Below, piece after piece: positions 1-64,000 of a DNA stretch of 64,000 nt (its first letter is position 1; each line of letters starts with the position of its first letter). The position numbers and the translations under genes are program-made. The stretch is from Falsiroseomonas frigidaquae (GTDB lineage: Bacteria > Pseudomonadota > Alphaproteobacteria > Acetobacterales > Acetobacteraceae). The stretch spans positions 558,001-622,000 of the forward strand of contig NZ_JAAVTX010000004.1 in the NCBI RefSeq assembly GCF_012163145.1, given 5' to 3'. Below the pieces are notes generated by a model. That model was not told where the DNA came from. It ran no database searches and saw nothing but the letters and a program-made list of their open reading frames with translations.

Positions 1-1
1 G

Positions 2-439
2 CTGCGGGACACGCAGGGCGACCTCGGCGCGGCATCCCGCGCCCTGGTCCGCCTGCCGCAGGCCTGGGGGCCGCCGCTGACCAAGCTGCGCGCGCCGCTG
101 GATTATGTGGTGGCGATGCACCGCGCCGCCGGCGCCACCGATCCCGGCCCGGTGCTCGGCGCGCTGTCGGCGCTCGGACAGCCGCTGTGGAACGCGCCGC
201 AGCCGAATGGCTGGCCGGACACCGCCGCCGGATGGGCGGCGCCGGAGCCGATGATGCAGCGCCTCGACATTGCCTATGAGACCGCCGGCCGCCATGCCCG
301 GCTGGACCCGCGCCAGGTGCTGGAGACCGCGCTCGGCCCGCTGGCGCGGGAGGAAACGCGCAGCGCCCTCAGCCGCGCCGGCAGCGCGCGGGATGCCATC
401 ACCCTCGTCTTCGCCAGCCCGGAGATGCAACGCCGATGA
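2..439 (+). CDS. DUF1800 family protein, C-terminal part (5' truncated by window edge)
   Basis: The reading frame is already open at base 2 and ends at TGA 437-439, leaving about 145 C-terminal residues. The fragment contains PLDYVVAMHR and then GQPLWNAPQPNGWPD, the Gly-Trp-Pro stretch typical of the C-terminus of DUF1800 proteins. These large bacterial proteins of unknown biochemical role are nearly always paired with DUF1501 proteins. The stop overlaps the next start (ATGA at 436-439), so the two are translationally coupled. Only the family assignment is supported; the N-terminus lies outside the window. Confidence 0.8.
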   Translation: MRDTQGDLGAASRALVRLPQAWGPPLTKLRAPLDYVVAMHRAAGATDPGPVLGALSALGQPLWNAPQPNGWPDTAAGWAAPEPMMQRLDIAYETAGRHARLDPRQVLETALGPLAREETRSALSRAGSARDAITLVFASPEMQRR

Positions 440-1656
440 GCCAGACGCACCTGCCCCGGATCGGCCGCCGCGGCTTCCTGCTCGGCCTGACCGCCCTTGC
501 CGCCGCTGGCCCCGCCCGTCTGGCAGTGGCCAATGTGGCCGCGCCGGGCGCGCAGATCATGGACCGCCGCCTGGTGGTGATCCTGCTGCGCGGCGCGATG
601 GATGGGCTGCATGCCGTGGTGCCCTATGCCGACCCGGATTACGCCGCGCTGCGCGGCGCGCTGGCGCTCGGCGAACCGGGCGCGGAAGGCGGCGTGCTGG
701 ACCTCGGCGGGACCTTCGGGCTGCATCCGAAGCTGACCGCGCTGCACGGGATGTATGCGCGGGGCGAGTTGCTGCCGGTGCATGCGGTGGCCGGCCCCTA
801 TCGCACCCGCAGCCATTTCGACGGGCAGGACCTGATGGAGGGCGGCGGCCCGCAGCGGCTGGAATCCGGCTGGCTGAACCGCGCTTTGACGCACATCCCT
901 GAATCCGCCGGCCAGCCCGCCCGGACCGGCCTGGCGCTCGGCCTCGACCTGCCGCTGCTGATGCGCGGGGATGCGCCGGTCGGCATGTGGGCGCCACCAC
1001 GGGCGACGCGGCCGGAACCGGATCTCTATGCCCGCATGGCGGAGCTGCTGCATGGCGACCCGGTGCTCGGCCCCAGCGTGATGGAGGGGATGCGCGGCCG
1101 CGGCTACGCCACCGGGGCGCTGGCCGCCGGCGCGCCGATCCCGACCAACCAGGGCGGCTTCACCCGGCTGGCCAATGCGGCAGGGAGGATGCTGGCGCGC
1201 GCCGATGGGCCGCGCGTGGCGGCGCTGGAGCTCGGCGGCTGGGACACCCATGCGGGCCAGGCGCAGCGCATCGACCCGGTGCTGCTGCAGCTCGACCGCG
1301 GCATCGCGGCGCTGCGGACGCAGCTCGGCGAGGCCTGGTCGCGCACCGCGGTGCTGGCCATCACCGAATTCGGCCGCACGGCGCGCGCCAATGGCAATCT
1401 CGGCACCGACCACGGCACCGGCGGCGCCGCCTTCCTGGCCGGTGGCGCCGTGCAGGGCGGGCGGGTGCTGGCGAACTGGCCCGGGCTGAAGCGGGACGCC
1501 CTGTTCGAGAACCGGGACCTGCAGCCGACGCGCGACCTGCGCGCCCTGGCCAAGGCGCTGCTGCGCGACCATCTGCGGCTGCCTGCCAGCGCCGTGGCCG
1601 CCGCCTTCCCGGGCAGTGAGGCGGTGGCGGCGGAGATCGGGCTGCTGCGCGCCTAG
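436..1656 (+). CDS. DUF1501 family protein, Tat-exported
   Basis: 406 residues. The N-terminus has a twin-arginine motif (GRRGFLLG, residues about 11-18) followed by an Ala-rich hydrophobic stretch, so export by Tat is likely. The body shows DUF1501 hallmarks: LLRGAMDGLHAVVPY early on, GGWDTH in the middle and TEFGRTARANG followed by DHGTG near the C-terminus, an alkaline-phosphatase-like metal-site arrangement. It overlaps the DUF1800 gene by 4 bp, the usual partner order. The biochemical role of these pairs is not established. Full length for the family. Confidence 0.88.
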   Translation: MSQTHLPRIGRRGFLLGLTALAAAGPARLAVANVAAPGAQIMDRRLVVILLRGAMDGLHAVVPYADPDYAALRGALALGEPGAEGGVLDLGGTFGLHPKLTALHGMYARGELLPVHAVAGPYRTRSHFDGQDLMEGGGPQRLESGWLNRALTHIPESAGQPARTGLALGLDLPLLMRGDAPVGMWAPPRATRPEPDLYARMAELLHGDPVLGPSVMEGMRGRGYATGALAAGAPIPTNQGGFTRLANAAGRMLARADGPRVAALELGGWDTHAGQAQRIDPVLLQLDRGIAALRTQLGEAWSRTAVLAITEFGRTARANGNLGTDHGTGGAAFLAGGAVQGGRVLANWPGLKRDALFENRDLQPTRDLRALAKALLRDHLRLPASAVAAAFPGSEAVAAEIGLLRA

Positions 1657-1664
1657 GATCCGCC

Positions 1665-2135
1665 TCAGAGGTTGGGCTTGGCCACCATCAGCCAGACGAT
1701 GCCCAGCACCGCTGCGAAGGCCGGGAAGCCCAGCAGGAACCACAGCCTGAACAGGCGAAAATACTGGCCGGGCAAGGGCGCGCCCGTGGCGACCGCCTGG
1801 CGGGCCAGATCCCGCAGGCGGAGCTGGATCCACACCACCGGCAGCCAGCACAGGCCGGTGACGACATAGAGAACCAGACTCAGCCCGATCCATCCCGACA
1901 GCAGCGGATAGCCGGCCAGATGGGCCAGGGCCGCGCCGGTCATGGGCTGCAGGACCACCGCCGAGGCCGTGAACACAGTATCGGCCAGCACCACGATGCT
2001 GGCGGTGTGGGCGATCAGCGCCGGATCCCGCGCGCGATGCGCCATCAGCATGAAGAAGGCGATGCCGGCCCCGGTGCCAAGCAGCACCGCCGCGCCAACC
2101 ACATGCGCGACCTTGAGCAGAGTCTGGAGGTCCAT
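1665..2135 (-). CDS. DUF2269 family integral membrane protein
   Basis: 156 residues with four predicted membrane segments (around residues 8-28, 45-65, 75-100 and 130-152). The start MDLQTLLKVAHVVGA and the His in the first helix match DUF2269 proteins, small inner-membrane proteins of unknown function. The start ATG is shared with the stop of the upstream SDR-DoxX gene (TGATG, one-base overlap), which fixes the start and indicates coupled translation. It ends 9 bp from the convergent DUF1501 gene. Function is unknown; membrane association is clear from the sequence. Confidence 0.8.
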   Translation of the reverse strand: MDLQTLLKVAHVVGAAVLLGTGAGIAFFMLMAHRARDPALIAHTASIVVLADTVFTASAVVLQPMTGAALAHLAGYPLLSGWIGLSLVLYVVTGLCWLPVVWIQLRLRDLARQAVATGAPLPGQYFRLFRLWFLLGFPAFAAVLGIVWLMVAKPNL

Positions 2136-3427
2136 CAGCGCTCGTCCAGCGTCGCCAGTGCAGCCAGGGCCAGGAAGGCGGCGGGAATGCTCTTGAGCAG
2201 CGGGCCCATCGGGTCGAGCCACATATCCGGGCGCAGCAGGGCAGCGGCCAGCAGATAGCCCGCCGTGACCAGCATCATGCCCTGCAAGGCACGGGCAGCG
2301 GTCGGTCGCCAGATCAGCAGCAGGGCCAGGGCGATGTCGACCAGACTGCCGCCGATCACCGCGCCGGCCGCCAGCCGGGCATCCATGCCCGCGGCGGTCA
2401 GGATGGCGATGGCGTCCTGCAAGCCGACCGTCAGGCCGATCAGGCCTGACAGCAGCCAGAAGGCGAACAGGCAGGCCAGGATGGCGGGCTTGGCGAAGTA
2501 GGTGCGGGCGAACCAGCGCTCCTGCACGCCCGATGGGGCGGCGGCGAGCAGGGCGTCGAAGGATCGCGGCACCAGGCCCAGCCGCGCCGCGTCTTCGGCC
2601 TGGCCTCGAACGCCCATCCGCAGTTGCTCCAATGCGGCGGTGCGCATCGGGCTGCGCCAGCCCAGCCAGGCCAGGGCATCGCTGACGGCGGCCGTCGCGC
2701 GGGCCAGAAGCAGGGGCAGGCGGAGCGTCGGCACGGGTCGCAAGCCCAGCCAGCCGCGCAGACGCCCGACGAGGTCGATCAGGGTCAGCGCCTCGCCGTG
2801 GACCAGGTCCAGGCTGACGCGCCTGGGCGCATCCGGCGCCAGGCAACTTGCGACCGCGACCGCCAGGTCCTCGGCACCGATGGTCTGTACCAGGCTGTCG
2901 CCGAAGACCACGGGGCTGGCACCGGGAAAGCCGGCCAGGCCGCGCAACAGGGCCGTGCCGCCATAGGCGGCGGGGGCGAATACAAGGCCCGGACGCAGGA
3001 TGATCCAATCCAGCGGGCTCCGGGCCAGAAGGGCCTCGGCCTCCAGCTTGGTGGCGTTGAAGGCGGTGCTCCGTCCCGGCCCCACCCCGGCCGCCGAGAT
3101 ATGCACGAGACGGCGGACGCCTGCCGCCTCGCAGGCCTCGGCCAGTCGACGCAGCCCTTCGACATGGACGGCCTTCAGGTCGTCGCGCGGACTGTCCTGA
3201 AGGGCGCCGGCGCAGTTGACCACGGCCTCGGCACCAGCGAGCACGGCGACCCAATCCGCGACGGAGGCGGTGGCCAGGTCGGCGCGCTTCCATTCGAGGG
3301 CGGGGAAGCGGCGGCGGGCCGCCTCGACGTCGCGCCCGACGCCGACGGTCCTATGACCGTCAGCCGCGAGGCGGGCGGATACATAGGATCCGATGAGCCC
3401 ATAGGCTCCGATGATGACGATGCGCAT
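2135..3427 (-). CDS. SDR family NAD(P)-binding protein with C-terminal DoxX-like membrane domain
   Basis: 430 residues. The N-terminus is an atypical or extended SDR/NmrA-type Rossmann domain (GAYGLIGSYV, residues 7-16; VNCAGALQDSPRDD near 70). After about residue 290 the protein becomes membrane-like, with a charged linker (RTYFAKPAI) and four hydrophobic helices of the DoxX-like type. This two-domain arrangement recurs in proteobacterial SDR oxidoreductases. The enzyme would act on the cytoplasmic face of the inner membrane; the substrate is unknown. It is coupled to the DUF2269 gene downstream. Confidence 0.85.
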   Translation of the reverse strand: MRIVIIGAYGLIGSYVSARLAADGHRTVGVGRDVEAARRRFPALEWKRADLATASVADWVAVLAGAEAVVNCAGALQDSPRDDLKAVHVEGLRRLAEACEAAGVRRLVHISAAGVGPGRSTAFNATKLEAEALLARSPLDWIILRPGLVFAPAAYGGTALLRGLAGFPGASPVVFGDSLVQTIGAEDLAVAVASCLAPDAPRRVSLDLVHGEALTLIDLVGRLRGWLGLRPVPTLRLPLLLARATAAVSDALAWLGWRSPMRTAALEQLRMGVRGQAEDAARLGLVPRSFDALLAAAPSGVQERWFARTYFAKPAILACLFAFWLLSGLIGLTVGLQDAIAILTAAGMDARLAAGAVIGGSLVDIALALLLIWRPTAARALQGMMLVTAGYLLAAALLRPDMWLDPMGPLLKSIPAAFLALAALATLDER

Positions 3428-3532
3428 TGACGGCGCTTAGCGTCTCGGCCCCTAACGGGAAAGCAACGGTTTTCTTTGGTGGGCGCGACCGAGGAGGGGG
3501 TTGTGCGAGACCCTGTGTCTGGTCGGGGCCCG

Positions 3533-4636
3533 CTAGGCCCGCGCCATCTCCCGCAATGGGCCGAGGAGCAGGGCCAGCACGGCCGCTTCCTCCGGCCGCA
3601 GGCGGTCGATCCCCTCCCGCAACTCCGCCTTCGCCTCCGCCGCCACCTCCAGCGCCAACTCGCCGCCCAGGTAGGTCTCCAGGATGGTCGGGTGGACGTA
3701 GCATTTGCGGCAGATGGTGGGCGTGTTGCCGAGCCGTGCGGCGACCCGCTCGATGGCCGCGCGGACATTGCGCTTGGCCGCCGCCTGGCTGTCCACCCGC
3801 TGGTATTCCTGCAGGGCGAGTGCCGCCAGCACGGTGCCAGCCCAGGTGCGGAAATCCTTTGCCGTGATCTCCTGCCCCGCGATCTCCCGCAGATAGGCAT
3901 TCACATCGGCGGAGGTGACGTCGTGCAGGGTGCCGTCGGCGTCGCGGTACTGGAACAGCTCCTGCCCCGGCAGGTCCTGGCAGGCGCGGACGATGCGGGC
4001 GACGCGGCGATCCGTCACGCGCAGATTCCAGCTCTTGCCGCTTTTACCCTTGAAGGCGAAGCGCAGCTCGCTGCCCGCCACCGCCACATGGCGCGTCTGC
4101 AGCGTGGTCAGGCCGTAGCTGTCGTTCTGCTTTGCGTAGTCGTCATTGCCGACGCGGATCAGCGTGGTCTCCAGCAGATGCACCACCGTCGCCAGCACCT
4201 TCTCCCGCGCCAGGCCGGTGCGGCGCATATCGGCCTCGACGCGGGCGCGCAGGCCGGGCAGCGCGCGGGCGAAATCCACCATGCGGTCGTATTTCGCGGC
4301 GTCGCGCACTTCCCGCCATTTCGGATGGTAGCGGTACTGCTTGCGGCCCTTCTGGTCGCGCCCGGTAGCCTGGATGTGGCCATCGGGGCGCGGGCAGATC
4401 CACACCTGCGTCCAGGCCGGCGGCACGGCCAGCGCACGGATGCGCTTCAGCTCCGCCGCATCCCGCAGCGCGCCGCCCTTCGGCAGGCGAAAGCTGAATC
4501 CCTTGCCGGCACGGCGCCGGGTGATGCCCGGCGTCTCATCGGAGACGTAGCGCAGCCCGGCCTCGAGGGCCGCCTCGCGCGGGTCGATGATGGGGGATTG
4601 GCCGGCTTCGTCTCTACCTGGGTCGTCGCGCGGCAT
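3533..4636 (-). CDS. DNA topoisomerase IB (poxvirus-type)
   Basis: 367 residues, the usual size for bacterial type IB topoisomerases. It relaxes supercoils through a transient 3'-phosphotyrosyl nick. The N-terminal domain has YVSDETPGITRRRAGKGFSF and RIRALAVPPAWTQVWI. The catalytic domain shows the Arg of RVGNDDYA, the Lys segment KGKSGK, DFRTWAGT, and Tyr313 in CRKCYVHP as the probable nucleophile. It is transcribed divergently from xthA, with 92 bp between the starts. No accessory partner is adjacent. Confidence 0.92.
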   Translation of the reverse strand: MPRDDPGRDEAGQSPIIDPREAALEAGLRYVSDETPGITRRRAGKGFSFRLPKGGALRDAAELKRIRALAVPPAWTQVWICPRPDGHIQATGRDQKGRKQYRYHPKWREVRDAAKYDRMVDFARALPGLRARVEADMRRTGLAREKVLATVVHLLETTLIRVGNDDYAKQNDSYGLTTLQTRHVAVAGSELRFAFKGKSGKSWNLRVTDRRVARIVRACQDLPGQELFQYRDADGTLHDVTSADVNAYLREIAGQEITAKDFRTWAGTVLAALALQEYQRVDSQAAAKRNVRAAIERVAARLGNTPTICRKCYVHPTILETYLGGELALEVAAEAKAELREGIDRLRPEEAAVLALLLGPLREMARA

Positions 4637-4728
4637 GGGCGCGGGGCCTCCTCCCGAGCGGATTGGGATAACCCCTGGCGGAGCAACCGGTTGCAGGCAC
4701 GAATTGCGGCGCGCGGCGTTGGCAGGCC

Positions 4729-5517
4729 ATGAAGATCGCGACCTACAACATCAACGGCATCAACCGCCGGCTGCCGAACCTGCTTGGCTGGCTGGAGCAG
4801 GCTGCGCCCGATGTGGTGTGCCTGCAGGAACTGAAGGCGCCGCCGACGCAGTTTCCCGCGCAGGCGCTGCGGGATGCAGGGTATGAGGCGGTCTGGCAGG
4901 GCCAGCGAAGCTGGAACGGCGTCGCCATCCTGTCGCGCGGCGTCCTGCCGGTCTGCACCCGCCGCGCCCTGCCCGGAGACGAAGCGGACCGGGAGGCCAG
5001 GTACATCGAGGCGGCGGTGCAGGGCGTGCTGGTGGCCTGCCTGTACCTGCCCAACGGCAATCCGCAGCCAGGGCCGAAATTCGACGCCAAGCTGGCCTGG
5101 TTCCGCCGCCTGAACGCGCATGCGAGGACGCTGCTGGAGGCCGCCGTGCCTGCCGTGCTGGCCGGCGACTTCAACGTGGTGCCGGAGCCGCAGGACATCT
5201 ACCCGACCAGATCCTGGGATCGCGACGCGCTGGTGCAGCCCGAAAGCCGCGCCGCCTTTGCCGGGTTGCTGGCGCAGGGCTGGGTGGATGCGCTGCGCCG
5301 GAAGCACCCCACCGGGCCGCTATTCACCTTCTGGGACTATAAGCGGAACCGGTGGGCACGTGATGCCGGGCTGCGGCTGGACCACATCCTGCTCAGCCCG
5401 GAACTCGCCCCGCGGCTGTCGGCCGCAGGGGTTGATCGCGCGGCGCGCGGCGCCGAGGGCGCCAGCGACCATGCGCCCGCCTGGGTCACGCTGCGGCGTG
5501 TTGCGCGCCGCGCCTGA
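4729..5517 (+). CDS. xthA: Exodeoxyribonuclease III (AP endonuclease, exonuclease III family)
   Basis: 262 residues, full length. The protein opens with MKIATYNINGINRR and VVCLQELKAP, where the Asn and the metal-binding Glu of the EEP fold lie. It continues with GDFNVVPEPQD (catalytic Asp/Asn), RLDHILLSPEL and the C-terminal SDHAPAWV (catalytic His). It removes nucleotides 3'-5' from double-stranded DNA and incises abasic sites in base-excision repair in the cytoplasm. Homologues are named xthA or exoA; the divergent topoisomerase IB suggests a small DNA-maintenance pair. Confidence 0.93.
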   Translation: MKIATYNINGINRRLPNLLGWLEQAAPDVVCLQELKAPPTQFPAQALRDAGYEAVWQGQRSWNGVAILSRGVLPVCTRRALPGDEADREARYIEAAVQGVLVACLYLPNGNPQPGPKFDAKLAWFRRLNAHARTLLEAAVPAVLAGDFNVVPEPQDIYPTRSWDRDALVQPESRAAFAGLLAQGWVDALRRKHPTGPLFTFWDYKRNRWARDAGLRLDHILLSPELAPRLSAAGVDRAARGAEGASDHAPAWVTLRRVARRA

Positions 5518-5526
5518 CCCGGCAGG

Positions 5527-5892
5527 TCAGCGCGTCGGGCCGCCGCCGCCACTCGCGCCCGCATCCGGGCTGCCGGTGCCGGTTGCCGTGCCGGACGGCG
5601 CCGTCGTGCCAAGCCCCGGGGTGGTGGTGACGCCGGTCGCGGTGCCGGTCCCGGGCGGCAGCGGGTTCCGCGAGCCGATCGGCGCGGTGCCGCTGGAACC
5701 CGGCACGCTGACGCCGGCGCTGCCGGTGGTGCCGGTGCCGCCGGCGGTCGGCGAGGATGTAGCGCCCGACTGGCCGGTGCGGGTCTCGACCGGCACGTCA
5801 GTCCGCTCGGAGGTCTCCACGGCGTCGTCACAGGCGACGAGCCCGAGCGCCAGGAAGGCGGCCAGGGCGGGTACGATCAGGGGGCGGGTCAT
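5527..5892 (-). CDS. Small Gly/Thr/Pro-rich lipoprotein
   Basis: 121 residues. The start at 5892 is preceded by a strong ribosome-binding site (GAAGGAAG). It gives a lipoprotein signal peptide MTRPLIVPALAAFLALGLVAC with the lipobox LVAC, followed by an acidic DD. The rest is a low-complexity Gly/Thr/Ser/Pro sequence with no recognisable domain, probably disordered in the periplasm. It converges on xthA with 9 bp between the stops. An ORF starting further upstream is possible but lacks a signal peptide at its start. Function unknown. Confidence 0.65.
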   Translation of the reverse strand: MTRPLIVPALAAFLALGLVACDDAVETSERTDVPVETRTGQSGATSSPTAGGTGTTGSAGVSVPGSSGTAPIGSRNPLPPGTGTATGVTTTPGLGTTAPSGTATGTGSPDAGASGGGGPTR

Positions 5893-6019
5893 CGGATTCT
5901 TCCTTCTGTGCATACCCACTTCAGCGCGGCAGCCGGCTTCAGGTTGCCAGCCCCGGCCCGGGCGGCGGCCCCACGAGCCGCAAGGGGTTCGCCTTCGGCG
6001 GCCCCATGCGGAGCGGGCG

Positions 6020-6949
6020 CTATCGGTATGTGCGGAGCGCGCCCCAGCCATCCATGCGGCCGTATTCCTCCAGGCGGTCCGGATCGTAGCGCGGCAGGCG
6101 TTCAAGCTGGTCCCGCGTCAGATCCATGCGGACGCGTTCATCCGGCGCACCGAAGGTCAACTGCTCGACCGGCACCACTGAACGGCGTGCGCCGATGCCC
6201 AGGAAGCCGCCCCACTCCACCACCGCGGCGCGAACCTGGCCGCCGCTGTCGATCAGCAGGTTCTCGATCTCGCCCGCATCGCGACCCGTGCTGGCGACCA
6301 CATTGGTGCCGACGAGGTTGGAGGCGCGTGAAAGCTCCACGCCGCCCGCCGTGCGCGCGGCCGCCTGCTGGCCCATCCCGCCCGATTGCGCGGGCGCCGG
6401 GGCGGCGCTGGCGCCGGTCGCCGGGGTGCCCGGCTCACCCTGTCGCATCGTCGCCACCACCGGCGGCAGCGCGGCCAGCACCTCGTCGATAGCCAGGCGC
6501 GCCTGCAGCGCATCCGGCGTTTCCGATGCCAGCACGCGTCGCGCCTGGTCCACACGCTGCTGCAGGGCGTTGGTCGCGCCCTGCGTCAACCGGCCGGGCT
6601 GCGACTGGTCGATGCTGCGGCTGACGCCTTCCAGCGCCAGCCGGGCGCGGCGCAGCGCCTGCGGCGAAATGTCGTTCTGCGCGGCAGCCATCTGCTGGTG
6701 CGCGACGCGCAGTTCCTGCTCCGCCTCCGGCATCGATCGGGGCAGCGCACGCGGCAAGGCCTCATCCTGGCGCGCATCCGGCTGGGCGTTCTGCTCCGCA
6801 GGGGCAACCCTCGGCGGATCGCTGGTCACCTGGCTGTTGGCGCCGCTGGCGAAGGCGAGTGCGAGCGCCGCGGCGGTCGCCGTGGTCGCCAGCAGGTTCG
6901 GCCGGGAGCGGGCGGCCACATGCGGGGGCGAGATATGGTTCTTGGCCAT
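6020..6949 (-). CDS. PRC-barrel domain protein, exported
   Basis: 309 residues from the second of two adjacent ATG codons. That one lies 5 nt after AGGAGG, whereas the first lies only 2 nt after it. The N-terminus has a long hydrophobic signal segment (ATTATAAALALAFASGA). A helical Gln/Ala-rich middle region follows. The C-terminal third is a PRC-barrel: SNLVGTNVVASTGRDAGEIENLL, then AAVVEWGGFLGIGARRS and VPVEQL. Such proteins are often linked to stress response or the cell envelope in Rhodospirillales and Rhizobiales. Neighbours encode CsbD and PepSY proteins, which fits a stress cluster. Molecular role unknown. Confidence 0.75.
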   Translation of the reverse strand: MAKNHISPPHVAARSRPNLLATTATAAALALAFASGANSQVTSDPPRVAPAEQNAQPDARQDEALPRALPRSMPEAEQELRVAHQQMAAAQNDISPQALRRARLALEGVSRSIDQSQPGRLTQGATNALQQRVDQARRVLASETPDALQARLAIDEVLAALPPVVATMRQGEPGTPATGASAAPAPAQSGGMGQQAAARTAGGVELSRASNLVGTNVVASTGRDAGEIENLLIDSGGQVRAAVVEWGGFLGIGARRSVVPVEQLTFGAPDERVRMDLTRDQLERLPRYDPDRLEEYGRMDGWGALRTYR

Positions 6950-7035
6950 CATGTCCTCCTGGGGTGAACGCACGACGCCGCGCGACGAGCCGGAGGCTCG
7001 CCGCACGGCGCGGCATGGGTCAGAGGCTGGGTGGC

Positions 7036-7212
7036 TCAGTCGCTGTCGCGCGCCTTGTCCTTGGCACCGCCGACGGCGTTCAGGACCTTGCCTTCAGCCT
7101 TGTCCGCCTTGCCCTCGACCTGCATGGAGGTGTCACCCGTAACCTTGCCGACACCCTCCTTGACGGCGCCCTTGGCCTGCTTGCCGGCGCCTTCGATGCG
7201 ATCCTTGTCCAT
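7036..7212 (-). CDS. CsbD family stress-response protein
   Basis: 58 residues, a typical CsbD size. The ATG at 7212 follows GGAAGAG at a good distance. The sequence MDKDRIEGAGKQAKGAVKEG and VTGDTSMQVEGKADKAEGKV shows the Lys/Gly-rich repeats of the CsbD-like family (E. coli YjbJ relatives). These are small soluble proteins induced by general stress whose mechanism is unknown. It lies between PRC-barrel and PepSY genes on the same strand. The family call is strong although the protein is short. Confidence 0.85.
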   Translation of the reverse strand: MDKDRIEGAGKQAKGAVKEGVGKVTGDTSMQVEGKADKAEGKVLNAVGGAKDKARDSD

Positions 7213-7320
7213 GCTGGCTCTTCCTTCCGTTGTGGGCCTCACCGATGCCCGGCGTGATGCCTGGGCGGGCGGCCCTGGCGGAGCTTCGCCTGCCCGCCGC
7301 GGGTGACTAACGACCGAACC

Positions 7321-7344
7321 CCGCCCCCGGTTGCCCGGGGGCGG
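7321..7344. terminator. Perfect GC hairpin downstream of the PepSY gene
   Basis: CCGCCCCCGG at 7321-7330 and its exact reverse complement at 7335-7344 form a 10-bp stem with a 4-nt loop. The hairpin lies 14 nt beyond the stop of the minus-strand PepSY gene. No T-tract follows on either strand, so it may act as a transcript-end stabiliser or a weak terminator rather than a classical intrinsic terminator. Confidence 0.45.
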
Positions 7345-7357
7345 ACTGGCAGGGTGC

Positions 7358-7843
7358 TCAGTTGCTCGCCTGCTGCTGCGTCACGGTGCCGGTCTCGGCA
7401 TCGATGCGCACCTGCCACTCCCGGTCGTTCTGGGTCGCTGTGGCGGTGATCATGTCGTCGTCGCGGCTCACATCGGTGACGTCGGAATAGCCGCGATCCT
7501 CAAGCAGGCGCTTCGCCTGGTCCTCGCTCAGCCGCTCCTCGTCCTGCACCTGGCCGGTCCGGGCATCGACGCGCAGATCCTCGACATCCTTGCCGTAGCG
7601 CTCGGCGGAACCGATGCTGAAGCTGTCGCCATCCCGCTCCATGTCTTCGAAATCCGAGTAGCCGCGGGCGCCGAGGATGGTGCGGACCTGATCCTCGTTC
7701 ATGCGCGGGGCTTCCACGGTGCCGACACGGCTCGACGAGGACGCGCCCTGCTGGCTCGTGCTGCTGTTCTGCGCCGCGGCGACGCCATAGCCACCCAGGA
7801 CCAGCGTGGCGGCGAGAGCGGTGGCGTTCAGGAAATTGGTCAT
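7358..7843 (-). CDS. PepSY domain-containing secreted protein
   Basis: 161 residues. The ATG at 7843 is preceded by GGAGGTC at optimal spacing. A cleavable signal peptide (MTNFLNATALAATLVLGGYGVAAAQ) is followed by a Ser/Gln-rich linker and two related PepSY-like units. The first is NEDQVRTILGARGYSDFEDM and the second SEDQAKRLLEDRGYSDVTDV, each ending in a D-A-x-T-G-x-V strand. PepSY modules are thought to bind or inhibit peptidases or sense envelope conditions; the target is unknown here. Its position in the CsbD/PRC-barrel run supports an envelope-stress role (inference). Confidence 0.78.
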   Translation of the reverse strand: MTNFLNATALAATLVLGGYGVAAAQNSSTSQQGASSSSRVGTVEAPRMNEDQVRTILGARGYSDFEDMERDGDSFSIGSAERYGKDVEDLRVDARTGQVQDEERLSEDQAKRLLEDRGYSDVTDVSRDDDMITATATQNDREWQVRIDAETGTVTQQQASN

Positions 7844-8040
7844 CGGATGACCTCCAGTTTGAAGACGTACCGCAGTTTGACCCACCACTTGTTGCTACCG
7901 GACAGTTCTAGGGAAGCTGTGGGTGTGATCGTCTGCGGCACCATCAAGGATTGCTGCCCGGCTGTTCGATACAACACGCCATGCCGGGCTGCGTTCGCTG
8001 ACCTTCCGCCTCGCCAAGGACTTTCCTGACCGGGTGGTTG

Positions 8041-9141
8041 CTAGTTCTTCTTCTGCTCTTCAGTTTCATCTTCTTCACCTGGGACCTCGGTGTCCTGTCC
8101 CAGCGTCTCCCGCACATACAGCATCTTGACCAGCACGAAGGCCACCACGGTGATCGGCGCGGCCAGGATCACGCCCGGCAGCCCGAACAGCAGGCCCACC
8201 GCCACCACCGCGAACAGCATCAGCGCCGGCGGCATGCTGACCATGTGCTTTTCGACCAGCGGCAGGATCATGTTGGATTCAAGCTGCTGGATGCCGAGGA
8301 ACAGCAATCCGGTCCACAGGAAGGCATTGCCGCCCTCCGCCAGCGCCAGCAGCAGGGCCGGCACGGCGCCCGCCACGGCCCCGATCAGCGGCACGAAGCC
8401 GGCAAGCCCCGCGAACAGCCCCAGCGCCAGCGGCGAGGGCAGACCCAGCATCCAGGTGCCGAGCCCGGCCAAGGTGCCGACGATGGTCATGGAGATGAGC
8501 TGCGCGCCGAGCCAGAGCCGCAGCGCACGGCCGCTGGCCACCAGCGCCTCATCCGCCCGCGCATGCTGTTCCCGCGGCAGCAGCTTCTCCACGCCGCGCC
8601 GGTACAGCGACGGGTTGGAGGCCAGGAAGAAGCCCCCGACGACGGCGACCACCAGGGCGGAGGCGGCATCCAGGAAGATCCGCCCGGCGGTGGCCGCATG
8701 GCCGGCCAGGGTGCCGATCAGCGAGGTATCCAGTCCCGCCGGTCCCTGCTCGGCGCGCTGCACGCCCTCCATGGAGGGCAGATCGACATCGAAACGGTCC
8801 TCGAAGGCGCTCACCGCCTCGGGCAGCCGGCTCCAGAGCTGGCCGACCTGGGCCGTGACCTCGCTGCCCACCAGCATCCCGGCCAGCCCCAGCCCGAGGC
8901 AGATCAGCACGCCCACCAGCGCCAGCGACCAGGTCCGTGACAGGCCGGCATGCCGCTCCAGCGGGGCTGCCGCCGCCAGCAGCATGGCCGCCACCACCAC
9001 GCCGCCGAAGGCGAGCAGCAGCGCATAACGAATCTGCCACAGCGCCAGCAGCAGCAGCACGACGGCCGCGACGATGAGCACGCGGCGCAGGAAGGCCACT
9101 TCCCCCGGTCCGCCACGGTTCCACGAACGAACACGATCCAT
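8041..9141 (-). CDS. AI-2E family transporter (PerM-like)
   Basis: 366 residues from ATG 9141, with GGGAG about 10 nt upstream. Longer in-frame starts add only a low-complexity N-terminus. Two N-terminal helices (VLIVAAVVLLLLALW and LLLAFGGVVVAAMLL) and further paired hydrophobic segments come before the family signature region: GFVPLIGAVAGAVPA, followed by a Glu-Ser-Asn motif (LESNMILP) and the C-terminal PGVILAAPI. About seven to eight membrane spans. Members export autoinducer-2 or act in Na+/H+ exchange; the substrate here is unknown. The C-terminus is acidic and disordered. Confidence 0.88.
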   Translation of the reverse strand: MDRVRSWNRGGPGEVAFLRRVLIVAAVVLLLLALWQIRYALLLAFGGVVVAAMLLAAAAPLERHAGLSRTWSLALVGVLICLGLGLAGMLVGSEVTAQVGQLWSRLPEAVSAFEDRFDVDLPSMEGVQRAEQGPAGLDTSLIGTLAGHAATAGRIFLDAASALVVAVVGGFFLASNPSLYRRGVEKLLPREQHARADEALVASGRALRLWLGAQLISMTIVGTLAGLGTWMLGLPSPLALGLFAGLAGFVPLIGAVAGAVPALLLALAEGGNAFLWTGLLFLGIQQLESNMILPLVEKHMVSMPPALMLFAVVAVGLLFGLPGVILAAPITVVAFVLVKMLYVRETLGQDTEVPGEEDETEEQKKN

Positions 9142-9325
9142 GCGCCAGCAACTCCCATTCACGGCCGGAGAAGCGGTGTTGCTGCGAAAGGGTTGCATCA
9201 CGAAACGCCCGGATCGGGGCTTGCTGCCACTGTCACGCGCCGGCAATCTTCATAAATCTGACGTCGAAGCCTTTCGGACTGTCCCATAGAAGGCAGCCGC
9301 ACCAGCACCACAGGGAGTTACCGCC

Positions 9326-10321
9326 ATGCTGCGCCGCCTTTTCGCCTCCAGTGTCCTGGCCACATCGGCCCTCGCACTCGGGCTGTTCGCCGGCCAGCCG
9401 CGCACCGCCGCGGCCCAGGAATGCCCGCGCGGCACGCTCGATGCCCGCTACTGCGACCGCGACGGTGACCTGGTAGCCGACGCGCCAACCGCGGCGCGGG
9501 AGCAGGTGGACCCCTCCACGCTGATCTTCGCCTATACCCCGGTGGAAGACCCCGCGGTCTACCGCACCGTCTGGCAGCCCTTCATGGACCACCTGGCGCG
9601 CGAGACCGGCAAGCGGGTGCAGTTCTTCTCCGTGCAGTCCAACGCCGCGCAGATCGAGGCGATGCGCGCCGGCCGCCTGCACATCGCCGGCTTCAACACC
9701 GGATCGAACCCGCTCGCCGTGAACTGCGCCGGCTTCGTGCCCTTCGCCATGATGGCGAGCAACAACGGCGCCTTCGGCTATGAGATGGAGATCATCGTCC
9801 CCGCCTCCTCCGACGCGCAGCGCATCGAGGATCTGCGGGGCCGCACCATCGCCTTCACCTCCGAGACCTCCAACTCCGGCTTCAAGGCGCCGTCCGCCCT
9901 GCTGGCCAGCGAGTTCAACATGCGCGCCGGCCGCGACTTCACCGCCGCCTTCTCCGGCCGCCACGACAATTCCATTCTCGGCGTCGCCAACCGCGACTAT
10001 GATGCGGCGGCCATCGCCAATTCCGTGCTGACCCGCATGGTGGCGCGCAACGTCGTGCGGATGGACCAGATCCGCAACATCTACCGCAGCCAGTCCTTCC
10101 CGACGACCGGCTATGGCCACGCGCATAACCTGGCGCCGGCGCTGGCGGAGAAGATCCGCGCCGCCTTCTTCAACTTCAACTGGAGCGGCACCGCGCTGGC
10201 GACCGAATTCGGCAAGAGCGAGCCGCCGGCGGAGAAGTTCATCCCGATCACCTACCGCGAGCATTGGAACGTGGTGCGGCAGATCGATGCGGCGATGGAC
10301 GTCTCCTACGCCTGCCGCTGA
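9326..10321 (+). CDS. phnD: Phosphonate/phosphite-type ABC transporter substrate-binding protein
   Basis: 331 residues with a signal peptide ending around RTAAAQE. The mature part has the PhnD/type-2 periplasmic-binding-protein pattern: [40 protein letters not shown], then [20 protein letters not shown]. It binds a phosphonate, phosphite or similar oxyanion in the periplasm and hands it to PhnE. The start is preceded by GGGAG. It heads a four-gene operon (phnD-phnC-phnE-phnE). No C-P lyase or other phosphonate-degrading genes are nearby, so the exact ligand is open. Confidence 0.88.
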
Positions 10322-10334
10322 GGATCATCACACC

Positions 10335-11135
10335 GTGCTGCTGTCGATCGAAGGGCTGACCAAGCGCTACCCGACCGGTGACCTCGCACTCGACAAGGTC
10401 GATCTGCAGGTTCCGGCGGGCCAGGTGATGGCGCTGATCGGCCCTTCGGGCGCCGGCAAATCCACGCTGATCCGCTGCGTCAACCGGCTGGTGGAACCCT
10501 CCGCCGGCCGGGTGATGCTGGACGGGGTGAACCTCACCGCACTCGGCTCCGGCGCGCTGCGCCGGGCGCGGCGACGGATGGGCATGATCTTCCAGGAATA
10601 CGCGCTGGTCGAACGCCTGACGGTGATGGAGAACGTGCTGTCCGGCCGGCTCGGCTATGTCGGCTTCTGGGCGTCCTGGTTCCGCCGCTTTCCGCGCAAG
10701 GATGTCGAGGAAGCTTTTCGACTTCTGGACCGCGTGGGGCTGGCGCATATGGCGGACAAGCGCGCCGATGCCCTGTCCGGCGGCCAGCGCCAGCGCGTCG
10801 GCATCGTGCGCGCGCTGATGCAGGACCCGAAGCTGCTGCTGGTGGACGAACCCACCGCCAGCCTCGATCCCAAGACCAGCCGGCAGATCATGCGGCTGAT
10901 CGTGGAGCTCTGCGCCGAACGCGGCCTCGCCGCCATCATCAACATCCATGACGTGGCGCTGGCACAGCAATTCGCGCGCCGCATCGTGGGGCTGCGCGCC
11001 GGCCGTATAGTCTTCGACGGCCCGGCCGAGGATCTGCGGGCCGAGGGCCTGACCGACATCTATGGCGAGGAGGATTGGTCGCAGACCATCCGCAAGGCCG
11101 AGGAGGAGGACGAGGCAGCCGAGGTCTTGGCATGA
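10335..11135 (+). CDS. phnC: Phosphonate-type ABC transporter ATP-binding protein
   Basis: 266 residues from a GTG start 13 nt after the phnD stop. An upstream in-frame ATG would run deep into phnD and is rejected. Walker A is GPSGAGKST, the Q-loop region is [10 protein letters not shown], the signature is [10 protein letters not shown] and Walker B is [12 protein letters not shown]. The order and size match PhnC, the cytoplasmic ATPase of PhnCDE importers. The stop overlaps the first phnE start by 4 bp (ATGA). Confidence 0.9.
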
Positions 11136-11950
11136 GCGCCACGCATTTCGACGCCGCTGCCGCCGCCCGCGCCTGGCGCCCGCCGCCGCTGATCGAGACG
11201 CCCTGGCTGCGCTACGCCGTCTATCTCGGTGCGCTGGCCTATGCGCTGGTCGCCTTCTCCACCATCGAGGTGAACTGGACCCGCGCGGCGGAAGGCGTGG
11301 AACGCGCGGGGCGTTTCCTCAGCGGCTTCTTTCCGCCGGACTTCGTCACCAAGGGCGACGACATCCTGGCCGGGCTGCTGGAGAGCCTGACCATGACGGT
11401 GGTCTCCACCGGCATCGGCATCATCCTGTCCATCCCGGTGGCGCTGGGGGCGTCGCGCAACCTGGCGCCGCTGCCGGTCTACCTGTTCTGCCGCGGCATC
11501 ATCGCCATCAGCCGCACCTTCCAGGAAATCATCATCGCCATCGTCTTCGTCGCCATGGTGGGCTTCGGTCCGCTGGCCGGCACGCTGACGCTGGCCTTCG
11601 CCACCATCGGCTTCATGGCGAAGCTGATCGCGGAGGATATCGAGGATATCCAGGCGAGCCAGGCGGAGGCGGTGCGCGCCACCGGATCATCCTGGTTCCA
11701 GCTGCTGGCCTGGGGCGTGCTGCCCCAGGTGCGGCCGCGCCTGATCGGGCTTTCGGCCTACCGCCTCGACATCAATTTCCGGGAGAGTGCGGTGCTCGGC
11801 CTGGTGGGTGCCGGCGGCATCGGCGACACGCTGAACACCAGCTTCGACCGCTACGAATTCGACACCGCCGCGGCGGTGCTGATCGTCATCATCGTCATCG
11901 TGCTGGCCTGCGAATACGCCAGCGGGTACATCCGCCGGCAGGTGCAGTAA
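11132..11950 (+). CDS. phnE: Phosphonate-type ABC transporter permease, first copy
   Basis: 272 residues with about six membrane helices. The coupling-helix (EAA) segment reads [20 protein letters not shown] and is followed by [20 protein letters not shown], the usual PhnE C-terminal signature. It starts inside the phnC stop and shares its own stop with the next start (TAATG). Paired PhnE permeases occur in several PhnCDE operons and probably form the heterodimeric channel. Confidence 0.9.
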
Positions 11951-12768
11951 TGGCCATCCTGACCCGCGCGGACGGCACGCCGGATTGGCGCCGGCGCACG
12001 CCGAAGGCGGATCTGCTGGTCTGGGCCGGCTGGTTCGGCGCCGTGGCGCTGACCGTGGCCTGCTTCCAGTTCATCTCCGACCGCACCATCTGGCCCTTCG
12101 TCTGGGATGCGCCGGCGCAGGGCGCGGACCTGATCGGCCGCATGTTCCCGCCGCGCTGGTCCTATGCCAGCCAGTTGTGGAAGCCGCTGCTGGACACCAT
12201 CAACATGGCGACCATAGGAACGGCGCTGGCCATCGTCATCGGCGTGCCGCTGGCCTTCCTCGCCGCGCACAACACCACGCCGAGCCGGCTGGTGGTGCGG
12301 CCGGTGGTGCTGTTCATCATCGTCGCCAGCCGGTCCATCAACTCGCTGATCTGGGCGTTGATCCTGGTGATCATCCTCGGGCCCGGCATCCTCGCCGGCA
12401 TCATGGCGATCGCGCTGCGCAGCGTCGGCTTCATCGCCAAGCTGCTGTATGAGGCGATCGAGGAGATCGATGCGACGCAGGTCGAAGCCGTGACCGCCAC
12501 CGGCGCCTCCCGCCCCCAGGTGCTGGGCTGGGCCATCGTGCCGCAGGTGATGCCCGCCTTCGCCGGCATCAGCGTGTTCCGCTGGGACATCAACATCCGG
12601 GAGGCGACGGTGCTCGGCCTGGTGGGCGCGGGCGGCATCGGCATGCAGATGCAGGCCAGCATCAACGTGCTGGCCTGGCCGCAGGTGACGACGATCTTCG
12701 TGCTGATCCTCGGCACCGTGCTGGTCAGCGAATGGCTGTCCGCAAGGGTGCGGCACGCGGTGATCTAG
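11950..12768 (+). CDS. phnE: Phosphonate-type ABC transporter permease, second copy
   Basis: 272 residues, the same length as the preceding permease. It has an N-terminal helix (LLVWAGWFGAVALTVACFQF), the EAA segment ATQVEAVTATGASRPQVLGW, and [20 protein letters not shown]. The start was chosen at the TAATG junction; the in-frame upstream extension would overlap all of the first permease. It ends the importer operon and converges directly on the enolase-superfamily gene, whose stop begins at the next base. Confidence 0.9.
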   Translation: MAILTRADGTPDWRRRTPKADLLVWAGWFGAVALTVACFQFISDRTIWPFVWDAPAQGADLIGRMFPPRWSYASQLWKPLLDTINMATIGTALAIVIGVPLAFLAAHNTTPSRLVVRPVVLFIIVASRSINSLIWALILVIILGPGILAGIMAIALRSVGFIAKLLYEAIEEIDATQVEAVTATGASRPQVLGWAIVPQVMPAFAGISVFRWDINIREATVLGLVGAGGIGMQMQASINVLAWPQVTTIFVLILGTVLVSEWLSARVRHAVI

Positions 12769-13836
12769 CTACAGGCTGGGCTCCAGCCCCAGCCCGGGCC
12801 CGCCCGGCACCGCCACGCGGCCATCCCGCGGCACCAGCGCCGGGTAGACCGGCGTGGCGAGGTCGGCGAAGTAGATCTCCAGCGGCGCCGGCTGTTCCGC
12901 CGCGGCCAGCACATGCAGCGTGGCCAGCAGGCCCGGCCCGAAATAGGGCGAATGCGGTACCACCCGCACCCCGGCCTCCGCCGCCAGCGCCGAGACCTGC
13001 AACAGGCCGGAGACGCCGCCATGCTTGGTGGCACTCGGCTGCGCCACATCCACCGCGCCGGCGGCGAAGAGCCGCGCGAAATCCTCGGCACCGCCCAGGT
13101 TTTCGCCGGCCGAGATCGGCACCCCCGCCTCCCCGCGCAGCGCGGCCAGCCCGGCGAAATCCTCGGGCGGCCAGAGCGGTTCCTCGACCCAGCCGATGTT
13201 CAGCCCGCGCACCGCGGCGCAGAACTCCAGCGCCGGCGCCACGCGGTCCCAGGCGCAGTTCACGTCCAGCATCAGCGGCAGGTCGCCCGCCGCATCGCGC
13301 GCGGCGCGGATGCAGTCCGGATCCACCTCATGCAGCTTGATCTCGCGGTAGCCGCGGCGCCGCGCCTCCGCCGCGTTGCGCGCCACATCCGCGGCCGCGC
13401 CGTAGCGCAGCAGGCTGGCATAGGCCGGCACCTCCGCCCGCCTGCCATTGCCCAGCAGCACATGCAGCGGCACGCCGGCCGCCTTGCCGGCGATGTCCCA
13501 CAGCGCGATGTCGATGGCGGAGATGGCGAAGCCGACCGGCCCGTTGCGGCCGAAATTGTGGAAGCGCCGCGCCAGCATCCGGCCGAGGCCGGCGATGTCG
13601 CGCGCATCCTGGCCGATGCAGGCGGGGCCGATCAGCCGCTCCACCACATCCTGCGTGGTCTGCGCCAGGGTGAAGCCGAAGCCCTCCCCCCAGCCATGCA
13701 GCCCGCCCTCCGTCTCCACCCGCACCAGCAGCGTGTCCATGCGGGTCAGGCGCAGATTGCCGCCCATGGAGGTCGGGCCCGCGCCATAGGTGAAGTCGCT
13801 GCGATGCAGATGCGTCTCGACGCGGGTGATCTTCAT
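12769..13836 (-). CDS. Mandelate racemase/muconate lactonizing enzyme family protein (enolase superfamily)
   Basis: 355 residues, full length. Catalytic features are visible: REIKLHEVD (Lys167, with His169), LMLDVNCAWD (Asp191, Asn193), VEEPLWP (Glu218/219), SAGEN (Glu245) and VPHSPYFG (His295). Asp191, Glu218/219 and Glu245 would bind Mg2+. Such enzymes abstract a proton alpha to a carboxylate and act as racemases, cycloisomerases or sugar-acid dehydratases; the substrate cannot be read from the sequence. The start overlaps the preceding DUF533 gene by 4 bp, although a functional link is not obvious. Confidence 0.85.
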   Translation of the reverse strand: MKITRVETHLHRSDFTYGAGPTSMGGNLRLTRMDTLLVRVETEGGLHGWGEGFGFTLAQTTQDVVERLIGPACIGQDARDIAGLGRMLARRFHNFGRNGPVGFAISAIDIALWDIAGKAAGVPLHVLLGNGRRAEVPAYASLLRYGAAADVARNAAEARRRGYREIKLHEVDPDCIRAARDAAGDLPLMLDVNCAWDRVAPALEFCAAVRGLNIGWVEEPLWPPEDFAGLAALRGEAGVPISAGENLGGAEDFARLFAAGAVDVAQPSATKHGGVSGLLQVSALAAEAGVRVVPHSPYFGPGLLATLHVLAAAEQPAPLEIYFADLATPVYPALVPRDGRVAVPGGPGLGLEPSL

Positions 13837-14615
13837 GCCGCGGGGGCGGCGTCGATCTGGCGGTCGAGATGCGCGACCAGCCCGGCGGGCAGCTTCAGCC
13901 GGTGCGCCAGGGCCTCGAGATAGGCGCGCTCCGCCGGATGGTCCGGGTCCACCGCGAGGCGGGAAACCAGGTAGATCTCGCTGGCCTGTTCCTGGGTCTG
14001 CGCCGCGGCCGCGACCTCGCTGACGCCGATCGGGGATTCGAGGGCGTCGAAGACGAAGGCCTTGGCCTCCGCATCCAGCCCGGCCTTGTCCACATGCGCG
14101 AAGATGCGGGCGCGTTCCTCGGCATCGATATGGCCATCGGCGCGGGCGGCGCCGATCATGGCGCGGATCAGGGCGAGTTCGAAGGCCTCGCCGCCCGCGG
14201 CCGGGGTGGCGCCGGGCAGGAAGCGCGGCTCCACCGCCGCGGCGTCCTGCGGGGTGGCGGGGGGCGCGGTGGCCGGCGCCTGGCCGGCCTGCCAGTTCTG
14301 CCAGGCCCGATGCGCCAGCGCGCCGAGCACGGCCGCGCCGCCATGGCTGATCAGCCCGCCGCCACGACGCATCCCCTTGCCGCCCAGCAGCAGGCCCAGG
14401 ATGCCGCCCGCGGCCGCGCCGCCGGCGAAGCCGCCCAAGCCGGAGCCACCACCGCCGGCGCGCTGCAGCGCCTGGCGTGCCATGTCCGCCAGCCCGCCCG
14501 ATCCCTGCTGGGACACGGCGGGCGGCTGGCCCTGGGCGGGATTGGTCCAGGGCGAGGGCGCGGCGCCCTGGCTGGAGCCGAGGAAGCGGTCGAGGAGGGA
14601 TTTGGCGTCGATCAT
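13833..14615 (-). CDS. DUF533 / TerB-like protein
   Basis: 260 residues. A Gly/Ala/Pro-rich N-terminal half has a hydrophobic glycine-zipper stretch (GGFAGGAAAGGILGLLLGG). The C-terminal alpha-helical region has ALIRAMIGAARADGHIDAEE and SRLAVDPDHPAERAYLEALA, the acidic metal-binding pattern shared by DUF533 (YebE) and TerB-like domains. The stop overlaps the following enolase-superfamily start. The role is unknown. Its start region faces the PhyH gene end, with 49 bp between. Confidence 0.78.
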   Translation of the reverse strand: MIDAKSLLDRFLGSSQGAAPSPWTNPAQGQPPAVSQQGSGGLADMARQALQRAGGGGSGLGGFAGGAAAGGILGLLLGGKGMRRGGGLISHGGAAVLGALAHRAWQNWQAGQAPATAPPATPQDAAAVEPRFLPGATPAAGGEAFELALIRAMIGAARADGHIDAEERARIFAHVDKAGLDAEAKAFVFDALESPIGVSEVAAAAQTQEQASEIYLVSRLAVDPDHPAERAYLEALAHRLKLPAGLVAHLDRQIDAAPAA

Positions 14616-14664
14616 GCCCCGGATGTTGCCATTGGCGATGCCCGCTGCAAGCGCCGGCCGGTCA

Positions 14665-15378
14665 TCATCCCGTCAGCCAGCGCGGCGGGCGGCGCAGCAG
14701 GTTCGGCGCAAGGCCGGTCTGGGATTCGCGGCTGCGCGTCGCCACCGGGTCATCCCACCGGCCCCATTGCACCACCAAGTTGCGCCGGGCGCTGGCGGAG
14801 CGGTTGGGCGCGCCGCCATGCAGCACCCGCGGATGGATCAGCACCATCGCCCCCCTGCGGCAGCGCGGCACCACCTCCGGCCGCCCCGGGCCGCGATGCG
14901 AGCCGGGGCGGAAGCCGGTGCCGCCATTGCCGGGGTGCATGCCATCCAGGCACAGCATGGCGCGCAGGAAGCGGCTGCGCCGGGTCGGCATGTATCGGTT
15001 GGCGGCATCCCGGTGCCAGGCGATGCCGCTGCCGAAGCGCGCGGCCTTCATGGTGACATTGGCGAAATGCAGCACCAGCCGCCGCGTGCCCAGCGCCCGC
15101 GCCACCGCCGCCAGGACGCGCGGATGCGCCGCGGCGGCGGCGAAGGCGGGATGCAGGCGGGTGGGCTCGCCCAGGATGAAGGGCGCGTCCTGGCCCGGCG
15201 GCAGCGGCGCGCCGCGCTGGGCCTCCCGCACGCCCGACTCCATCACGCAGCGCGCGGCTTCGGCCGCGCTCAGCCGGCGTCGTGCCAGCCGGCCGAGCAG
15301 CGCGCGCAGCCGGTCCTGCAAGGCGGCCGGCGGGCCGGGCAGGATGGCAAAGCCGCCCCGCGCCAGCGACGGGCGCAT
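14665..15378 (-). CDS. Phytanoyl-CoA dioxygenase (PhyH) family Fe(II)/2-oxoglutarate oxygenase
   Basis: 237 residues. The 2-His-1-carboxylate iron site is visible as WHRD (His122, Asp124) and RVLHGG (His187), with a following Arg cluster that could bind 2-oxoglutarate. PGNGGTGFRPGSH matches the family beta-strand region. It is the last gene of a coupled four-gene operon downstream of the Fur-type box at 19709; its ATG shares one base with the HemS-like stop. The substrate is unknown. Its position suggests it modifies an iron carrier, or a compound imported by the adjacent transporter (inference). Confidence 0.75.
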   Translation of the reverse strand: MRPSLARGGFAILPGPPAALQDRLRALLGRLARRRLSAAEAARCVMESGVREAQRGAPLPPGQDAPFILGEPTRLHPAFAAAAAHPRVLAAVARALGTRRLVLHFANVTMKAARFGSGIAWHRDAANRYMPTRRSRFLRAMLCLDGMHPGNGGTGFRPGSHRGPGRPEVVPRCRRGAMVLIHPRVLHGGAPNRSASARRNLVVQWGRWDDPVATRSRESQTGLAPNLLRRPPRWLTG

Positions 15379-16100
15379 CAGCCGAAGCCGGCCAGCGCCG
15401 CCTCCGCCGCCGCATCCAGCGGGCGCAGCACCAGGCCGGTCTCGGCGCCTGCCGCATCCAGCGCCGCCAGCCCGGCCTCCCCGCGCCGGAAACCGCTGAC
15501 GGAGCCGCCGCGCAGATGCAGGTGGAAATCGGGGCGGATGATGTTGGCGTAGCCCATCATGCCCCTCACCTCCTCCACCGCGCCGCGCCAGGCCTGGCTG
15601 GCGCCGGCCTCCTGGAAGCGTATCTCCACCTGGCCGCCGCTGGCGCGCAGCGCCTCCAGCGCCGCAGTGCCGGCATCGGCCTCGGGCGGCTGTTCGGTGG
15701 GGGGCAGGTCCGGGCGCGGCGGTGTCTCAAGCTCCGCGCCGACATGGCCGCGCACGGCGGCGTCGTACTGCTCCGGCCCATCCATCGCGGTGACGGACAT
15801 CAAGGTCGCATCCGCCGCGTCCTTGAACTCGAAGCGCGGATAGGATTTGCCGCGCATCACGCTGCTGCGGTCGCCCACCACGCGCACCACGCGGTCCAGC
15901 GCCAGTTCCGAATCATGCAGCGGCCCCTGGATGCGCAAGGTATCGCCGGTGCAGGTCGCGGCTTCGATCACGCCGATGCGTTCATGCGTGGTGCCACCGC
16001 CGCTGATGCCCACCATGGCGCGACCGATGGCGGGCAGCAGGGCCGCGACCTCGGCCGGGGTGGCATCCAGCAGAAAGCGTCGCGGCAGGGTCTCGGTCAT
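15378..16100 (-). CDS. Hypothetical protein with HemS/ChuX-like features
   Basis: 240 residues. No exact family was recognised, but the layout resembles a shortened HemS/ChuS heme-trafficking protein. MVGISGGGTTHERIGVIEAA resembles the HemS stretch around V-M-A-L-T-R-N-x-x-C-V-H-E. A D-L-R-like strand, RFEFKDAADATLMSV and DFHLHLR resemble HemS FDADG and DPDFNLHLR segments. It lies in an operon (4-bp overlap with the fused ABC gene, 1-bp with PhyH) next to a heme-type TonB receptor. Heme handling is therefore a reasonable inference; the similarity is by eye and distant. Confidence 0.5.
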   Translation of the reverse strand: MTETLPRRFLLDATPAEVAALLPAIGRAMVGISGGGTTHERIGVIEAATCTGDTLRIQGPLHDSELALDRVVRVVGDRSSVMRGKSYPRFEFKDAADATLMSVTAMDGPEQYDAAVRGHVGAELETPPRPDLPPTEQPPEADAGTAALEALRASGGQVEIRFQEAGASQAWRGAVEEVRGMMGYANIIRPDFHLHLRGGSVSGFRRGEAGLAALDAAGAETGLVLRPLDAAAEAALAGFG

Positions 16101-18607
16101 GCGGGGATCTCCTTCAGGACTGTGCGGCGGGGCAGCGCGCGGAAGCCGGCGATGCGGCCAGCCTCCAGGCGCAATTCGTCATCGGCGAGCGCCGCGACCA
16201 CGCGCGGGTCGTGGGTGACCAGCAGGCAGGCGAAGCCGCGCGCGGCCTGCAGCCGGGCGATCAGGGCCAGCACCTCCGCCTCCACGCTGCGATCCAGCGC
16301 CGAGGTCGGCTCATCCAGCACCAGCACATCCGGCCCGGCGATCAGCGCGCGGGCGATGGCGACGCGCTGGCGCTGGCCGCCGGAGAGTGCGGCGGGGCGG
16401 CGGGTGACGAACGCCGGGTCCAGCCCCACCTCCTCCAGCGCCGCCCGCACCCGTTCGGCGCGCAGCCGGGGCGAGAGGTTGGGCAGGTGCAGGATCAGCG
16501 GCTCCGCCAGGATGGCGCCGAGGGTCAGGCGCGGGGACAGGCTGCCGGCGGGGTTCTGGAACACCACCTGCACGCGGCGGCGCCAGGCGCGGCCGGGCGG
16601 TAGCGGGCGGCCATCCAGCAGCACTTCCCCTTCCGCCGGCAGCAGCCGCAGCAGCGCCAGCGCCAGGGATGTCTTGCCGCAACCGGAGGGGCCGACCACC
16701 GCCAGCGTCCGCCCGGGCTGCAGGGTCAGGTCCACCCCCTCCAGCACCTGCGTGGTGCCATGGCGCAGGCCGAGGCCGCGCGCCGCCAGCACGGGGCGGC
16801 CGGGGGGCGGCGGATTGCGCGGCGGCGGGGGCAGCGGGTGCAGCAGGCGGCGCAGCGCCGGCTCCCGCGCCCGGTCCAGCCCGGCCATCGGCAGCTCGGC
16901 CAGGATGCGCCCCTGGTCCATCACCGCGATGCGGTCGGCCACGGCGCGGGCCGCATCCACATCATGCGTGATCAGCAGCAGCGCCATGCCGAAGCGCCGG
17001 CGCAGCCCATCCAGCAGTTCCAGCAGCGAGCCGCGCAAGGCGGCATCCAGCGAGGCGGTGGGCTCATCCGCGATCAGCAGCAGCGGGTTGCGGGCGATCG
17101 CCATGGCGATGACGGCACGCTGCAACTGCCCGCCGGAGAACTGGTGCGGCAAGGCGCGCGGCCGCAGCACCGGCTGCGGCAGGCCGACCAGGCGCAGCAG
17201 CTCCGCCGCGCGCGCCTCGGCCGCGGCGGCGCCGAGGCCCGCGGTGGCCGCAGCCTCCACCACCTGGCGCAGCACCGGGTGCAGCGGGTTGAAGGCGGCG
17301 CCGGTTTCCTGGAAGACCAGCCCGATGCGATCGCGCAGCGCGGCGCGGCGCGCGGCTTCGGGTGCGCCCAGCAGCTGCTCGCCGGCCAGGCGGATGCTGC
17401 CGGACAGGCGGCTGGCCTGCGGCGGCAGCAGCCCGGCGATGGCCAGGCCCGTGACGGTCTTGCCCGAGCCTGATTCGCCCAGCAGCGCCACCGCCTGCCC
17501 GGCCTCGATCGTCAGATCCACGCCGCGCAGGGCGCGGGTGGCGCCGAAATCCAGCTCCAGCCCACGCACCTCCAGCAGCGCGTCGCCGGCGGGGGCGGGG
17601 CGCGGCTGCAGCAGGCGGCGGGCGGGGGCCAGGCGCGGGTCCATCGCATCCCGCAGATGCTGGCCGACCAGCGTCACCAGCAGCAGCAGGCCGCCCAGCG
17701 TGCCGACCGCCGCCGCCGCCAGCCAGGGCGCGTGCAGGTTGTTGCGCGCCTGCGCCAGCAGCTCGCCCAGCGAGGGCGTGCCCGGCGGCATGCCGAGCCC
17801 GAGCAGGTCCAGCCCCGCCAGCATGGTCATGGCGCCGGCCGCCAGGAAGGGCGCGACGGAGAGGGTGGGCGCCAGGGCATTGGGCAGGATGTGGTGGAAG
17901 ATGATGCGCGGCGGCGGCGCCCCCATGGCCACGGCCGCGCGCACGAAATCCTGCCCGCGCAGGCGCAGGAACTCCGCCCGGGTCAGCCCGGCGATGCCCA
18001 TCCACAGGAACAGCGACAGCACGCCGGCCAGCACCCACAGATTGGGCGCGATGGCGCTGGCCACCATCATCAGCAGGAACAGCAGCGGCACGCCGCCCCA
18101 GATCTCGGTCAGGCGCTGCAGCAGCAGGTCGGTGGCGCCGGCGAAATAGCCCTGGATGGCGCCGAGGGTGAGGCCCAGGGCCAGGCTCAGCAGCGTGACG
18201 ATGGCGGCGAAGCCGAGCGACAGGCGCAGCCCCCAGACCAGCCGTGCCAGCACGTCGCGGGACTGGTCATCGGTGCCCAGCCAATGCTGGGCGGAGGGCG
18301 GCGCGGGGGCGGCCTGCGGCACGCCGGGTGCGACCGTATCCGGCGCGAAGCGGATCGGCGGCCAGATCTGCCAGGCGCCGCGCACGGCGAGCAGCGCCTG
18401 CACGGCGGGGTCGTGGAAATCGGCCGGGATCGGCAGCACGCCACCCAGCGCCCGTTCCGTCGGCCGCGCCAGGGCGGGGGAGGAGACGGCGCCGTCCAGC
18501 AGCAGCAGCAACGGCCGGTCATTGGCGATGAATTCCGCCGGCAGCACCAGCAGCACCACCAGCGCCAGCAGCCGGACCGGCCAGGCGCGTCTAGTTGCGG
18601 CGGCCAT
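16097..18607 (-). CDS. Yej-type ABC transporter: permease (YejE-like) fused to tandem ATPase domains (YejF-like)
   Basis: 836 residues from ATG 18607. A longer start at 18637 is possible, but this one aligns with YejE N-termini (EFIANDRPLL). Residues about 1-335 are the permease: HWLGTDDQSRDVLARLVWG, then the coupling segment VRAAVAMGAPPPRIIFHHIL. Two ATPase domains follow: Walker A GESGSGKTV and GPSGCGKTS, signatures SGGQLQRA and LSGGQRQRV, Walker [12 protein letters not shown] and LVLDEPTSALD. In Yej systems permease E and ATPase F are normally separate proteins. It overlaps the YejB-like permease by 17 bp and the HemS-like gene by 4 bp. Confidence 0.88.
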   Translation of the reverse strand: MAAATRRAWPVRLLALVVLLVLPAEFIANDRPLLLLLDGAVSSPALARPTERALGGVLPIPADFHDPAVQALLAVRGAWQIWPPIRFAPDTVAPGVPQAAPAPPSAQHWLGTDDQSRDVLARLVWGLRLSLGFAAIVTLLSLALGLTLGAIQGYFAGATDLLLQRLTEIWGGVPLLFLLMMVASAIAPNLWVLAGVLSLFLWMGIAGLTRAEFLRLRGQDFVRAAVAMGAPPPRIIFHHILPNALAPTLSVAPFLAAGAMTMLAGLDLLGLGMPPGTPSLGELLAQARNNLHAPWLAAAAVGTLGGLLLLVTLVGQHLRDAMDPRLAPARRLLQPRPAPAGDALLEVRGLELDFGATRALRGVDLTIEAGQAVALLGESGSGKTVTGLAIAGLLPPQASRLSGSIRLAGEQLLGAPEAARRAALRDRIGLVFQETGAAFNPLHPVLRQVVEAAATAGLGAAAAEARAAELLRLVGLPQPVLRPRALPHQFSGGQLQRAVIAMAIARNPLLLIADEPTASLDAALRGSLLELLDGLRRRFGMALLLITHDVDAARAVADRIAVMDQGRILAELPMAGLDRAREPALRRLLHPLPPPPRNPPPPGRPVLAARGLGLRHGTTQVLEGVDLTLQPGRTLAVVGPSGCGKTSLALALLRLLPAEGEVLLDGRPLPPGRAWRRRVQVVFQNPAGSLSPRLTLGAILAEPLILHLPNLSPRLRAERVRAALEEVGLDPAFVTRRPAALSGGQRQRVAIARALIAGPDVLVLDEPTSALDRSVEAEVLALIARLQAARGFACLLVTHDPRVVAALADDELRLEAGRIAGFRALPRRTVLKEIPA

Positions 18608-19679
18608 CGAAGCCGATCCGCGGGTCGATCGCGACATAAAGCAGGTCCGAGGCCAGATGCATCAGCAGGCCGAGCAGCGTGAACAGCCAGAGCGTGCCGA
18701 AGATCACGGGGAAATCACGCGACAGCGCCGCATCGATGCCGAGCAGGCCGAGACCCTGCAGTCCGAACAGCGCCTCGATCATCACCGCGCCGCTCGACAG
18801 CTCCATCAGCAGGGCCGCGGGCAGGCCGGCAGCGACGACCAGCATGGCGTTGCGGAAGACATGGCCGAAGAGCACGCGGCGCGGCGCCAGCCCCTTGGCC
18901 TGGGCCAGCAGGACATAGGTCTTGCCCAGCTCCTCCAGGAACAGGTTGCGCGTCATCAGCGCGAGGGAGGAGAAGCCGGCAATGACCATGGCGGCCACGG
19001 GCAGCACCAGGTGCCACAGCCAGTCCAGCAGCAGGCGCGGCCAGGAAAAGCTGGCGGCATCGGCGGAAAGCAGGCCGCCGGCGGGGAACCACTGCCAGAA
19101 GCGCCCGCCGGCGAAGACCACCAGCAGCACCACGGCGATGACCATGCCCGGCAGCGCATGGGCCGCCACGGTCAGCGCGGTGGCGGCCCGGTCGAAGCGG
19201 CTGCCGCGGCGCACCGCCAGCGCGATTCCGAGCGGCACGGCGATGAGATAGGTGAGCAGCATGGACCAGGCGCCGAGCGAGGCGGTGACGGGCAGCCTCT
19301 CCCACAGCAGCTGCGCCACCGGGCGGTCGAGGAACAGCGAACGGCCGAGGTCGAAGGTGACCAGCCTTTGCAGCAGCAGCCAGAAGCGTTCCAGCGGCGG
19401 CTTGTCGAAGCCGAATTGCCGCTCGATCTCGGCCACCAGGCGCGGGTCCATGCCCTCGCTGCCGCGGTAACGCAGCGCCGGGTCCAGCGGCTCCTCCACC
19501 GCCTGGGCGCCGAGCACGCGTTCCGCCGCATCCTGCACATCGCCGGACAGCGTCGCGATCATGTGCTCCACCGGGCCGCCGGGGGCGAGTTGCGCCACCG
19601 CGAAGTTCAGCGCGACGATGGCGAGCAGCGTCGGCGGCAGCAGCAGCAGGCGACGGAGGATGTAGCGGTGCAGAAGCAT
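18591..19679 (-). CDS. yejB: Yej-type ABC transporter permease (YejB-like)
   Basis: 362 residues. The N-terminus has RYILRRLLLLPPTLLAIVAL followed by FAVAQLAPGGPVEHM, and a YejB-type insertion before the core (ERQFGFDKPPLERFW). The later coupling segment YVLLAQAKGLAPRRVLFGHV precedes a final DLLYVAIDPRIGF. Six helices are expected. It is the first gene of a coupled operon (permease, permease-ATPase, HemS-like, PhyH). The Fur-type box at 19709-19727 lies 30 bp upstream of its start, so iron repression is likely. Confidence 0.88.
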   Translation of the reverse strand: MLLHRYILRRLLLLPPTLLAIVALNFAVAQLAPGGPVEHMIATLSGDVQDAAERVLGAQAVEEPLDPALRYRGSEGMDPRLVAEIERQFGFDKPPLERFWLLLQRLVTFDLGRSLFLDRPVAQLLWERLPVTASLGAWSMLLTYLIAVPLGIALAVRRGSRFDRAATALTVAAHALPGMVIAVVLLVVFAGGRFWQWFPAGGLLSADAASFSWPRLLLDWLWHLVLPVAAMVIAGFSSLALMTRNLFLEELGKTYVLLAQAKGLAPRRVLFGHVFRNAMLVVAAGLPAALLMELSSGAVMIEALFGLQGLGLLGIDAALSRDFPVIFGTLWLFTLLGLLMHLASDLLYVAIDPRIGFDGRRN

Positions 19680-19708
19680 CTTGCCCTTGGGCGGCGTTGG
19701 CTCTGATA

Positions 19709-19727
19709 TATGCGAATGACTCGCATT
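19709..19727. promoter_or_regulatory. Fur-type box between divergent yejB-like and yejA-like genes
   Basis: TATGCGAATGACTCGCATT is a 9-1-9 inverted repeat with two mismatched pairs and matches the perfect palindrome upstream of the TonB receptor (23876-23894) at 16 of 19 positions on one strand. The box overlaps the start codon of the yejA-like gene and lies 30 bp upstream of the yejB-like gene, so one site could control both directions. It resembles the classical Fur consensus (AATGANAATCATTNTCATT). Binding by Fur is inferred. Confidence 0.7.
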
Positions 19728-21518
19728 TGCATATACGCCCTATCCACCCTGCCGTTTCTTTTCAGCCCGGCGGGCGCGCAACCCGCCCGCACGGATGCGA
19801 TCGCGGCGCATGGCCCCCCTGCCCTGCCGCCCGGCTTCGCGCATTTTCCGCATGTGAACCCGGCGGCGCCCAAGGGCTGCACCATCCGCATGGTGCAGCC
19901 CGGCACCTTCGACACGCTGAACCCCTTCACGCTCCGTGGCCGCATGGTGATGGGGGTGTGGAGTTGGGTGCATGACTCGCTGCTGATGGAGAGCCCGGAC
20001 GAGCCGCAGGCCGCCTATGGCCATCTTGCGGAGCGCTTCGAGATCGACGCGGCGGCGCGCGTGGTGCGCTTCACACTGCGGCCGGAGGCGCGCTTCAGCG
20101 ATGGCACGCCGGTGACGGCGGAGGATGTGGTCTTCACCGCGCAGATCCTGGGCAACGAAGGTCGGCCGCATCTGCGCGCGCTGTTCGAACATGCCGACCC
20201 GGTGGCGGAGTCCCCGCATGTGGTGCGCTTCCGCCTGCCGGAGGGCGACCCGGCGCGCGCCGTGCTGCGGCTCGGCACCGTGCAGATCCTGCCGCGGCAT
20301 GACTGGCAGGGGCGGGAATTCGGCGCGCTGACGATGGACCTGCCACTCGGCAGCGGCCCCTATCGCGTGACGGAGGTGGAGCCCGGCCGCCGCGTGGTGT
20401 TCGAGCGCAACCGCGACTGGTGGGCCCGCGACCTGCCCACGGCGCGCGGCCGCTGGAATTTCGACCGCATCGAGATGACCTATCACCGCGACCGCATCGC
20501 CGCCTTCGAATCGCTGCTGGCCGGCCGCGCCGACTGGATGGTGGAAGGCGACACGCGCCGCTGGGCGGTGGGCTACGACACGCCGGCGGTGCGCGAGGGG
20601 CGCACCCGCCGCGTCGAGCAGCCGCAATTCTTCACCACCGGCATGAACGGCTTCGCCTTCAACCTGCGCCGCGCCCGCTTCGCCGATGTGCGGGTGCGGG
20701 AGGCGCTGACCCTGCTGCTGGATTTCGAATGGGCCAATGCCGCGCTGTTCCACAACAGCTACCGCCGCACCGCGAGCTTCTTCGAGAATTCCGACCTGGC
20801 CGCGACGGCGGCGCCGGATGCGGCGGAGCGTGCGCTGATGGCGAATTTTTCCGCGTTGTTCCCAGCCGAGGCATTCGAGCGCGCTTGGCAGCCGCCCGTC
20901 AGCGATGGCAGCGGCCGCGACCGCGCCATGCTGGAACGCGCGCTGGCGTTGCTCGACGCCGCCGGCTGGGCACCGCGGGAGGATGATGGCCGCCTGGTGC
21001 ACAAGCAGACCGGCGAGGCCTTCACCCTGTCCGTCCTGGCGCAGAGCAACGCGCAGCAGCCGCTGATCACCGTCTGGTTCCGCGCGCTGCGGCGCATCGG
21101 CATCGCGCCGCGCTTCGAGATCCTGGACGCCTCCACCTTCGCGCAGCGCACCCGCGCGCGGGATTTCGACCTGGCCTTCCGCTTCACCATCCCGCCCGAC
21201 TGGCCGGGTGCGGAACAGCGCAACCTCTGGTCCTCCGCCACCGCGGACCGGCCGGGCAGCGGCAACCTCAGCGGCGTGGCGGACCCGGCGCTGGATGCGC
21301 TGCTGGACCGGCTGGTGGCGGCGCCGGACCGCGCCACCATGCAGACCACGGCGCGGGTGCTGGACCGGGCGCTGCAATGGCAATGGCTGGTGGTGCCGTC
21401 CTACTACAATCCGGTCCGGCGCCTGGCGGTCTCCGCCCGCTTCACCGCGCCGCCCCGGCCGCCGCGCCATGGCTATGGCGACGACGCCTGGTGGTGCCGC
21501 GAGGCCGCGGCACCATGA
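19710..21518 (+). CDS. yejA: Yej-type ABC transporter extracellular solute-binding protein (YejA-like)
   Basis: 602 residues. A short signal peptide (MRMTRICIYALSTLPFLFSP then AGA) precedes the SBP family-5 fold. YejA-like stretches are FPHVNPAAPKGCTIRM, GTFDTLNPFTLRG, SDGTPVTAEDVVFT, LGSGPYRVTEVEPGR and GRWNFDRIEMTYH. An in-frame TGA at 19704-19706 limits the start to 19710 or 19716, both inside the Fur-type box. E. coli YejABEF imports microcin C and peptides; given the neighbours here, an iron or heme-peptide ligand is inferred. It converges on the TonB receptor gene with 9 bp between. Confidence 0.88.
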   Translation: MRMTRICIYALSTLPFLFSPAGAQPARTDAIAAHGPPALPPGFAHFPHVNPAAPKGCTIRMVQPGTFDTLNPFTLRGRMVMGVWSWVHDSLLMESPDEPQAAYGHLAERFEIDAAARVVRFTLRPEARFSDGTPVTAEDVVFTAQILGNEGRPHLRALFEHADPVAESPHVVRFRLPEGDPARAVLRLGTVQILPRHDWQGREFGALTMDLPLGSGPYRVTEVEPGRRVVFERNRDWWARDLPTARGRWNFDRIEMTYHRDRIAAFESLLAGRADWMVEGDTRRWAVGYDTPAVREGRTRRVEQPQFFTTGMNGFAFNLRRARFADVRVREALTLLLDFEWANAALFHNSYRRTASFFENSDLAATAAPDAAERALMANFSALFPAEAFERAWQPPVSDGSGRDRAMLERALALLDAAGWAPREDDGRLVHKQTGEAFTLSVLAQSNAQQPLITVWFRALRRIGIAPRFEILDASTFAQRTRARDFDLAFRFTIPPDWPGAEQRNLWSSATADRPGSGNLSGVADPALDALLDRLVAAPDRATMQTTARVLDRALQWQWLVVPSYYNPVRRLAVSARFTAPPRPPRHGYGDDAWWCREAAAP

Positions 21519-21527
21519 GGCACGGCT

Positions 21528-23840
21528 TCAGAAGGTGATGCGCGCGCCGATCCGGAAATTGCGGCCTGGCGCCACCTGAAGCTCGATCGGGTTCGCCGCC
21601 TTCGTGGCATCGGAGGCGAATTCCGAACGGTTGTAGGTGGTGCCGCCCGGCGACAGCGGCAGGTAGCGCGTATCCAGCAGATTGAAGATGCCGCCATTCA
21701 ACTCGAGATTCGGCAGCGGGCGCCAGGAGGCCAGCAGGTCGAACACCTGGTAGGATTTCGGCATGTAGAGCTGCGAGGAACTCGCCTCCGTCACCTCCGC
21801 GGCATAGGTGCCGTTCAGCGTCACGCTGGTGCGCAGGTCGCGGTTGTCATAGGTGACGCCGGCCGTCGCCGTCAGCGGACGCGCGCCGTCGAAGGCGGTG
21901 CGGGCGGCGCCCGGCGTGGCGCGCTGCGTGCCTTCCTGCCAGGACGCCGCGCCATTCAGCGTCCAGTCCCGCGCGAAGCGCCAGCCGCCGGCGAATTCCA
22001 CGCCCTGCACCGTCACCTCGCTGAGGTTCTGGTAGGTGATGTCGATGGTGCCGGGGATGCTGACGAAGCTCTGGATGAAATCGGTGTAGTCGGCGCGGAA
22101 CACGCCCAGGCTGGCATAGGCGTTGGGAAGCTGCATGCGGATGCCGCCTTCCACGCTCGTCACCTCCTCCGGCCGCAGGCCCGGGTTCGGCACCAGGTTG
22201 AAGGTGGTGCTGGGCAGCGAGGTGTAGAGCTGTTCCGCCGTCGGCTGCTTGAAGCCCTCGCCGTAATTCGCATAGAGCGAGAACACCTCATCCAGCCGCC
22301 AGATGGCGCCTAGGCCGAGCGAGACGTTGCTGTCGTCCTGCACCCGCGGCTCCGCCCCCGCCACCGGCTTGTAGTCGCCATCCGGGCGCGGCGAGATGCG
22401 CGTGGTGGAATAGCGCAGGCCCGGCACCAGGGTCAGCCGCCCGCCGAACAGCGTGATCTCGTCCTGCGCGAAGCCGTCGATGCGGCGGGTATCGGCGTTG
22501 GAGAAGTTGAAGCCCCCTGCCCGGGTCACCGTGCGGACGCCGGTGTTCAGGTTGGTGGCGATATCCTCGCGCTCGTAGTCCGTCTCGGTGGTGCTGGCGG
22601 AGACGCCGTAGGTCAGGACGTGGCGCGTGCCCAGCAGGTTGAAGCTGGAGCCGAGCTGGATCTCGCCCTGCAGCACATTCTCGGAATAGGTCAGCCGGTC
22701 ATAGGTGCTGGTGCGCTGGCCATTGGCCAGCTGGCGCAGGCGCGTGCCGGTACGCTCGATCTCCTGCGGCGAATAGCCGGCCATGACGCGCAGGCTGTCC
22801 AGCCAGCCATATTCCGGGCGCCATTCGGCATCGGTGGAAAACAGGCCGCGCTGGATCGCCTGGCGACGGTGGTAGTCGAGGTTGGTGATGCCGCCGCTGG
22901 CCGGGCCAAGGTCGTAGCGCTGATCCACATCCGTGGCGCGCTGCAGCACATCGGCGGTGACGCGCAGGCGGAAATTCGGCAGCGGGTCCCAGACCACGCG
23001 GGCGAAGTAGTTGTCGGCGGCGACGTCGGTCGGGTTGAACTGGTTGCAGGGCGTGGCGCCGAAGGACAGGTTGCGCGTGCAGTTCCAGATGCCGTCCGGC
23101 GAGCGGGAGTTGTTGCGCGACGGCTCGCTGGCATCGCGGCGCTGGTAGGAGAACATGGCGGAGAATTCGGCCGCCTGTGCGGCGACGGTCAGCCGGCTCT
23201 GCAGGCTGTTGTCCACCGAGCCGAAGCTGGTGCTCGCCTCGCCGCCCCAGGTCTCGCCGGGGCGGATGTAGTCCGAGGGATTGCGGGTGATGTAGTTGAC
23301 CACGCCACCCAGCGCGTCCGAGCCGTAGAGCACGGAGCCGGGGCCGCGCACCACCTCCACCCGGCTGAGATTCCAGGGGTCCACCACGTCGCGCGTGTTG
23401 TCGGTGATGCGTTCGATGGTGCGGAAGCCGTCCACCACCGTCAGCACGCGGTTGCCGCCGACGCCGCGCACCGTGATGCCGCCGAGGCTGGCGAAGGGAT
23501 CCGTGCCGGTTGTCTGGCGGTTCACCGTGATGCCGGGGGTGTAGCGGAACACATCCTCCGCATTGCGCACCATCTGCCGGTCCAGCTCCGCGCCCGGGAT
23601 GACATCGACGGTCGCTGGCGTGTCCATCAGGCGGCGCTCATTGCGCAGGCCGGTGGTGTTGACGGGCGGCAGCAGGGTCAGCGGCGGCAGGCGCACCTCA
23701 TCCCGCGCCGTCACTGGTGCGTCCTGGGCCGGCGAATCCTGGGCCTGGGCGGGGACGGCGGAGAGGATGGCGGCGGAGGCGAGCAGGAGCGCTCGCCAGC
23801 GCCATGGATGCGGGCGGGAGACATGTGGCGTGCGCGACAT
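21528..23840 (-). CDS. TonB-dependent outer-membrane receptor, heme/hemoglobin type
   Basis: 770 residues from ATG 23840 (GAGGGGG upstream; signal peptide ending ILSAVPAQAQ). The plug domain shows DTPATVDVIPGAELDRQ, VRGVGGNRVLTVVDG and RVEVVRGPGSVLYGSDALGG. The barrel ends in a typical terminal strand with Phe (FRIGARITF). A heme-receptor-like segment is present: GEGFKQPTAEQLYTS followed by NPGLRPEEV, resembling the FRAP and NPNL motifs. It would import heme or a siderophore with TonB energy. The Fur-type palindrome 36 bp upstream of the ATG indicates iron repression. Confidence 0.85.
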   Translation of the reverse strand: MSRTPHVSRPHPWRWRALLLASAAILSAVPAQAQDSPAQDAPVTARDEVRLPPLTLLPPVNTTGLRNERRLMDTPATVDVIPGAELDRQMVRNAEDVFRYTPGITVNRQTTGTDPFASLGGITVRGVGGNRVLTVVDGFRTIERITDNTRDVVDPWNLSRVEVVRGPGSVLYGSDALGGVVNYITRNPSDYIRPGETWGGEASTSFGSVDNSLQSRLTVAAQAAEFSAMFSYQRRDASEPSRNNSRSPDGIWNCTRNLSFGATPCNQFNPTDVAADNYFARVVWDPLPNFRLRVTADVLQRATDVDQRYDLGPASGGITNLDYHRRQAIQRGLFSTDAEWRPEYGWLDSLRVMAGYSPQEIERTGTRLRQLANGQRTSTYDRLTYSENVLQGEIQLGSSFNLLGTRHVLTYGVSASTTETDYEREDIATNLNTGVRTVTRAGGFNFSNADTRRIDGFAQDEITLFGGRLTLVPGLRYSTTRISPRPDGDYKPVAGAEPRVQDDSNVSLGLGAIWRLDEVFSLYANYGEGFKQPTAEQLYTSLPSTTFNLVPNPGLRPEEVTSVEGGIRMQLPNAYASLGVFRADYTDFIQSFVSIPGTIDITYQNLSEVTVQGVEFAGGWRFARDWTLNGAASWQEGTQRATPGAARTAFDGARPLTATAGVTYDNRDLRTSVTLNGTYAAEVTEASSSQLYMPKSYQVFDLLASWRPLPNLELNGGIFNLLDTRYLPLSPGGTTYNRSEFASDATKAANPIELQVAPGRNFRIGARITF

Positions 23841-23875
23841 TTGCGGTAACCCCCTCGTGAGTGGGAGCTCATGCA

Positions 23876-23894
23876 AATGCGAATCATTCGCATT
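23876..23894. promoter_or_regulatory. Fur-type box upstream of the TonB receptor gene
   Basis: AATGCGAATCATTCGCATT is a perfect 9-1-9 palindrome and very close to the classical Fur consensus AATGANAATCATTNTCATT. On the minus strand it continues as TTGCAT, and the same extension follows the box at 19709-19727, so about 22 of 23 positions agree between the two sites. It lies 36 bp upstream of the receptor ATG, a position suited to repression. Confidence 0.8.
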
Positions 23895-24245
23895 GTCAAC
23901 GGTGACCGACCTGCGCGCTTGGATTTGCCGCCCGCGTCGCGCGAACTGCCTGGCTGCTGGTTAGCTGAACCAGATGTTAGCGTGAGCGAGTGCTGCGCCA
24001 GCAGCGGGGCTTCATCAGCTGGGTGCGGAGCGCCTGGATCTGGCGCCGCCTTTTCTTCATGCTGCAGCAGCAGTGCCCGCTCAGGCGGGCCAGCTTGAGG
24101 CTGACGCTGTCGCATAGCCCGGTCGCCTCCGATGCGGCTGCAGCCGAAAGGGCTGCCTGATGCGCCGCACCGTGGAGACCGACAGACCGCCGGCGGGCAT
24201 CAGGCCGGGCGAACTGCAGCGCTTGGAAGACGCAGGCGGGCTCTC
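23895..24245. other. Intergenic stretch without a supported gene
   Basis: About 350 bp lie between the Fur-type box and the end of the methyltransferase gene. ORFs here are short, lack ribosome-binding sites and resemble no family. Nothing beyond the promoter of the TonB receptor is supported. Confidence 0.5.
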
Positions 24246-24728
24246 CTAGCGGCCGAACCAGCGGGCGGTACGCTGCCGGTAGGCCAGCCAACTCGGACCG
24301 AAGAGAATCTCGAGATGCGCCTCCTCTCGCCGGATCGCGAGATGCGTGACCGCCACGGCGGCGGCAGCGGCGGCCGGCAGGAACCACGGGTTGCGAAGGA
24401 CCAAGCCGAACCCGATCAGCATCAGCGTGTTGCCGAGATAGATCGGGTTGCGCGACCACGCGAAGGGCCCCGTTGTCACCAACGCCGTAGCGGCCCGATG
24501 CGGCAGGATATTCGCGCGATGGCGGCGCATGGTGGCCATCGCCCAGAGATCCAGTCCGCCCCCAGCCGCCAGCACCAGCCATCCGAGTCCAGAAAGGACC
24601 TCAGCCACCGGCCAGTCCGGCCTCGGCCAAGCGCAGCCCAAGCCGAGCGCTACCAGGGCTGCCAGCAGATAGATCAGTGGCGGCCAGGGAACCCGGTTGG
24701 GCGGCCTGGTCGGATCGGCGGCTTGCAT
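24246..24728 (-). CDS. Isoprenylcysteine carboxyl methyltransferase-like membrane methyltransferase
   Basis: 160 residues. Hydrophobic helices at the N-terminus (LIYLLAALVALGLGCAW and LSGLGWLVLAAGGGLDLWA) precede the SAM-binding signature GPFAWSRNPIYLGNTLMLIG, then RREEAHLEILFGPSWLAYRQ and RTARWFGR. This is the ICMT/PEMT-like fold of small bacterial membrane methyltransferases. The acceptor is unknown (a lipid or small hydrophobic molecule). ATG 24728 was preferred over an upstream start that adds a low-complexity N-terminus. Its 5' end lies 119 bp from the tRNA-Gly gene. Confidence 0.8.
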   Translation of the reverse strand: MQAADPTRPPNRVPWPPLIYLLAALVALGLGCAWPRPDWPVAEVLSGLGWLVLAAGGGLDLWAMATMRRHRANILPHRAATALVTTGPFAWSRNPIYLGNTLMLIGFGLVLRNPWFLPAAAAAAVAVTHLAIRREEAHLEILFGPSWLAYRQRTARWFGR

Positions 24729-24847
24729 ACCCCGATCTAGGGTCGCAGGAGGCGATCCGCCAGAACTTGTCACCTGTGTGCAAGAAGTCGGCGAAGGGCG
24801 CCTTGCAATCCCGCTCCGGCATGGTAGAGAGCGCCTACCGACGGAGC

Positions 24848-24922
24848 GCGGGCGTAGCTCAGGGGTAGAGCACAACCTTGCCAAGGTTGGGGTCGAGGGT
24901 TCGAATCCCTTCGCCCGCTCCA
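24848..24922 (+). tRNA. tRNA-Gly (anticodon GCC)
   Basis: A complete cloverleaf can be drawn. The acceptor stem GCGGGCG pairs with CGCCCGC, the D arm is GCTC/GAGC, the anticodon arm is CAACC-TTGCCAA-GGTTG giving anticodon GCC, and the T arm is GAGGG-TTCGAAT-CCCTT. The discriminator T is followed by an encoded CCA at 24920-24922. Length is 75 nt including CCA. The DNA immediately to its right is accessory and IS-derived, a common setting for integration near tRNA genes. Confidence 0.95.
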
Positions 24923-24935
24923 GTCGGCCTCAAGT

Positions 24936-24979
24936 AAAACAACGGTTTCCGGCTCGGTCCTCCAGATCGGGCCGTTGTT
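24936..24979 (+). terminator. Inverted repeat downstream of tRNA-Gly
   Basis: AACAACGG and its complement CCGTTGTT (24972-24979) flank a GC-rich loop of roughly 26 nt and are followed by GTTTC. The position just 14 nt after the tRNA fits a transcription end, but the long loop and weak T-tract make the call tentative. Confidence 0.35.
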
Positions 24980-25798
24980 GTTTCTGGGCCTTCCGGGCAG
25001 CCAATTGGGCACCTGTTGGGCAAGGCCGCGGTCATCACCCGGTGGCCGGCTGTACCGCCTTCGCGACCTTCATGGCCATCCAGCCCGGCCGCAGGTTGCC
25101 GTCATCATGCGGCCGAAGGTGACCAAGGCCGCGCCTTGATCCTGTCCGTTTCGAGATCCGCGATCCGCGCATGCGGCGGAGATCACCTCCGGGGCCGGGG
25201 GATGCGACGCCGACGATCGGCATGATCATCACCATCATGGACGCAGTCAGCGGCTCCATCGCGTCTGGAGGCGTCCGTGGCGTCGGTCAAGGGCCTTCGC
25301 CAACCAAGCTCAACCAGCCCGAGAACTTGCGTAGACCCCGGACCAGAGACAGGGGCGGGGCCAAGGAAGCCAGCTCTCTCATCACAGGTGGATCCCAGGC
25401 AGGGGGAAAGGCCACTCGGTGTTCGTCTTGCAGACGCGACCAGGGTTGCTGCGCGATCCGCATGTGGTCCAGCTGCGGGACTTCCTGCTGGCGGGATGGT
25501 AGCATGGGCTGTCAGCCGCCATTCCGGCTTGCGGACCGAGACGGCGAAGCGCCTAGGTGCCATCAGGCGAGCGCTGCATCGAACCCGGCCGCGCGCCCGG
25601 ACCAGTCGTCGCGCCTCTTCTCCTTGAGGTTGGAATTGTCGGTCCGGTTCACGGCAGGGCCGCGTCGATCATCGGGGTGCCGCGCTGCGATGGCTCGGCG
25701 ACGAGGTCCACGCCATGGTGCGGCCGCAGACCGGGCCGTCGAACATCCGCCGGGCGTGCTGGTCGGTTCATGCAGCTGCCGCCCTCCCCGGACGCATC
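24980..25798. other. Gene-poor stretch between tRNA-Gly and the hisD-like gene
   Basis: About 820 bp with no supported coding region. ORFs here have irregular codon use and are probably spurious. The recognisable content is the IS3-type transposase C-terminus at 25293-25334 and the DNA after it, which shares 13 further bases with the other IS remnant. The operator of the downstream operon lies at its right end. Confidence 0.5.
25286..25347 (+). mobile_element. IS3-type element remnant (transposase C-terminus)
   Basis: Reading from 25293, the frame gives [13 protein letters not shown] and stops at TAG 25332-25334. It resembles AFAEQAQQAQGVA-stop of the remnant at 47.9 kb. The DNA from the last codon onward, GCGTAGACCCCGGACCAGA (25329-25347), is identical at both loci. 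Only the last residues of the transposase survive here, on the plus strand, while the other copy is on the minus strand. Confidence 0.55.
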
Positions 25799-25814
25799 TT
25801 GCATACGCATGCAG
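25799..25814. promoter_or_regulatory. LacI-type operator upstream of the hisD-like gene
   Basis: TTGCATACGCATGCAG is a near-palindrome 41 bp upstream of the ATG at 25855. A closely matching site, TTGCATGCGTATGCAA, lies upstream of the ABC binding protein (29031-29046). LacI-family operators are typically 14-18 bp palindromes with a central CG; both sites have this shape. The LacI gene between them is the likely binder (inference). Confidence 0.65.
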
Positions 25815-25854
25815 CTTACGGGCAATCTCATGCCGGATCGAAGGGGAGAACAAC

Positions 25855-27162
25855 ATGGCGACCTGGCTCAAGCGCTCGATCGGTGCCGCCGACAAGGAAG
25901 CCGCGCAGACCGAGGTGCGCGCCACGGTGGAGCGCCTGCTGGCGGATATCGCCGCGCGGGGTGACACGGCGGTGCGGGAGATGTCGGCCCGTTTCGACGG
26001 GCTGGAGCGCCCGGATTCCCGCCTGACCGATGCCGAGATACGCGCCTGCCTGGCGGAGCTGCCGGCTCGCGCGCTGGACGATATCCGCTTCGCCCAAGCC
26101 CAGGTCCGCAACTTCGCCGAGCACCAGCGCGCCGCGCTGCGCGACATCGAGGTGGAGACGCTGCCGGGCGTGGTCCTCGGTCACAAGAACATCCCGATGA
26201 ACTCGGTGGGCTGCTACGTTCCCGGCGGCAAGTATCCGCTGCTGGCTTCCGCCCATATGTCGGTGGTGACGGCGAAGGTGGCCGGCGTGCCGCGCATTGT
26301 CACCTGCGCCCCACCTTATCAGGGCCGCCCCGCCCCGGCCATCGTCGCGGCGCAGCACCTGGCCGGCGCCGATGAGATCCACTGCCTCGGCGGCGTGCAG
26401 GCAGTTGGCGCCATGGCGCTGGGCACCGAGACCATCGCGGCGGTGGACATGCTGGTCGGGCCCGGGAATGCCTATGTCGCGGAGGCCAAGCGGCAGTTGT
26501 TCGGCCGCGTCGGCATCGACCTGTTCGCCGGCCCAACCGAGACGCTGATCATCTGCGACGAGACGGTGGATGCCGAAATCTGTGCCACGGACCTGCTCGG
26601 CCAGGCCGAGCACGGCCCGACCAGCCCCGCCATCCTGCTCACCACCAGCGAGAAGCTGGCGCGCGCCACCATGGCGGAGGTCGAGCGCCTGCTGACCATC
26701 CTGCCAACGGCCGCCGTCGCCGGAAAGGCCTGGGCGGATTATGGCGAGGTCATCGTCTGCGAGGACCGTGCGGAAATGCTGCGCGAGGCCGACCGCATCG
26801 CATCCGAGCATGTGCAGGTCATGACGGCGGATGACGACTTCTTCCTGGCTAACATGACCAACTACGGCGCGCTATTCCTCGGCCCGCGCACCAATGTCAG
26901 CTATGGCGACAAGGTCATCGGCACCAACCACACACTGCCGACCATGGGCGCGGCGCGCTACACGGGTGGGCTCTGGGTCGGCAAGTTCCTGAAGACGGTG
27001 ACCTACCAGCGCGTCCTGACGGATGAGGCGAGCGCGATGATCGGCGCCTATTGTTCCCGGCTCTGCATGCTGGAGGGGTTTGTCGGACATGCCGAGCAGG
27101 CGAATATCCGCCTGCGCCGCTATGGTGGCAGCAATGTGCCCTATGGCCAGGCGGCCGAGTAG
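25855..27162 (+). CDS. Histidinol dehydrogenase paralogue, HpsN-like (sulfopropanediol 3-dehydrogenase type)
   Basis: 435 residues. Zn and catalytic positions of the HisD fold are conserved: GQAEHG (Gln, His), ASEHVQV (Glu-His pair), [15 protein letters not shown] (Asp) and GFVGHAEQA (His). The start was placed at ATG 25855, 8 nt after GGGGAG; a longer in-frame ORF runs through IS remnant DNA and is rejected. [21 protein letters not shown] and [15 protein letters not shown] are typical of the catabolic HisD branch that includes HpsN, which oxidises dihydroxypropanesulfonate with NAD+. With no histidine genes nearby, a polyol-type substrate is inferred. Confidence 0.78.
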
Positions 27163-27163
27163 C

Positions 27164-27928
27164 ATGACCCTGCCTCGCACCCCCTCCTTCCGGCTGGACG
27201 GACGCCGTGCGCTGGTGACCGGCGCGGGCCGTGGAATCGGCCTGGCCGCGGCTGCGGCGCTGGCGCAGGCTGGCGCGCATGTCGTGCTAGCGGCGCGGTC
27301 TCGCGACGAGATCGAGGCGGCCGCGGCGGAGATCCAAGCCGAGGGCGGCAGTGCGGAGGCGCTGGTGCTCGACGTCGCGGATATCGAGCAGGCGGCCGCG
27401 CAGATCGCCGCGCTGCCGCCTTTCCACGCGCTGGTGAACAATGCCGGCACCAACCGCCCCGCCGCCTTCCAGGACGTGACGCCGGAGGATTTCGACGCGG
27501 TGATGGCGCTGAACCTCCGCGCTGCCTTCTTCGTCGCGCAGGCTGTGGCGCGCGGCATGATCGCGGCCGAGATTCCGGGCACAATTCTGCATATCTCGTC
27601 GCAGATGGGCCATGTCGGCGGCGCCCGGCGCAGCGTCTACTGCGCCTCCAAATGGGCGATCGAGGGCGTGGCGCGGGCCATGGCCATCGACCTGGCGCCG
27701 CACGGCATTCGCGTGAACACGCTATGCCCGACCTTCATCGAGACGCCGATGACGCGGCCCTTCCTGCAGGATGAGACATTCCGGACGCAGGTGATGCAGA
27801 AGATCAAGCTCGGCCGGCTTGGCCAGGTGGAGGATCTGATGGGCGCCATCCTGTTCCTGTGTTCCGACGCGGCGTCGCTGATGACTGGCTCCTCCCTGCT
27901 CGTGGATGGTGGCTGGACGGCGGGATGA
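27164..27928 (+). CDS. SDR family NAD(P)-dependent oxidoreductase
   Basis: 254 residues starting one nucleotide after the HisD-like stop. Classical SDR motifs are visible: TGAGRGIG (cofactor), NNAG, the catalytic Ser in ISSQMGHVG, YCASK (Tyr-x-x-x-Lys) and the C-terminal SSLLVDGGW. It would oxidise or reduce an alcohol or ketone in the same pathway as the HpsN-like enzyme; in dihydroxypropanesulfonate degraders HpsO and HpsP are also SDR enzymes. The substrate is unproven. The stop overlaps the LacI start by 4 bp. Confidence 0.85.
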   Translation: MTLPRTPSFRLDGRRALVTGAGRGIGLAAAAALAQAGAHVVLAARSRDEIEAAAAEIQAEGGSAEALVLDVADIEQAAAQIAALPPFHALVNNAGTNRPAAFQDVTPEDFDAVMALNLRAAFFVAQAVARGMIAAEIPGTILHISSQMGHVGGARRSVYCASKWAIEGVARAMAIDLAPHGIRVNTLCPTFIETPMTRPFLQDETFRTQVMQKIKLGRLGQVEDLMGAILFLCSDAASLMTGSSLLVDGGWTAG

Positions 27929-28998
27929 GCCCGAAGCGGCACGCCACGGCGACCGATGTCGCGCGTCTCGCCGGGGTTTCGCAATCCGCCGTCAGCCGCG
28001 CCTTCACGCCCGGCGCCTCCATTGCCGAGGAGACGCGGCTGCGCGTGGCGGAAGCGGCGCGCCAACTCGGCTATCGCCCCAATGCCATTGCGCGGTCGCT
28101 GACCACGCGGCGTAGCCGCATCATCGGTGTTGCCGCCAGTTATCTGCAGAATCACTTCTACCCGGATGTGCTGGAGGCGCTGTCGCGCGGCCTGCAGGCG
28201 CGCGGCTACCAGATGCTGCTCTTCATGCCCGATGCCGGCCGCCACGCCGACCCGCAACTGCAGGAGGTGCTGGCCTGGCGCGTCGATGCGTTGATCCTGG
28301 CCTCCACCACCCTGTCCTCCGAGCTCGCGGACCAGTGCCAGGCGGCCGGTATTCCGGTGCTGCTGTTCAACCGCACCAGCCGCGCGCCAAGCGTTTCCTC
28401 CGTGACAGGTGAGAACCTGCGCGGTGGCCGTCTGATCGCGGAGTTCCTGGTGACCGGCGGCCATCGCCGCCTTGGTTTCCTGGCAGGCATCGAGAACTCC
28501 TCCACCAGCCGCGACCGCGAGCGCGGCTTCTGCGGCTGGCTTGAGGAGCATGGGCATCGGCCGCCACTGCGCGAGGTCGGGCTGTACCGCTTCGACGAGG
28601 CCTCCGCCGCCGCTCGCCGGCTGCTGGCGCGGCCGGACCGGCCGGATGCGATCTTCTGCGGCAACGACCACATGGCGACCGCGGTGGCGGAGGTGGCGCG
28701 ACACGAATTCGGCCTGCGGATTCCGCGCGACCTGTCGCTGGTCGGCTTCGACGATACCGGCCCGGCGCGCTGGCCCAGCTTCTCCCTCACCTCCTTCTCC
28801 CAGCCGGTGCAGCCGATGGTCGATGCAACCGTCGCGCTGGTCTGCGAGATGATCGAGAACCCCGCGGCGCCGACGCGGCATGAGGTGGTGCGGGGAGAGT
28901 TGGTGGTGCGCGGATCCGCTCGGATGCCGACCGAAGGCTGTGTCAGCCTGGCGGAGCAGCTCGTCTGGCGCCCTGCGGTAGTCGACGCCGCCGGTTGA
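27925..28998 (+). CDS. LacI family transcriptional regulator
   Basis: 357 residues. The N-terminal helix-turn-helix and hinge read ATATDVARLAGVSQSAVSRA and LGYRPNAIARSLTT, followed by a periplasmic-binding-protein-like effector domain (GVAASYLQNHFYPDVL, AIFCGNDHMATAVAE, SLVGFDDTGPARWPSFS). It is cotranscribed with the HisD-like and SDR genes (ATGA overlap) and followed by the operator at 29031. It probably represses both operators in the absence of a substrate-derived ligand (inference from position). Confidence 0.9.
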   Translation: MSPKRHATATDVARLAGVSQSAVSRAFTPGASIAEETRLRVAEAARQLGYRPNAIARSLTTRRSRIIGVAASYLQNHFYPDVLEALSRGLQARGYQMLLFMPDAGRHADPQLQEVLAWRVDALILASTTLSSELADQCQAAGIPVLLFNRTSRAPSVSSVTGENLRGGRLIAEFLVTGGHRRLGFLAGIENSSTSRDRERGFCGWLEEHGHRPPLREVGLYRFDEASAAARRLLARPDRPDAIFCGNDHMATAVAEVARHEFGLRIPRDLSLVGFDDTGPARWPSFSLTSFSQPVQPMVDATVALVCEMIENPAAPTRHEVVRGELVVRGSARMPTEGCVSLAEQLVWRPAVVDAAG

Positions 28999-29030
28999 GG
29001 CTTGCCAGCCGGGGAAACACGCGGCTAGGG

Positions 29031-29046
29031 TTGCATGCGTATGCAA
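29031..29046. promoter_or_regulatory. LacI-type operator upstream of the ABC importer operon
   Basis: TTGCATGCGTATGCAA is palindromic except for one pair. It lies 33 bp after the LacI stop and 78 bp before the ATG of the binding-protein gene. It differs from the upstream site TTGCATACGCATGCAG at three positions, two being swapped between the two half-sites. Confidence 0.68.
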
Positions 29047-29123
29047 GCTGGCGCGGCCGAAGGTCCTGCCAGGCAAGAAAACGGCGCGGCGATCAGCCGA
29101 CGCCAAGGGAGGAGGGACCGACC

Positions 29124-30440
29124 ATGGCGATCCGCCGTCGTGAACTTTTGGCCGCAGCCGCAGGAGGCGCCGCCTTCGCGGCCGCCGCGCCGGCCCGCGC
29201 CTCCGTCACCGCGACACCCGGCCTGCGTCCGGGAAAGCCCTTCGCCGGGCAGGAATTGAAGGTGCTCTGCGTGGTATCCTCGCAGTTCCGTGCGCATGAG
29301 GCGCGGCTCGCCGCTTTCACCGAACAGACCGGCATCACCGCAAAATACACCTTCGTTCCCTTCGCCAGCATGCGTGAGGCGCTGACGGCCGAGATGGTCG
29401 GCGGCGGCGGCGACTACGACCTCGCCATCGCGATGGACCAGTGGGTCGCCTCGCTGAACAACCTGTTCGACCCGATCGATGACATCGTACGCGCCAAGTC
29501 CATTCCGCTGGATCGCTGGCCGGAGGCGCATCTGCGCCAGGGCCGCGTCAACGGCAAGCTGCTCGGCCTGCCAAGCCGCGGCCATGTGCAGCTGTTGTTC
29601 TACCGGCGCGACCTGTTCGAGAAGCATAACCTGACCGTGCCGGCGACCTGGTCCGCACTGGTCGAGACCGCCAAGGCGGTACAGGAGAAGGAGAGTGGCA
29701 TCGCCGGGGTCTCCGTGCCCTACGGCCGCGGCAACGGCCAGAACCTGATGGTCTGGTACAACTTCCTCTGGGGCCGTGGCGCCAGCCTGTTCGATGACCG
29801 CGGCCAGCCCGCCTTCAACAGCGCGGCCGGCCTGCAATCAGTGCAGGATTATGTGGATCTGCTGCGCGTCCATCGCGTGGTGCCGTCCGGCGCGCTGTCC
29901 TTCACGGAACAGGATGCCGTGAACAGCATGGGCCAGGGCAATGCGGCGATGCTGCCGGTCTGGTGGTGGGTGCGCTCCACGCTGCTCAATCCGCAATCCA
30001 GCCGGCTCACTGAAAGCCAGATCGGCTTCGCTCCGATGCCGTCCTATGAGGGCCGGCCGCGCACCACCTTCACCAATACCTGGGTATGGGGCATCCCGCG
30101 CCGCTCGCGCCGCAAGGAAGCCGCCGCGGAACTGCTGGCCTGGATCGCCAATCCGGCGCTGGAGCGCGAGATCCTGCTCGACCCGCGCGAGAACGACGTG
30201 GTGGCCGTGATGCAGCCGAACCTGCTGGATGAGGCGGTGAACGCCCGCTTCGGCGGCATGCACCGCTTCGCCGCGGAGGGTCTGGCCCGCACCGAGAGCA
30301 TCACCTACGGCCCCGAATGGCCGCAGATCAGCGAGGCACTGGAGACGGCGATGAGCGAGGCGGCAACGGGCACCCGCAGCGTGCCAGATGCCTTCAACGG
30401 CGCCGCCGCCCAGGTGCGCCGCATCATCCGCCGCGGCTGA
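29124..30440 (+). CDS. Extracellular solute-binding protein, family 1 (sugar-type ABC importer)
   Basis: 438 residues from ATG 29124, preceded by GGGAGGAGGG. A Tat-like or Sec signal (MAIRRRELLAAAAGGAAFA) ends near ARAS. The mature protein shows the SBP_bac_1 pattern: LKVLCVVSSQFRAHEARLAAF, YDLAIAMDQWV, GLPSRGHVQLLFYRRDLFEK and VWGIPRRSRRKEAAAELLAW. It would bind a carbohydrate-like or polyol ligand in the periplasm. First gene of the importer operon behind the second LacI-type operator. Confidence 0.88.
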   Translation: MAIRRRELLAAAAGGAAFAAAAPARASVTATPGLRPGKPFAGQELKVLCVVSSQFRAHEARLAAFTEQTGITAKYTFVPFASMREALTAEMVGGGGDYDLAIAMDQWVASLNNLFDPIDDIVRAKSIPLDRWPEAHLRQGRVNGKLLGLPSRGHVQLLFYRRDLFEKHNLTVPATWSALVETAKAVQEKESGIAGVSVPYGRGNGQNLMVWYNFLWGRGASLFDDRGQPAFNSAAGLQSVQDYVDLLRVHRVVPSGALSFTEQDAVNSMGQGNAAMLPVWWWVRSTLLNPQSSRLTESQIGFAPMPSYEGRPRTTFTNTWVWGIPRRSRRKEAAAELLAWIANPALEREILLDPRENDVVAVMQPNLLDEAVNARFGGMHRFAAEGLARTESITYGPEWPQISEALETAMSEAATGTRSVPDAFNGAAAQVRRIIRRG

Positions 30441-30446
30441 TCGGCG

Positions 30447-31328
30447 ATGCAGGACCGCCGGCTCAAATATGTGTTGATCCTGCCGGCGGCCCTGCTCGTG
30501 TTGGGTACGACGATCTGGCCGCTCGCCGTCTCGCTGGTCACCAGCTTCCGGGACTGGCGGCTGACGCGGTCGCTGACGCCCGGGCCGTTCATCGGGCCCG
30601 AGCACTACGTGACGGCGCTGACCGACGACCCGGACTTCGCCAATGCCCTGCAGGTGACGGCGAGCTTCGTCGCCATCGATGTGGCTCTTACTGTGGTCTG
30701 CGCGCTCGGCCTGGCGCTGCTGCTGCGTCGCGCCGGCGTGCTCCACAGCATGACACGCGCGGTGCTGATCCTGCCCTTTGCCGTCTCCCCTGCCCTCGTC
30801 GGCATCTCCTTCCGCTTCATGTTCAACGCGGAGATGGGCGTCTTCACCTGGCTGGCGGGCACGCTGGTGCCGTGGCTGCAAGGCTACGTCTGGCTCGGCG
30901 ACCCGGTAGCTGCCCTGCTGGTGCTGGTCTTCTCCGATGCCTGGCGCTGGATCCCGTACATGACGCTGGTGGTGCTCGGTGGACTCTCGGCCTTGCCGAA
31001 GGAGCCGGAGGAAGCCGCGCGCATCGACGGCGCCAGCGAATGGCAGGTGCTGCGCGACGTGACGCTGCCGGCGCTGATGCCGGTACTGGCCGTGGTCGCC
31101 ATCCTGAAGACCGTCTTCGCGCTGAAGATGTTCGACCAGGTGGTGACCCTGACGGGCGGCGGCCCGGGCCAGTCCACAGTCACCCTCGCCTACCTGGTCT
31201 ATTCCATCGCCTTCCGCTGGTACGACATGGGCTATGCCTCGGCGGTGGCCTGGATCCTCACCGCGATGCTGGTGTTCCTGGCGGTCTGGTACATGAAGCT
31301 GATCCTGCGCAAGCCAGGTGGAGCATGA
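30447..31328 (+). CDS. Sugar-type ABC transporter permease (MalF/UgpA-like)
   Basis: 293 residues, six helices. The start at ATG 30447 lies 6 nt after the binding-protein stop. The first segment LKYVLILPAALLVLGTTIWP and the EAA coupling loop EEAARIDGASEWQVLRDVTL mark a MalF/UgpA-type subunit. GGGPGQSTVTLAYLVY is also typical. The stop overlaps the next permease by 4 bp. Confidence 0.9.
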   Translation: MQDRRLKYVLILPAALLVLGTTIWPLAVSLVTSFRDWRLTRSLTPGPFIGPEHYVTALTDDPDFANALQVTASFVAIDVALTVVCALGLALLLRRAGVLHSMTRAVLILPFAVSPALVGISFRFMFNAEMGVFTWLAGTLVPWLQGYVWLGDPVAALLVLVFSDAWRWIPYMTLVVLGGLSALPKEPEEAARIDGASEWQVLRDVTLPALMPVLAVVAILKTVFALKMFDQVVTLTGGGPGQSTVTLAYLVYSIAFRWYDMGYASAVAWILTAMLVFLAVWYMKLILRKPGGA

Positions 31329-32170
31329 GCGGGACACGTGCGGCAGCGGCGCGCAGGCGCAAGCTGGTACTGAAGGCGCTGGAATCCGCCATCCTGCTGC
31401 TGGCGCTGTTCCTCATCCTGTTCCCGATCGTCTGGATGGCGCTGACCGCCTTCAAGCGGCCGGTCGACCTGTTCGACCTCACCGTCCTGTTCACGCCGAC
31501 GCTCGACAATTTCCGCACGATCTTCGCCGCGCCCTGGAACATCGGCGCGGCGGTGTGGAACAGCACCGTCGTTGCCGGACTGACGGTGCTGATCTCCATC
31601 CCCTGCTCCACCATGGCGGCCTATGCCTTCAGCCGCTTCGAGATGCGCTTCAAGGGCGCGCTGTTCTTCACCATCCTCGCAACCCAGTTCATCCCGGCCG
31701 TGGTGGTGGTGCTGCCGTTCTATCTGTTGTTCCGCGATCTGGGACTGCTCGACACCCATCTGGCGCTGGTCATCGTCAACCTCGCCATCGTCACGCCTTT
31801 CGCGGTCTGGATGCTGAAGGGCTTTCTGGATGCGGTGCCGACCGAATCCGAGGAAGCGGCGCTGGTCGATGGCGCGACGCGGATGCGCGTGATCCTCGAT
31901 ATCGTCGTGCCAATGGTCTGGCCGGGCGTGCTGGTGACGGCCGTGTTCTGCTTCATCCTGACCTGGAACGAGTTCCTGTTCGCGCTGATCCTGACGCGCG
32001 ACGACGCGGTGACGCTGCCCGTCGGCATCACCCGCTTCCGCACAGAGCGGGGCGACCTGTGGGAGCTGATCGCCGCGGCCGGCATCCTGATCTCCATTCC
32101 AATGTTTCTTCTGTCCTCCGTCATCCAGCGCCATTTCGTGCGCGGCATGACCGGCGGCGCGGTGAAGTGA
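31325..32170 (+). CDS. Sugar-type ABC transporter permease (MalG/UgpE-like)
   Basis: 281 residues from ATG 31325 in an ATGA overlap; the long in-frame extension upstream lies within the preceding permease and is rejected. The N-terminal helix is ILLLALFLILFPIVWMALTA, followed by KRPVDLFD. The coupling segment is SEEAALVDGATRMRVILDIV, and TWNEFLFALILTRDD is the standard MalG-type C-terminal region. It pairs with the preceding permease as the membrane channel. Confidence 0.9.
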   Translation: MSGTRAAAARRRKLVLKALESAILLLALFLILFPIVWMALTAFKRPVDLFDLTVLFTPTLDNFRTIFAAPWNIGAAVWNSTVVAGLTVLISIPCSTMAAYAFSRFEMRFKGALFFTILATQFIPAVVVVLPFYLLFRDLGLLDTHLALVIVNLAIVTPFAVWMLKGFLDAVPTESEEAALVDGATRMRVILDIVVPMVWPGVLVTAVFCFILTWNEFLFALILTRDDAVTLPVGITRFRTERGDLWELIAAAGILISIPMFLLSSVIQRHFVRGMTGGAVK

Positions 32171-32176
32171 GGGACC

Positions 32177-33238
32177 ATGGCTGAAGTCAGCCTGCGCAAC
32201 GTCACCAAGGCCTGGGGCAGCTTCACCGCCGTGCGCGATCAGTCGCTGGAGATCCGCGACGGCGAGTTCATGGTGCTGCTCGGCCCATCCGGCTGCGGCA
32301 AGACCACGACGATGCGCATGATCGCCGGGCTGGAGGAACCGAGCGCCGGCGACATCCTGATCGGCGGCCAGCGGGTGAACGACCTGCCGCCGCGCGACCG
32401 CGACATCGCCATGGTGTTCCAGTCCTACGGCCTCTATCCGCACATGACGGTGGAGGACAACATCGGCTACCCGCTGAAGCTGCGCGGCATCAAGGGTGCC
32501 GAGCGCAAGGCGCAGGTGCGCGCCGCGGCGGCGAAGGTGGAGCTGGAAGCACTGCTGCATCGCAGGCCGAAGGAGCTGTCCGGCGGCCAGCGGCAGCGCG
32601 TGGCGCTGGCCCGCGCCATCGTGCGGCGGCCAACCGTGTTCCTGATGGACGAGCCGCTGTCCAATCTCGATGCCAAGCTGCGCGTCTCGACGCGGGCCGA
32701 GATCAAGCATCTGCAACACGAGCTTGGCGTCACCACGGTCTATGTCACCCATGACCAGATCGAGGCGATGACGCTGGCGCACCGTGTCGCGGTCATGCAG
32801 GGCGGCGAGATCCGCCAGCTCGATACGCCGGAGGTGATCTATGATCGCCCCGCCGATCTCTTCGTCGCGGGCTTTATCGGATCCCCGCCGATGAACCTGG
32901 TGACAGGCGACCACGCTGATGGCCGCTTTACCGCACCCGGCGGCTTCCAGGCCGCCACCGGCGTCGCCCGCCACAGGGGCAAGGCTGTGCTGGGTGTACG
33001 GCCGGAGGATGTCACCGTGGCGCCCGCCGGCAGCGGCGACCTCGATGCCAGCATCTATGCGGTGGAACTCACCGGCGATGCGGTACTGGTCACCGTGCAG
33101 GCCGGCGAATCGCGGATCATCGCCAAGGCGGATCGGGCCTGGCGGGCCGAGATCGGCAGCACGGTGGCCCTGCGCCTCGACGCCTCCCGCCTGCATCTTT
33201 TCGACGCCGCTTCCACCAAGCGCCTGCAACCGGAATGA
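32177..33238 (+). CDS. Sugar-type ABC transporter ATP-binding protein (MalK/UgpC-like)
   Basis: 353 residues. Walker A GPSGCGKTT, Q-loop VFQSYGLYPHMTV, signature [10 protein letters not shown], Walker B FLMDEPLSNLD and the H-loop YVTHDQIEAM are present. A C-terminal TOBE-type regulatory domain follows after about residue 240 (GVRPEDVTVAPAGSGD). It completes a binding protein, two permeases and one ATPase. The stop overlaps the bicupin gene by 4 bp, tying the importer to the metabolic genes. Confidence 0.92.
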   Translation: MAEVSLRNVTKAWGSFTAVRDQSLEIRDGEFMVLLGPSGCGKTTTMRMIAGLEEPSAGDILIGGQRVNDLPPRDRDIAMVFQSYGLYPHMTVEDNIGYPLKLRGIKGAERKAQVRAAAAKVELEALLHRRPKELSGGQRQRVALARAIVRRPTVFLMDEPLSNLDAKLRVSTRAEIKHLQHELGVTTVYVTHDQIEAMTLAHRVAVMQGGEIRQLDTPEVIYDRPADLFVAGFIGSPPMNLVTGDHADGRFTAPGGFQAATGVARHRGKAVLGVRPEDVTVAPAGSGDLDASIYAVELTGDAVLVTVQAGESRIIAKADRAWRAEIGSTVALRLDASRLHLFDAASTKRLQPE

Positions 33239-34242
33239 CCGCCATGCTGACCGATCGCCTGATCCGCTATGCGGACCTCATCCCCTGCCGCAACGCCTTC
33301 GTCGACAGCCGCACGCCCGGCTCCGACGCCAAGGAGAATTTCACCCTCATCGGGCCCGGCGTCAGCGAAAATCCGAACCAGCATGTGCATATCCCGGAGG
33401 CGCATGGCTTCAACATCGGTGGCGCGCGGCAGCCGCCGGGCTGCCTGAACAGCCAGCACAGCCACGAGACGGCGGAGGTCTTCATCGTCCACAAGGGACG
33501 CTGGCGCATGATCTTCGGCGTGAATGCCGATGAGGGTGACGTGGTGATGGAGGAAGGCGATACCATCTCCATCCCCACCCACATGTATCGCGGCTTCGAG
33601 AATATCGGCACGGAGACCGGCTTCCTGTTTGCCGTGCTGGGCCGCGACAATCCGGGCAAGGTCACCTGGGCGCCGCGCGTCTTCGAGTTGGCGCAGCAAT
33701 ACGGCCTCGTGCTGCTGGAGGGCGGCCGCCTGGTGGACACCACGGTCGGCGAGAGCGTGCCGGCCAATGCCGTGCTGCAGCAGCCGCCCGGGCCGGAGCA
33801 GATCGCGGCGCTGGCCACCCCGCCGGCGGATCGCCTGCAGGGCTGCGTCATCAAGGCCGGCGACCTCCGCGCCAATCCGCACTCGCCGCTGGCACGGGAA
33901 GGTGTGGAGGAACTGCCCATCATCGGCCCCGCCAGCACCGGCGACGGTTTCGAGCCTGGCCCGCTCATCGGCTGGTGGCCGCACGGCTTCAACCTGCGCG
34001 CGCTGCGCCTGGAATCCGGCGCCAGCGTGCCGAGCCATGTGCGGGATGAGGAGGAGGTGATCTTCGTGCATCGCGGCGTGCTGCAGATCACGACGCCGGA
34101 GGGCGAGGTCATCCTGGGACCGGGCGATACCTTCACCACGCCAAAGGGTCTGGCACGCAGCTTCCGCGCCAGTTCCTCCAACGGTGTGGCCGCCTATGTC
34201 GTGCGCGGCGGCGATGCCCCCGCCGCACCGCGCTTCCTCTGA
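33235..34242 (+). CDS. Two-domain cupin protein
   Basis: 335 residues with two cupin barrels. The first (residues about 70-130) has CLNSQHSHETAEVFIVHKG, with His, His and Glu metal ligands, and GDTISIPTHMYRGF. The second (about 255-320) has GASVPSHVRDEEEVIFVHRG and GDTFTTPKGLARSF. The layout resembles gentisate dioxygenase-like or isomerase-like bicupins, but no exact family was recognised. It could be a dioxygenase, lyase or isomerase acting on the imported compound. ATG 33235 overlaps the ATPase stop; ATG 33244 is an alternative start. Confidence 0.75.
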   Translation: MTAMLTDRLIRYADLIPCRNAFVDSRTPGSDAKENFTLIGPGVSENPNQHVHIPEAHGFNIGGARQPPGCLNSQHSHETAEVFIVHKGRWRMIFGVNADEGDVVMEEGDTISIPTHMYRGFENIGTETGFLFAVLGRDNPGKVTWAPRVFELAQQYGLVLLEGGRLVDTTVGESVPANAVLQQPPGPEQIAALATPPADRLQGCVIKAGDLRANPHSPLAREGVEELPIIGPASTGDGFEPGPLIGWWPHGFNLRALRLESGASVPSHVRDEEEVIFVHRGVLQITTPEGEVILGPGDTFTTPKGLARSFRASSSNGVAAYVVRGGDAPAAPRFL

Positions 34243-34253
34243 GGCATCGCAGC

Positions 34254-35381
34254 ATGACCCGTATTCGCACCACCCATGTCGGCTCCCTGCCGCGCAACCA
34301 GATCGTCGCCGACTTCCTGTTTGCCCGTGAGCGCGAGGAAGCGATCGACCCCGCCGCCTATGACGCCGCGATGGACCACGCGACGCATGAGGTACTGCGG
34401 CGGCAGAAGGAGATCGGCATCGACATCCCCTCGGATGGCGAAACCTCCAAGATCTCCTACGCCACCTATATCAAGGACCGGCTGACCGGCTTCGCCGGCG
34501 ACAGCCCACGCCGCATGCCGGCCGACCTCGGCGACTTCCCGGCCTATGCGGAGAAGATCGCGCGTGGCGGCGGCACGCCGACCTATCGCCGGCCGCGCTG
34601 CACCGGGCCGATCGGCGTGAAGTCGATGGACCCGCTGGCGCATGACCTGCGGCTGATGCGCGAGGCGCTGGATCGCGCCGGCTACGGCACGGGCTTTATG
34701 AACAGCGCCTCCCCCGGCGTCATCGCGCTGTTCCAGCCCTCCGACATCCATCCCGACATCGACAGCTACATGACCGACCTGGCGGAGGGGATGCGGCATG
34801 AGTACGAGGGCATCGTCGCCGCCGGCCTGACACTGCAGATCGACGCGCCGGATCTCGGCCTCGGCCGCCACATGCTGTATCCGGAGCTGACGGAGGAGGA
34901 CTTCCTGCTCCGCGCCGAGCGGCACGTCGAGGTCATCAATCACGCTCTGCGCAATATCGCGCCCGCGAATGTCCGGCTGCACATCTGCTGGGGCAACTAC
35001 GAGGGCCCGCATACGCGGGACATCGCGCTGGGCCGCGTGCTGCCAGTGTTGCGCAAGCTGCGTATCGGCGGCCTGCTGTTCGAAGCCTCGAACCCGCGCC
35101 ATGCGCATGAATGGACGGTGTGGCGCGACCAGAAGCTGCCGCAGGACTGGGTCCTGATCCCCGGCTGCCTCGACAGCACCACCAACTTCGTCGAACACCC
35201 GGAACTGGTGGCGCAGCGGATCGAGACCTTCGCCCGGATCGTCGGGCCGGACCGCGTCATCGCCGGAACCGATTGCGGCTTCGGCACCTTCGCGGGCTAT
35301 GGCGCCGTGCATGGCGATATCGCCTGGGCGAAGCTCGCCTCGCTGACGGAGGGTGCACGAATCGCCTCGGCGCGGCTCTAG
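34254..35381 (+). CDS. MetE C-terminal-like (cobalamin-independent methionine synthase II family) protein
   Basis: 375 residues, the size of the stand-alone C-terminal MetE domain. TTHVGSLPR at the start is diagnostic. The Zn thiolate site is intact: LHICWGN (His, Cys), LLFEASNPRHAHE (Glu) and GTDCGFGT (Cys). Relatives transfer methyl groups to thiols or, as in epoxyalkane:coenzyme M transferase, join a thiol to another carbon centre. The N-terminal MetE domain is absent. Its place at the end of the importer operon suggests a catabolic methyl- or thiol-transfer step (inference). Confidence 0.82.
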   Translation: MTRIRTTHVGSLPRNQIVADFLFAREREEAIDPAAYDAAMDHATHEVLRRQKEIGIDIPSDGETSKISYATYIKDRLTGFAGDSPRRMPADLGDFPAYAEKIARGGGTPTYRRPRCTGPIGVKSMDPLAHDLRLMREALDRAGYGTGFMNSASPGVIALFQPSDIHPDIDSYMTDLAEGMRHEYEGIVAAGLTLQIDAPDLGLGRHMLYPELTEEDFLLRAERHVEVINHALRNIAPANVRLHICWGNYEGPHTRDIALGRVLPVLRKLRIGGLLFEASNPRHAHEWTVWRDQKLPQDWVLIPGCLDSTTNFVEHPELVAQRIETFARIVGPDRVIAGTDCGFGTFAGYGAVHGDIAWAKLASLTEGARIASARL

Positions 35382-35390
35382 GCGGGCCGT

Positions 35391-36182
35391 CTACCGTGCT
35401 GCCGCAAAGCCTTCGAACCGCACGTCGCGGTTCACATCCTTGTAGAGCAGGTAGGCCGTTTCGCCCCAGCCGGTGGCGTAGAATTGCTGCGGGACATAGG
35501 CGCCCATCCAGATGAAGTCGCCGGCCCAGCATTCGTGCCATTCCCGGCCGAGCAGATACAGCCCCTGCCCCTCCAGCATATACAGCCCGTGCTGCATGAT
35601 GTGGGTCTCGACGAAGGGAAAGTAGGTGCCTGGCGCGAAGGACAGGATGTTCACCTCCATGTCCATGGCGAGGTCTGCCTCGCCGAGCAGCGCCTGCCAG
35701 TTGCGGCCCTGGGTATGCTTGTTGACGCGCGGCACCGCGTCCCGGCTGCCGAAGAAGCTGGCGCGCGGCGTGATGCCAGGTGCGGCGAGGTAGGGCCGCT
35801 TGATCCAGATGGCGCGCGCCTCGCCGCCCAGGGCGCGGAAGCCATAGCGGCGGCCACCCTGCACATAGGCGAAGCCACCAGCGCCGAGGCGGCGTTGTGC
35901 ACCATCGGCTTCGCAGTCAACTTCGCCAGCCAGCACATAGAGGAAGTGCTCCAGCCCGTCCTCGATCGGCGCCGTGGTGCCACCGCCCTGCTGCATCACC
36001 AGTAGCGCCTGCGCGAAATTCGCGCCCATGGCCGGCGAGGTCTGGAAATGCACCTTGGTTCGCTCAAGGCCGGGCAGGCGGCTTTCGAGAATTCCCTCGG
36101 GCGGCATCACCGCGTAGTGCGGCGTCACCATGGTGCGGTTCTGCCCGAAGATGCCAGGCGGCAGGATTTCACGGCGGCTCAT
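35391..36182 (-). CDS. (S)-ureidoglycine aminohydrolase-like bicupin (AllE family)
   Basis: 263 residues from ATG 36182 (GGAGA upstream). AllE-type features are TMVTPHYAVMPPEGILESRL at the N-terminus and, in the second barrel, VETHIMQHGLYMLEGQGLYL with DFIWMGAYVPQQFYA. The conserved Glu/His/His/Gln residues of the Mn site are present. AllE releases ammonia from ureidoglycine in purine breakdown, but no other allantoin genes lie here, so a different substrate is likely. It converges on the MetE-like gene with 9 bp between and is probably part of the same island. Confidence 0.78.
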   Translation of the reverse strand: MSRREILPPGIFGQNRTMVTPHYAVMPPEGILESRLPGLERTKVHFQTSPAMGANFAQALLVMQQGGGTTAPIEDGLEHFLYVLAGEVDCEADGAQRRLGAGGFAYVQGGRRYGFRALGGEARAIWIKRPYLAAPGITPRASFFGSRDAVPRVNKHTQGRNWQALLGEADLAMDMEVNILSFAPGTYFPFVETHIMQHGLYMLEGQGLYLLGREWHECWAGDFIWMGAYVPQQFYATGWGETAYLLYKDVNRDVRFEGFAAAR

Positions 36183-36611
36183 GCGGTCTCTCCAGGGCGG
36201 TGGTGAGGATGGTCTCGGCCAGGTCGCCGGCCGGCTTTCTGTGTGAGATGATGTAGCCCGCAGTCGGCGTCGCATCCATCAAGGCGCCTGCGTCGCCGCC
36301 TGTAGCGGCCATCCTTCGCCGCCAGCGACACCACCGCCTCGCCCAGAGAGATATCGTCGGCCGACACCGCTCGCGCGACCGAGGCATGTTCACCACCGGC
36401 CAACGACCACTGGTCGGTGGTCAGCAGGGCGGAGGTGGCTCGCGCCGGGGTGCCCTGACACATCCTTTTCTTCGTCCGGGATCGGCCTCAAGGTTATCGT
36501 GCCGCCCCACGCAGGGCGCGTGCCAGCGTCGCCATCGAAGCACACGGCGGAGGCGACTGCGCGGGTGCGTCGATAGCTGAGGAACAACCGCAACTGGAAG
36601 CTGGAGACACC
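36183..36611. other. Intergenic region without a supported gene
   Basis: About 430 bp. Minus-strand ORFs give plausible short stretches in two frames (one contains SADDISLGEAVVSLAAKDG and the other TAGYIISHRKPAGDLAETIL), which may be fragments of one broken gene of unknown family. No ribosome-binding site or complete domain was seen. The promoters of the divergent flavin reductase and AllE-like genes lie here. Confidence 0.4.
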
Positions 36612-37202
36612 ATGGCCCTTACGCTTCTCGTTCTCTACGGCTCCTACCGCTCGGACCGCACCGGCATTCGGCTGGCCCGCTTCCTGGTCGATGCATTTGC
36701 TGCCCGCGGAGCTCAGGCGGAGTTGATCGATGCCCAGGCGGTCGGGCTTCCCATGCTGGACCGGATGTACAAGGAGCATCCGCCCGGGACGGCACCGGAG
36801 GCCCTCGAGACCCTGGCGACGAAGATTCGAGGCGCCGATGGCTACGTCTTTGTCGCCGGCGAGTACAACTGGGGCGTCCAGCCCGGGCTTAAGAACCTCA
36901 CGGATCACTTCCTTGAGGAGTGGTTCTGGCGGCCGGCAGCCATTGCCAGCTACTCCGCCGGCCGGCTGGCCGGGGCTCGGTCCAACCTGGTCTGGCACGG
37001 CACCCTCTCCGAGATGGGCATGGTTGTCATCTCGAGCACGCTCCTGGTCGGGCCGATTGCCTCATCGCTCGATGAGGCAGGAAAGCCGACCGGTGAGGGC
37101 GGCGCTGCGCTGATGCGGGCATTCCCGCGCTTCGCCGAGGATCTGGAGTGGTGGGCCGAGGCGGTACGTCGGCAGCGAGACCACCGGGCGCCCCCCTATT
37201 GA
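36612..37202 (+). CDS. NADPH-dependent FMN reductase family protein
   Basis: 196 residues with a flavodoxin-like fold. LVLYGSYRSDRTGIRLARFL forms the first strand and phosphate-binding loop. FVAGEYNWGVQPGLKNLTDHF is the flavin-binding segment typical of ArsH/chromate-reductase-like FMN reductases. It is a cytosolic NAD(P)H:flavin or quinone oxidoreductase; the physiological acceptor is unknown. Start ATG 36612 has GGAGAC upstream. It is not obviously in an operon with its neighbours. Confidence 0.82.
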   Translation: MALTLLVLYGSYRSDRTGIRLARFLVDAFAARGAQAELIDAQAVGLPMLDRMYKEHPPGTAPEALETLATKIRGADGYVFVAGEYNWGVQPGLKNLTDHFLEEWFWRPAAIASYSAGRLAGARSNLVWHGTLSEMGMVVISSTLLVGPIASSLDEAGKPTGEGGAALMRAFPRFAEDLEWWAEAVRRQRDHRAPPY

Positions 37203-37252
37203 TTTCAGCCAGTTGAAGAATCCGGTCTTCCTGGCATGACGGCTCAGAATGC

Positions 37253-37522
37253 TCAGCCAGCCTGGCTGCGCTGCCGGCCCTGCACGCGGAAGCGGCCGAC
37301 CGGCAGCAGGAAATCGCCCTGCTCGGTCCAATCCACGGCGCGCAGCGTCACCGCGGCCTGCCCATTGAACGCGAAGTCGAAGTAGCGGCGCACCGGGGCC
37401 TGCAGCCCGGCATGGACGTCCGGGCGCAGGTCGATGGTCACGGCTTCGGCCGGCGCAAGGATGCGCGAGGCGACAAGCGCCCGGGTCCCGCGCGCGGCGG
37501 ACAGCAGCCCGCCCGCCGCCAA
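37253..37522 (-). pseudogene. Truncated DUF6544-like gene fragment
   Basis: The frame encodes a hydrophobic leader (LPLLSAALAAGGLLSAARG) and then VTIDLRPDVHAGLQAPVRRY followed by FDFAFNGQAAVTLRAVDWTE. This resembles LPEPVQAYLRFALPGPLRPL of the adjacent full-length DUF6544 protein. It stops after about 115 residues of coding-like sequence, where the family needs about 280. No ATG exists; TTG 37522 is the only weak start. The frame is continuous with the neighbour, separated only by its TGA, suggesting a truncated tandem copy. Confidence 0.5.
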
Positions 37523-37600
37523 AGCAGCGGACAGAAGCGGAAGCCGCGCAAGGAGGAAAAAGCCAGGCGGGGCGAGATCGGCGGGACGCCCCGGTTCGGG

Positions 37601-38446
37601 TCACTCGAAGACGATCCCGGTGACACGCCCGCGCCAGAAGGGATGGATCCGCCCGCCCGCCGCCCGCGCGATGACAAAACCCATGGGGATCATCACGCCC
37701 TCGACCAGCCGATAGTCCGTCCGCGTCACATGCTCGCCCGAGCCGTGATAGGGCGCGGTCAGATCGCCATCCTGTTCCGCGTCGAAGCGTTCCAGGCTGC
37801 CATCGGCGCGGAAAGTCGCGACCAGGCTGGCCTCCAGCCCATGCGCGGCAACGACGGCGCGCGCGCGGCGCGCATCCACCGCCTCCCAGCGCACCGGCCC
37901 GCCGGGCAGCAGCGCCATGGGGTAGAGCGGGCTTTCCAGCAGCCAGCGGCGCAGCGAGGTGCGGTTCAACGCCTCGGTCTCGTGCTCATTCACCACGCCC
38001 AGGGTGGAGAGTATCTTGGCGCGCATGCGCATCCGCCCGGCGGCGTAGAAATCATAGGCCCGCGCCCAGAGTCCCGGCAGCAGCGGCGTGGTGGCCGCGA
38101 ACATCAGGGCGGGGGTGCCGATGGCGATGGTCTGCTCGGCCGTGGTCGGCGCGAAGCCTTCGGTCAACGGGCGGCGGAATTCGCCCGCCTGAGCAAGCCG
38201 CACCGTGTGCAGCGGCCGCAAAGGCCCCGGCAGGGCGAATCGCAGATAGGCCTGCACCGGCTCGGGCAGGGCTGCGATCGCTGCCGGATCGGCGGGCCGT
38301 GCCGGCTGCAGCCGGCCGATGGCGGCGACCTGCGCCGCATGGCCGGCGATCTCGCGCTCGGTCAGCAAGGTGCCGATGCCGACCGCGCCGCCGGCCAGCA
38401 GGAAGGGCGCGGCGATGACGGCGGCGATGATCCAGGTCTTTCTCAT
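37601..38446 (-). CDS. DUF6544 family protein with N-terminal membrane anchor
   Basis: 281 residues. One N-terminal membrane helix (IIAAVIAAPFLLAGGAVGIG) precedes ALPEPVQAYLRFALPGPL, AYDFYAAGRMRMRAKIL, STLGVVNEHETEALNRTSLR and a C-terminal RTDYRLVEGVMIPMGFVIAR. This family resembles LolA-like beta-rich lipid-binding proteins in shape, but its function is unknown. It directly follows the stub of a molybdenum oxidoreductase subunit on the same strand. ATG 38446 lies 8 nt from the stub stop. Confidence 0.72.
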   Translation of the reverse strand: MRKTWIIAAVIAAPFLLAGGAVGIGTLLTEREIAGHAAQVAAIGRLQPARPADPAAIAALPEPVQAYLRFALPGPLRPLHTVRLAQAGEFRRPLTEGFAPTTAEQTIAIGTPALMFAATTPLLPGLWARAYDFYAAGRMRMRAKILSTLGVVNEHETEALNRTSLRRWLLESPLYPMALLPGGPVRWEAVDARRARAVVAAHGLEASLVATFRADGSLERFDAEQDGDLTAPYHGSGEHVTRTDYRLVEGVMIPMGFVIARAAGGRIHPFWRGRVTGIVFE

Positions 38447-38453
38447 GCGTTCC

Positions 38454-38603
38454 TCACTGTTGCTGGGGAAGATCCGCCGGACGGATCGGCAGGCGCGTGG
38501 CGGTGTGGCCGGTGGCGTCGCGCAACGCGTTCACCAGGGCCGGCAGGGCGGCGATCAGCGCGACCTCCCCGGCGCCGGCCGGCGGCGTGGCGGCAGCCTC
38601 ATG
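38454..38603 (-). pseudogene. C-terminal stub of a molybdopterin-binding oxidoreductase large subunit (IorB/xanthine dehydrogenase type)
   Basis: The frame reads HEAAATPPAGAGEVALIAAL and then PALVNALRDATGHTATRLPI before TGA 38454-38456. This matches the C-terminal region of the aldehyde-oxidase/isoquinoline 1-oxidoreductase large subunit (G-E-x-x-x-P-P-x-x-P-A-x-x-N-A-x-x-x-A-T-G). A normal subunit has over 700 residues; only about 49 codons remain, immediately after the small-subunit stop. An internal deletion has removed nearly the whole gene. Confidence 0.65.
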
Positions 38604-39078
38604 GCACGCGCCCCGCGCGCATCGCGGCGGCGGCGCGGTGGATGGCGCGGCGCATCCGCGGCTGGGTGCCGCAGCGGCAGGGCATCCGCCCCAGCGCTGC
38701 CTCTACCGCCGCCGTGTCTGGATCGGGGTTCGCCGCCAGCAGCGCCGCCGCCTGCATCAGGTGGCCAGCCTGGCAGAAGCCGCATTGCGCCACGCCCTCG
38801 GCAATCCACGCCGCCTGCAGCGGATGCAGCGCGCCATCCGGCCCGGCGAGGCCCTCGATGGTCAGAATCGCCTCCCCCGCCACGGCGCGCATCGGCAGGC
38901 GGCAGGCGCGGCGCGGCCGGCCGGCGACATGCACCACGCAGGTGCCGCAATCGCCCTCCCCGCACCCCGCCTTCGCGCCGATCAGGCCGAGCCATTCCCG
39001 CGGCACGGTGAGCAGGCTTTCGCCCGCCCAGGGCTTGGGCACGTCGCGCATGACGCCATTGACCAGCAGCCGGACCAC
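38599..39078 (-). CDS. (2Fe-2S)-binding small subunit of a molybdenum hydroxylase (IorA type), orphaned
   Basis: 159 residues from GTG 39078 (GGAG 9 nt upstream); GTG 39093 is an alternative. The plant-type 2Fe-2S cluster is GCGEGDCGTC with a distal Cys in RRACRLPM. The second cluster domain has QCGFCQAGHLMQAAALLAAN and RMPCRCGTQPRMRRAI. All eight cysteine ligands are visible. The partner molybdopterin subunit should follow but only its stub remains (38454-38603), so the protein probably has no working complex here. Confidence 0.78.
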   Translation of the reverse strand: MVRLLVNGVMRDVPKPWAGESLLTVPREWLGLIGAKAGCGEGDCGTCVVHVAGRPRRACRLPMRAVAGEAILTIEGLAGPDGALHPLQAAWIAEGVAQCGFCQAGHLMQAAALLAANPDPDTAAVEAALGRMPCRCGTQPRMRRAIHRAAAAMRAGRVP

Positions 39079-39236
39079 CGAGGGTTGCTCCACACCAAGC
39101 CGGCCCACAGGAAAGCCTCTGCGCGTATGCCGTTCATGCCGGCCCGGTATCGGCCCGCATCGGCGCCCGCCTGCGGATACACGACGATACATCGGCGCCC
39201 TGCCCGCGCCGGTGCCGCGTGCTAGCCTGCCGCGCC

Positions 39237-39959
39237 ATGACGGACGCACCCCTGATCCTGGTGGTGGATGATGACCGTGGCATCCGCGAGCTGCTGGCCC
39301 GCGCCCTGCCGCCGCATGGCCTGCGCGTCGCCACGGCGCGCGACGGGCGGGAGGCGAATGCGGTTCTGGCCAGCCAGCGCGTCGCCTGCCTGGTGCTCGA
39401 CCTGATGCTGCCCGGCGAGGATGGCATCGCCATCTGCCGCCGCCTGCGCGCCGCCAGCGCCGTGCCGATCATCATGCTGACGGCGCGCGGCGATGAGACG
39501 GACCGGGTGGTCGGGCTCGAGGTCGGCGCGGATGACTACGTGCCGAAACCCTTCGGCACGCGCGAGCTGGTGGCGCGCATCCGCGCCCTCCTGCGCCGGG
39601 CCGAAATGCTGCCGGCGGCCGAGCCCCGCCGCAATGCCGGGCGGCTCACCTTCGCCGGCTGGGTTCTCGACCTCGGCACGCGGGTGCTGGAGGGGGCGGA
39701 TGGCGTCGCCCTGTCGCTCACCACCGGCGAGTTCGAGCTGCTGCGCTGCTTCGTCGAACACCCGCGCCGCGTGCTGACGCGCGACCAGCTGCTGGACTTG
39801 GCGCGCGGCCGCGCGGCGACGCCCTTCGACCGCTCGATCGACCTGCAGGTCAGCCGGCTGCGCCGCAAGATCGAGGCCGAGGCGAAGGACCCGCAGATCA
39901 TCAAGACCGTGCGCGGCGGCGGCTACCTGTTCGCGGCCCCGGTCGAGCGCCTGGCGTGA
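39237..39959 (+). CDS. OmpR-family response regulator
   Basis: 240 residues. The receiver domain has the acidic pocket VVDDD, phospho-acceptor Asp55 (VLDLMLPGEDG), LTARG and Lys104 (VPKPFG). The C-terminal winged helix shows TTGEFELLRCFVEHPRRVLT, DRSIDLQVSRLRRKIE and IKTVRGGGYLF. ATG 39237 was chosen over an upstream ATG in non-conserved sequence. The GTG start of the kinase overlaps its stop by 4 bp, giving a classical two-component pair. The stimulus is unknown. Confidence 0.92.
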   Translation: MTDAPLILVVDDDRGIRELLARALPPHGLRVATARDGREANAVLASQRVACLVLDLMLPGEDGIAICRRLRAASAVPIIMLTARGDETDRVVGLEVGADDYVPKPFGTRELVARIRALLRRAEMLPAAEPRRNAGRLTFAGWVLDLGTRVLEGADGVALSLTTGEFELLRCFVEHPRRVLTRDQLLDLARGRAATPFDRSIDLQVSRLRRKIEAEAKDPQIIKTVRGGGYLFAAPVERLA

Positions 39960-41380
39960 GGCCGCGCTGGCCCGGCGGCATCCTGGCGCGCAGCCTGCTG
40001 GCGCTCAGCCTCGCGCTGGGTGTGGCGGCGCTGCTGGCCTTCCTGCTCTACGAACGCAGCCGGGCGGAGGCGCTCTTCGCCTTCGAGGCGGCGCGCACCG
40101 CGGACCGGATCGCCGACCAGATGCTGCTCTCGGGCCTGCCGGACCACTACCGCCCGCTGCCGGCCGAACCGCTGGGCGTGACCTTGCGGCTGGAGGCAGC
40201 GCCGCGCCTGGGCGCCGAGTTGCCGGGCGGCTTCGCCATGCTGGCGGCACAGGGCATCGCGGCCCGGCTGCCCTGGGCGGCGGAGCTGCGCGCCCGGCTG
40301 GATAACACGATCCCGGCGCCGGAGGCCGGGCGCAGCTTCGGCCGCGCGGAGCAGCTGGCGCTGCTCAAGCGCCGCCCGCCGCCGCCGCGCCTGCTGGTGG
40401 TGGCCCTGCGCCTGCCCGATGGGCGCTGGGCCAATGCCGAGGCGATGGCCTTCACCGCCGCCCCCCCTGCGCTGTGGGAGCCGCGCTTCCTGGCCGCCTT
40501 CGGGCTGCTCGCGCTGGCCACGGCGCTGATCCTGGCCGGGGTGGTGGCTGCGGCGACCCGGCCGCTGCGGCAGGTGGCGCAGGCCGCCGAGCGGCTCGGC
40601 GCCGACCTCAACGCGCTGCCGATGAACGAGGCCGGCGCGCGGGAGGCGCGCGCCACGGCCCAGGCCTTCAACCGCATGCAGGACCGGCTGCGCGACTTCG
40701 TGGCCGGCCGCACCCGGCTGCTGGCCGCGATCTCGCACGATCTGCGCACGCCGCTGACCCGCGCGCGCATCCGCGCCGAGACGATGGAGCCGCTGGCGGA
40801 GCGCGCCGCGTTGCTGGCCGACCTTGCGCGGCTGGAGGCGATGCTGGCCACCACGCTCGCCTTCGCGCGCGGCGATGTGGCGCGCGAGCCGCGCCGGCTG
40901 CTCGACCTCGCCGTGCTGCTTGGCGATGTGGTGGAGGAGCGCGCCGAAATCGGCGAGGCTGTGCGCTATGTCGGGCCGGAGCGCGGCGCGGTGGTGCTGG
41001 GCGCGCCCGCCGCGCTGCGCCGGGCGCTGGAGAACCTGGTGTCGAACGCCCTGACCCATGGCGGCGACGCGCGGCTCGCCCTGGCGGCGGCGGGCGCGGC
41101 CTGGCGCGTCACGGTGGAGGATGACGGCCCCGGCCTTCCGGAGGCCGAGCTGGAGCGGGTGTTCGAGCCCTTCCATCGCGGCGATGCGGCGCGCGGCGCG
41201 GAGAGCGGCGGCACCGGGCTCGGCCTTGCCATCGTGCGCGACGTTGCGGCCGCGCATGGCGGGCGGATCTGGCTGGAGAACCGGGCCGCGGGCGGGCTTT
41301 GCGCGGTGCTGGTGCTGCCCGCGGCCTGCCCGCCGCCGCCGCTCAGCCCTCCGGCTCACGGTGGAGGACGCGCTGGATGA
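39956..41380 (+). CDS. Sensor histidine kinase with HAMP domain
   Basis: 474 residues from GTG 39956. Two membrane helices (residues about 10-30 and 180-200) enclose a periplasmic sensor region, followed by HAMP (ATRPLRQVAQAAERLGADLN), the dimerisation/phospho-acceptor helix AISHDLRTPLTRARI with His261, and the catalytic domain with N box LENLVSNALTHGG, D box DDGPGLP and G box GGTGLGLAIV. The C-terminal 37 bp overlap the convergent TetR gene. It is the partner of the OmpR-type regulator. Confidence 0.92.
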   Translation: MRPRWPGGILARSLLALSLALGVAALLAFLLYERSRAEALFAFEAARTADRIADQMLLSGLPDHYRPLPAEPLGVTLRLEAAPRLGAELPGGFAMLAAQGIAARLPWAAELRARLDNTIPAPEAGRSFGRAEQLALLKRRPPPPRLLVVALRLPDGRWANAEAMAFTAAPPALWEPRFLAAFGLLALATALILAGVVAAATRPLRQVAQAAERLGADLNALPMNEAGAREARATAQAFNRMQDRLRDFVAGRTRLLAAISHDLRTPLTRARIRAETMEPLAERAALLADLARLEAMLATTLAFARGDVAREPRRLLDLAVLLGDVVEERAEIGEAVRYVGPERGAVVLGAPAALRRALENLVSNALTHGGDARLALAAAGAAWRVTVEDDGPGLPEAELERVFEPFHRGDAARGAESGGTGLGLAIVRDVAAAHGGRIWLENRAAGGLCAVLVLPAACPPPPLSPPAHGGGRAG

Positions 41381-41870
41381 AGGCCTCCCGGTCGGGCACC
41401 GGGATCGCGCCGTCGAGCAGCAGATGCGCCAGGCCATGCACCATGCCCCAGGCGCGCAGCGCCGCCTCCGGCGAGGCGGCAGCGGCGCGCAGCGTGGCGA
41501 AGGCGGCGGCCGAGGCGGCCTGCAACTCGGGATGCATCGCCGCGCGCGCCAGCAGCGGACCGAAGATCAGCCGGAAGCGGCCGGGCCGGGCCAGGGCGAA
41601 GCGCAGATAGGCCGCGCCCATGCCGTTCAGGCTGCCGGCCTCGGCCAGGGCGCGGCCGAAATCGCCGTAATGCCGCGTCGCGAGCGCCGCCAGCAGCGCC
41701 TCCTTGTCGGCAAAGTGGCGATAGGCTGCGGTGGGCGAGACGCCAGCCTGGCGCGCCACCTCCCGCAGGCTCACCGCGCCATCACCGCCCGCATCGAGCA
41801 GCCGATCCGCCGCATCCAGCAGCGCGGCGCGCAGATCGCCATGGTGATAGGGTCGCTCGGATGTTGACAT
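41343..41870 (-). CDS. TetR/AcrR family regulator with WHG-type C-terminal domain
   Basis: 175 residues. The N-terminal DNA-binding part YHHGDLRAALLDAADRLL with LREVARQAGVSPTAAYRHFA is a typical TetR helix-turn-helix. The C-terminal helices (GMGAAYLRFALARPGRFRLI, WGMVHGLAHLLLDG) fit the WHG group. It is transcribed divergently from the membrane-FAD oxidoreductase, and its own start codon lies inside one of two tandem operator-like repeats, implying autoregulation. Confidence 0.88.
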   Translation of the reverse strand: MSTSERPYHHGDLRAALLDAADRLLDAGGDGAVSLREVARQAGVSPTAAYRHFADKEALLAALATRHYGDFGRALAEAGSLNGMGAAYLRFALARPGRFRLIFGPLLARAAMHPELQAASAAAFATLRAAAASPEAALRAWGMVHGLAHLLLDGAIPVPDREAFIQRVLHREPEG

Positions 41871-41879
41871 TGCTCACAT
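41861..41879. promoter_or_regulatory. TetR operator, first copy (overlaps tetR start)
   Basis: ATGTTGACATTGCTCACAT is an imperfect inverted repeat spanning the tetR start codon (41868-41870 on the minus strand). It matches the second copy at 41887-41905 at 16 of 19 positions, with a centre-to-centre distance of 26 bp. Such paired sites are usual for TetR autoregulators. Confidence 0.62.
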
Positions 41880-41886
41880 GGGCCGT

Positions 41887-41905
41887 ATGTTGACGTTGAT
41901 AACAT
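41887..41905. promoter_or_regulatory. TetR operator, second copy
   Basis: ATGTTGACGTTGATAACAT has inverted arms ATGTT/AACAT, 37 bp upstream of the oxidoreductase ATG. Together with the copy at 41861-41879 it fills most of the 72-bp divergent promoter region, so binding would block both genes. Confidence 0.62.
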
Positions 41906-41942
41906 CGCTGTCCCGACGCATCCTGTCCATGGGGCCCCTGCC

Positions 41943-44054
41943 ATGATGTCCTTCCTGCGCGCGCATCTCGGCATGGTGCCGATGCTGGCCTATCTGCCGC
42001 TCGCCGGCCTGGGCTGGCCGGTGGCCGGCGCGGCGGTGGGGCTGGTGCTGGCGCTGATGCGGGCCGCCTGGCTGGCCCGCCAGGGGCGCTGGCTGGTCTT
42101 CGAACTGGCGCTGCTGGGCGCGCTGGCCCTGCTGCTGCCGCTGCATCTGGCCGGCACGCCCCTGCCCCGCGGTGCGGCGCCGGCGGTACTGTTCGGCGCG
42201 CTGGCGCTGGGGGCCACGGCGAGCCTGCTGCTCGGCCGGCCCTGGACGGCGGAATTCTCCGCCGCCGACTACCAGGGCACCACTGGGACACTGCTGTTCG
42301 GGCAGGTGAACCGGCTGATCTCCGGCCTTTGGGCCGGGCTTTTCGCCTGGCTGGCGCTGAGCGCGCTGCTGGGCGTGCCGGCCTGGCTGCATTGGGGCCC
42401 GACGGCGCTTGGCGCCGCCGCCTCCATCCTGGGCCCGAGGCTGCTGGTGCGCCGCGGCCTGCGGGCCATGCTGCGCGATCCCGACGCCGCCACCTGGCCG
42501 GCACCGGCTCTGCTCGGCGCTGCCGCGCCGGTGCGCGTCATCGGCGCGGGACTCGGTGGGCTGACCGCGGCGGCGCTGCTGGCCGATGCCGGCGTGCCGG
42601 TGGAGGTGCATGAGCAGCACGACCTACCCGGCGGCTTCGCCCATACCTGGCCGCGCCGCGCCCGGGGGCGCGACCCCGAGACGGGCGCGCCGCTGCTCTT
42701 CCGCTTCGATTCCGGCGTGCATGACATCTCCGGCTGGCAGGTGGGCGGGCCGCTGCGCGCGGTGTTCGATCGCCTGGGGATTGCCGACGCGGTGGAGATG
42801 CGCCGGCTCGATCATCGCCATTGGGACCACGGCGCCGTCTTCGACGTGCCGCGCGACCCCATCGCCCATGCCGAGGCGCTGGCCGCACGCCACCCCGCCG
42901 ATGCCGCGGGGCTGCGCCGCTTCTTCGCTGAGACGCGCGAGGTCTTCGATGCGATGTACAGCACGGGCAAGGAACGCGGCGGCATCCCGGGCACGCCCGC
43001 CACGCCGGAGGCGCTGCTCGCTTTCGCCCGCGCCCATCCCCTCGCCGCCGCCTGGATGTCGCGGCCCTGGGCAGAGTTCGTCGCCCGGCACCTGAACACC
43101 GAGGCAGCGCGCCGGCAGGTCTCGGCGTTGACTGGCTACATCACCGACCGGCCGGAGAGCCTGACGGTGGCGCAGATGGTGCCGCTGTTCGGCTATACAT
43201 TCCATGGCGGCCACTACCCGACCGGCGGCTCCGGCCGGCTGGCGGAGGCGCTGGTCGGCGCGATCCGCGCGCGCGGCGGGCAGGTGCATCTGCGCCAGGC
43301 GGTCTGCCGCGTGCTGACCGAGGGCGGCCGCGCCAGCGCGATCGTGCTGCGCGAGGCCGATGGCCGCGACGCCACGCTGCCCGCCTCCGCGGTGGTGCTG
43401 AACGGCGATCCGCTGGCCGCCGCGCGCCACCTGCTGCCGCCCGGCGCGATGACCGGCCGGCTCGCCGCGGCGCGGCCCGCCTGCTCGGCCTTCGCCGTGC
43501 ATCTGGGCCTGCGCGGCGGGCTCGACATGCCGCCCATCGTGCAGGCGCACACGCGGCTGGGCGCGCTGCACATGGTCGCGCCCTCGGTGGTGGACCCCTC
43601 GGCCGCGCCGCCCGGCCATGCCACGCTGGAACTGCTCGCGCTGCTGCCGCAGGCCGAGACCTCGCCCTGGCTGCCGCCGCAGGACGGCCACCCGCCGGCA
43701 CTGGAGGCTTGGCGCCGCGGCCAGGCCTATGGCGCCCGCAAGGCGGCGCTTGGCGATGCGCTGGTGGCGCGTGCGGCGGAGGTGATCCCGGACCTGGCCG
43801 AGAGGATCGTGTTCCGCTCCGATGCCTCGCCGGTGACCTTCCGGCGCTACGCCTGGACCACGGACGGCGCGATCTACGGCGTGGACCGTCGTCTGCCGGC
43901 GAAGCAGCCACTGCCCGGGCTGGTGCTGGCCGGGGCCGCCACGCATGGGGCGGGCGTGGAGGCGGTGGTCATCTCCGGCGCGCTGGCGGCGGAGGCCTTG
44001 CTGCCCGGGCTGCTGGCCACAGCCGGACAGAAGCGCGAGGCGATCCCGGCCTGA
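41943..44054 (+). CDS. Membrane-anchored FAD-dependent oxidoreductase (phytoene desaturase/carotenoid isomerase-like), fusion
   Basis: 703 residues. Residues 1-195 form about five hydrophobic helices (FLRAHLGMVPMLAYLPLAGL, WLVFELALLGALALLLPL and others) of unassigned family, possibly a small permease-like or intracellular-septation-like domain. From about 197 an FAD/NAD Rossmann fold begins: RVIGAGLGGLTAAALLADAG, with G201 and an acidic residue in VEVHEQHDLPGGFAHTW. Later features are YPTGGSGRLAEAL and LVLAGAATHGAGVEAVVISG, as in carotenoid desaturases/isomerases. The joined membrane domain is unusual. It is TetR-controlled by position. Confidence 0.78.
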   Translation: MMSFLRAHLGMVPMLAYLPLAGLGWPVAGAAVGLVLALMRAAWLARQGRWLVFELALLGALALLLPLHLAGTPLPRGAAPAVLFGALALGATASLLLGRPWTAEFSAADYQGTTGTLLFGQVNRLISGLWAGLFAWLALSALLGVPAWLHWGPTALGAAASILGPRLLVRRGLRAMLRDPDAATWPAPALLGAAAPVRVIGAGLGGLTAAALLADAGVPVEVHEQHDLPGGFAHTWPRRARGRDPETGAPLLFRFDSGVHDISGWQVGGPLRAVFDRLGIADAVEMRRLDHRHWDHGAVFDVPRDPIAHAEALAARHPADAAGLRRFFAETREVFDAMYSTGKERGGIPGTPATPEALLAFARAHPLAAAWMSRPWAEFVARHLNTEAARRQVSALTGYITDRPESLTVAQMVPLFGYTFHGGHYPTGGSGRLAEALVGAIRARGGQVHLRQAVCRVLTEGGRASAIVLREADGRDATLPASAVVLNGDPLAAARHLLPPGAMTGRLAAARPACSAFAVHLGLRGGLDMPPIVQAHTRLGALHMVAPSVVDPSAAPPGHATLELLALLPQAETSPWLPPQDGHPPALEAWRRGQAYGARKAALGDALVARAAEVIPDLAERIVFRSDASPVTFRRYAWTTDGAIYGVDRRLPAKQPLPGLVLAGAATHGAGVEAVVISGALAAEALLPGLLATAGQKREAIPA

Positions 44055-45093
44055 GCGGGGCGTCGTGGCTTGCCATGTCATGCGACAAGCCAACGCAGTG
44101 CACGCCGGACGGCTCAGATCAGCCGAGGTCATGTCGGCGACCGGGCGACTTCTCGACGCCGATCACCGATCCCTGGCGGCGCGCTACCGCCAGAGAGAAG
44201 GCCGGATTCCGGTTCCCACCGCTGCGCCTGCCGGTCCTTCCCGGTTACGCCGCAACCCGCAATTCGGTCCAAGGTACGGGACACCGTACAACCGGCTGCC
44301 ACACCATCAGCAGTACCGCAACGAGCACAGGCCCGGCCGCCTCCTGCAACGGCGTCGGCATATCACCCCGGCCCGGCCGATCCGCGGCAGCCTGATTTCG
44401 CGACATCACATGGGCCGGCAAGGGCAATCCTCTGGCTCAGCCATATGTCCGAGAATAATATCCCCATGCTGTCCGTCCTGTTCATAACCCCGGCGCTTCC
44501 CGCCACAGCGTGGGCGCTTCGCGCGGTTCACGCCTCGGGGAGGCCTGAGACCTGTACCCTGCGCTGCGAGGGCGAGCAGGTCACGACGATCTCACAAAGC
44601 CGCACCGTCAAACTCCACAGCCCCGAGCCTGATCCTGCGGGAATTTCGGCGCTCCGCTGCCCTGCCTGCGGCCGCCGCATTGGCACTGGCCATCAGGTCG
44701 CGACGCCCGGAAGTCACTCCTGACTTGTGACCTTCCCCCGCGCGCCAGTCCGCACGCCATGCCGGGGCTCTGCGGCCGGGGCGCCGCCGTCCGGCCGCGC
44801 GAAAGCGGGCGCGGCAGGCCAAATTGAGCAAGGCAGCGCGGCCCCAAACGGGCGCGCGAAAGCAGACGAGGCATGAAAGCTTCAAGGATAACGACGCAGG
44901 AGGGCGCGTAGGCGCCGTTTGGTCAGGCGAGCGTCGTGTCGCCGCGTGGAGGGCGGTCGGGATGGCAGGACAGCGTGCCGGTCAGCCGGGGCGACGGGGC
45001 CCAGCTTCGGTTCGCATCGGGGCTGCCAACGGGCATGCAGGACAAGGTCGGCAACACAGCGGCGGGGGAGACCGGGTAGCTGCCGGCCCGTGA
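44055..45093. other. Gene-poor accessory stretch
   Basis: About 1 kb with no recognisable gene and irregular codon use. The only modest candidate is a plus-strand frame from ATG 44445 to 44723 (about 92 residues, containing ISALRCPACGRRIG with one CxxC pair). An overlapping minus-strand frame is equally long. Neither has a convincing ribosome-binding site. No repeats or structural RNAs were recognised. Confidence 0.45.
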
Positions 45094-45555
45094 TCAGTGC
45101 CTGGCGCGGCGGCCCGCCTTGCGCTTCGCTGGTGCCTTGGACCGCTTTGCCCCGGTCTTTGACGGCTTAACCGCCATCCTGTGCCGTTCTGCCTTCGGGG
45201 TGACGATGATCGGCTCGGCAGCCGGGATGCCCTCCGTCCCGACATAGCGCTGAAGCGTCGCCACGGCGGCAAGGTGGGGATAGGCCTCGGGGCCTTTCGG
45301 CCATGTCCTGGCGAAGGCGGAGACTTCGGCGTGATCGTGCCGACGGATTGTCTGAACCAGGAACGACGCCGCCTGGGCAGGCCGCAGCCTCTGCTCGCGC
45401 AGCAGGCGAAGATGCCATTCACGCGCCCGCAGCGAGCACCAGTCCACCAGGGCTTCCTGAAGAGCGCGGCGCACCTCGACCGGCAACTCCTCATACGCCT
45501 GGTAGGGATCGCCCTTGAGCTTGCTGAACGGCTTGGTGGCGGTGCTGTTGTCCAT
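45094..45555 (-). CDS. Hypothetical basic protein
   Basis: 153 residues, family not recognised. MDNSTATKPFSKLKGDPYQA leads into a helical core with YEELPVEVRRALQEALVDWC, EWHLRLLREQRL and SFLVQTIRRHDHAEVSAFAR. The last 30 residues are a Lys/Arg/Ala-rich tail (AKRSKAPAKRKAGRRARH) that could bind nucleic acid. The amino-acid make-up is protein-like, unlike the shadows around it. It stands alone in the accessory region; no function can be proposed. Confidence 0.55.
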   Translation of the reverse strand: MDNSTATKPFSKLKGDPYQAYEELPVEVRRALQEALVDWCSLRAREWHLRLLREQRLRPAQAASFLVQTIRRHDHAEVSAFARTWPKGPEAYPHLAAVATLQRYVGTEGIPAAEPIIVTPKAERHRMAVKPSKTGAKRSKAPAKRKAGRRARH

Positions 45556-45593
45556 CGCCGGCTTCTAACGAAGGCGGGGCACGCAGGGAACCG

Positions 45594-45929
45594 TCATGCC
45601 AAATGCACCGGGGTCGCGGCCTGCCTCCGCGGCCCGCAGCGCGCCGAGGCGACGGGCTGAGCCAGCCTTGGCCGGGGCCATGACGTGGTGACCGGGCGGA
45701 TCTCAATGCGCATGCCGCGCGGCAGGTCGAGCCAGTACTGCGCGACCGGGCGGCGCTCCCAATCGCCCTCATCGCCACCAGCTCTTCGGGCGGCATTGAT
45801 GCGGCTGCTGAGTGCGGCCCCGGAGACGAGGCGGCCATTGCAGGCAACGCTGTACAATCCGTCCTTGCTGACCACGCGATCACGGTTACGCACGAGACGG
45901 GAAATTTTCCTAGACCTGCGGCTCGACAT
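45594..45929 (-). CDS. Small hypothetical protein
   Basis: 111 residues from ATG 45929. The core NRDRVVSKDGLYSVACNGRL and RPVAQYWLDLPRGMRIEIRP looks like a beta-rich small domain. The C-terminus is Arg/Ala-rich and may be read-through into non-coding sequence. No ribosome-binding site is clear and no family was recognised, so the gene is uncertain. It lies between two other minus-strand genes. Confidence 0.35.
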   Translation of the reverse strand: MSSRRSRKISRLVRNRDRVVSKDGLYSVACNGRLVSGAALSSRINAARRAGGDEGDWERRPVAQYWLDLPRGMRIEIRPVTTSWPRPRLAQPVASARCGPRRQAATPVHLA

Positions 45930-46081
45930 GGACAGGCACGGCGCCCCGGCACAGTTCCTGCCGGCGCCGATCCGGTCCATGGCCGGCAAGCGTGATGCGC
46001 ATGGTCCGTTCTCCCGCGTAGCTGGATGCCCGAAGCCGAACGCTGACGGGGAGATGATCTCGCCGGCTGTGTCGCGGCCGG

Positions 46082-46939
46082 CTATCGGGCGACGGGCGTC
46101 CTGGCCAGGAAGTCGGTGAAGATCGCGACCATCCGCGGCTCCGCGGCCTTCCATTCGGCGCGATCCCACTCCACCAGCAGATCCTCATCGGCGCGTTGCG
46201 CGACCACGTCATCATGGTAATCGCAGCGCGGCAGCAGCGTGGCCATCCTGTGCGCCGTTTCTGGACGATGAACCAGGTCATTGCCCGCGATGATGCAGCT
46301 GGGCGCGTCCATCGCGCGCAACTGCTCCTCCGTCGCACCGATGATCGGCATGTTGGCGGCGCGGATGAAATGCTCCCGCCAGTTGCGCATCACGGCGATG
46401 AAGTGCTGCGGGTCCATCGCCAGCACACGCTCACGGTTCGAGGGCCGCGCCGCGATGCATGCGGCGAAATGCTCGGTCTCCGCAACCGCCGCCATGCCGC
46501 CTGATTCGGCCAACGGGATGAAGTCGCCATAATAGCGGGCGGCGAGCTTCTCCGAAGCGTGGCGCCCGCCGGTGACGCGCCACAGCAACAGGCCGTCCAG
46601 CGCCGCGCGATGCCGCAATGCGAACAGCACGGCCAGCCGTGCGCCGGAGGACGAACCCCCGACATGCAGCCGGGTCGCCCCGAGGCCTGCCGCCAATTCC
46701 CGCAGGTCGTCGGCCCAGATCTCGTATTCCGAGCCCTCGCCATCGATGGAGACATCGGAGGCGCCGCAATTGCGACGGTCGTGCAACAGGATCCGGTAGC
46801 CATGGCGCGCCAACTCCCGCGCCATGGGTACCAGTTCGGCATAGCCGCGCCGGCTGCCGGGCGTCAGCGCGACCCATGCGCCCCGATCGCCGATCACTTC
46901 GTAGTTCAGGGTCACGCCCCGCACATTGGCTTCCGGCAT
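46082..46939 (-). CDS. Alpha/beta hydrolase
   Basis: 285 residues from ATG 46939, 9 nt after GGAGG; an ATG nine bases earlier is too close to that site. The fold is clear: VALTPGSRRGYAELVPMARE, HDRRNCGASD, the nucleophile elbow HVGGSSSGARLAV, and an acid/His region near CIIAGNDLVHRP. The GSSSG elbow suggests a C-C or ester hydrolase; the substrate is unknown. The start is followed upstream by a Bug-type binding-protein fragment on the same strand, a frequent pairing for carboxylate catabolism genes. Confidence 0.8.
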   Translation of the reverse strand: MPEANVRGVTLNYEVIGDRGAWVALTPGSRRGYAELVPMARELARHGYRILLHDRRNCGASDVSIDGEGSEYEIWADDLRELAAGLGATRLHVGGSSSGARLAVLFALRHRAALDGLLLWRVTGGRHASEKLAARYYGDFIPLAESGGMAAVAETEHFAACIAARPSNRERVLAMDPQHFIAVMRNWREHFIRAANMPIIGATEEQLRAMDAPSCIIAGNDLVHRPETAHRMATLLPRCDYHDDVVAQRADEDLLVEWDRAEWKAAEPRMVAIFTDFLARTPVAR

Positions 46940-46985
46940 CCTCGTCATCCTCCAGTGTCTGTTCAGGCGGGGGCGAAGCCCGCTT

Positions 46986-47414
46986 CTATTGCTGCGCAAC
47001 CCCGGCGCTGCTCATGATCGCCGCCCATCTCGTGATCTCGCTGCGCAGGAAGGTTCGGAGATAATGCCGAGAGTGGCGGTCCGGCGCCACGGCGGTCGAT
47101 GCCGCCGTGCGCAGACGGTCCTGGACGGCCTGCCGGTCCAGCGCCGTCCGCATGAAGAAGGCGTTCCAGTAGTAGCCGTCGACCACCGGAATGCACTGCT
47201 CCTGCGTGGTCGGCAGGTTGGGAAACAGCGGCGACCGTTCCGCCGTCAGCACCGCGAGCGCCTGGAGGGAATGGTCGTTGATGAAGCTGACCGCGGCCGC
47301 GGCGAGCAGGCAATAATGGTCGAGGCGCCCGGCTATCATGTTCTGCAAGGCCGGCGCTGCAGCGCGGTAGGGCACATGCACCGCATCCTGAACGCCGACG
47401 GCGGAATTGAACAT
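46986..47414 (-). pseudogene. Bug/TctC-type tricarboxylate-binding receptor, C-terminal fragment
   Basis: About 142 residues of the Bug (TctC) family C-terminal half remain: AVHVPYRAAAPALQNMIAGR, SLQALAVLTAERSPLFPNLP and SEITRWAAIMSSAGV, all typical. The N-terminal half, with the signal peptide and ligand-loop 1, is missing; the frame upstream (to 47759) is unrelated. It sits just upstream of an alpha/beta hydrolase on the same strand, so a former tripartite-receptor operon has been broken. Confidence 0.7.
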
Positions 47415-47453
47415 GCGCAGGCGAGGTAGGGTGGATGCCTGCCTGGTGGGCTC

Positions 47454-47705
47454 GTGGCCTTCGACCTCAGGCAGGCGGGAGATGCCGTGACGCTGCAGGC
47501 AACGAAGCAGCGCCGCGCGCAACGGCTCGAGCGGTACATCGGCGTCATCTACCGGCCCGAAACCGAACGTTGGAGCCATTATTCCCACGCGAGCCTGCCA
47601 GACCGGTACCAGGCCTTCGTCTGGTTCAATGAAACGACCGCCGTGATCCCTCTGCCGACCGAGACAACCGGTGGTGAGGACGAGACCTTTCGCTTCGGCT
47701 TCTGA
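47454..47705 (+). CDS. Small hypothetical protein
   Basis: 83 residues from GTG 47454. The sequence (AQRLERYIGVIYRPETERWS, YQAFVWFNETTAVIPLPTE) has a natural aromatic/charged balance, and it is more protein-like than the opposite-strand frame. No family was recognised and no ribosome-binding site is obvious. Possibly a fragment of a larger gene. Confidence 0.35.
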   Translation: MAFDLRQAGDAVTLQATKQRRAQRLERYIGVIYRPETERWSHYSHASLPDRYQAFVWFNETTAVIPLPTETTGGEDETFRFGF

Positions 47706-47767
47706 CTCGCTGCCCGCCCCCCGCATGGTGGAGCGACAAGGCAAGGTCGCCTTGACCACGAGGGTCC

Positions 47768-47830
47768 ATGGCCACGGAACTCACCTGGCAGGAGCTTTAT
47801 GATCTCGTCTGGTCGCAGCCACCGCCGAGG
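47768..47830 (+). pseudogene. 5' fragment of a gene of unknown function cut near an IS remnant
   Basis: ATG 47768 opens MATELTWQELYDLVWSQP, the characteristic N-terminus of a family of hypothetical bacterial proteins (T-x-E-E-L-Y-x-L-V-W-x-x-P). After about 18 residues the family similarity ends and the frame runs into the IS3-type remnant. Only the beginning of the gene survives. Confidence 0.45.
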
Positions 47831-47875
47831 CTGTTGCCAACGAAGGGGATCTACGGGGTTGGTGCTGACCGCTGG

Positions 47876-48052
47876 TCTGGTCCGGGGTCTACGCGACTCC
47901 TTGGGCTTGCTGGGCCTGCTCGGCGAAGGCCCGCGGGGTCACGTTTCCCCGTCCGGCCGTTCCTCGTCGTACTCCGTCCTCCACGCCTCAAGCCGGTCCC
48001 GCGCATCGGCCAGGGACAGGAAGCAGGAGGCGTTGAGGCATTCCGGCCGGAG
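47876..48052 (-). mobile_element. IS3-type element remnant (transposase C-terminus)
   Basis: The minus strand from 48052 reads LRPECLNASCFLSLADARDR and LEAWRTEYDEERPDG, the C-terminal DDE-domain end of IS3-family OrfB. It hits TGA at 47939-47941 in this frame. A shifted frame continues GNVTPRAFAEQAQQAQGVA and stops at TAG 47889-47891. A frameshift and the missing upstream region show it is dead. The final 19 bases match the remnant at 25329-25347, which has the opposite orientation. Confidence 0.72.
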
Positions 48053-48317
48053 GAGGCGGCTGCGGCCCGCCACTATCGCTGTAAGGCAATGTCACGAAAG
48101 TTGAGCTGTCACGCATTCTAAAACCTGCGGTTGAGTGAAATGGCATAACATGTCCTTACAATTGCTGCCTGGAGAGTCTCGTCGCCCGAGGCCTAGGTTC
48201 AGCTATCCCGAGATGCCGTCGCTGGCAGCAAAGGGAGGGGGTCTCACCGGTGTGGACGCGCCACGCCGGCAAGGGGATCCCACACATCGCAAATGCTCAC
48301 CCACCGGGAACCGCATC
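48053..48317. other. Leader region of the pilus locus
   Basis: About 265 bp between the IS remnant and flp, less GC-rich than the neighbours and without a supported gene. It presumably holds the promoter of the tad operon; no clear operator or hairpin was recognised. Confidence 0.4.
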
Positions 48318-48497
48318 ATGATCCGCTCTGCCATCCTCGCCCTGCGCAGCACGAAGGCGGTTTCGGCCGCCGAGTACGCGATCCTCGCCGTCGGCATCGT
48401 CATCGTGGTCGGCGGTGCCGCTGCAGCTCTCGGTCCCAACCTCGAAACGGCGTTCCAGGCGATCGGCACGAAGATCACCGGCGCAACGCCGGATTGA
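48318..48497 (+). CDS. flp: Flp-type IVb pilin
   Basis: 59 residues, normal for Flp pilins. The short charged leader is followed by the prepilin motif around SAAEYAILAVGIVIVV: Glu and Tyr next to the start of the hydrophobic helix. Cleavage is expected a few residues before the Glu-Tyr pair. The processed helix polymerises into the Flp/Tad adhesion pilus. First gene of the pilus locus, 45 bp upstream of the prepilin peptidase. Confidence 0.88.
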   Translation: MIRSAILALRSTKAVSAAEYAILAVGIVIVVGGAAAALGPNLETAFQAIGTKITGATPD

Positions 48498-48542
48498 CGG
48501 CAACCATTTGGCATTGACCGTACCTCGCGAGGCAGTCTCGCC

Positions 48543-49046
48543 GTGGATGTCTCGGTCCAGCTTCTCCTGATCCTGCCACTGCTCGCCTACGCCTGCTGGC
48601 GCGACCTCTCGGCGCGCATGATCCCCGATGCCGTCTCCCTCCTGCTCGCCGGCATCGGCATTCTGTCCCGGCTTTCACTCGGCTGGGATGCGGCGCTGGT
48701 CTCCCTTGCCAGCGCCGCGGTGCTGTTCCTGGTGTTGCTGGGCTGCGCCATGCGCGGCTGGCTCGGCGGGGGCGATGTGAAGCTCGCGGGCGCGGTGGCG
48801 CTCGGCTTCGCGCCCGCCGCCACCTGGGATTTCGTCTTCGCCACCACCTTGGCCGGTGGCCTGCTGGGCGTGCTGTACCTCGCCGGACCGTCCTTCGCAC
48901 CACGCCTCGCGCCATCTTCCGGCACGGCGCTGCTGCCGCGGCTGGCCGCCATCGAATCCTGGCGCCTGCGGCGGCGCGGCCCCCTGCCCTATGGTTTTGC
49001 CATCGCCGCCGGGGCGCTGGCCGCACTGCTCGCGAACCCCCAATAA
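48543..49046 (+). CDS. cpaA: Prepilin peptidase (CpaA/TadV)
   Basis: 167 residues from GTG 48543. It is an A24-type aspartic peptidase of the inner membrane: catalytic Asp in CWRDLSARMIPD and the second in GGGDVKLAGA. Five to six hydrophobic segments. It cleaves the Flp prepilin leader. Short size and the absence of the methyltransferase domain are normal for TadV. Confidence 0.88.
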   Translation: MDVSVQLLLILPLLAYACWRDLSARMIPDAVSLLLAGIGILSRLSLGWDAALVSLASAAVLFLVLLGCAMRGWLGGGDVKLAGAVALGFAPAATWDFVFATTLAGGLLGVLYLAGPSFAPRLAPSSGTALLPRLAAIESWRLRRRGPLPYGFAIAAGALAALLANPQ

Positions 49047-49061
49047 GGCGGGACCGCCCAC

Positions 49062-49922
49062 ATGTTCCTTCGTATCCTGGTTGTCCTATCACTGATCATC
49101 ACCGCCGCGGGGCTCGGCGCGGTGGGGGTGCAGATGCTCGCCCCCCCGACTCAGACCCCCGCCTCCGCAACCTCCGCCGCGGCCCCGCCACCTCCGCCGG
49201 CCCGCGCGCAGATGCTGGTCGCCGCCCGCGCGCTGCCCGCCGGCACGCTGCTGAAGGAGGAGGATTTCGCGACGCGGGAGGTCGCGCCGGAGCTGCTGCC
49301 CGAAGGCGCCGTGCCGCCGAGCGACGAGGCGAAGGCGGAGCTTCGCGGCGCCATGCTGCGGCATTTCATGGAGGCCGGCGCGCCGCTGGACCGCGCGCAA
49401 TACCTGCGCCCGCGGGACCGCGGCTTCCTCGCCGCCGTGCTGGCGCCCGGCAAGCGGGCGATCTCGGTCGGCGTCGATGTGGTGACCGGCACGGCCGGCC
49501 TGATCTGGCCGGGCGACCAGGTGGACCTGATCCTGACCCAGGAACTCGCCGCCGGCGACGCGCCGCTTGCCCGCCGCGTGGTGGGGGAGACGCTGCTGAC
49601 CGATGTGCGCGTGATCGCCGTGGACCAGCAGATCACCCAGGGCGCCACCGGGGCCGAAGCCACCGCCAGCCGCATCGCCCGCACCGTGACGCTGGAGGTG
49701 ACGTCCTCGCAGGCGGAACGCGTCGCCGTCGGCAGCCGGCTCGGCCGGCTTGCGCTGACGGTGCGCGCGATCGAGGCGGAACTGCCGCTCGCTGCCGTCG
49801 TCCCGCCCGGTTCGGTGTTCGGCGAGGACGTGTCCCCCGCGCTCGCGCGTGCCGGGGTCAGCCAGGGCATGCGGATGCGGGTGATCCAGGGCGACGAGAC
49901 CCAGAACGTCCTGTTCCGATGA
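49062..49922 (+). CDS. cpaB: Flp pilus assembly protein CpaB (RcpC)
   Basis: 286 residues with an N-terminal membrane helix (ILVVLSLIITAAGLGAVGVQ) and a Pro/Ala linker. A SAF-like domain follows (MLVAARALPAGTLLKEEDFA), then the periplasmic CpaB domain with VGVDVVTGTAGLIWPGDQVD and TVTLEVTSSQAERVAVGSRL. It is thought to stabilise or gate the secretin. The stop overlaps cpaC by 4 bp. Confidence 0.9.
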   Translation: MFLRILVVLSLIITAAGLGAVGVQMLAPPTQTPASATSAAAPPPPPARAQMLVAARALPAGTLLKEEDFATREVAPELLPEGAVPPSDEAKAELRGAMLRHFMEAGAPLDRAQYLRPRDRGFLAAVLAPGKRAISVGVDVVTGTAGLIWPGDQVDLILTQELAAGDAPLARRVVGETLLTDVRVIAVDQQITQGATGAEATASRIARTVTLEVTSSQAERVAVGSRLGRLALTVRAIEAELPLAAVVPPGSVFGEDVSPALARAGVSQGMRMRVIQGDETQNVLFR

Positions 49923-51439
49923 ATCGCGTATTCATGCTCATGGCCTGCCTGCTGGCAGGTGGACCGGCCCTGGCGCAGCAGGCGGTGACGATGCCGCGGG
50001 ACCAGCTGGCGCCACGCCCTTCCGCCGGTACCTCCGTGCCCGCCGCGACGGTGGCCGCAGCGCCGCGCGTGACCGGCGCGCAGCGGCTGACGCTGGTGGC
50101 CGGCACGGGCCGCCTGCTGGTGCTGCCCGAAGCGGCGCTGACGGTGCTCGCCGCCGATCCGCGCATCGCCCGGGTACAGCCCGCCTCCCCCACCAGTCTG
50201 TTCCTGATGGCGGTCGGCGCCGGCCGCACCACCATCATCGCGACGGCGGAGGATGGCAGCCCGGTCGCCGAATACGACGTGACCGTGCTGTCCAATACGC
50301 CCGCGCCGGAACCCGCCTTCGCTGCTCCGGCCGCGAGCCCGGACGCCAGCCCCGCCGCGATCCAGAGCATGATCCGCCGCATGGTGCCCGGCGCCGCCAC
50401 GGCGCGCGTTGCCGCCGCCGGGCCGCGGATGCTGGAACTGACCGGCCAGGCCGCCTCGGCCATCGATGCGCGTCGCGCGGAGGCCATTGCGCAATCCATG
50501 GCCGGGGCGGATCGGGAGGTGACGAACAGCCTGGTTCTGCTCGGCTCGATCCAGGTCAATGTCCGGGTGCGCGTTGCCGAGATCTCGCGTCAGGTCTCGC
50601 GGGATCTGGGCTTCAACTGGCAGGCGCTGGCGAATACCGGCGGCAATTTCCTGCTCGGGCTGCGCAGCGGCGGCGCGGGCGCAGTTGGCGGAGCACTGCT
50701 CGGCGCCGCCGGCACGGACGTGCCACAGCGCTATGGCGCGGCCTACAGATCATCGCGCTTCGACATCAACGCGGTGATCGACGCGCTGGCCGAGGACCAG
50801 CTCATCACCATCCTGGCGGAACCGAACCTGACGGCGCAGTCGGGCGAGGTGGCGAGCTTCCTGGCCGGCGGCGAATTTCCGGTGCCGGTCTCTGCCAGCA
50901 CCACTTCCGGCGGCATCACGATCGAATTCAAGCCCTACGGCATCAGCCTGGCCTTCGTGCCCACCGTGCTGGCGCCGGACCGGCTGAACCTGCGAATCCG
51001 GCCGGAAGTGAGCGAGCTGACCGAGAACGGCGCGATCTCCCTGCCGCTCGGCGGTGGCGTGGTGCGGATCCCGGCGCTTTCGGTACGGCGGGCGGAGACC
51101 ACGGTGGAACTGGGCAGCGGGCAATCCTTCGCCATCGCCGGGCTGTTGTCGCAGGGCAGCACCACGGCGAATGAGGGCCTGGCCGGCCTCGCCGACGTGC
51201 CGGTGCTGGGCGCCTTGTTCCGCTCCGACCGGTTTCGCCGGAACGAGACGGAGCTCGTCATCATCGTCACGCCCTATCTGGTGCGGCCGGTGTCCGACCC
51301 GAACCTGCTGGCGGCGCCGACCGACGGCTTCCGTCCGGCAACCGACCTCGATCGCATCCTGCATCGCCGCCAGATCGCCCGTGGGGCGCCGCCCCTGGCA
51401 GGCGTCAGCGCTGTCGATGCCGGCTTCATTCTGGAGTGA
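49919..51439 (+). CDS. cpaC: Flp pilus secretin CpaC (RcpA)
   Basis: 506 residues with a signal peptide ending near GGPALAQQA. The N-terminal domain (GRLLVLPEAALTVLAADPRI, AGRTTIIATAEDGSPVAEYD) matches the pilus-assembly secretin N-domain. The C-terminal secretin signature region is clear: EVASFLAGGEFPVPV, GISLAFVPTVL, FAIAGLLSQ and VPVLGALFRS. It forms the outer-membrane pore for the Flp pilus. Confidence 0.92.
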   Translation: MNRVFMLMACLLAGGPALAQQAVTMPRDQLAPRPSAGTSVPAATVAAAPRVTGAQRLTLVAGTGRLLVLPEAALTVLAADPRIARVQPASPTSLFLMAVGAGRTTIIATAEDGSPVAEYDVTVLSNTPAPEPAFAAPAASPDASPAAIQSMIRRMVPGAATARVAAAGPRMLELTGQAASAIDARRAEAIAQSMAGADREVTNSLVLLGSIQVNVRVRVAEISRQVSRDLGFNWQALANTGGNFLLGLRSGGAGAVGGALLGAAGTDVPQRYGAAYRSSRFDINAVIDALAEDQLITILAEPNLTAQSGEVASFLAGGEFPVPVSASTTSGGITIEFKPYGISLAFVPTVLAPDRLNLRIRPEVSELTENGAISLPLGGGVVRIPALSVRRAETTVELGSGQSFAIAGLLSQGSTTANEGLAGLADVPVLGALFRSDRFRRNETELVIIVTPYLVRPVSDPNLLAAPTDGFRPATDLDRILHRRQIARGAPPLAGVSAVDAGFILE

Positions 51440-51444
51440 CGCGG

Positions 51445-51756
51445 ATGCGGATGCTGCCGATCCTCTCGATGCTGCTGCTCGCCGCCTGCCAAAGCGAGGG
51501 AGGTGATTTCGCCCGCCCCGGCACCTGGCGTTCCAGCGGCGCCAACGAATCCAACCTGCGCGCCATGCTGGAAGACCCGCAGGATGCGAGGCGTGGCCGC
51601 GCCGCGATCGGCGACCGCGGGCAGGCCGCTACGGTTGCTGTGCGGCGCCTCGAATCCGGGCGCCGCTTCCCGCTGCCAGCCTCCACCCTGTCCAGGATCG
51701 TGCCGGTCAGCAGTGAGCCGGTGGCGCAACCGACGGGCAGCCCCGATGCGCGCTGA
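51445..51756 (+). CDS. Small lipoprotein in the CpaD position of the tad locus
   Basis: 103 residues from ATG 51445, 8 nt after GGAG. A GTG at 51436 overlapping the cpaC stop is an alternative. Signal and lipobox are MRMLPILSMLLLAAC. The remainder has NESNLRAMLEDPQDARRGRA followed by an Arg/Ala/Pro-rich tail. CpaD proteins are usually about 200 residues; this one occupies the same slot but has only half that size. It may be a reduced CpaD. The next gene starts 11 bp before its end. Confidence 0.65.
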   Translation: MRMLPILSMLLLAACQSEGGDFARPGTWRSSGANESNLRAMLEDPQDARRGRAAIGDRGQAATVAVRRLESGRRFPLPASTLSRIVPVSSEPVAQPTGSPDAR

Positions 51757-52969
51757 CCCGCCGCGGGAGGCCGCCGACCACGCCCGCGGCGGCGGCGCAG
51801 GCCGCGGCGAACGCGCACCGTTCCTGGCCTTCGTGCAGGATGAGGCCTCCGAGGCTGCGATCCGGGGCGGCCTCGCGGCCTTTGGCGGCGGACTTGCCGT
51901 GCGCCGCGGCGGCATCGCCACCGCCATCAAGGCGTTGGAGCGGGAGGCGACGCCGCGCGTGCTTCTGGTCGACATCGCGGGCATCGACGACCCGATGGAA
52001 CAGCTCGAGGCACTGGCCGGAATCTGCACGCCGGACCTGCGCATGCTGGTGCTGGGCGACAACACCGAGATCGGCTTCTACCGGCAACTGACGCGGGACC
52101 TCGGCGTCGCCGAATACGTCCACAAGCCGCTGACGCGTGACAGCGCGGAACGCCTGTTCGGCCCCTTCCTGAAAGGCGGCGAGGCGGAAACCGAGGCGGC
52201 GCGGCGCGGTGGTCAGGTCGTCGCCGTCTGCGGCGCCCGCGGCGGCGTCGGCACCACCACCGTCGCCGTGAACCTGGCGCTGCAACTCGCCGATGTCAGC
52301 CGCGGCCATGTGGCGCTGCTCGACCTCAACCTGCGTGGCGGCACCACCGGGCTGATGTTCGGCGTGCGCCCGGCCCCCGGCCTGCGCGTGGCGCTGGAAG
52401 ATCCGGAGCGGGTGGATGGGCTGTTCCTGGAACGCTGCGCGATGCCGATCGGCGAGCGGCTGAAGCTGATCGCGGCGGAGGAGCCGATGGACGCGGTGCC
52501 ACTGCCGACGATCGAGGGCGTCGCCGGACTGCTCGGCCTGCTGCGGCAGCGCTTCAACCATGTGGTGGTGGACCTGCCAATGCCGCCCGGCCCGGCGGAA
52601 CGCGCCGTGCTGGCGGCGTCCCGCCTGATGCTGCTGGTGATGGGGCCGGATCTCGCCGGCATCCGGAACGCCATCGCCGCGCGCAAGCTGGCCGGGGGCG
52701 GCGCGGCGCGGATGATGACGGTGCTGAACCGCGAGGGTCTGCCCGGCGGACTGAAGCGCAAGCACATCCTCGAAGGTCTCGGCGCCACGCCGGAGGTCAC
52801 CATACCCGACCTGCCGAAGCTGCTGCCGCGCGCCGCGAACCTCGGCAAGCCGGCGCTCAATACCGTGCTGCGCCGCGCGCTGGCGCCGGTGACGGAGGAG
52901 ATCGCGGCGGTTCATGCAGGAAAGGTGCGCGGCAGCCTGATGGCGCGGCTGTTCGGAGGCAGTGCATGA
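51746..52969 (+). CDS. cpaE: Pilus assembly ATPase-like protein CpaE (TadZ)
   Basis: 407 residues. An atypical receiver-like N-terminal half (PRVLLVDIAGIDDPMEQLEA, LGVAEYVHKPLTR) precedes a ParA/MinD-like domain: VCGARGGVGTTTVAVNLA (deviant Walker A), LLDLNLRGGTTGLMFG and VVVDLPMPPGPAERAVL. TadZ localises the pilus machine at the pole. ATG 51746 overlaps the lipoprotein gene by 11 bp, and its stop overlaps cpaF by 4 bp. Confidence 0.88.
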   Translation: MRADPPREAADHARGGGAGRGERAPFLAFVQDEASEAAIRGGLAAFGGGLAVRRGGIATAIKALEREATPRVLLVDIAGIDDPMEQLEALAGICTPDLRMLVLGDNTEIGFYRQLTRDLGVAEYVHKPLTRDSAERLFGPFLKGGEAETEAARRGGQVVAVCGARGGVGTTTVAVNLALQLADVSRGHVALLDLNLRGGTTGLMFGVRPAPGLRVALEDPERVDGLFLERCAMPIGERLKLIAAEEPMDAVPLPTIEGVAGLLGLLRQRFNHVVVDLPMPPGPAERAVLAASRLMLLVMGPDLAGIRNAIAARKLAGGGAARMMTVLNREGLPGGLKRKHILEGLGATPEVTIPDLPKLLPRAANLGKPALNTVLRRALAPVTEEIAAVHAGKVRGSLMARLFGGSA

Positions 52970-54327
52970 AGCCCTTCGGCCGCCGTCAGGACGCGCCGAT
53001 GTCGATGGTGGAAGCGAAGCTGCCGGCGGAGGCCGGGGGCACCGTCCTGCCACTGGCACCCGGTGTGCCGCTGGACCAGTTGCGGGCGCGGGTAATGGAG
53101 CAGGTGGACCCCATCGTCGCCTCCGAACTGCCGCGCGCGGCGCTGCGGGCGCAGCTTGAATCGCTGGTGCACGATTTGGCGAACCGCGAGCGCATCGGCC
53201 TTTCGGCACGCGAGCAGGCGCGCATCGCGGAGGAGTTGGAACACGACATGGTGGGCTACGGCCCGCTGGAGCCGCTTCTCGCCGACGATACCATCAGCGA
53301 CATCATGGTGAACGGCCCGGACCACGTCTTCATCGAGCGGCGCGGCAAGCTGGTGCGCGCCGATGTGCGCTTCCGCAATGCGCAGCAGGTCGCCACCATC
53401 GCACAGAAGATGGCCGCGACGGTCGGCAGGCGCGTCGATGAGAGCAGCCCGCTGGTCGATTGCCGCCTGCTCGATGGCAGCCGCGTCAATGTGGTCTTCC
53501 CGCCGCTGGCGATCGACGGCTGCAGCATCTCGATCCGGAAATTCTCCAAGAAGAAGATCGACCTGCAGGCGATGGCCGATGGCGGCTCGATGTCGCACAG
53601 CGTGGCCCGCGTGCTGGAGATCGCGGCGCGATGCCGGCTGAACGTGGTCGTCTCCGGCGGCACCGGCTCCGGCAAGACCACCATGATGAATGCGATGAGC
53701 CGCTTCATCGACCATGGCGAGCGCATCGTCACCATCGAGGATGCGGCGGAGTTGCAGCTGCAGCAGCCGCACATCGTCCGCCTGGAGACCCGGCCGCCGA
53801 ACCTGGAGGGCAAGGGCGAGATCAACCAGCGCGATCTGATGAAGAACGCGCTGCGGATGCGGCCGGACCGCATCATCGTCGGCGAGGTGCGCGGTGCCGA
53901 GGCCTTCGACATGCTGCAGGCCATGAATACGGGCCATGACGGTTCCTACTGCACCGTCCACGCCAACACCGCGCGCGACGCCGTCGTGCGGATCGAGAAC
54001 ATGGTCCAGATGGGACAGAACAACCTGCCCTCCCGCGCCATCCGCACGCAGATCGCCAGCGCCGTGGACCTGATCGTGCAGGTGGAGCGCATGCGCGACG
54101 GCGGCCGCCGCGTCTCGCAGGTATCGGAGGTGGTCGGGCTGGAAGGCGAGGTCATCACCATGAACGATGTCTTTGCCTTCGAATACCTGGGCGACGACGA
54201 GAATGGCCGCATCCGCGGCCGCTGGGTGACACCCGGCATCAGGCCCGGCTTCTTCGACCGGCTGACCTATTTCGGCCTCGGCGAGGCCTGGATGCGCGCC
54301 ATGCAGGAGGGTCGCGATGCGGCGTGA
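52966..54327 (+). CDS. cpaF: Flp pilus assembly ATPase CpaF (TadA)
   Basis: 453 residues. Secretion ATPase of the GspE/VirB11 type: MVGYGPLEPLLADDTISDIM at the N-terminus, Walker A SGGTGSGKTTMMNAM, the Asp box ERIVTIEDAAELQLQQPHIV, Walker B RPDRIIVGEVRGAEAFDMLQ and the His box GHDGSYCTVHANTARDAV. It powers pilus extension. Overlaps tadB by 11 bp. Confidence 0.94.
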   Translation: MKPFGRRQDAPMSMVEAKLPAEAGGTVLPLAPGVPLDQLRARVMEQVDPIVASELPRAALRAQLESLVHDLANRERIGLSAREQARIAEELEHDMVGYGPLEPLLADDTISDIMVNGPDHVFIERRGKLVRADVRFRNAQQVATIAQKMAATVGRRVDESSPLVDCRLLDGSRVNVVFPPLAIDGCSISIRKFSKKKIDLQAMADGGSMSHSVARVLEIAARCRLNVVVSGGTGSGKTTMMNAMSRFIDHGERIVTIEDAAELQLQQPHIVRLETRPPNLEGKGEINQRDLMKNALRMRPDRIIVGEVRGAEAFDMLQAMNTGHDGSYCTVHANTARDAVVRIENMVQMGQNNLPSRAIRTQIASAVDLIVQVERMRDGGRRVSQVSEVVGLEGEVITMNDVFAFEYLGDDENGRIRGRWVTPGIRPGFFDRLTYFGLGEAWMRAMQEGRDAA

Positions 54328-55279
54328 CCTGCTGTTGATCATCCTGGTTGCCCTGCTGCTGCTATGCGTGCTGCTCGCCTGCCTCGCGCTGACGCAATCC
54401 GGCGACGGCCGCGCCCTGCGCGCCCGGCTGCGCGACCTGGGCAGTGGCAATGCGGAGGCCGATGCGAGGGTGGTGCTGCCCTCCATCCGCGTGGCGCGGT
54501 CGCGGCATGGCCATGCCTCCCTGCGCCTGCTGCGCCTGATCCGCTTCGACCCGGAGATGCCGCAGGCGCGGTCCATGCCATGGCCGCTTGTTGCGCTGAT
54601 GGCGCTAGGAATGGCGGCTGTGGTGCATGCCATGGCGAGCGGGCGGCTCAGCCAGCCGCTCACCTGGCTGGCGACCGTGGCGGCCGGCATCATGGCGGCG
54701 CGGTTTCTGTTCGGCATGCAGCTGGCCCGCTATTCGGAGGCGGTATTCCAGCAGATCCCGGACGCGCTGGGCCTGATGGTCCGCGCCATCCGCGCCGGGC
54801 TGCCACTGGCCGAGGCGCTGCGCGGCGTGGCACGGGAAATCTCCTCCCCGACGCGGGAGGAGTTCGCCCGCGTCGCCGGCGAGATGGCGATCGGCCGGCC
54901 GGTCGAGGATGCGCTGGTCAGCCTGTCGCGGCGCACCGGGGTGACCGAATATGCCTTCCTGGCGGTAACGCTCGGCCTGCAGTCGCAGACCGGCGGCAGC
55001 CTGGCGGAGACGCTGGATAATCTCGCGGACCTGGTGCGCAAGCGCGTCGCCATGGCGAAGCGGGCGCGGGCGCTGGCAGCGGAGGCCAATATGCAGGCGG
55101 GGTTGCTGGTGATCCTGCCATTCCTGGCCGCCGGCGCCATGGCGATGATCCAGCCCTTCTACATCGAGACCTTCACGCAGAACCCGACCGGCCAGACCAT
55201 GGCCGTCGTCGGCCTTGTGATGATGGCGATGGGGCTGATCATGATCCGCTGGCTGATCCGCCAGGCCGGGCGGGGTTGA
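54317..55279 (+). CDS. tadB: Flp pilus inner-membrane platform protein TadB
   Basis: 320 residues. An N-terminal helix (LLIILVALLLLCVLLACLAL) and a soluble stretch precede the type II secretion F-domain: FQQIPDALGLMVRAIRAGLP, REISSPTREEFARVAGEMAI and YAFLAVTLGLQSQTGGSLAE. C-terminal helices follow. It forms the inner-membrane platform with TadC. ATG 54317 overlaps the cpaF stop, indicating coupling. Confidence 0.9.
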   Translation: MRRDLLLIILVALLLLCVLLACLALTQSGDGRALRARLRDLGSGNAEADARVVLPSIRVARSRHGHASLRLLRLIRFDPEMPQARSMPWPLVALMALGMAAVVHAMASGRLSQPLTWLATVAAGIMAARFLFGMQLARYSEAVFQQIPDALGLMVRAIRAGLPLAEALRGVAREISSPTREEFARVAGEMAIGRPVEDALVSLSRRTGVTEYAFLAVTLGLQSQTGGSLAETLDNLADLVRKRVAMAKRARALAAEANMQAGLLVILPFLAAGAMAMIQPFYIETFTQNPTGQTMAVVGLVMMAMGLIMIRWLIRQAGRG

Positions 55280-55283
55280 GACG

Positions 55284-56234
55284 ATGCTGACACCGGACAC
55301 CCTGCTGATGCTGGCGGCCGTCGGTGGCGCGGTCTGCCTGGCGTTGATCGCGGCACTGCTGCTGGCCCATGCGGCGGAGGATCGCGACATGGCGGTGCAT
55401 CTCCGCAGCATGGTGGCGGAGGCGCAGCCGAAGGCGGTGGAGCGGCGGCCGGTGAGCCTCGGCGCCCGCGCATTGGGGCCGGTGCTGTGGCTCGGTGAGG
55501 TTCTGCGCAACAGCGCCTTCGTCTCGGAAAAGGATGCCGCCGGGTTCCAGCGATCCGTCGCCGCGGCGGGGCTCGACCCGCGCGCGGCGGTTCCGGCCCT
55601 GATCGGGGCCAAGGCGGTGCTCGTGGTCCTGCTGCCGGCCGCGGCCACGACCTATGGCGCGATGGCCGAGGTCAGCACCATGAATGGCGCCATGCTGTTC
55701 GCGTCCGCGCTGTGCCTCGGCGTCGTGCTGCCGAACTGGCTGGTGGGCATGCTGCGGCGCCGGTTCCAGCAGCGCCTTCGCATGGGGCTCCCGGACGGGC
55801 TGGACCTGCTGGTCGTCGCGGCGGAGGCCGGCCTCGGCCTGGAGACGGCAGTGGACCGCGTAGCGCGGGAGATGCAGGGCTCGAACCCGGCCATTGCGCT
55901 GGAGTTCAGCATCCTGGTGCAGGAGCTGCGCATGCTGCCGGATCGTCGTGCCGCGCTGGAGCGGATGGGCGAGCGCACCGAGATGGAGGGCTTCAAGCGG
56001 CTTGGCGCGACGCTGTCGCAAACGCTGCGCTACGGCACGCCGCTGGCGCAGGCGCTGCGTGTGCTGTCGGCGGAAATGCGGACGGAACGCATGCTCCGTA
56101 TCGAGGAGAAGGCAATCCGCCTGCCGGCGCTGCTGGTCGGGCCATTGATCCTGTTCATCCTGCCGGCGCTGTTCATCGCGCTGGTCGGTCCCTCCGTGCT
56201 GGAAATTGGACGTCAATTCTCGGGGACACCATGA
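55284..56234 (+). CDS. tadC: Flp pilus inner-membrane platform protein TadC
   Basis: 316 residues. The same F-domain as TadB is present: LPDGLDLLVVAAEAGLGLET, VDRVAREMQGSNPAIALEFS and LSQTLRYGTPLAQALRVLSA, followed by RLPALLVGPLILFILPALFI. Four to five membrane segments. It sits 4 bp after tadB and its stop overlaps the tadD start. Confidence 0.9.
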   Translation: MLTPDTLLMLAAVGGAVCLALIAALLLAHAAEDRDMAVHLRSMVAEAQPKAVERRPVSLGARALGPVLWLGEVLRNSAFVSEKDAAGFQRSVAAAGLDPRAAVPALIGAKAVLVVLLPAAATTYGAMAEVSTMNGAMLFASALCLGVVLPNWLVGMLRRRFQQRLRMGLPDGLDLLVVAAEAGLGLETAVDRVAREMQGSNPAIALEFSILVQELRMLPDRRAALERMGERTEMEGFKRLGATLSQTLRYGTPLAQALRVLSAEMRTERMLRIEEKAIRLPALLVGPLILFILPALFIALVGPSVLEIGRQFSGTP

Positions 56235-56980
56235 TGTATTCACCGGCATGGGCGGGACTGGCGTTGCTGCTGCTGGCGGGATGCGCCGGCCAGGGCCCAC
56301 GCAGTGCCCCGGCTACGCACGACACTGCGGCACGGCTTCGGGTGGCGGCCGCGGCCGAGGCATCCGGGCAGACCGATGTCGCGCTGTCCATGCTGGCCTC
56401 CGCGGCGGCAGCGGTGCCCGGGGATGCCCTGGTGCAGTCGCGCTACGCGGCGGCGCTGCTGCGCGCGGGACAGGCCGGGCAGGCGGAGGACGTGCTGGCG
56501 CGGGCCATGCGCAGCCAGCCGGATGCGGCGCCGCTGCTGGTCGGTCTGGGCCGCCTGCGGCTGCGTGCGGGCGCGGCGCCGCAGGCGCTGGAGATATTCG
56601 GCCGGGTGCTTGCGCGCGATGCGGGCAATGCGGCGGCGCTGTCCGGCCGGGGCGTTGCACTGGATCTCCTGGGTCGGCACGCGGATGCTGCCGTCAGTCA
56701 CCAGGCGGCGCTGGCCCGGGCACCGGACAGCCTGGCAACCGCCAACAACCTGGCCGTTTCGCTGCTGCTGGCGGGCCGGCCTGCCGAAGCGGCCGTCCTG
56801 CTGGCGCCCCTCGCCCGCCGTCCGGACGCGCCGGAGCGGGTTGCGGTAAACCTCCGATTGGCCCAGGCGGCTGCCGGAAATGGCGGCAGCCCCGATGGCG
56901 GCAGCACCGGCGGCCAGGGCAGCATGCAGGGTGGAGAAGATGGGCTGATCGCCCTGGCGGCGGCGCTGCGCACGCCGTGA
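56231..56980 (+). CDS. tadD: TPR lipoprotein TadD
   Basis: 249 residues with a lipobox signal (YSPAWAGLALLLLAGC). TPR repeats run from about residue 35 to 220 (YAAALLRAGQAGQAEDVLAR, GLGRLRLRAGAAPQALEIFG, NLAVSLLLAGRPAEAAVLLA). TadD is a pilotin-like lipoprotein needed for secretin assembly. Its start overlaps the tadC stop (ATGA), so it closes the operon. The C-terminal tail is Gly/Ser-rich. Confidence 0.85.
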   Translation: MMYSPAWAGLALLLLAGCAGQGPRSAPATHDTAARLRVAAAAEASGQTDVALSMLASAAAAVPGDALVQSRYAAALLRAGQAGQAEDVLARAMRSQPDAAPLLVGLGRLRLRAGAAPQALEIFGRVLARDAGNAAALSGRGVALDLLGRHADAAVSHQAALARAPDSLATANNLAVSLLLAGRPAEAAVLLAPLARRPDAPERVAVNLRLAQAAAGNGGSPDGGSTGGQGSMQGGEDGLIALAAALRTP

Positions 56981-57356
56981 GCGCTGGGCGCCGACGACCA
57001 GATGGCGGTGCCTTGGAAGCAGCGGCCAGGGTCAGGAAGCAGCCGCCGGCAGCACCGCTCAGCGCTGCGGCGGCGTAGCCTCGCTCTGGCCCGCCGCGAC
57101 CAGCCGCGCGAAGCCGCCGCCCTGCGATCATCGCAGAGGGAAAATCAGAAGCAGCCTGCGACGCGTAGCCGAGTGCAAGCCTGACTTGCCCCCCCCCCGC
57201 ACGGGCCACCGTGAACCTTCCTTCAGCAGTAGTCCGGCTATCTCCTCGCATAATGGCGCCCACCCTGTGCGGCCGCCTAGGGTCGGGCCGTGCTCTCCGT
57301 CACGCGGCACTCCGCGCACGACGCTCGGGGTGTCCGGGGCAGTGAAAGGATCCGGA
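56981..57356. other. Intergenic region after the tad locus
   Basis: 376 bp without a supported gene. It contains a run of ten C residues at 57189-57198. The promoter for the downstream Tat-exported hydrolase presumably lies near the right end. No terminator with a T-tract was recognised after tadD. Confidence 0.45.
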
Positions 57357-58343
57357 ATGCCCGCAGAGAACCAGCCCTCCGGCCGCCATCATCTGCCGAC
57401 CCGCAGGGAAGCCATCGGGTTGGGAGGGGCAGCTCTGGCCCTTTCAGCCGGCCTGCCGCGCGCTTCCGAAGCGGCCACGAGACCCCATGCAGAAGGACCC
57501 ACCGACATGCCCCACGTCACGACAACCGACGGCGTCGACATCTTCTACAAGGATTGGGGGCCGAGGCAGGCCCAGCCGATCATGTTCCACCACGGATGGC
57601 CGCTGTCCAGCGACGACTGGGACACGCAGATGCTGTTCTTCCTGCAGCAGGGCTTCCGCGTCGTCGCGCATGACCGCCGCGGCCATGGCCGCTCGGCGCA
57701 GGTCAGCGAGGGCCATGACATGGACCATTACGCGGCGGACGCCTTCGCCGTGGCGGAGCATCTGGACCTGCGCAACGCCGTGCATATCGGCCATTCCACC
57801 GGCGGCGGCGAGGTCGCGCGCTATGTGGCGAAGCATGGGCAACCGGCCGGCCGCGTCGCCAAGGCGGTGCTGGTCAGCGCGGTGCCGCCACTGATGCTGA
57901 AGACCCCAGGCAACCCCGACGGCCTGCCGATCGAGGTGTTCGACGGCTTCCGCAAGGGCGTCGCCGACAACCGCGCGCAGCTGTTCCTCGACGTGCCCTC
58001 GGGCCCCTTCTACGGCTTCAACCGGGAGGGCGCGACGGTGTACCAGGGCGTCATCCAGAACTGGTGGCGACAGGGCATGATGGGCAGCGCCAAGGCCCAT
58101 TACGACGGCATCAAGGCGTTCTCCGAAACCGACCAGACCGAGGATCTGAAGGCCATCACCGTGCCGACGCTGGTGATGCACGGCGATGACGACCAGATCG
58201 TGCCGATCGCCAACTCGGCGCTGAAGGCGGTCACGCATCTGCGAGCAGGCACGCTGAAGGTCTATCCGGGCTATCCGCACGGCATGCTCACCACCCATGC
58301 CGAGGTCATCAACCGGGACCTGCTCGCCTTCGTGAAGGGCTGA
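57357..58343 (+). CDS. Alpha/beta hydrolase (non-heme haloperoxidase/arylesterase-like), Tat-exported
   Basis: 328 residues from ATG 57357 (AAAGGA 7 nt upstream). A twin-arginine leader (TRREAIGLGGAALALSAGLP) is followed by the enzyme domain: DIFYKDWGPRQAQPIMFHHG, DRRGHGRS, nucleophile GHSTGGGEVARYV, acid HGDDDQIVP and His in GYPHGMLTTH. Cofactor-free haloperoxidases and arylesterases share this architecture, but most are cytosolic, so the Tat leader is notable. An internal start at MPHVTTTD would give the leaderless form. Substrate unknown. Confidence 0.85.
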   Translation: MPAENQPSGRHHLPTRREAIGLGGAALALSAGLPRASEAATRPHAEGPTDMPHVTTTDGVDIFYKDWGPRQAQPIMFHHGWPLSSDDWDTQMLFFLQQGFRVVAHDRRGHGRSAQVSEGHDMDHYAADAFAVAEHLDLRNAVHIGHSTGGGEVARYVAKHGQPAGRVAKAVLVSAVPPLMLKTPGNPDGLPIEVFDGFRKGVADNRAQLFLDVPSGPFYGFNREGATVYQGVIQNWWRQGMMGSAKAHYDGIKAFSETDQTEDLKAITVPTLVMHGDDDQIVPIANSALKAVTHLRAGTLKVYPGYPHGMLTTHAEVINRDLLAFVKG

Positions 58344-58925
58344 TACTCCAGCAACCGGGAGGGTAAAGCCCCTCCGGCCTGGCCAGGCCCGCCCGGCGCC
58401 ATCCTCGTGCTCGCTCGGCACGGCGCTCGGGCGGATGTATCCAGCCGATCCGTCCAACGTGAGGTCCACGCCCCGGGTGCAATGCGCCCGGGGCCGCGCA
58501 TCTGCCGGCCAGGCGGACCAGCTCCGCCAGCGACCGCGCGCCCATCTTCCGCATCGCATCGGCCCGCTGGCTCTTCGCCGTGCCCAGGCCGGAAGGCCAC
58601 CTTACTGTTCATGGGGCCGGCGGCGACCAGCGCCATCACCTCCCGCTCCCGCAGCTACAGGCTGGCATAGCGCAGCCGCGGCGCGCCACTGGCTGCACCG
58701 AGCGTGGCCCTTCCCATGCATCCGCGCATCAGCGATGGCGGCACCGGCCCGAACTTCGGTTCCGCGCGCCCCCTTGGGCTGCGGCAATCATCCAAAGATA
58801 GGCCGCTGCGCCTTGAGGTGGTGCCAGGTGGGCGGGCAGGATGGCCCGCCGGCATCCGGGCGGCGTCATGTACAACCCTTCCCGTATCGGGCAGCTTGGG
58901 CCCGGCTGGGGACGGAGGCATCGAT
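58344..58925. other. Region between the hydrolase and the histidine kinase
   Basis: 582 bp that contain the LuxR-type remnant (58505-58672) and the leader of the kinase gene. Other ORFs here are shadows with irregular codon use. Confidence 0.5.
58505..58672 (-). pseudogene. Decayed LuxR/FixJ-type regulator C-terminus
   Basis: Minus-strand pieces in two frames recall the FixJ-type regulator 2 kb away. RYASL-stop-LREREVMALVAAGPMNSKVA corresponds to RYATLTQREREIMTMVAAGQ, and after a frame change MRKMGARSLAELVRLAGR corresponds to MAKMQARSLPDLVRMVDR. An in-frame stop and at least one frameshift show the copy is dead; the receiver domain is absent. Confidence 0.62.
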
Positions 58926-60536
58926 TTGCGCAGGGTTCGGCAGGATGAACAGCCCTCCCTCCTCTCGACCACCCCGCCTTCCTCTGCGCAAAGGCGGCTC
59001 GCGGCGGGCGTCATGGCGTCGCTGCTGTTCGGCCTGGCCCTTGCGGCGCCGCATGCGCAGACACCGCTGGCGGGCTCCGAAGTGCTGCTGCCGGCCTATG
59101 CCGCGGCGCTGGTGGTCATCGAGCTGGTCACCGGGGCGCTGCTGCTCGCACTGTTCTCCGTGCACCGCATCCTCGCCGTGATGCTGCTTGCCGCCGCCTA
59201 CCTGTTTTCCGGCCTGATGGCCGTGCCCTGGGCGCTGACCTTTCCGGGCGTCTTCGACGCCATGGGCCTGCCGCCGGCCGGGCCGCAGACCACCGCCTCC
59301 ATTGCCGCGGTGCGCCGGCTCGGCTTCGCGCTGCTGCTGCTGACCTATGCGGTGCTGGCATGCCGGCAGACGCGCAGGGCGGCGCCGCGGTACAGCGGAA
59401 TGGTCATCGCAGCCTGCATCCTGGCGGTGTTCGCCGCCGCCGCCGGCCTCGCGGTCCTCATTATCCGGAACGACGCGCTGCTGCCGCGCTTCATGATGGA
59501 TGCGGCGACCATCACCGTGAACTGGACCTATTTCGCCGTCCTGGTCGCCGCGGTCTACGCCGCCACGCTCGCCATCCTGCTGCTGCGCGGCTGGTCGGTG
59601 CTGGACCTGTGGCTCACCGTCGTCACCTTCTCGCTGCTCATCGACATCCTGATGCTGAGCTTCATCAGCGAAGGGCTGCGCCTCAGCCTCGGCTGGTGGG
59701 CGGGGCGGCTCTATGGGCTGGTGGCCGCCATGGTGGTGCTGCTCGTGCTGCTGGCGCAGACCACGGCGCTGTCCGCGCAGCTGACCCGCGCAGTCGCGGC
59801 GGAGCGGCGGGCGCGCGAAGCACGGCTGCTCTCGATGCAGGCGCTGTCCGCCTCCATCGCGCATGAGGTCAACCAGCCCCTGGCCAGCATGGTGACCAAC
59901 GCGGATGCCGGGCTACGCTGGCTGGCGCGGAACCCGCCGGACCTTGCCGAGACCCGCGCGGCGCTGGAGCGGATCGGCCGCGAGGGACTGCGCGCCGGCC
60001 GCATCATCGACGGTATCCGCGCCATCTTCCGCAAGGGCGGGCAGGAACGGGCGGCGCTGGACCTCAACCGGCTGCTGCAGGCCGTGCTGACGCGCTGCGA
60101 GGCGGAGGCACGCCCGCATGGCGTGACGCTGGAATTGCGGCTGGGCGAGCGGCTGCCGCCGGTCAGCGGCAGCGCGGCACAGCTGGAACAGGTGGTTTCC
60201 AACCTCGCCACCAATGCCTTCGAGGCGATGTCGGGCATCAAGGGCCGGCCGCTCGTACTGCGCATCACCAGCCATGCGGCCCCGGAGGGCGAGGTGCAGG
60301 TCTCCTTCGCCGATACCGGGCATGGCGTTGCCGAGGAGCAACGGCGCCACATCTTCGAGCCATTCTTCACCACCAAGCCGGAGGGGACGGGCATGGGCCT
60401 GATGTACTGCCAGTCGATCCTGGAGGCGCATGGCGGCCGCTTGTGGGTCGAGGACAACGTGCCGCACGGCGCCATCTTCCACTTCGCCCTGCCGGCCGCC
60501 CCCGGCGCCGCGGCGCCGCGGGACATCGCCGCATGA
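58926..60536 (+). CDS. MASE4-domain sensor histidine kinase (FixL-like catalytic part)
   Basis: 536 residues from TTG 58926, chosen because GGAGG at 58914-58918 lies 7 nt upstream; the earlier in-frame ATG adds an unlikely N-terminus. About eight membrane helices (MASE4 type: RLAAGVMASLLFGLALAAPH, LPAYAAALVVIELVTGALLL) form the sensor. The kinase core has LSASIAHEVNQPLASMVTNA with phospho-acceptor His313, then VSNLATNAFEAM, DTGHGV and GTGMGLMYCQSI. The stop overlaps the regulator start by 4 bp. The signal is unknown. Confidence 0.88.
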   Translation: MRRVRQDEQPSLLSTTPPSSAQRRLAAGVMASLLFGLALAAPHAQTPLAGSEVLLPAYAAALVVIELVTGALLLALFSVHRILAVMLLAAAYLFSGLMAVPWALTFPGVFDAMGLPPAGPQTTASIAAVRRLGFALLLLTYAVLACRQTRRAAPRYSGMVIAACILAVFAAAAGLAVLIIRNDALLPRFMMDAATITVNWTYFAVLVAAVYAATLAILLLRGWSVLDLWLTVVTFSLLIDILMLSFISEGLRLSLGWWAGRLYGLVAAMVVLLVLLAQTTALSAQLTRAVAAERRAREARLLSMQALSASIAHEVNQPLASMVTNADAGLRWLARNPPDLAETRAALERIGREGLRAGRIIDGIRAIFRKGGQERAALDLNRLLQAVLTRCEAEARPHGVTLELRLGERLPPVSGSAAQLEQVVSNLATNAFEAMSGIKGRPLVLRITSHAAPEGEVQVSFADTGHGVAEEQRRHIFEPFFTTKPEGTGMGLMYCQSILEAHGGRLWVEDNVPHGAIFHFALPAAPGAAAPRDIAA

Positions 60537-61138
60537 CCCCGGTGGTCTTCATCATCGACGACGACCAGGCGATCCGCGAATCGCTGCAGAGCCTGTTGCG
60601 TTCGGTGGGCCACGAGGTGCAGGCGCATGCCTCGACGCGGGATTTCCTCGCCGCGCCACGCCGCGATGCTCCCGGCTGCCTGGTGCTGGATGTACGCCTG
60701 CCCGGCCAGAGCGGGCTGGAGTTCCAGCGTGCGCTGGCCCAGCTCGGCCTGCCGCTGCCGATCATCTTCATCACCGGCCATGGCGATGTGCCGATGTCGG
60801 TTGCCGCCATGAAGGCGGGCGCCATCGAGTTCCTGACCAAGCCCTTCCGCGACCAGGACCTGCTCGATGCCGTGCATCGCGGCATCGCGCTCAGCGAGGC
60901 CCGCCGCGACGATGCCGCGGCGCTGGCGGTGCTGCAGGCGCGCTATGCGACGCTGACGCAGCGGGAGCGGGAGATCATGACCATGGTCGCCGCCGGGCAG
61001 CTTAACAAGCAGGTCGCGGCGCAGCTCAATCTCAGCGAGATCACCGTGAAGGTGCATCGCGCGCAGGCGATGGCGAAGATGCAGGCGCGGTCGCTGCCTG
61101 ATCTGGTGCGCATGGTGGACCGGCTCTCGCTCCGCTAG
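60533..61138 (+). CDS. FixJ-family response regulator
   Basis: 201 residues. The receiver has FIIDDD, phospho-acceptor Asp53 (VLDVRLPGQSG), ITGHGDVPMSV and Lys103 (LTKPFR). The C-terminal LuxR helix-turn-helix shows LTQREREIMTMVAAGQLNKQ and LSEITVKVHRAQAMAKM. ATG 60533 overlaps the kinase stop, forming a FixL/FixJ-type pair. Targets are unknown; the decayed LuxR-type fragment at 58.5 kb is a degenerate relative. Confidence 0.92.
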   Translation: MTPVVFIIDDDQAIRESLQSLLRSVGHEVQAHASTRDFLAAPRRDAPGCLVLDVRLPGQSGLEFQRALAQLGLPLPIIFITGHGDVPMSVAAMKAGAIEFLTKPFRDQDLLDAVHRGIALSEARRDDAAALAVLQARYATLTQREREIMTMVAAGQLNKQVAAQLNLSEITVKVHRAQAMAKMQARSLPDLVRMVDRLSLR

Positions 61139-61410
61139 GCCCGGCGGCACCATACCTTTGTATAGGCGTCCTGGCGCAGGGGTCATGGCCGCCACATGGC
61201 GTCGCCCGCCAAGCCGGGGCGCGCGCGGACACGGGTCCGTGGTGAGGGCGCGCGGCGATGGTCGTAGCCGAAGGATCAGGCCCGGCCATACCAGCGCATA
61301 ATTGCTCCAACCCTGCCATTCTCGGCATCGTCCGACCCGCATCGGATCCCTCCGGTGTAGGCGATCCGGCGCCTCGGTGCCGGGCCTGATCCCCAGGAAG
61401 GACCATCCCG

Positions 61411-61767
61411 ATGAGGCATCCCCACGCCGTTGCCGCCACCCTGCTGCTGGCCGCCGCCGCGCTGCCCGCCGCCACGTCGCCGGCCGCCGCACAGACCCTG
61501 ATGAGCTGCCAGGTGCAGGAGGTCCGCGGTTCCGGTGAGAACGTCGAGATCGTCTACAACATGAACTGCATGCCCGTGGTGGGCGGCGACGCCACCCGCG
61601 TGGAACCGACCGGCAACGGTGAATACCGCGTCACCTACGGCAATGGCCGCCCGGCCTTCGGCGGCGGCCCCGTCTACATCCTGCGCTTCAACAGCGAGTT
61701 CGGGGCCCCCGGCGAGACCCGCTACGGCGCGCCGCTGGACGGCAACCCCGGCACCGCGCGCCGCTGA
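61411..61767 (+). CDS. Small secreted hypothetical protein
   Basis: 118 residues with a signal peptide ending at SPAAAQ. The mature part has two cysteines (MSCQVQEVRGSGENVEIVYN and MNCMPVV), likely disulfide-bonded in the periplasm, and ends in a Gly-rich stretch. AGGAC lies just upstream of ATG 61411. No family was recognised. Possibly FixJ-type regulon member by position only. Confidence 0.68.
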   Translation: MRHPHAVAATLLLAAAALPAATSPAAAQTLMSCQVQEVRGSGENVEIVYNMNCMPVVGGDATRVEPTGNGEYRVTYGNGRPAFGGGPVYILRFNSEFGAPGETRYGAPLDGNPGTARR

Positions 61768-61859
61768 CGCCGATGGCAGGCCCCGGCGCGCCCCCGGCGA
61801 AGGCGGCCTGCATCGCCTGACACCGCCCCTGCCAGGGGATCCTTCCAAGGATGACACCC

Positions 61860-62513
61860 ATGCCCGAAGCCAAGCCCATACCCGGTGCGCAGCTGCTGAC
61901 GCCCGGCGACCACACGCTGGTGATGATCGACTTCCAGCCGCAGATGGCCTTCGCGACCAAATCCATCAGCGCCATCGAGCTGCGCAACAACGCCGCGCTG
62001 CTGGCGCGCGCCGCCAAGGGATTCGGTGTCGCCACCATCCTGACCACCGTTGCCGCCAAGGGCTTCTCCGGCCCGATGTTCGAGGAGGTGACGGCCCCCT
62101 TCCCGGACCTGCCGCTGCTGGACCGCACCAGCATGAATGCGTGGGAGGATGCGGCGGTGACGGCGGAGGTGAACCGCCTCGGCAAGTCCCGGATCGTGCT
62201 CAGCGGGCTCTGGACCTCGGTCTGCATCGTCGGCCCCGCGCTGTCCGCGCGCGACCAGGGCTTCGACGTCTATGTAGTGGCCGATGCCTGCGGCGATGTC
62301 TCGGCTGAAGCGCATGACCGCGCGATGGACCGGATGGTGCAGGCCGGCTGCGTGCCGATGACCTCGCTGCAATACATGCTGGAGCTGCAGCGCGACTGGG
62401 CGCGGGCCGAGACCTACGACATGACGACCGGCGTGGCCCGCCAGCTCGGCGGGGCCTATGGCATCGGCATCACCTATGCAAAGTCCATGTTCGGCGCCAG
62501 CGAAGGGCATTGA
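61860..62513 (+). CDS. Isochorismatase-like cysteine hydrolase (YcaC-type)
   Basis: 217 residues from ATG 61860, 8 nt after AAGGA; ATG 61851 is possible. The isochorismatase fold has the Asp in HTLVMIDFQPQMAF, a Lys region (LGKSRIVLSGLWTS) and catalytic Cys in TSVCIVGPAL. Closest in appearance to YcaC-like hydrolases of unknown substrate. It starts a three-gene unit with XapX and an amidohydrolase, a combination seen in other proteobacteria. Confidence 0.85.
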   Translation: MPEAKPIPGAQLLTPGDHTLVMIDFQPQMAFATKSISAIELRNNAALLARAAKGFGVATILTTVAAKGFSGPMFEEVTAPFPDLPLLDRTSMNAWEDAAVTAEVNRLGKSRIVLSGLWTSVCIVGPALSARDQGFDVYVVADACGDVSAEAHDRAMDRMVQAGCVPMTSLQYMLELQRDWARAETYDMTTGVARQLGGAYGIGITYAKSMFGASEGH

Positions 62514-62520
62514 GACGCAG

Positions 62521-62757
62521 ATGGCGCCCTACATCATCTCGACGCTGCTCGGGCTCGGCGTGGGCGTCACCTATGGGCTGTTCGGCGTGCGCTCTCCCGC
62601 ACCACCGGTGATCGCGCTGCTCGGCCTGCTTGGCATGCTGGTGGGCGAACAGGCGGTCGGATGGTGGCGCGGCCATGTCGACCTGGCGCAGGCCGTGTCG
62701 CGCATCTGCACGCACGGCACGCATCAGGCGAAACCGGAAGGGAAGCACGAGACATGA
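62521..62757 (+). CDS. XapX domain-containing membrane protein (DUF1427)
   Basis: 78 residues. Two hydrophobic segments (YIISTLLGLGVGVTYGLFGV, PPVIALLGLLGMLVGEQAVG) form the XapX hallmark. It is a small inner-membrane protein of unknown function. The start is 7 nt after the cysteine hydrolase stop, and its TGA overlaps the amidohydrolase start. Confidence 0.82.
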   Translation: MAPYIISTLLGLGVGVTYGLFGVRSPAPPVIALLGLLGMLVGEQAVGWWRGHVDLAQAVSRICTHGTHQAKPEGKHET

Positions 62758-64000
62758 CCGACGGGCACGACCTCATCCTCGTCAATGGCCGCTTCACCAC
62801 GCTGGACCGCGCGAACCCGGCGCCGGAAGCTGTCGCCATCGCCGGCGGCCGCTTCGCCGGGGTGGGCGACCTGCGCGATCTGCGCGACGGCGCCGGCCCT
62901 GCCACGCGGGTGATCGACCTCGGCGGTCGCCGCGTCATCCCCGGGCTGATCGACAGCCACATGCACATCATCCGCGGCGGGCTGAACTACAACATGGAGC
63001 TGCGCTGGGACGGCGTGGCAAGTCTTGCGGATGCCATGGCTATGCTGCGCGCCCAGGTGGCGGTGACGCCGCCGCCGCAATGGGTCCGCGTGGTCGGCGG
63101 GTTTACGCGGCATCAATTTGCCGAGAAGCGCCTGCCGACGATCGAGGAGCTGAACGCCGCGGCGCCCGACACGCCGGTCTTCATCCTGCACCTGTATGAC
63201 CGCGCCTTGCTGAACGCCGCGGCACTTCGCGTCGTCGGCTATACGAAGGACACGCCGGACCCGCCGGGCGGCGAGATCCAGCGCGATGCCGCGGGCAACC
63301 CCACCGGGCTGCTGCTGGCGCGCCCCAACGCCACCATCCTGTATGCCACGCTGGCGCGTGGCCCGAAGCTGCCGCCGGATTACCAGCTGAACTCCACGCG
63401 GCATTTCCTGCGGGAGATGAACCGGCTCGGCGTCACCGGCGTGATCGATGCAGGCGGCGGCTTCCAGAACTACCCCGAGGATTACGAGATCATCCGCAAG
63501 CTGCATGCGGATGGGGAGCTGACGCTGCGCATTGCCTACAACCTGTTCACCCAGAAGAAGGGCGAGGAGGTTGCGGACTTCACCCGCTGGGCCGGCATGG
63601 TTCAGCCCGGGCAGGGCGATGACAGCCTTCGCCACAATGGCGCCGGCGAGATGCTGGTCTTCTCCGCCGCCGATTTCGAAGATTTCCGGGAGCCGCGCCC
63701 GGAGCTGCCGGCGGAGATGGAGGCGGAGCTCGAGCAGGTGGTCCGCGTGCTGGTCGCCAACCGCTGGCCCTGGCGCCTGCACGCCACCTATGACGAGACG
63801 ATCACCCGCGCGCTGGATGTCTTCGAGAAGGTCAACCGCGACCAGCCGATCGATGGCCTGCACTGGATCTTCGACCATTGCGAGACCATCAGCGACCGCA
63901 ACATCGACCGCGTCGCGGCGCTCGGCGGCGGCATCGCGGTGCAGCACCGCATGATGTACCAGGGCGAGGATTTTGCGGAGCGCTACGGCGCGGAGGCGAC
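62754..64000 (+). CDS. Amidohydrolase (YtcJ-like, Amidohydro_3), 3' truncated by window edge
   Basis: About 415 residues are visible and the frame is still open at base 64000. The start ATG 62754 overlaps the XapX stop. MTDGHDLILVNGRFTTLDRA, GGRRVIPGLIDSHMHIIRGG (metal-binding His pair), LGVTGVIDAGGGFQN and LHWIFDHCETI are typical of long exo-type metal-dependent hydrolases that cleave amide or related bonds. It belongs to the cysteine hydrolase-XapX-amidohydrolase unit; the substrate is unknown. Confidence 0.88.
   Translation, partial: MTDGHDLILVNGRFTTLDRANPAPEAVAIAGGRFAGVGDLRDLRDGAGPATRVIDLGGRRVIPGLIDSHMHIIRGGLNYNMELRWDGVASLADAMAMLRAQVAVTPPPQWVRVVGGFTRHQFAEKRLPTIEELNAAAPDTPVFILHLYDRALLNAAALRVVGYTKDTPDPPGGEIQRDAAGNPTGLLLARPNATILYATLARGPKLPPDYQLNSTRHFLREMNRLGVTGVIDAGGGFQNYPEDYEIIRKLHADGELTLRIAYNLFTQKKGEEVADFTRWAGMVQPGQGDDSLRHNGAGEMLVFSAADFEDFREPRPELPAEMEAELEQVVRVLVANRWPWRLHATYDETITRALDVFEKVNRDQPIDGLHWIFDHCETISDRNIDRVAALGGGIAVQHRMMYQGEDFAERYGAEA

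Follow-up and report, generated by a model that had tools for sequence, protein, structure and literature searches.

Closest described systems

The YejABEF system imports peptides and microcin C. The structure of Escherichia coli YejA contains a bound undecapeptide, and the natural cargo of Yej importers is described as poorly known (PMC10924461). YejABEF and BacA are unrelated importers with at least one common peptide cargo, phazolicin, and the binding protein MbnE binds methanobactin, a copper-peptide (PMC10128002). BacA-type transporters also carry cobalamin (PMC12003926). Among iron-related systems, the receptor PhuR has a His-Tyr heme motif (PMC12670364), Dpp-type heme routes are reported from Haemophilus and Mycobacterium (PMC2738685, PMC6751184), and the Fus ferredoxin system has the inner-membrane transporter FusD (PMC6793856). 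The Fur-regulated TonB receptor CciT depends strictly on CciO, an Fe(II) dioxygenase of the cytoplasm (PMC12004947).

The locus presented here is part of the window, the whole 64,000-nucleotide stretch of DNA that was analysed. Dpp-type heme import, Fus, MbnE and PiuA-PiuC each have parts in common with it. It resembles PhuR/ShuA with HmuRSTUV in its heme-family TonB receptor, its HemS-type protein and, in this genome, the same palindrome, but differs in that the importer is of the peptide type, there is no FecCD-type permease in the cluster, the HemS-like protein is compact and the receptor ligands are replaced. Homologs of YejA, YejB, YejE and YejF relate it to YejABEF; in contrast to that system, YejE and YejF are fused, YejA is divergent, the set is boxed and linked to a receptor gene and a HemS-like gene, and scores lie below the NCBI cut-offs for YejB, YejE and YejF.

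Plasmid loci of an SbmA/BacA type carry a related receptor and HemS-like protein, but have an unrelated peptide transporter and ChaN instead of PhyH, and the palindrome was not found in them. Among the literature matches listed, the available text contains no functional description of this plasmid locus type. Methanobactin uptake (MbnT/MbnE) has a YejA-family binding protein in common with the locus and also uses a TonB receptor; to our knowledge, however, it serves copper and not iron and includes no HemS-like protein. The pairs CciT-CciO, PiuA-PiuC and Fiu-YbiX likewise combine a Fur-controlled TonB receptor (Fur control being putative here) with an Fe(II) dioxygenase, but the present locus has its own importer, and PhyH is missing in some of its loci. 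The oxygenase is of the PhyH type by Pfam and presumably not of the PiuC type seen in the CciT-CciO group, a separation made by family name. As in Dpp/HbpA heme import, the importer is of the peptide-type ABC kind, with heme as the presumed cargo here; the locus differs in its YejA-type binding protein and in the clustering of the receptor gene with the HemS-like gene.

Literature on Yej or BacA together with heme, siderophore, iron or Fur contains, in the available text of the matches listed, no such locus. The combination of a heme-family receptor, a peptide importer and a HemS-like protein appears new in that no description of it was found in these sources.

Gene organization of the locus

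The features of the locus, in window coordinates, are:

14665..15378, minus strand, PhyH-type Fe(II)/2-oxoglutarate oxygenase, accessory (Pfam PhyH, 70.4 bits)
15378..16100, minus strand, compact two-half HemS/ChuX-like protein (Pfam HemS, E 4.7e-5, just below the cut-off)
16097..18637, minus strand, YejE-type permease fused to a YejF-type double ATPase (NCBI YejF and YejE models)
18591..19679, minus strand, YejB-type permease (YejB model, 386.7 bits, cut-off 445)
19709..19727, unstranded, Fur-type palindrome at the divergent start of YejA and YejB, overlapping the YejA start codon
19710..21518, plus strand, YejA-type solute-binding protein (SBP_bac_5, 205.6 bits)
21528..23840, minus strand, heme/hemoglobin-family TonB receptor, its frame open as far as 23876 (TIGR01786, 346.4 bits)
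23876..23894, unstranded, Fur-type palindrome, a perfect match, 35 nt ahead of the likely start of the receptor

The six genes at 14665-23894, their coordinates and their coupling are all as an earlier note on this DNA had described them. The YejB and YejEF genes overlap by 47 nt, YejEF and the HemS-like gene by 4 nt with a common ATGA, and the HemS-like and PhyH genes by one base within TGATG. YejA is divergent from YejB, with 30 nt between the two start codons, and convergent (tail to tail) with the receptor gene. Judged from the sequence, the receptor is likely to start at the ATG at 23840 rather than at the TTG at 23876. Elsewhere in the window, at 9326-12756, there are genes for a phosphonate-type ABC transporter (named by eye), and similar genes are found near the cluster in genome G362.

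The fused YejE-F protein consists of a BPD_transp_1 permease and two ABC ATPases (Pfam/NCBIfam). With 386.7 bits against a cut-off of 445 for YejB, 291 against 439 for YejE and 378 against 834 for YejF, these parts are taken as clear homologs only. The genome carries a second YejB (51%). The best PDB match of YejA is MbnE (7e-126), and chains named YejA match at 1e-106 to 2e-105.

The HemS-like protein

The earlier note had made its reading depend in part on HemS/ChuX similarity being detectable by profile search, and such similarity is present. The window protein scores 23.7 bits against Pfam HemS (PF05171; cut-off 24, E 4.7e-5), the match falling in its C-terminal part, and the copy in genome G260 scores 24.1 bits. 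Scores of 54, 38.8 and 39.4 bits were obtained for three orthologs, from Paracoccus, Devosia and Pannonibacter, and those of Paracoccus and Devosia display two HemS stretches each. Two PDB chains of heme/hemoglobin transport, which we take to be ChuS, match the same part of the window protein with E values of 6e-4 and 1e-3. Alignment to canonical HmuS by hhalign gave 97.6% (11 rows; this comparison took 8 of 11 loci, the other three lying outside the motif filter), with residues 11-229 of 240 aligned to HmuS columns 52-328, which comprise both HemS halves. The value rises to 98.4% with 16 rows.

The DTHDF segment of HmuS is opposite a gap in the HemS-like protein, and the N-terminal leader is also skipped. 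The histidine of this segment is presumably the axial site His-209 of PhuS. The HemS-like protein is thus without the putative axial-histidine segment, which counts against the explanation favoured below. Residues F192, H193, L194 and H195 are invariant in 11 Acetobacteraceae copies and also in 11 mixed rows.

Conservation in the order

The HemS-like gene is found in 12 of 396 genomes of the order. A gene-neighbourhood survey, proposed in the earlier note, shows that the set is conserved as a unit: receptor, YejA, YejB, YejEF and HemS-like gene occur together in nine of the 12 carriers, the window included. The carriers were found via the HemS-like gene, and its presence in all nine Yej loci is by selection; Yej loci devoid of it would escape a search whose probe is this gene and not the receptor. 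Three carriers were not counted as clusters: G362 and G226, whose loci are cut by contig ends, and G066. The latter has a HemS-like remnant only (L029:8954-9175), with a Fur-type box 2.9 kb off, and 19 kb of its sequence gave none of the remaining genes of the set. Flanking genes could be compared for three genera, g1, g8 and g10, and they differ from one to the next; in g1, G118 also differs from the other genomes. A pattern scan of genome contigs yielded two loci, which by length and position are on the same contigs as those of G362 and G143.

The HRD motif of PhyH is present in all eight aligned copies and the distal HGG in seven. In the window's genus, as in G074, the PhyH gene has the HemS-like gene as its neighbour; in genus g8 its neighbour is YejA. 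PhyH is accessory, since it was not found in G355 and G260, where the clusters are otherwise complete; it was not found in 10.7 kb of G226 either. The PhyH frame of G074 (L021:8728-9147) lacks the distal conserved region and is possibly damaged.

When the class was searched with the HemS-like profile, 20 of 385 genomes besides the window's own gave matches, only at positions 121-227, and these frames of 276-533 amino acids are interpreted as canonical HmuS. In the phylum, two others came up among 398 genomes, both partial. The plasmid copies came from a tblastn search, so the spread of compact copies can hardly be judged from the profile searches.

Loci with BacA-type transporters

When 385 genomes of the class were searched with the receptor profile, four strong orthologs came up outside the order, at 745-803 bits. 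The next-best matches are at 378 bits or less, and three of these are beside HmuS. In all four orthologous loci the gene that follows the receptor encodes an SbmA/BacA-type transporter fused to an ATPase. One of them, G733, has a ChaN gene 3' of this transporter and a TauD-family oxygenase gene before the receptor (L082:5260-6339), the latter possibly a parallel to PhyH. These four loci (G555, G652, G427 and G733), out of nine of the BacA type, gave no convincing HemS-like gene in the roughly 20 kb around the receptor, so the pairing of receptor and HemS-like protein is not universal.

Five plasmid records, from Paracoccus, Devosia, Pannonibacter and Rhizobium, carry the HemS-like gene (tblastn), and in all five the order is receptor, SbmA/BacA-type ABC transporter, HemS-like gene and ChaN. 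In the Rhizobium record the annotation splits the HemS-like gene in two. Pannonibacter phragmitetus 31801 has two copies of the set on its plasmid p.p-1, one on either side of the record start (L105:1659-7231, L090:5626-11198). The Pannonibacter loci are followed by genes for an AraC regulator and for another TonB receptor (L090:12341-16786, L092:15476-19921, L105:7236-10007), and two of the three copies also have an MFS transporter and an FAD monooxygenase downstream, an arrangement that resembles siderophore uptake.

In a tree of 24 receptors, the nine BacA-linked and nine Yej-linked rows are together on a 100/100 branch, the Yej-linked rows form one sub-group (100/100) and the HmuS-linked receptors fall outside; the tree is rooted at its midpoint, and importer exchange may have gone either way. 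A single receptor family thus works with two peptide importers that are unrelated to each other.

The TonB receptor

The window receptor scores 346.4 bits against TIGR01786, over the cut-off of 323.75, and 314.9 bits against TIGR01785, just below the cut-off of 316.85. Its best PDB match is PhuR (3e-56). With B12 receptor models the score is 97.1 bits, far below the cut-off of 599.7.

We take the motif residues of PhuR to be a His of the plug and a Tyr of a loop. All 18 receptors of the Yej/BacA-linked group are without this plug His, and none has Tyr or His at the loop position, where 16 have Phe. HmuR of the same genome has His at both positions. Heme would therefore not be bound by this receptor group as it is in PhuR/ShuA, which counts against the favoured explanation. 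The loss of ligands was considered as proof against heme, and this was rejected as too strong; three HmuS-linked receptors are also without the plug His, yet keep the loop Tyr, and the ligand test is for that reason suggestive only.

Fur-type palindromes

The receptor-side palindrome at 23876-23894 reads AATGCGAATCATTCGCATT and that on the YejA/YejB side, at 19709-19727, reads TATGCGAATGACTCGCATT. The two are near-identical, as had been pointed out, but the second does not lie strictly between yejA and yejB: it covers the start codon at 19710. Both are taken as putative Fur sites.

A scan of the whole genome (6.08 Mb) with the pattern AATGCGAATSAYTCGCATT, allowing up to three mismatches, yielded seven distinct places, and the reversed control none. 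Two of the seven are inside the locus, where random placing of seven would give 0.011 per 9.2 kb (P for at least two, 5e-5, calculated after the sites were known). The palindrome is also found before hemP-hmuRSTUV, before a ChaN gene and before the gene of a siderophore-interacting protein (SIP, a reductase), and one is between hemC and a nitroreductase gene. These places support the presence of an iron-type gene set, and Fur binding and an iron response of the locus are predicted from them. One palindrome (contig C17, L004:1501-1519, two mismatches) has no recognised iron gene adjoining.

Boxes with at least 15 of 19 positions matching are at the YejA/YejB start in seven of the nine Yej loci, window included, and before the receptor in five of seven loci for which that stretch was fetched; G355 and G260 have 14/19. 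The four BacA-linked loci outside the order display a palindrome-like site (15-16/19) before the receptor. The palindrome was not found in the five plasmid loci, where the best site within 400 nt is 11/19, and this counts against the favoured explanation. Beside the cluster of G118, genes for HmuQ (143.9 bits, cut-off 130) and ChaN diverge from a 15/19 Fur-type box (L023:7816-9065).

Coexistence with the hmu operon

It had been suggested in the earlier note that a peptide-type importer replaces HmuTUV. The genome contains, however, a complete and boxed hemP-hmuRSTUV operon: hemP (64.5 bits), hmuR (518.9 bits to TIGR01785), hmuS with two HemS stretches, hmuU of the FecCD type, and both hmuT and hmuV. 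Judged by strong HemS-domain matches of the canonical kind, every carrier of the HemS-like gene but G226 also has HmuS (11 of 12), as compared with 47 of 396 genomes overall (hypergeometric 2e-10, kinship ignored), and within the genus in 4/4 carriers as compared with 5/12 sampled members (p 0.01). HmuTUV itself was checked in the window's genome and the carriers were checked for HmuS. On these grounds the replacement of HmuTUV was rejected. The locus adds to classical heme uptake and is an added, different route beside Hmu, not a substitute.

HmuQ was sought in the window's genome and gave no match, a further point against the favoured explanation. The match to heme oxygenase in this genome is at 26.3 bits (cut-off 23).

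Proposed function and alternatives

Gene content, conservation, boxes, family relations and the two kinds of importer per receptor family are directly visible in the sequences compared. The gene set is real and conserved and probably constitutes an iron-regulated import system, and its link to heme is well supported by the company the genes keep. Part of the earlier interpretation stands, with its shared palindrome, heme-family receptor, HemS/ChuX-like protein, peptide-type importer and conserved unit; the replacement of HmuTUV does not. The explanation we favour, with a little less than even confidence, is that the locus represents a Fur-repressed, added heme-type uptake route for a heme-like cargo accepted by peptide importers.

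Cargo, direction and order of steps are inferred to be the following. The receptor, with TonB, would carry heme, or an iron compound resembling it, across the outer membrane. In the periplasm YejA would bind this cargo, and YejB with the fused YejE-F would pump it across the inner membrane, where the HemS-like protein would act as receiver in the cytoplasm; PhyH, where present, may process the cargo or its ligand. A cargo acceptable to peptide importers, perhaps peptide-bound or peptide-joined heme, would bypass HmuTUV. Such a route would tie peptide importers, about whose natural cargo little is known, to iron nutrition, and would point to a heme-like iron source beyond the classical heme pathway. 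The exchangeable inner-membrane transporter offers a direct test of the cargo of Yej and BacA-type importers.

A narrower proposal, which we consider rather unlikely, is an importer dedicated to heme that has kept its link to a peptide, such as the heme c peptides that degraded cytochromes leave behind. This peptide would supply an axial ligand, which would explain a receptor without the usual ligands, and would be a handle for the importers, which would explain the use of both Yej and BacA for one receptor family. The route would be used beside HmuRSTUV, which takes free heme.

The main rival to the favoured heme-type route is the import of a peptide siderophore or another non-heme iron peptide by a receptor that has drifted from the heme family. 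The ferric peptide would enter through YejABEF; freeing the iron or modifying the ligand, in a CciO-like manner, would fall to the HemS-like protein and PhyH. The absence of the usual heme ligands from the receptor, the occurrence of peptide importers in both the Yej and the BacA locus types, and MbnE, the binder of the copper-peptide methanobactin, as best PDB match of YejA all agree with this, as do the SIP gene in the same boxed set and the Pannonibacter neighbours (a TonB receptor; an MFS transporter and FAD monooxygenase in two of three copies). CciT-CciO is a precedent for a TonB receptor that needs an Fe(II) dioxygenase (PMC12004947). The four receptor loci without a HemS-like gene shift weight towards this alternative and away from the heme route, and so does the constancy of the HemS-like gene in Yej loci, which is partly due to selection. 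The siderophore is nevertheless on the whole somewhat unlikely, in view of the HemS-like gene in nine Yej loci (found through it) and five plasmid records, ChaN in the plasmid loci and in G733, HmuQ beside the cluster of one carrier, and the co-occurrence with HmuS.

Similarity to HemS and a heme-family receptor would also suit the import of another tetrapyrrole or of a corrinoid (cobalamin, other metal porphyrins or bilins) that fits the HemS-type fold. We know of no corrinoid import by Yej, however, the palindrome is common to iron genes, and the receptor has 97.1 bits with B12 models against a cut-off of 599.7. Import of this kind is improbable, even though BacA-type transporters carry cobalamin (PMC12003926).

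Finally, an ordinary free-heme importer redundant with Hmu, in which YejA would act as DppA or HbpA do elsewhere, is very improbable in spite of the Dpp-type heme routes in Haemophilus and Mycobacterium (PMC2738685, PMC6751184), as the receptor is without the usual heme ligands (though three HmuS-linked receptors are also without the plug His) and the presence of Hmu in nearly all carriers would leave such an importer idle.
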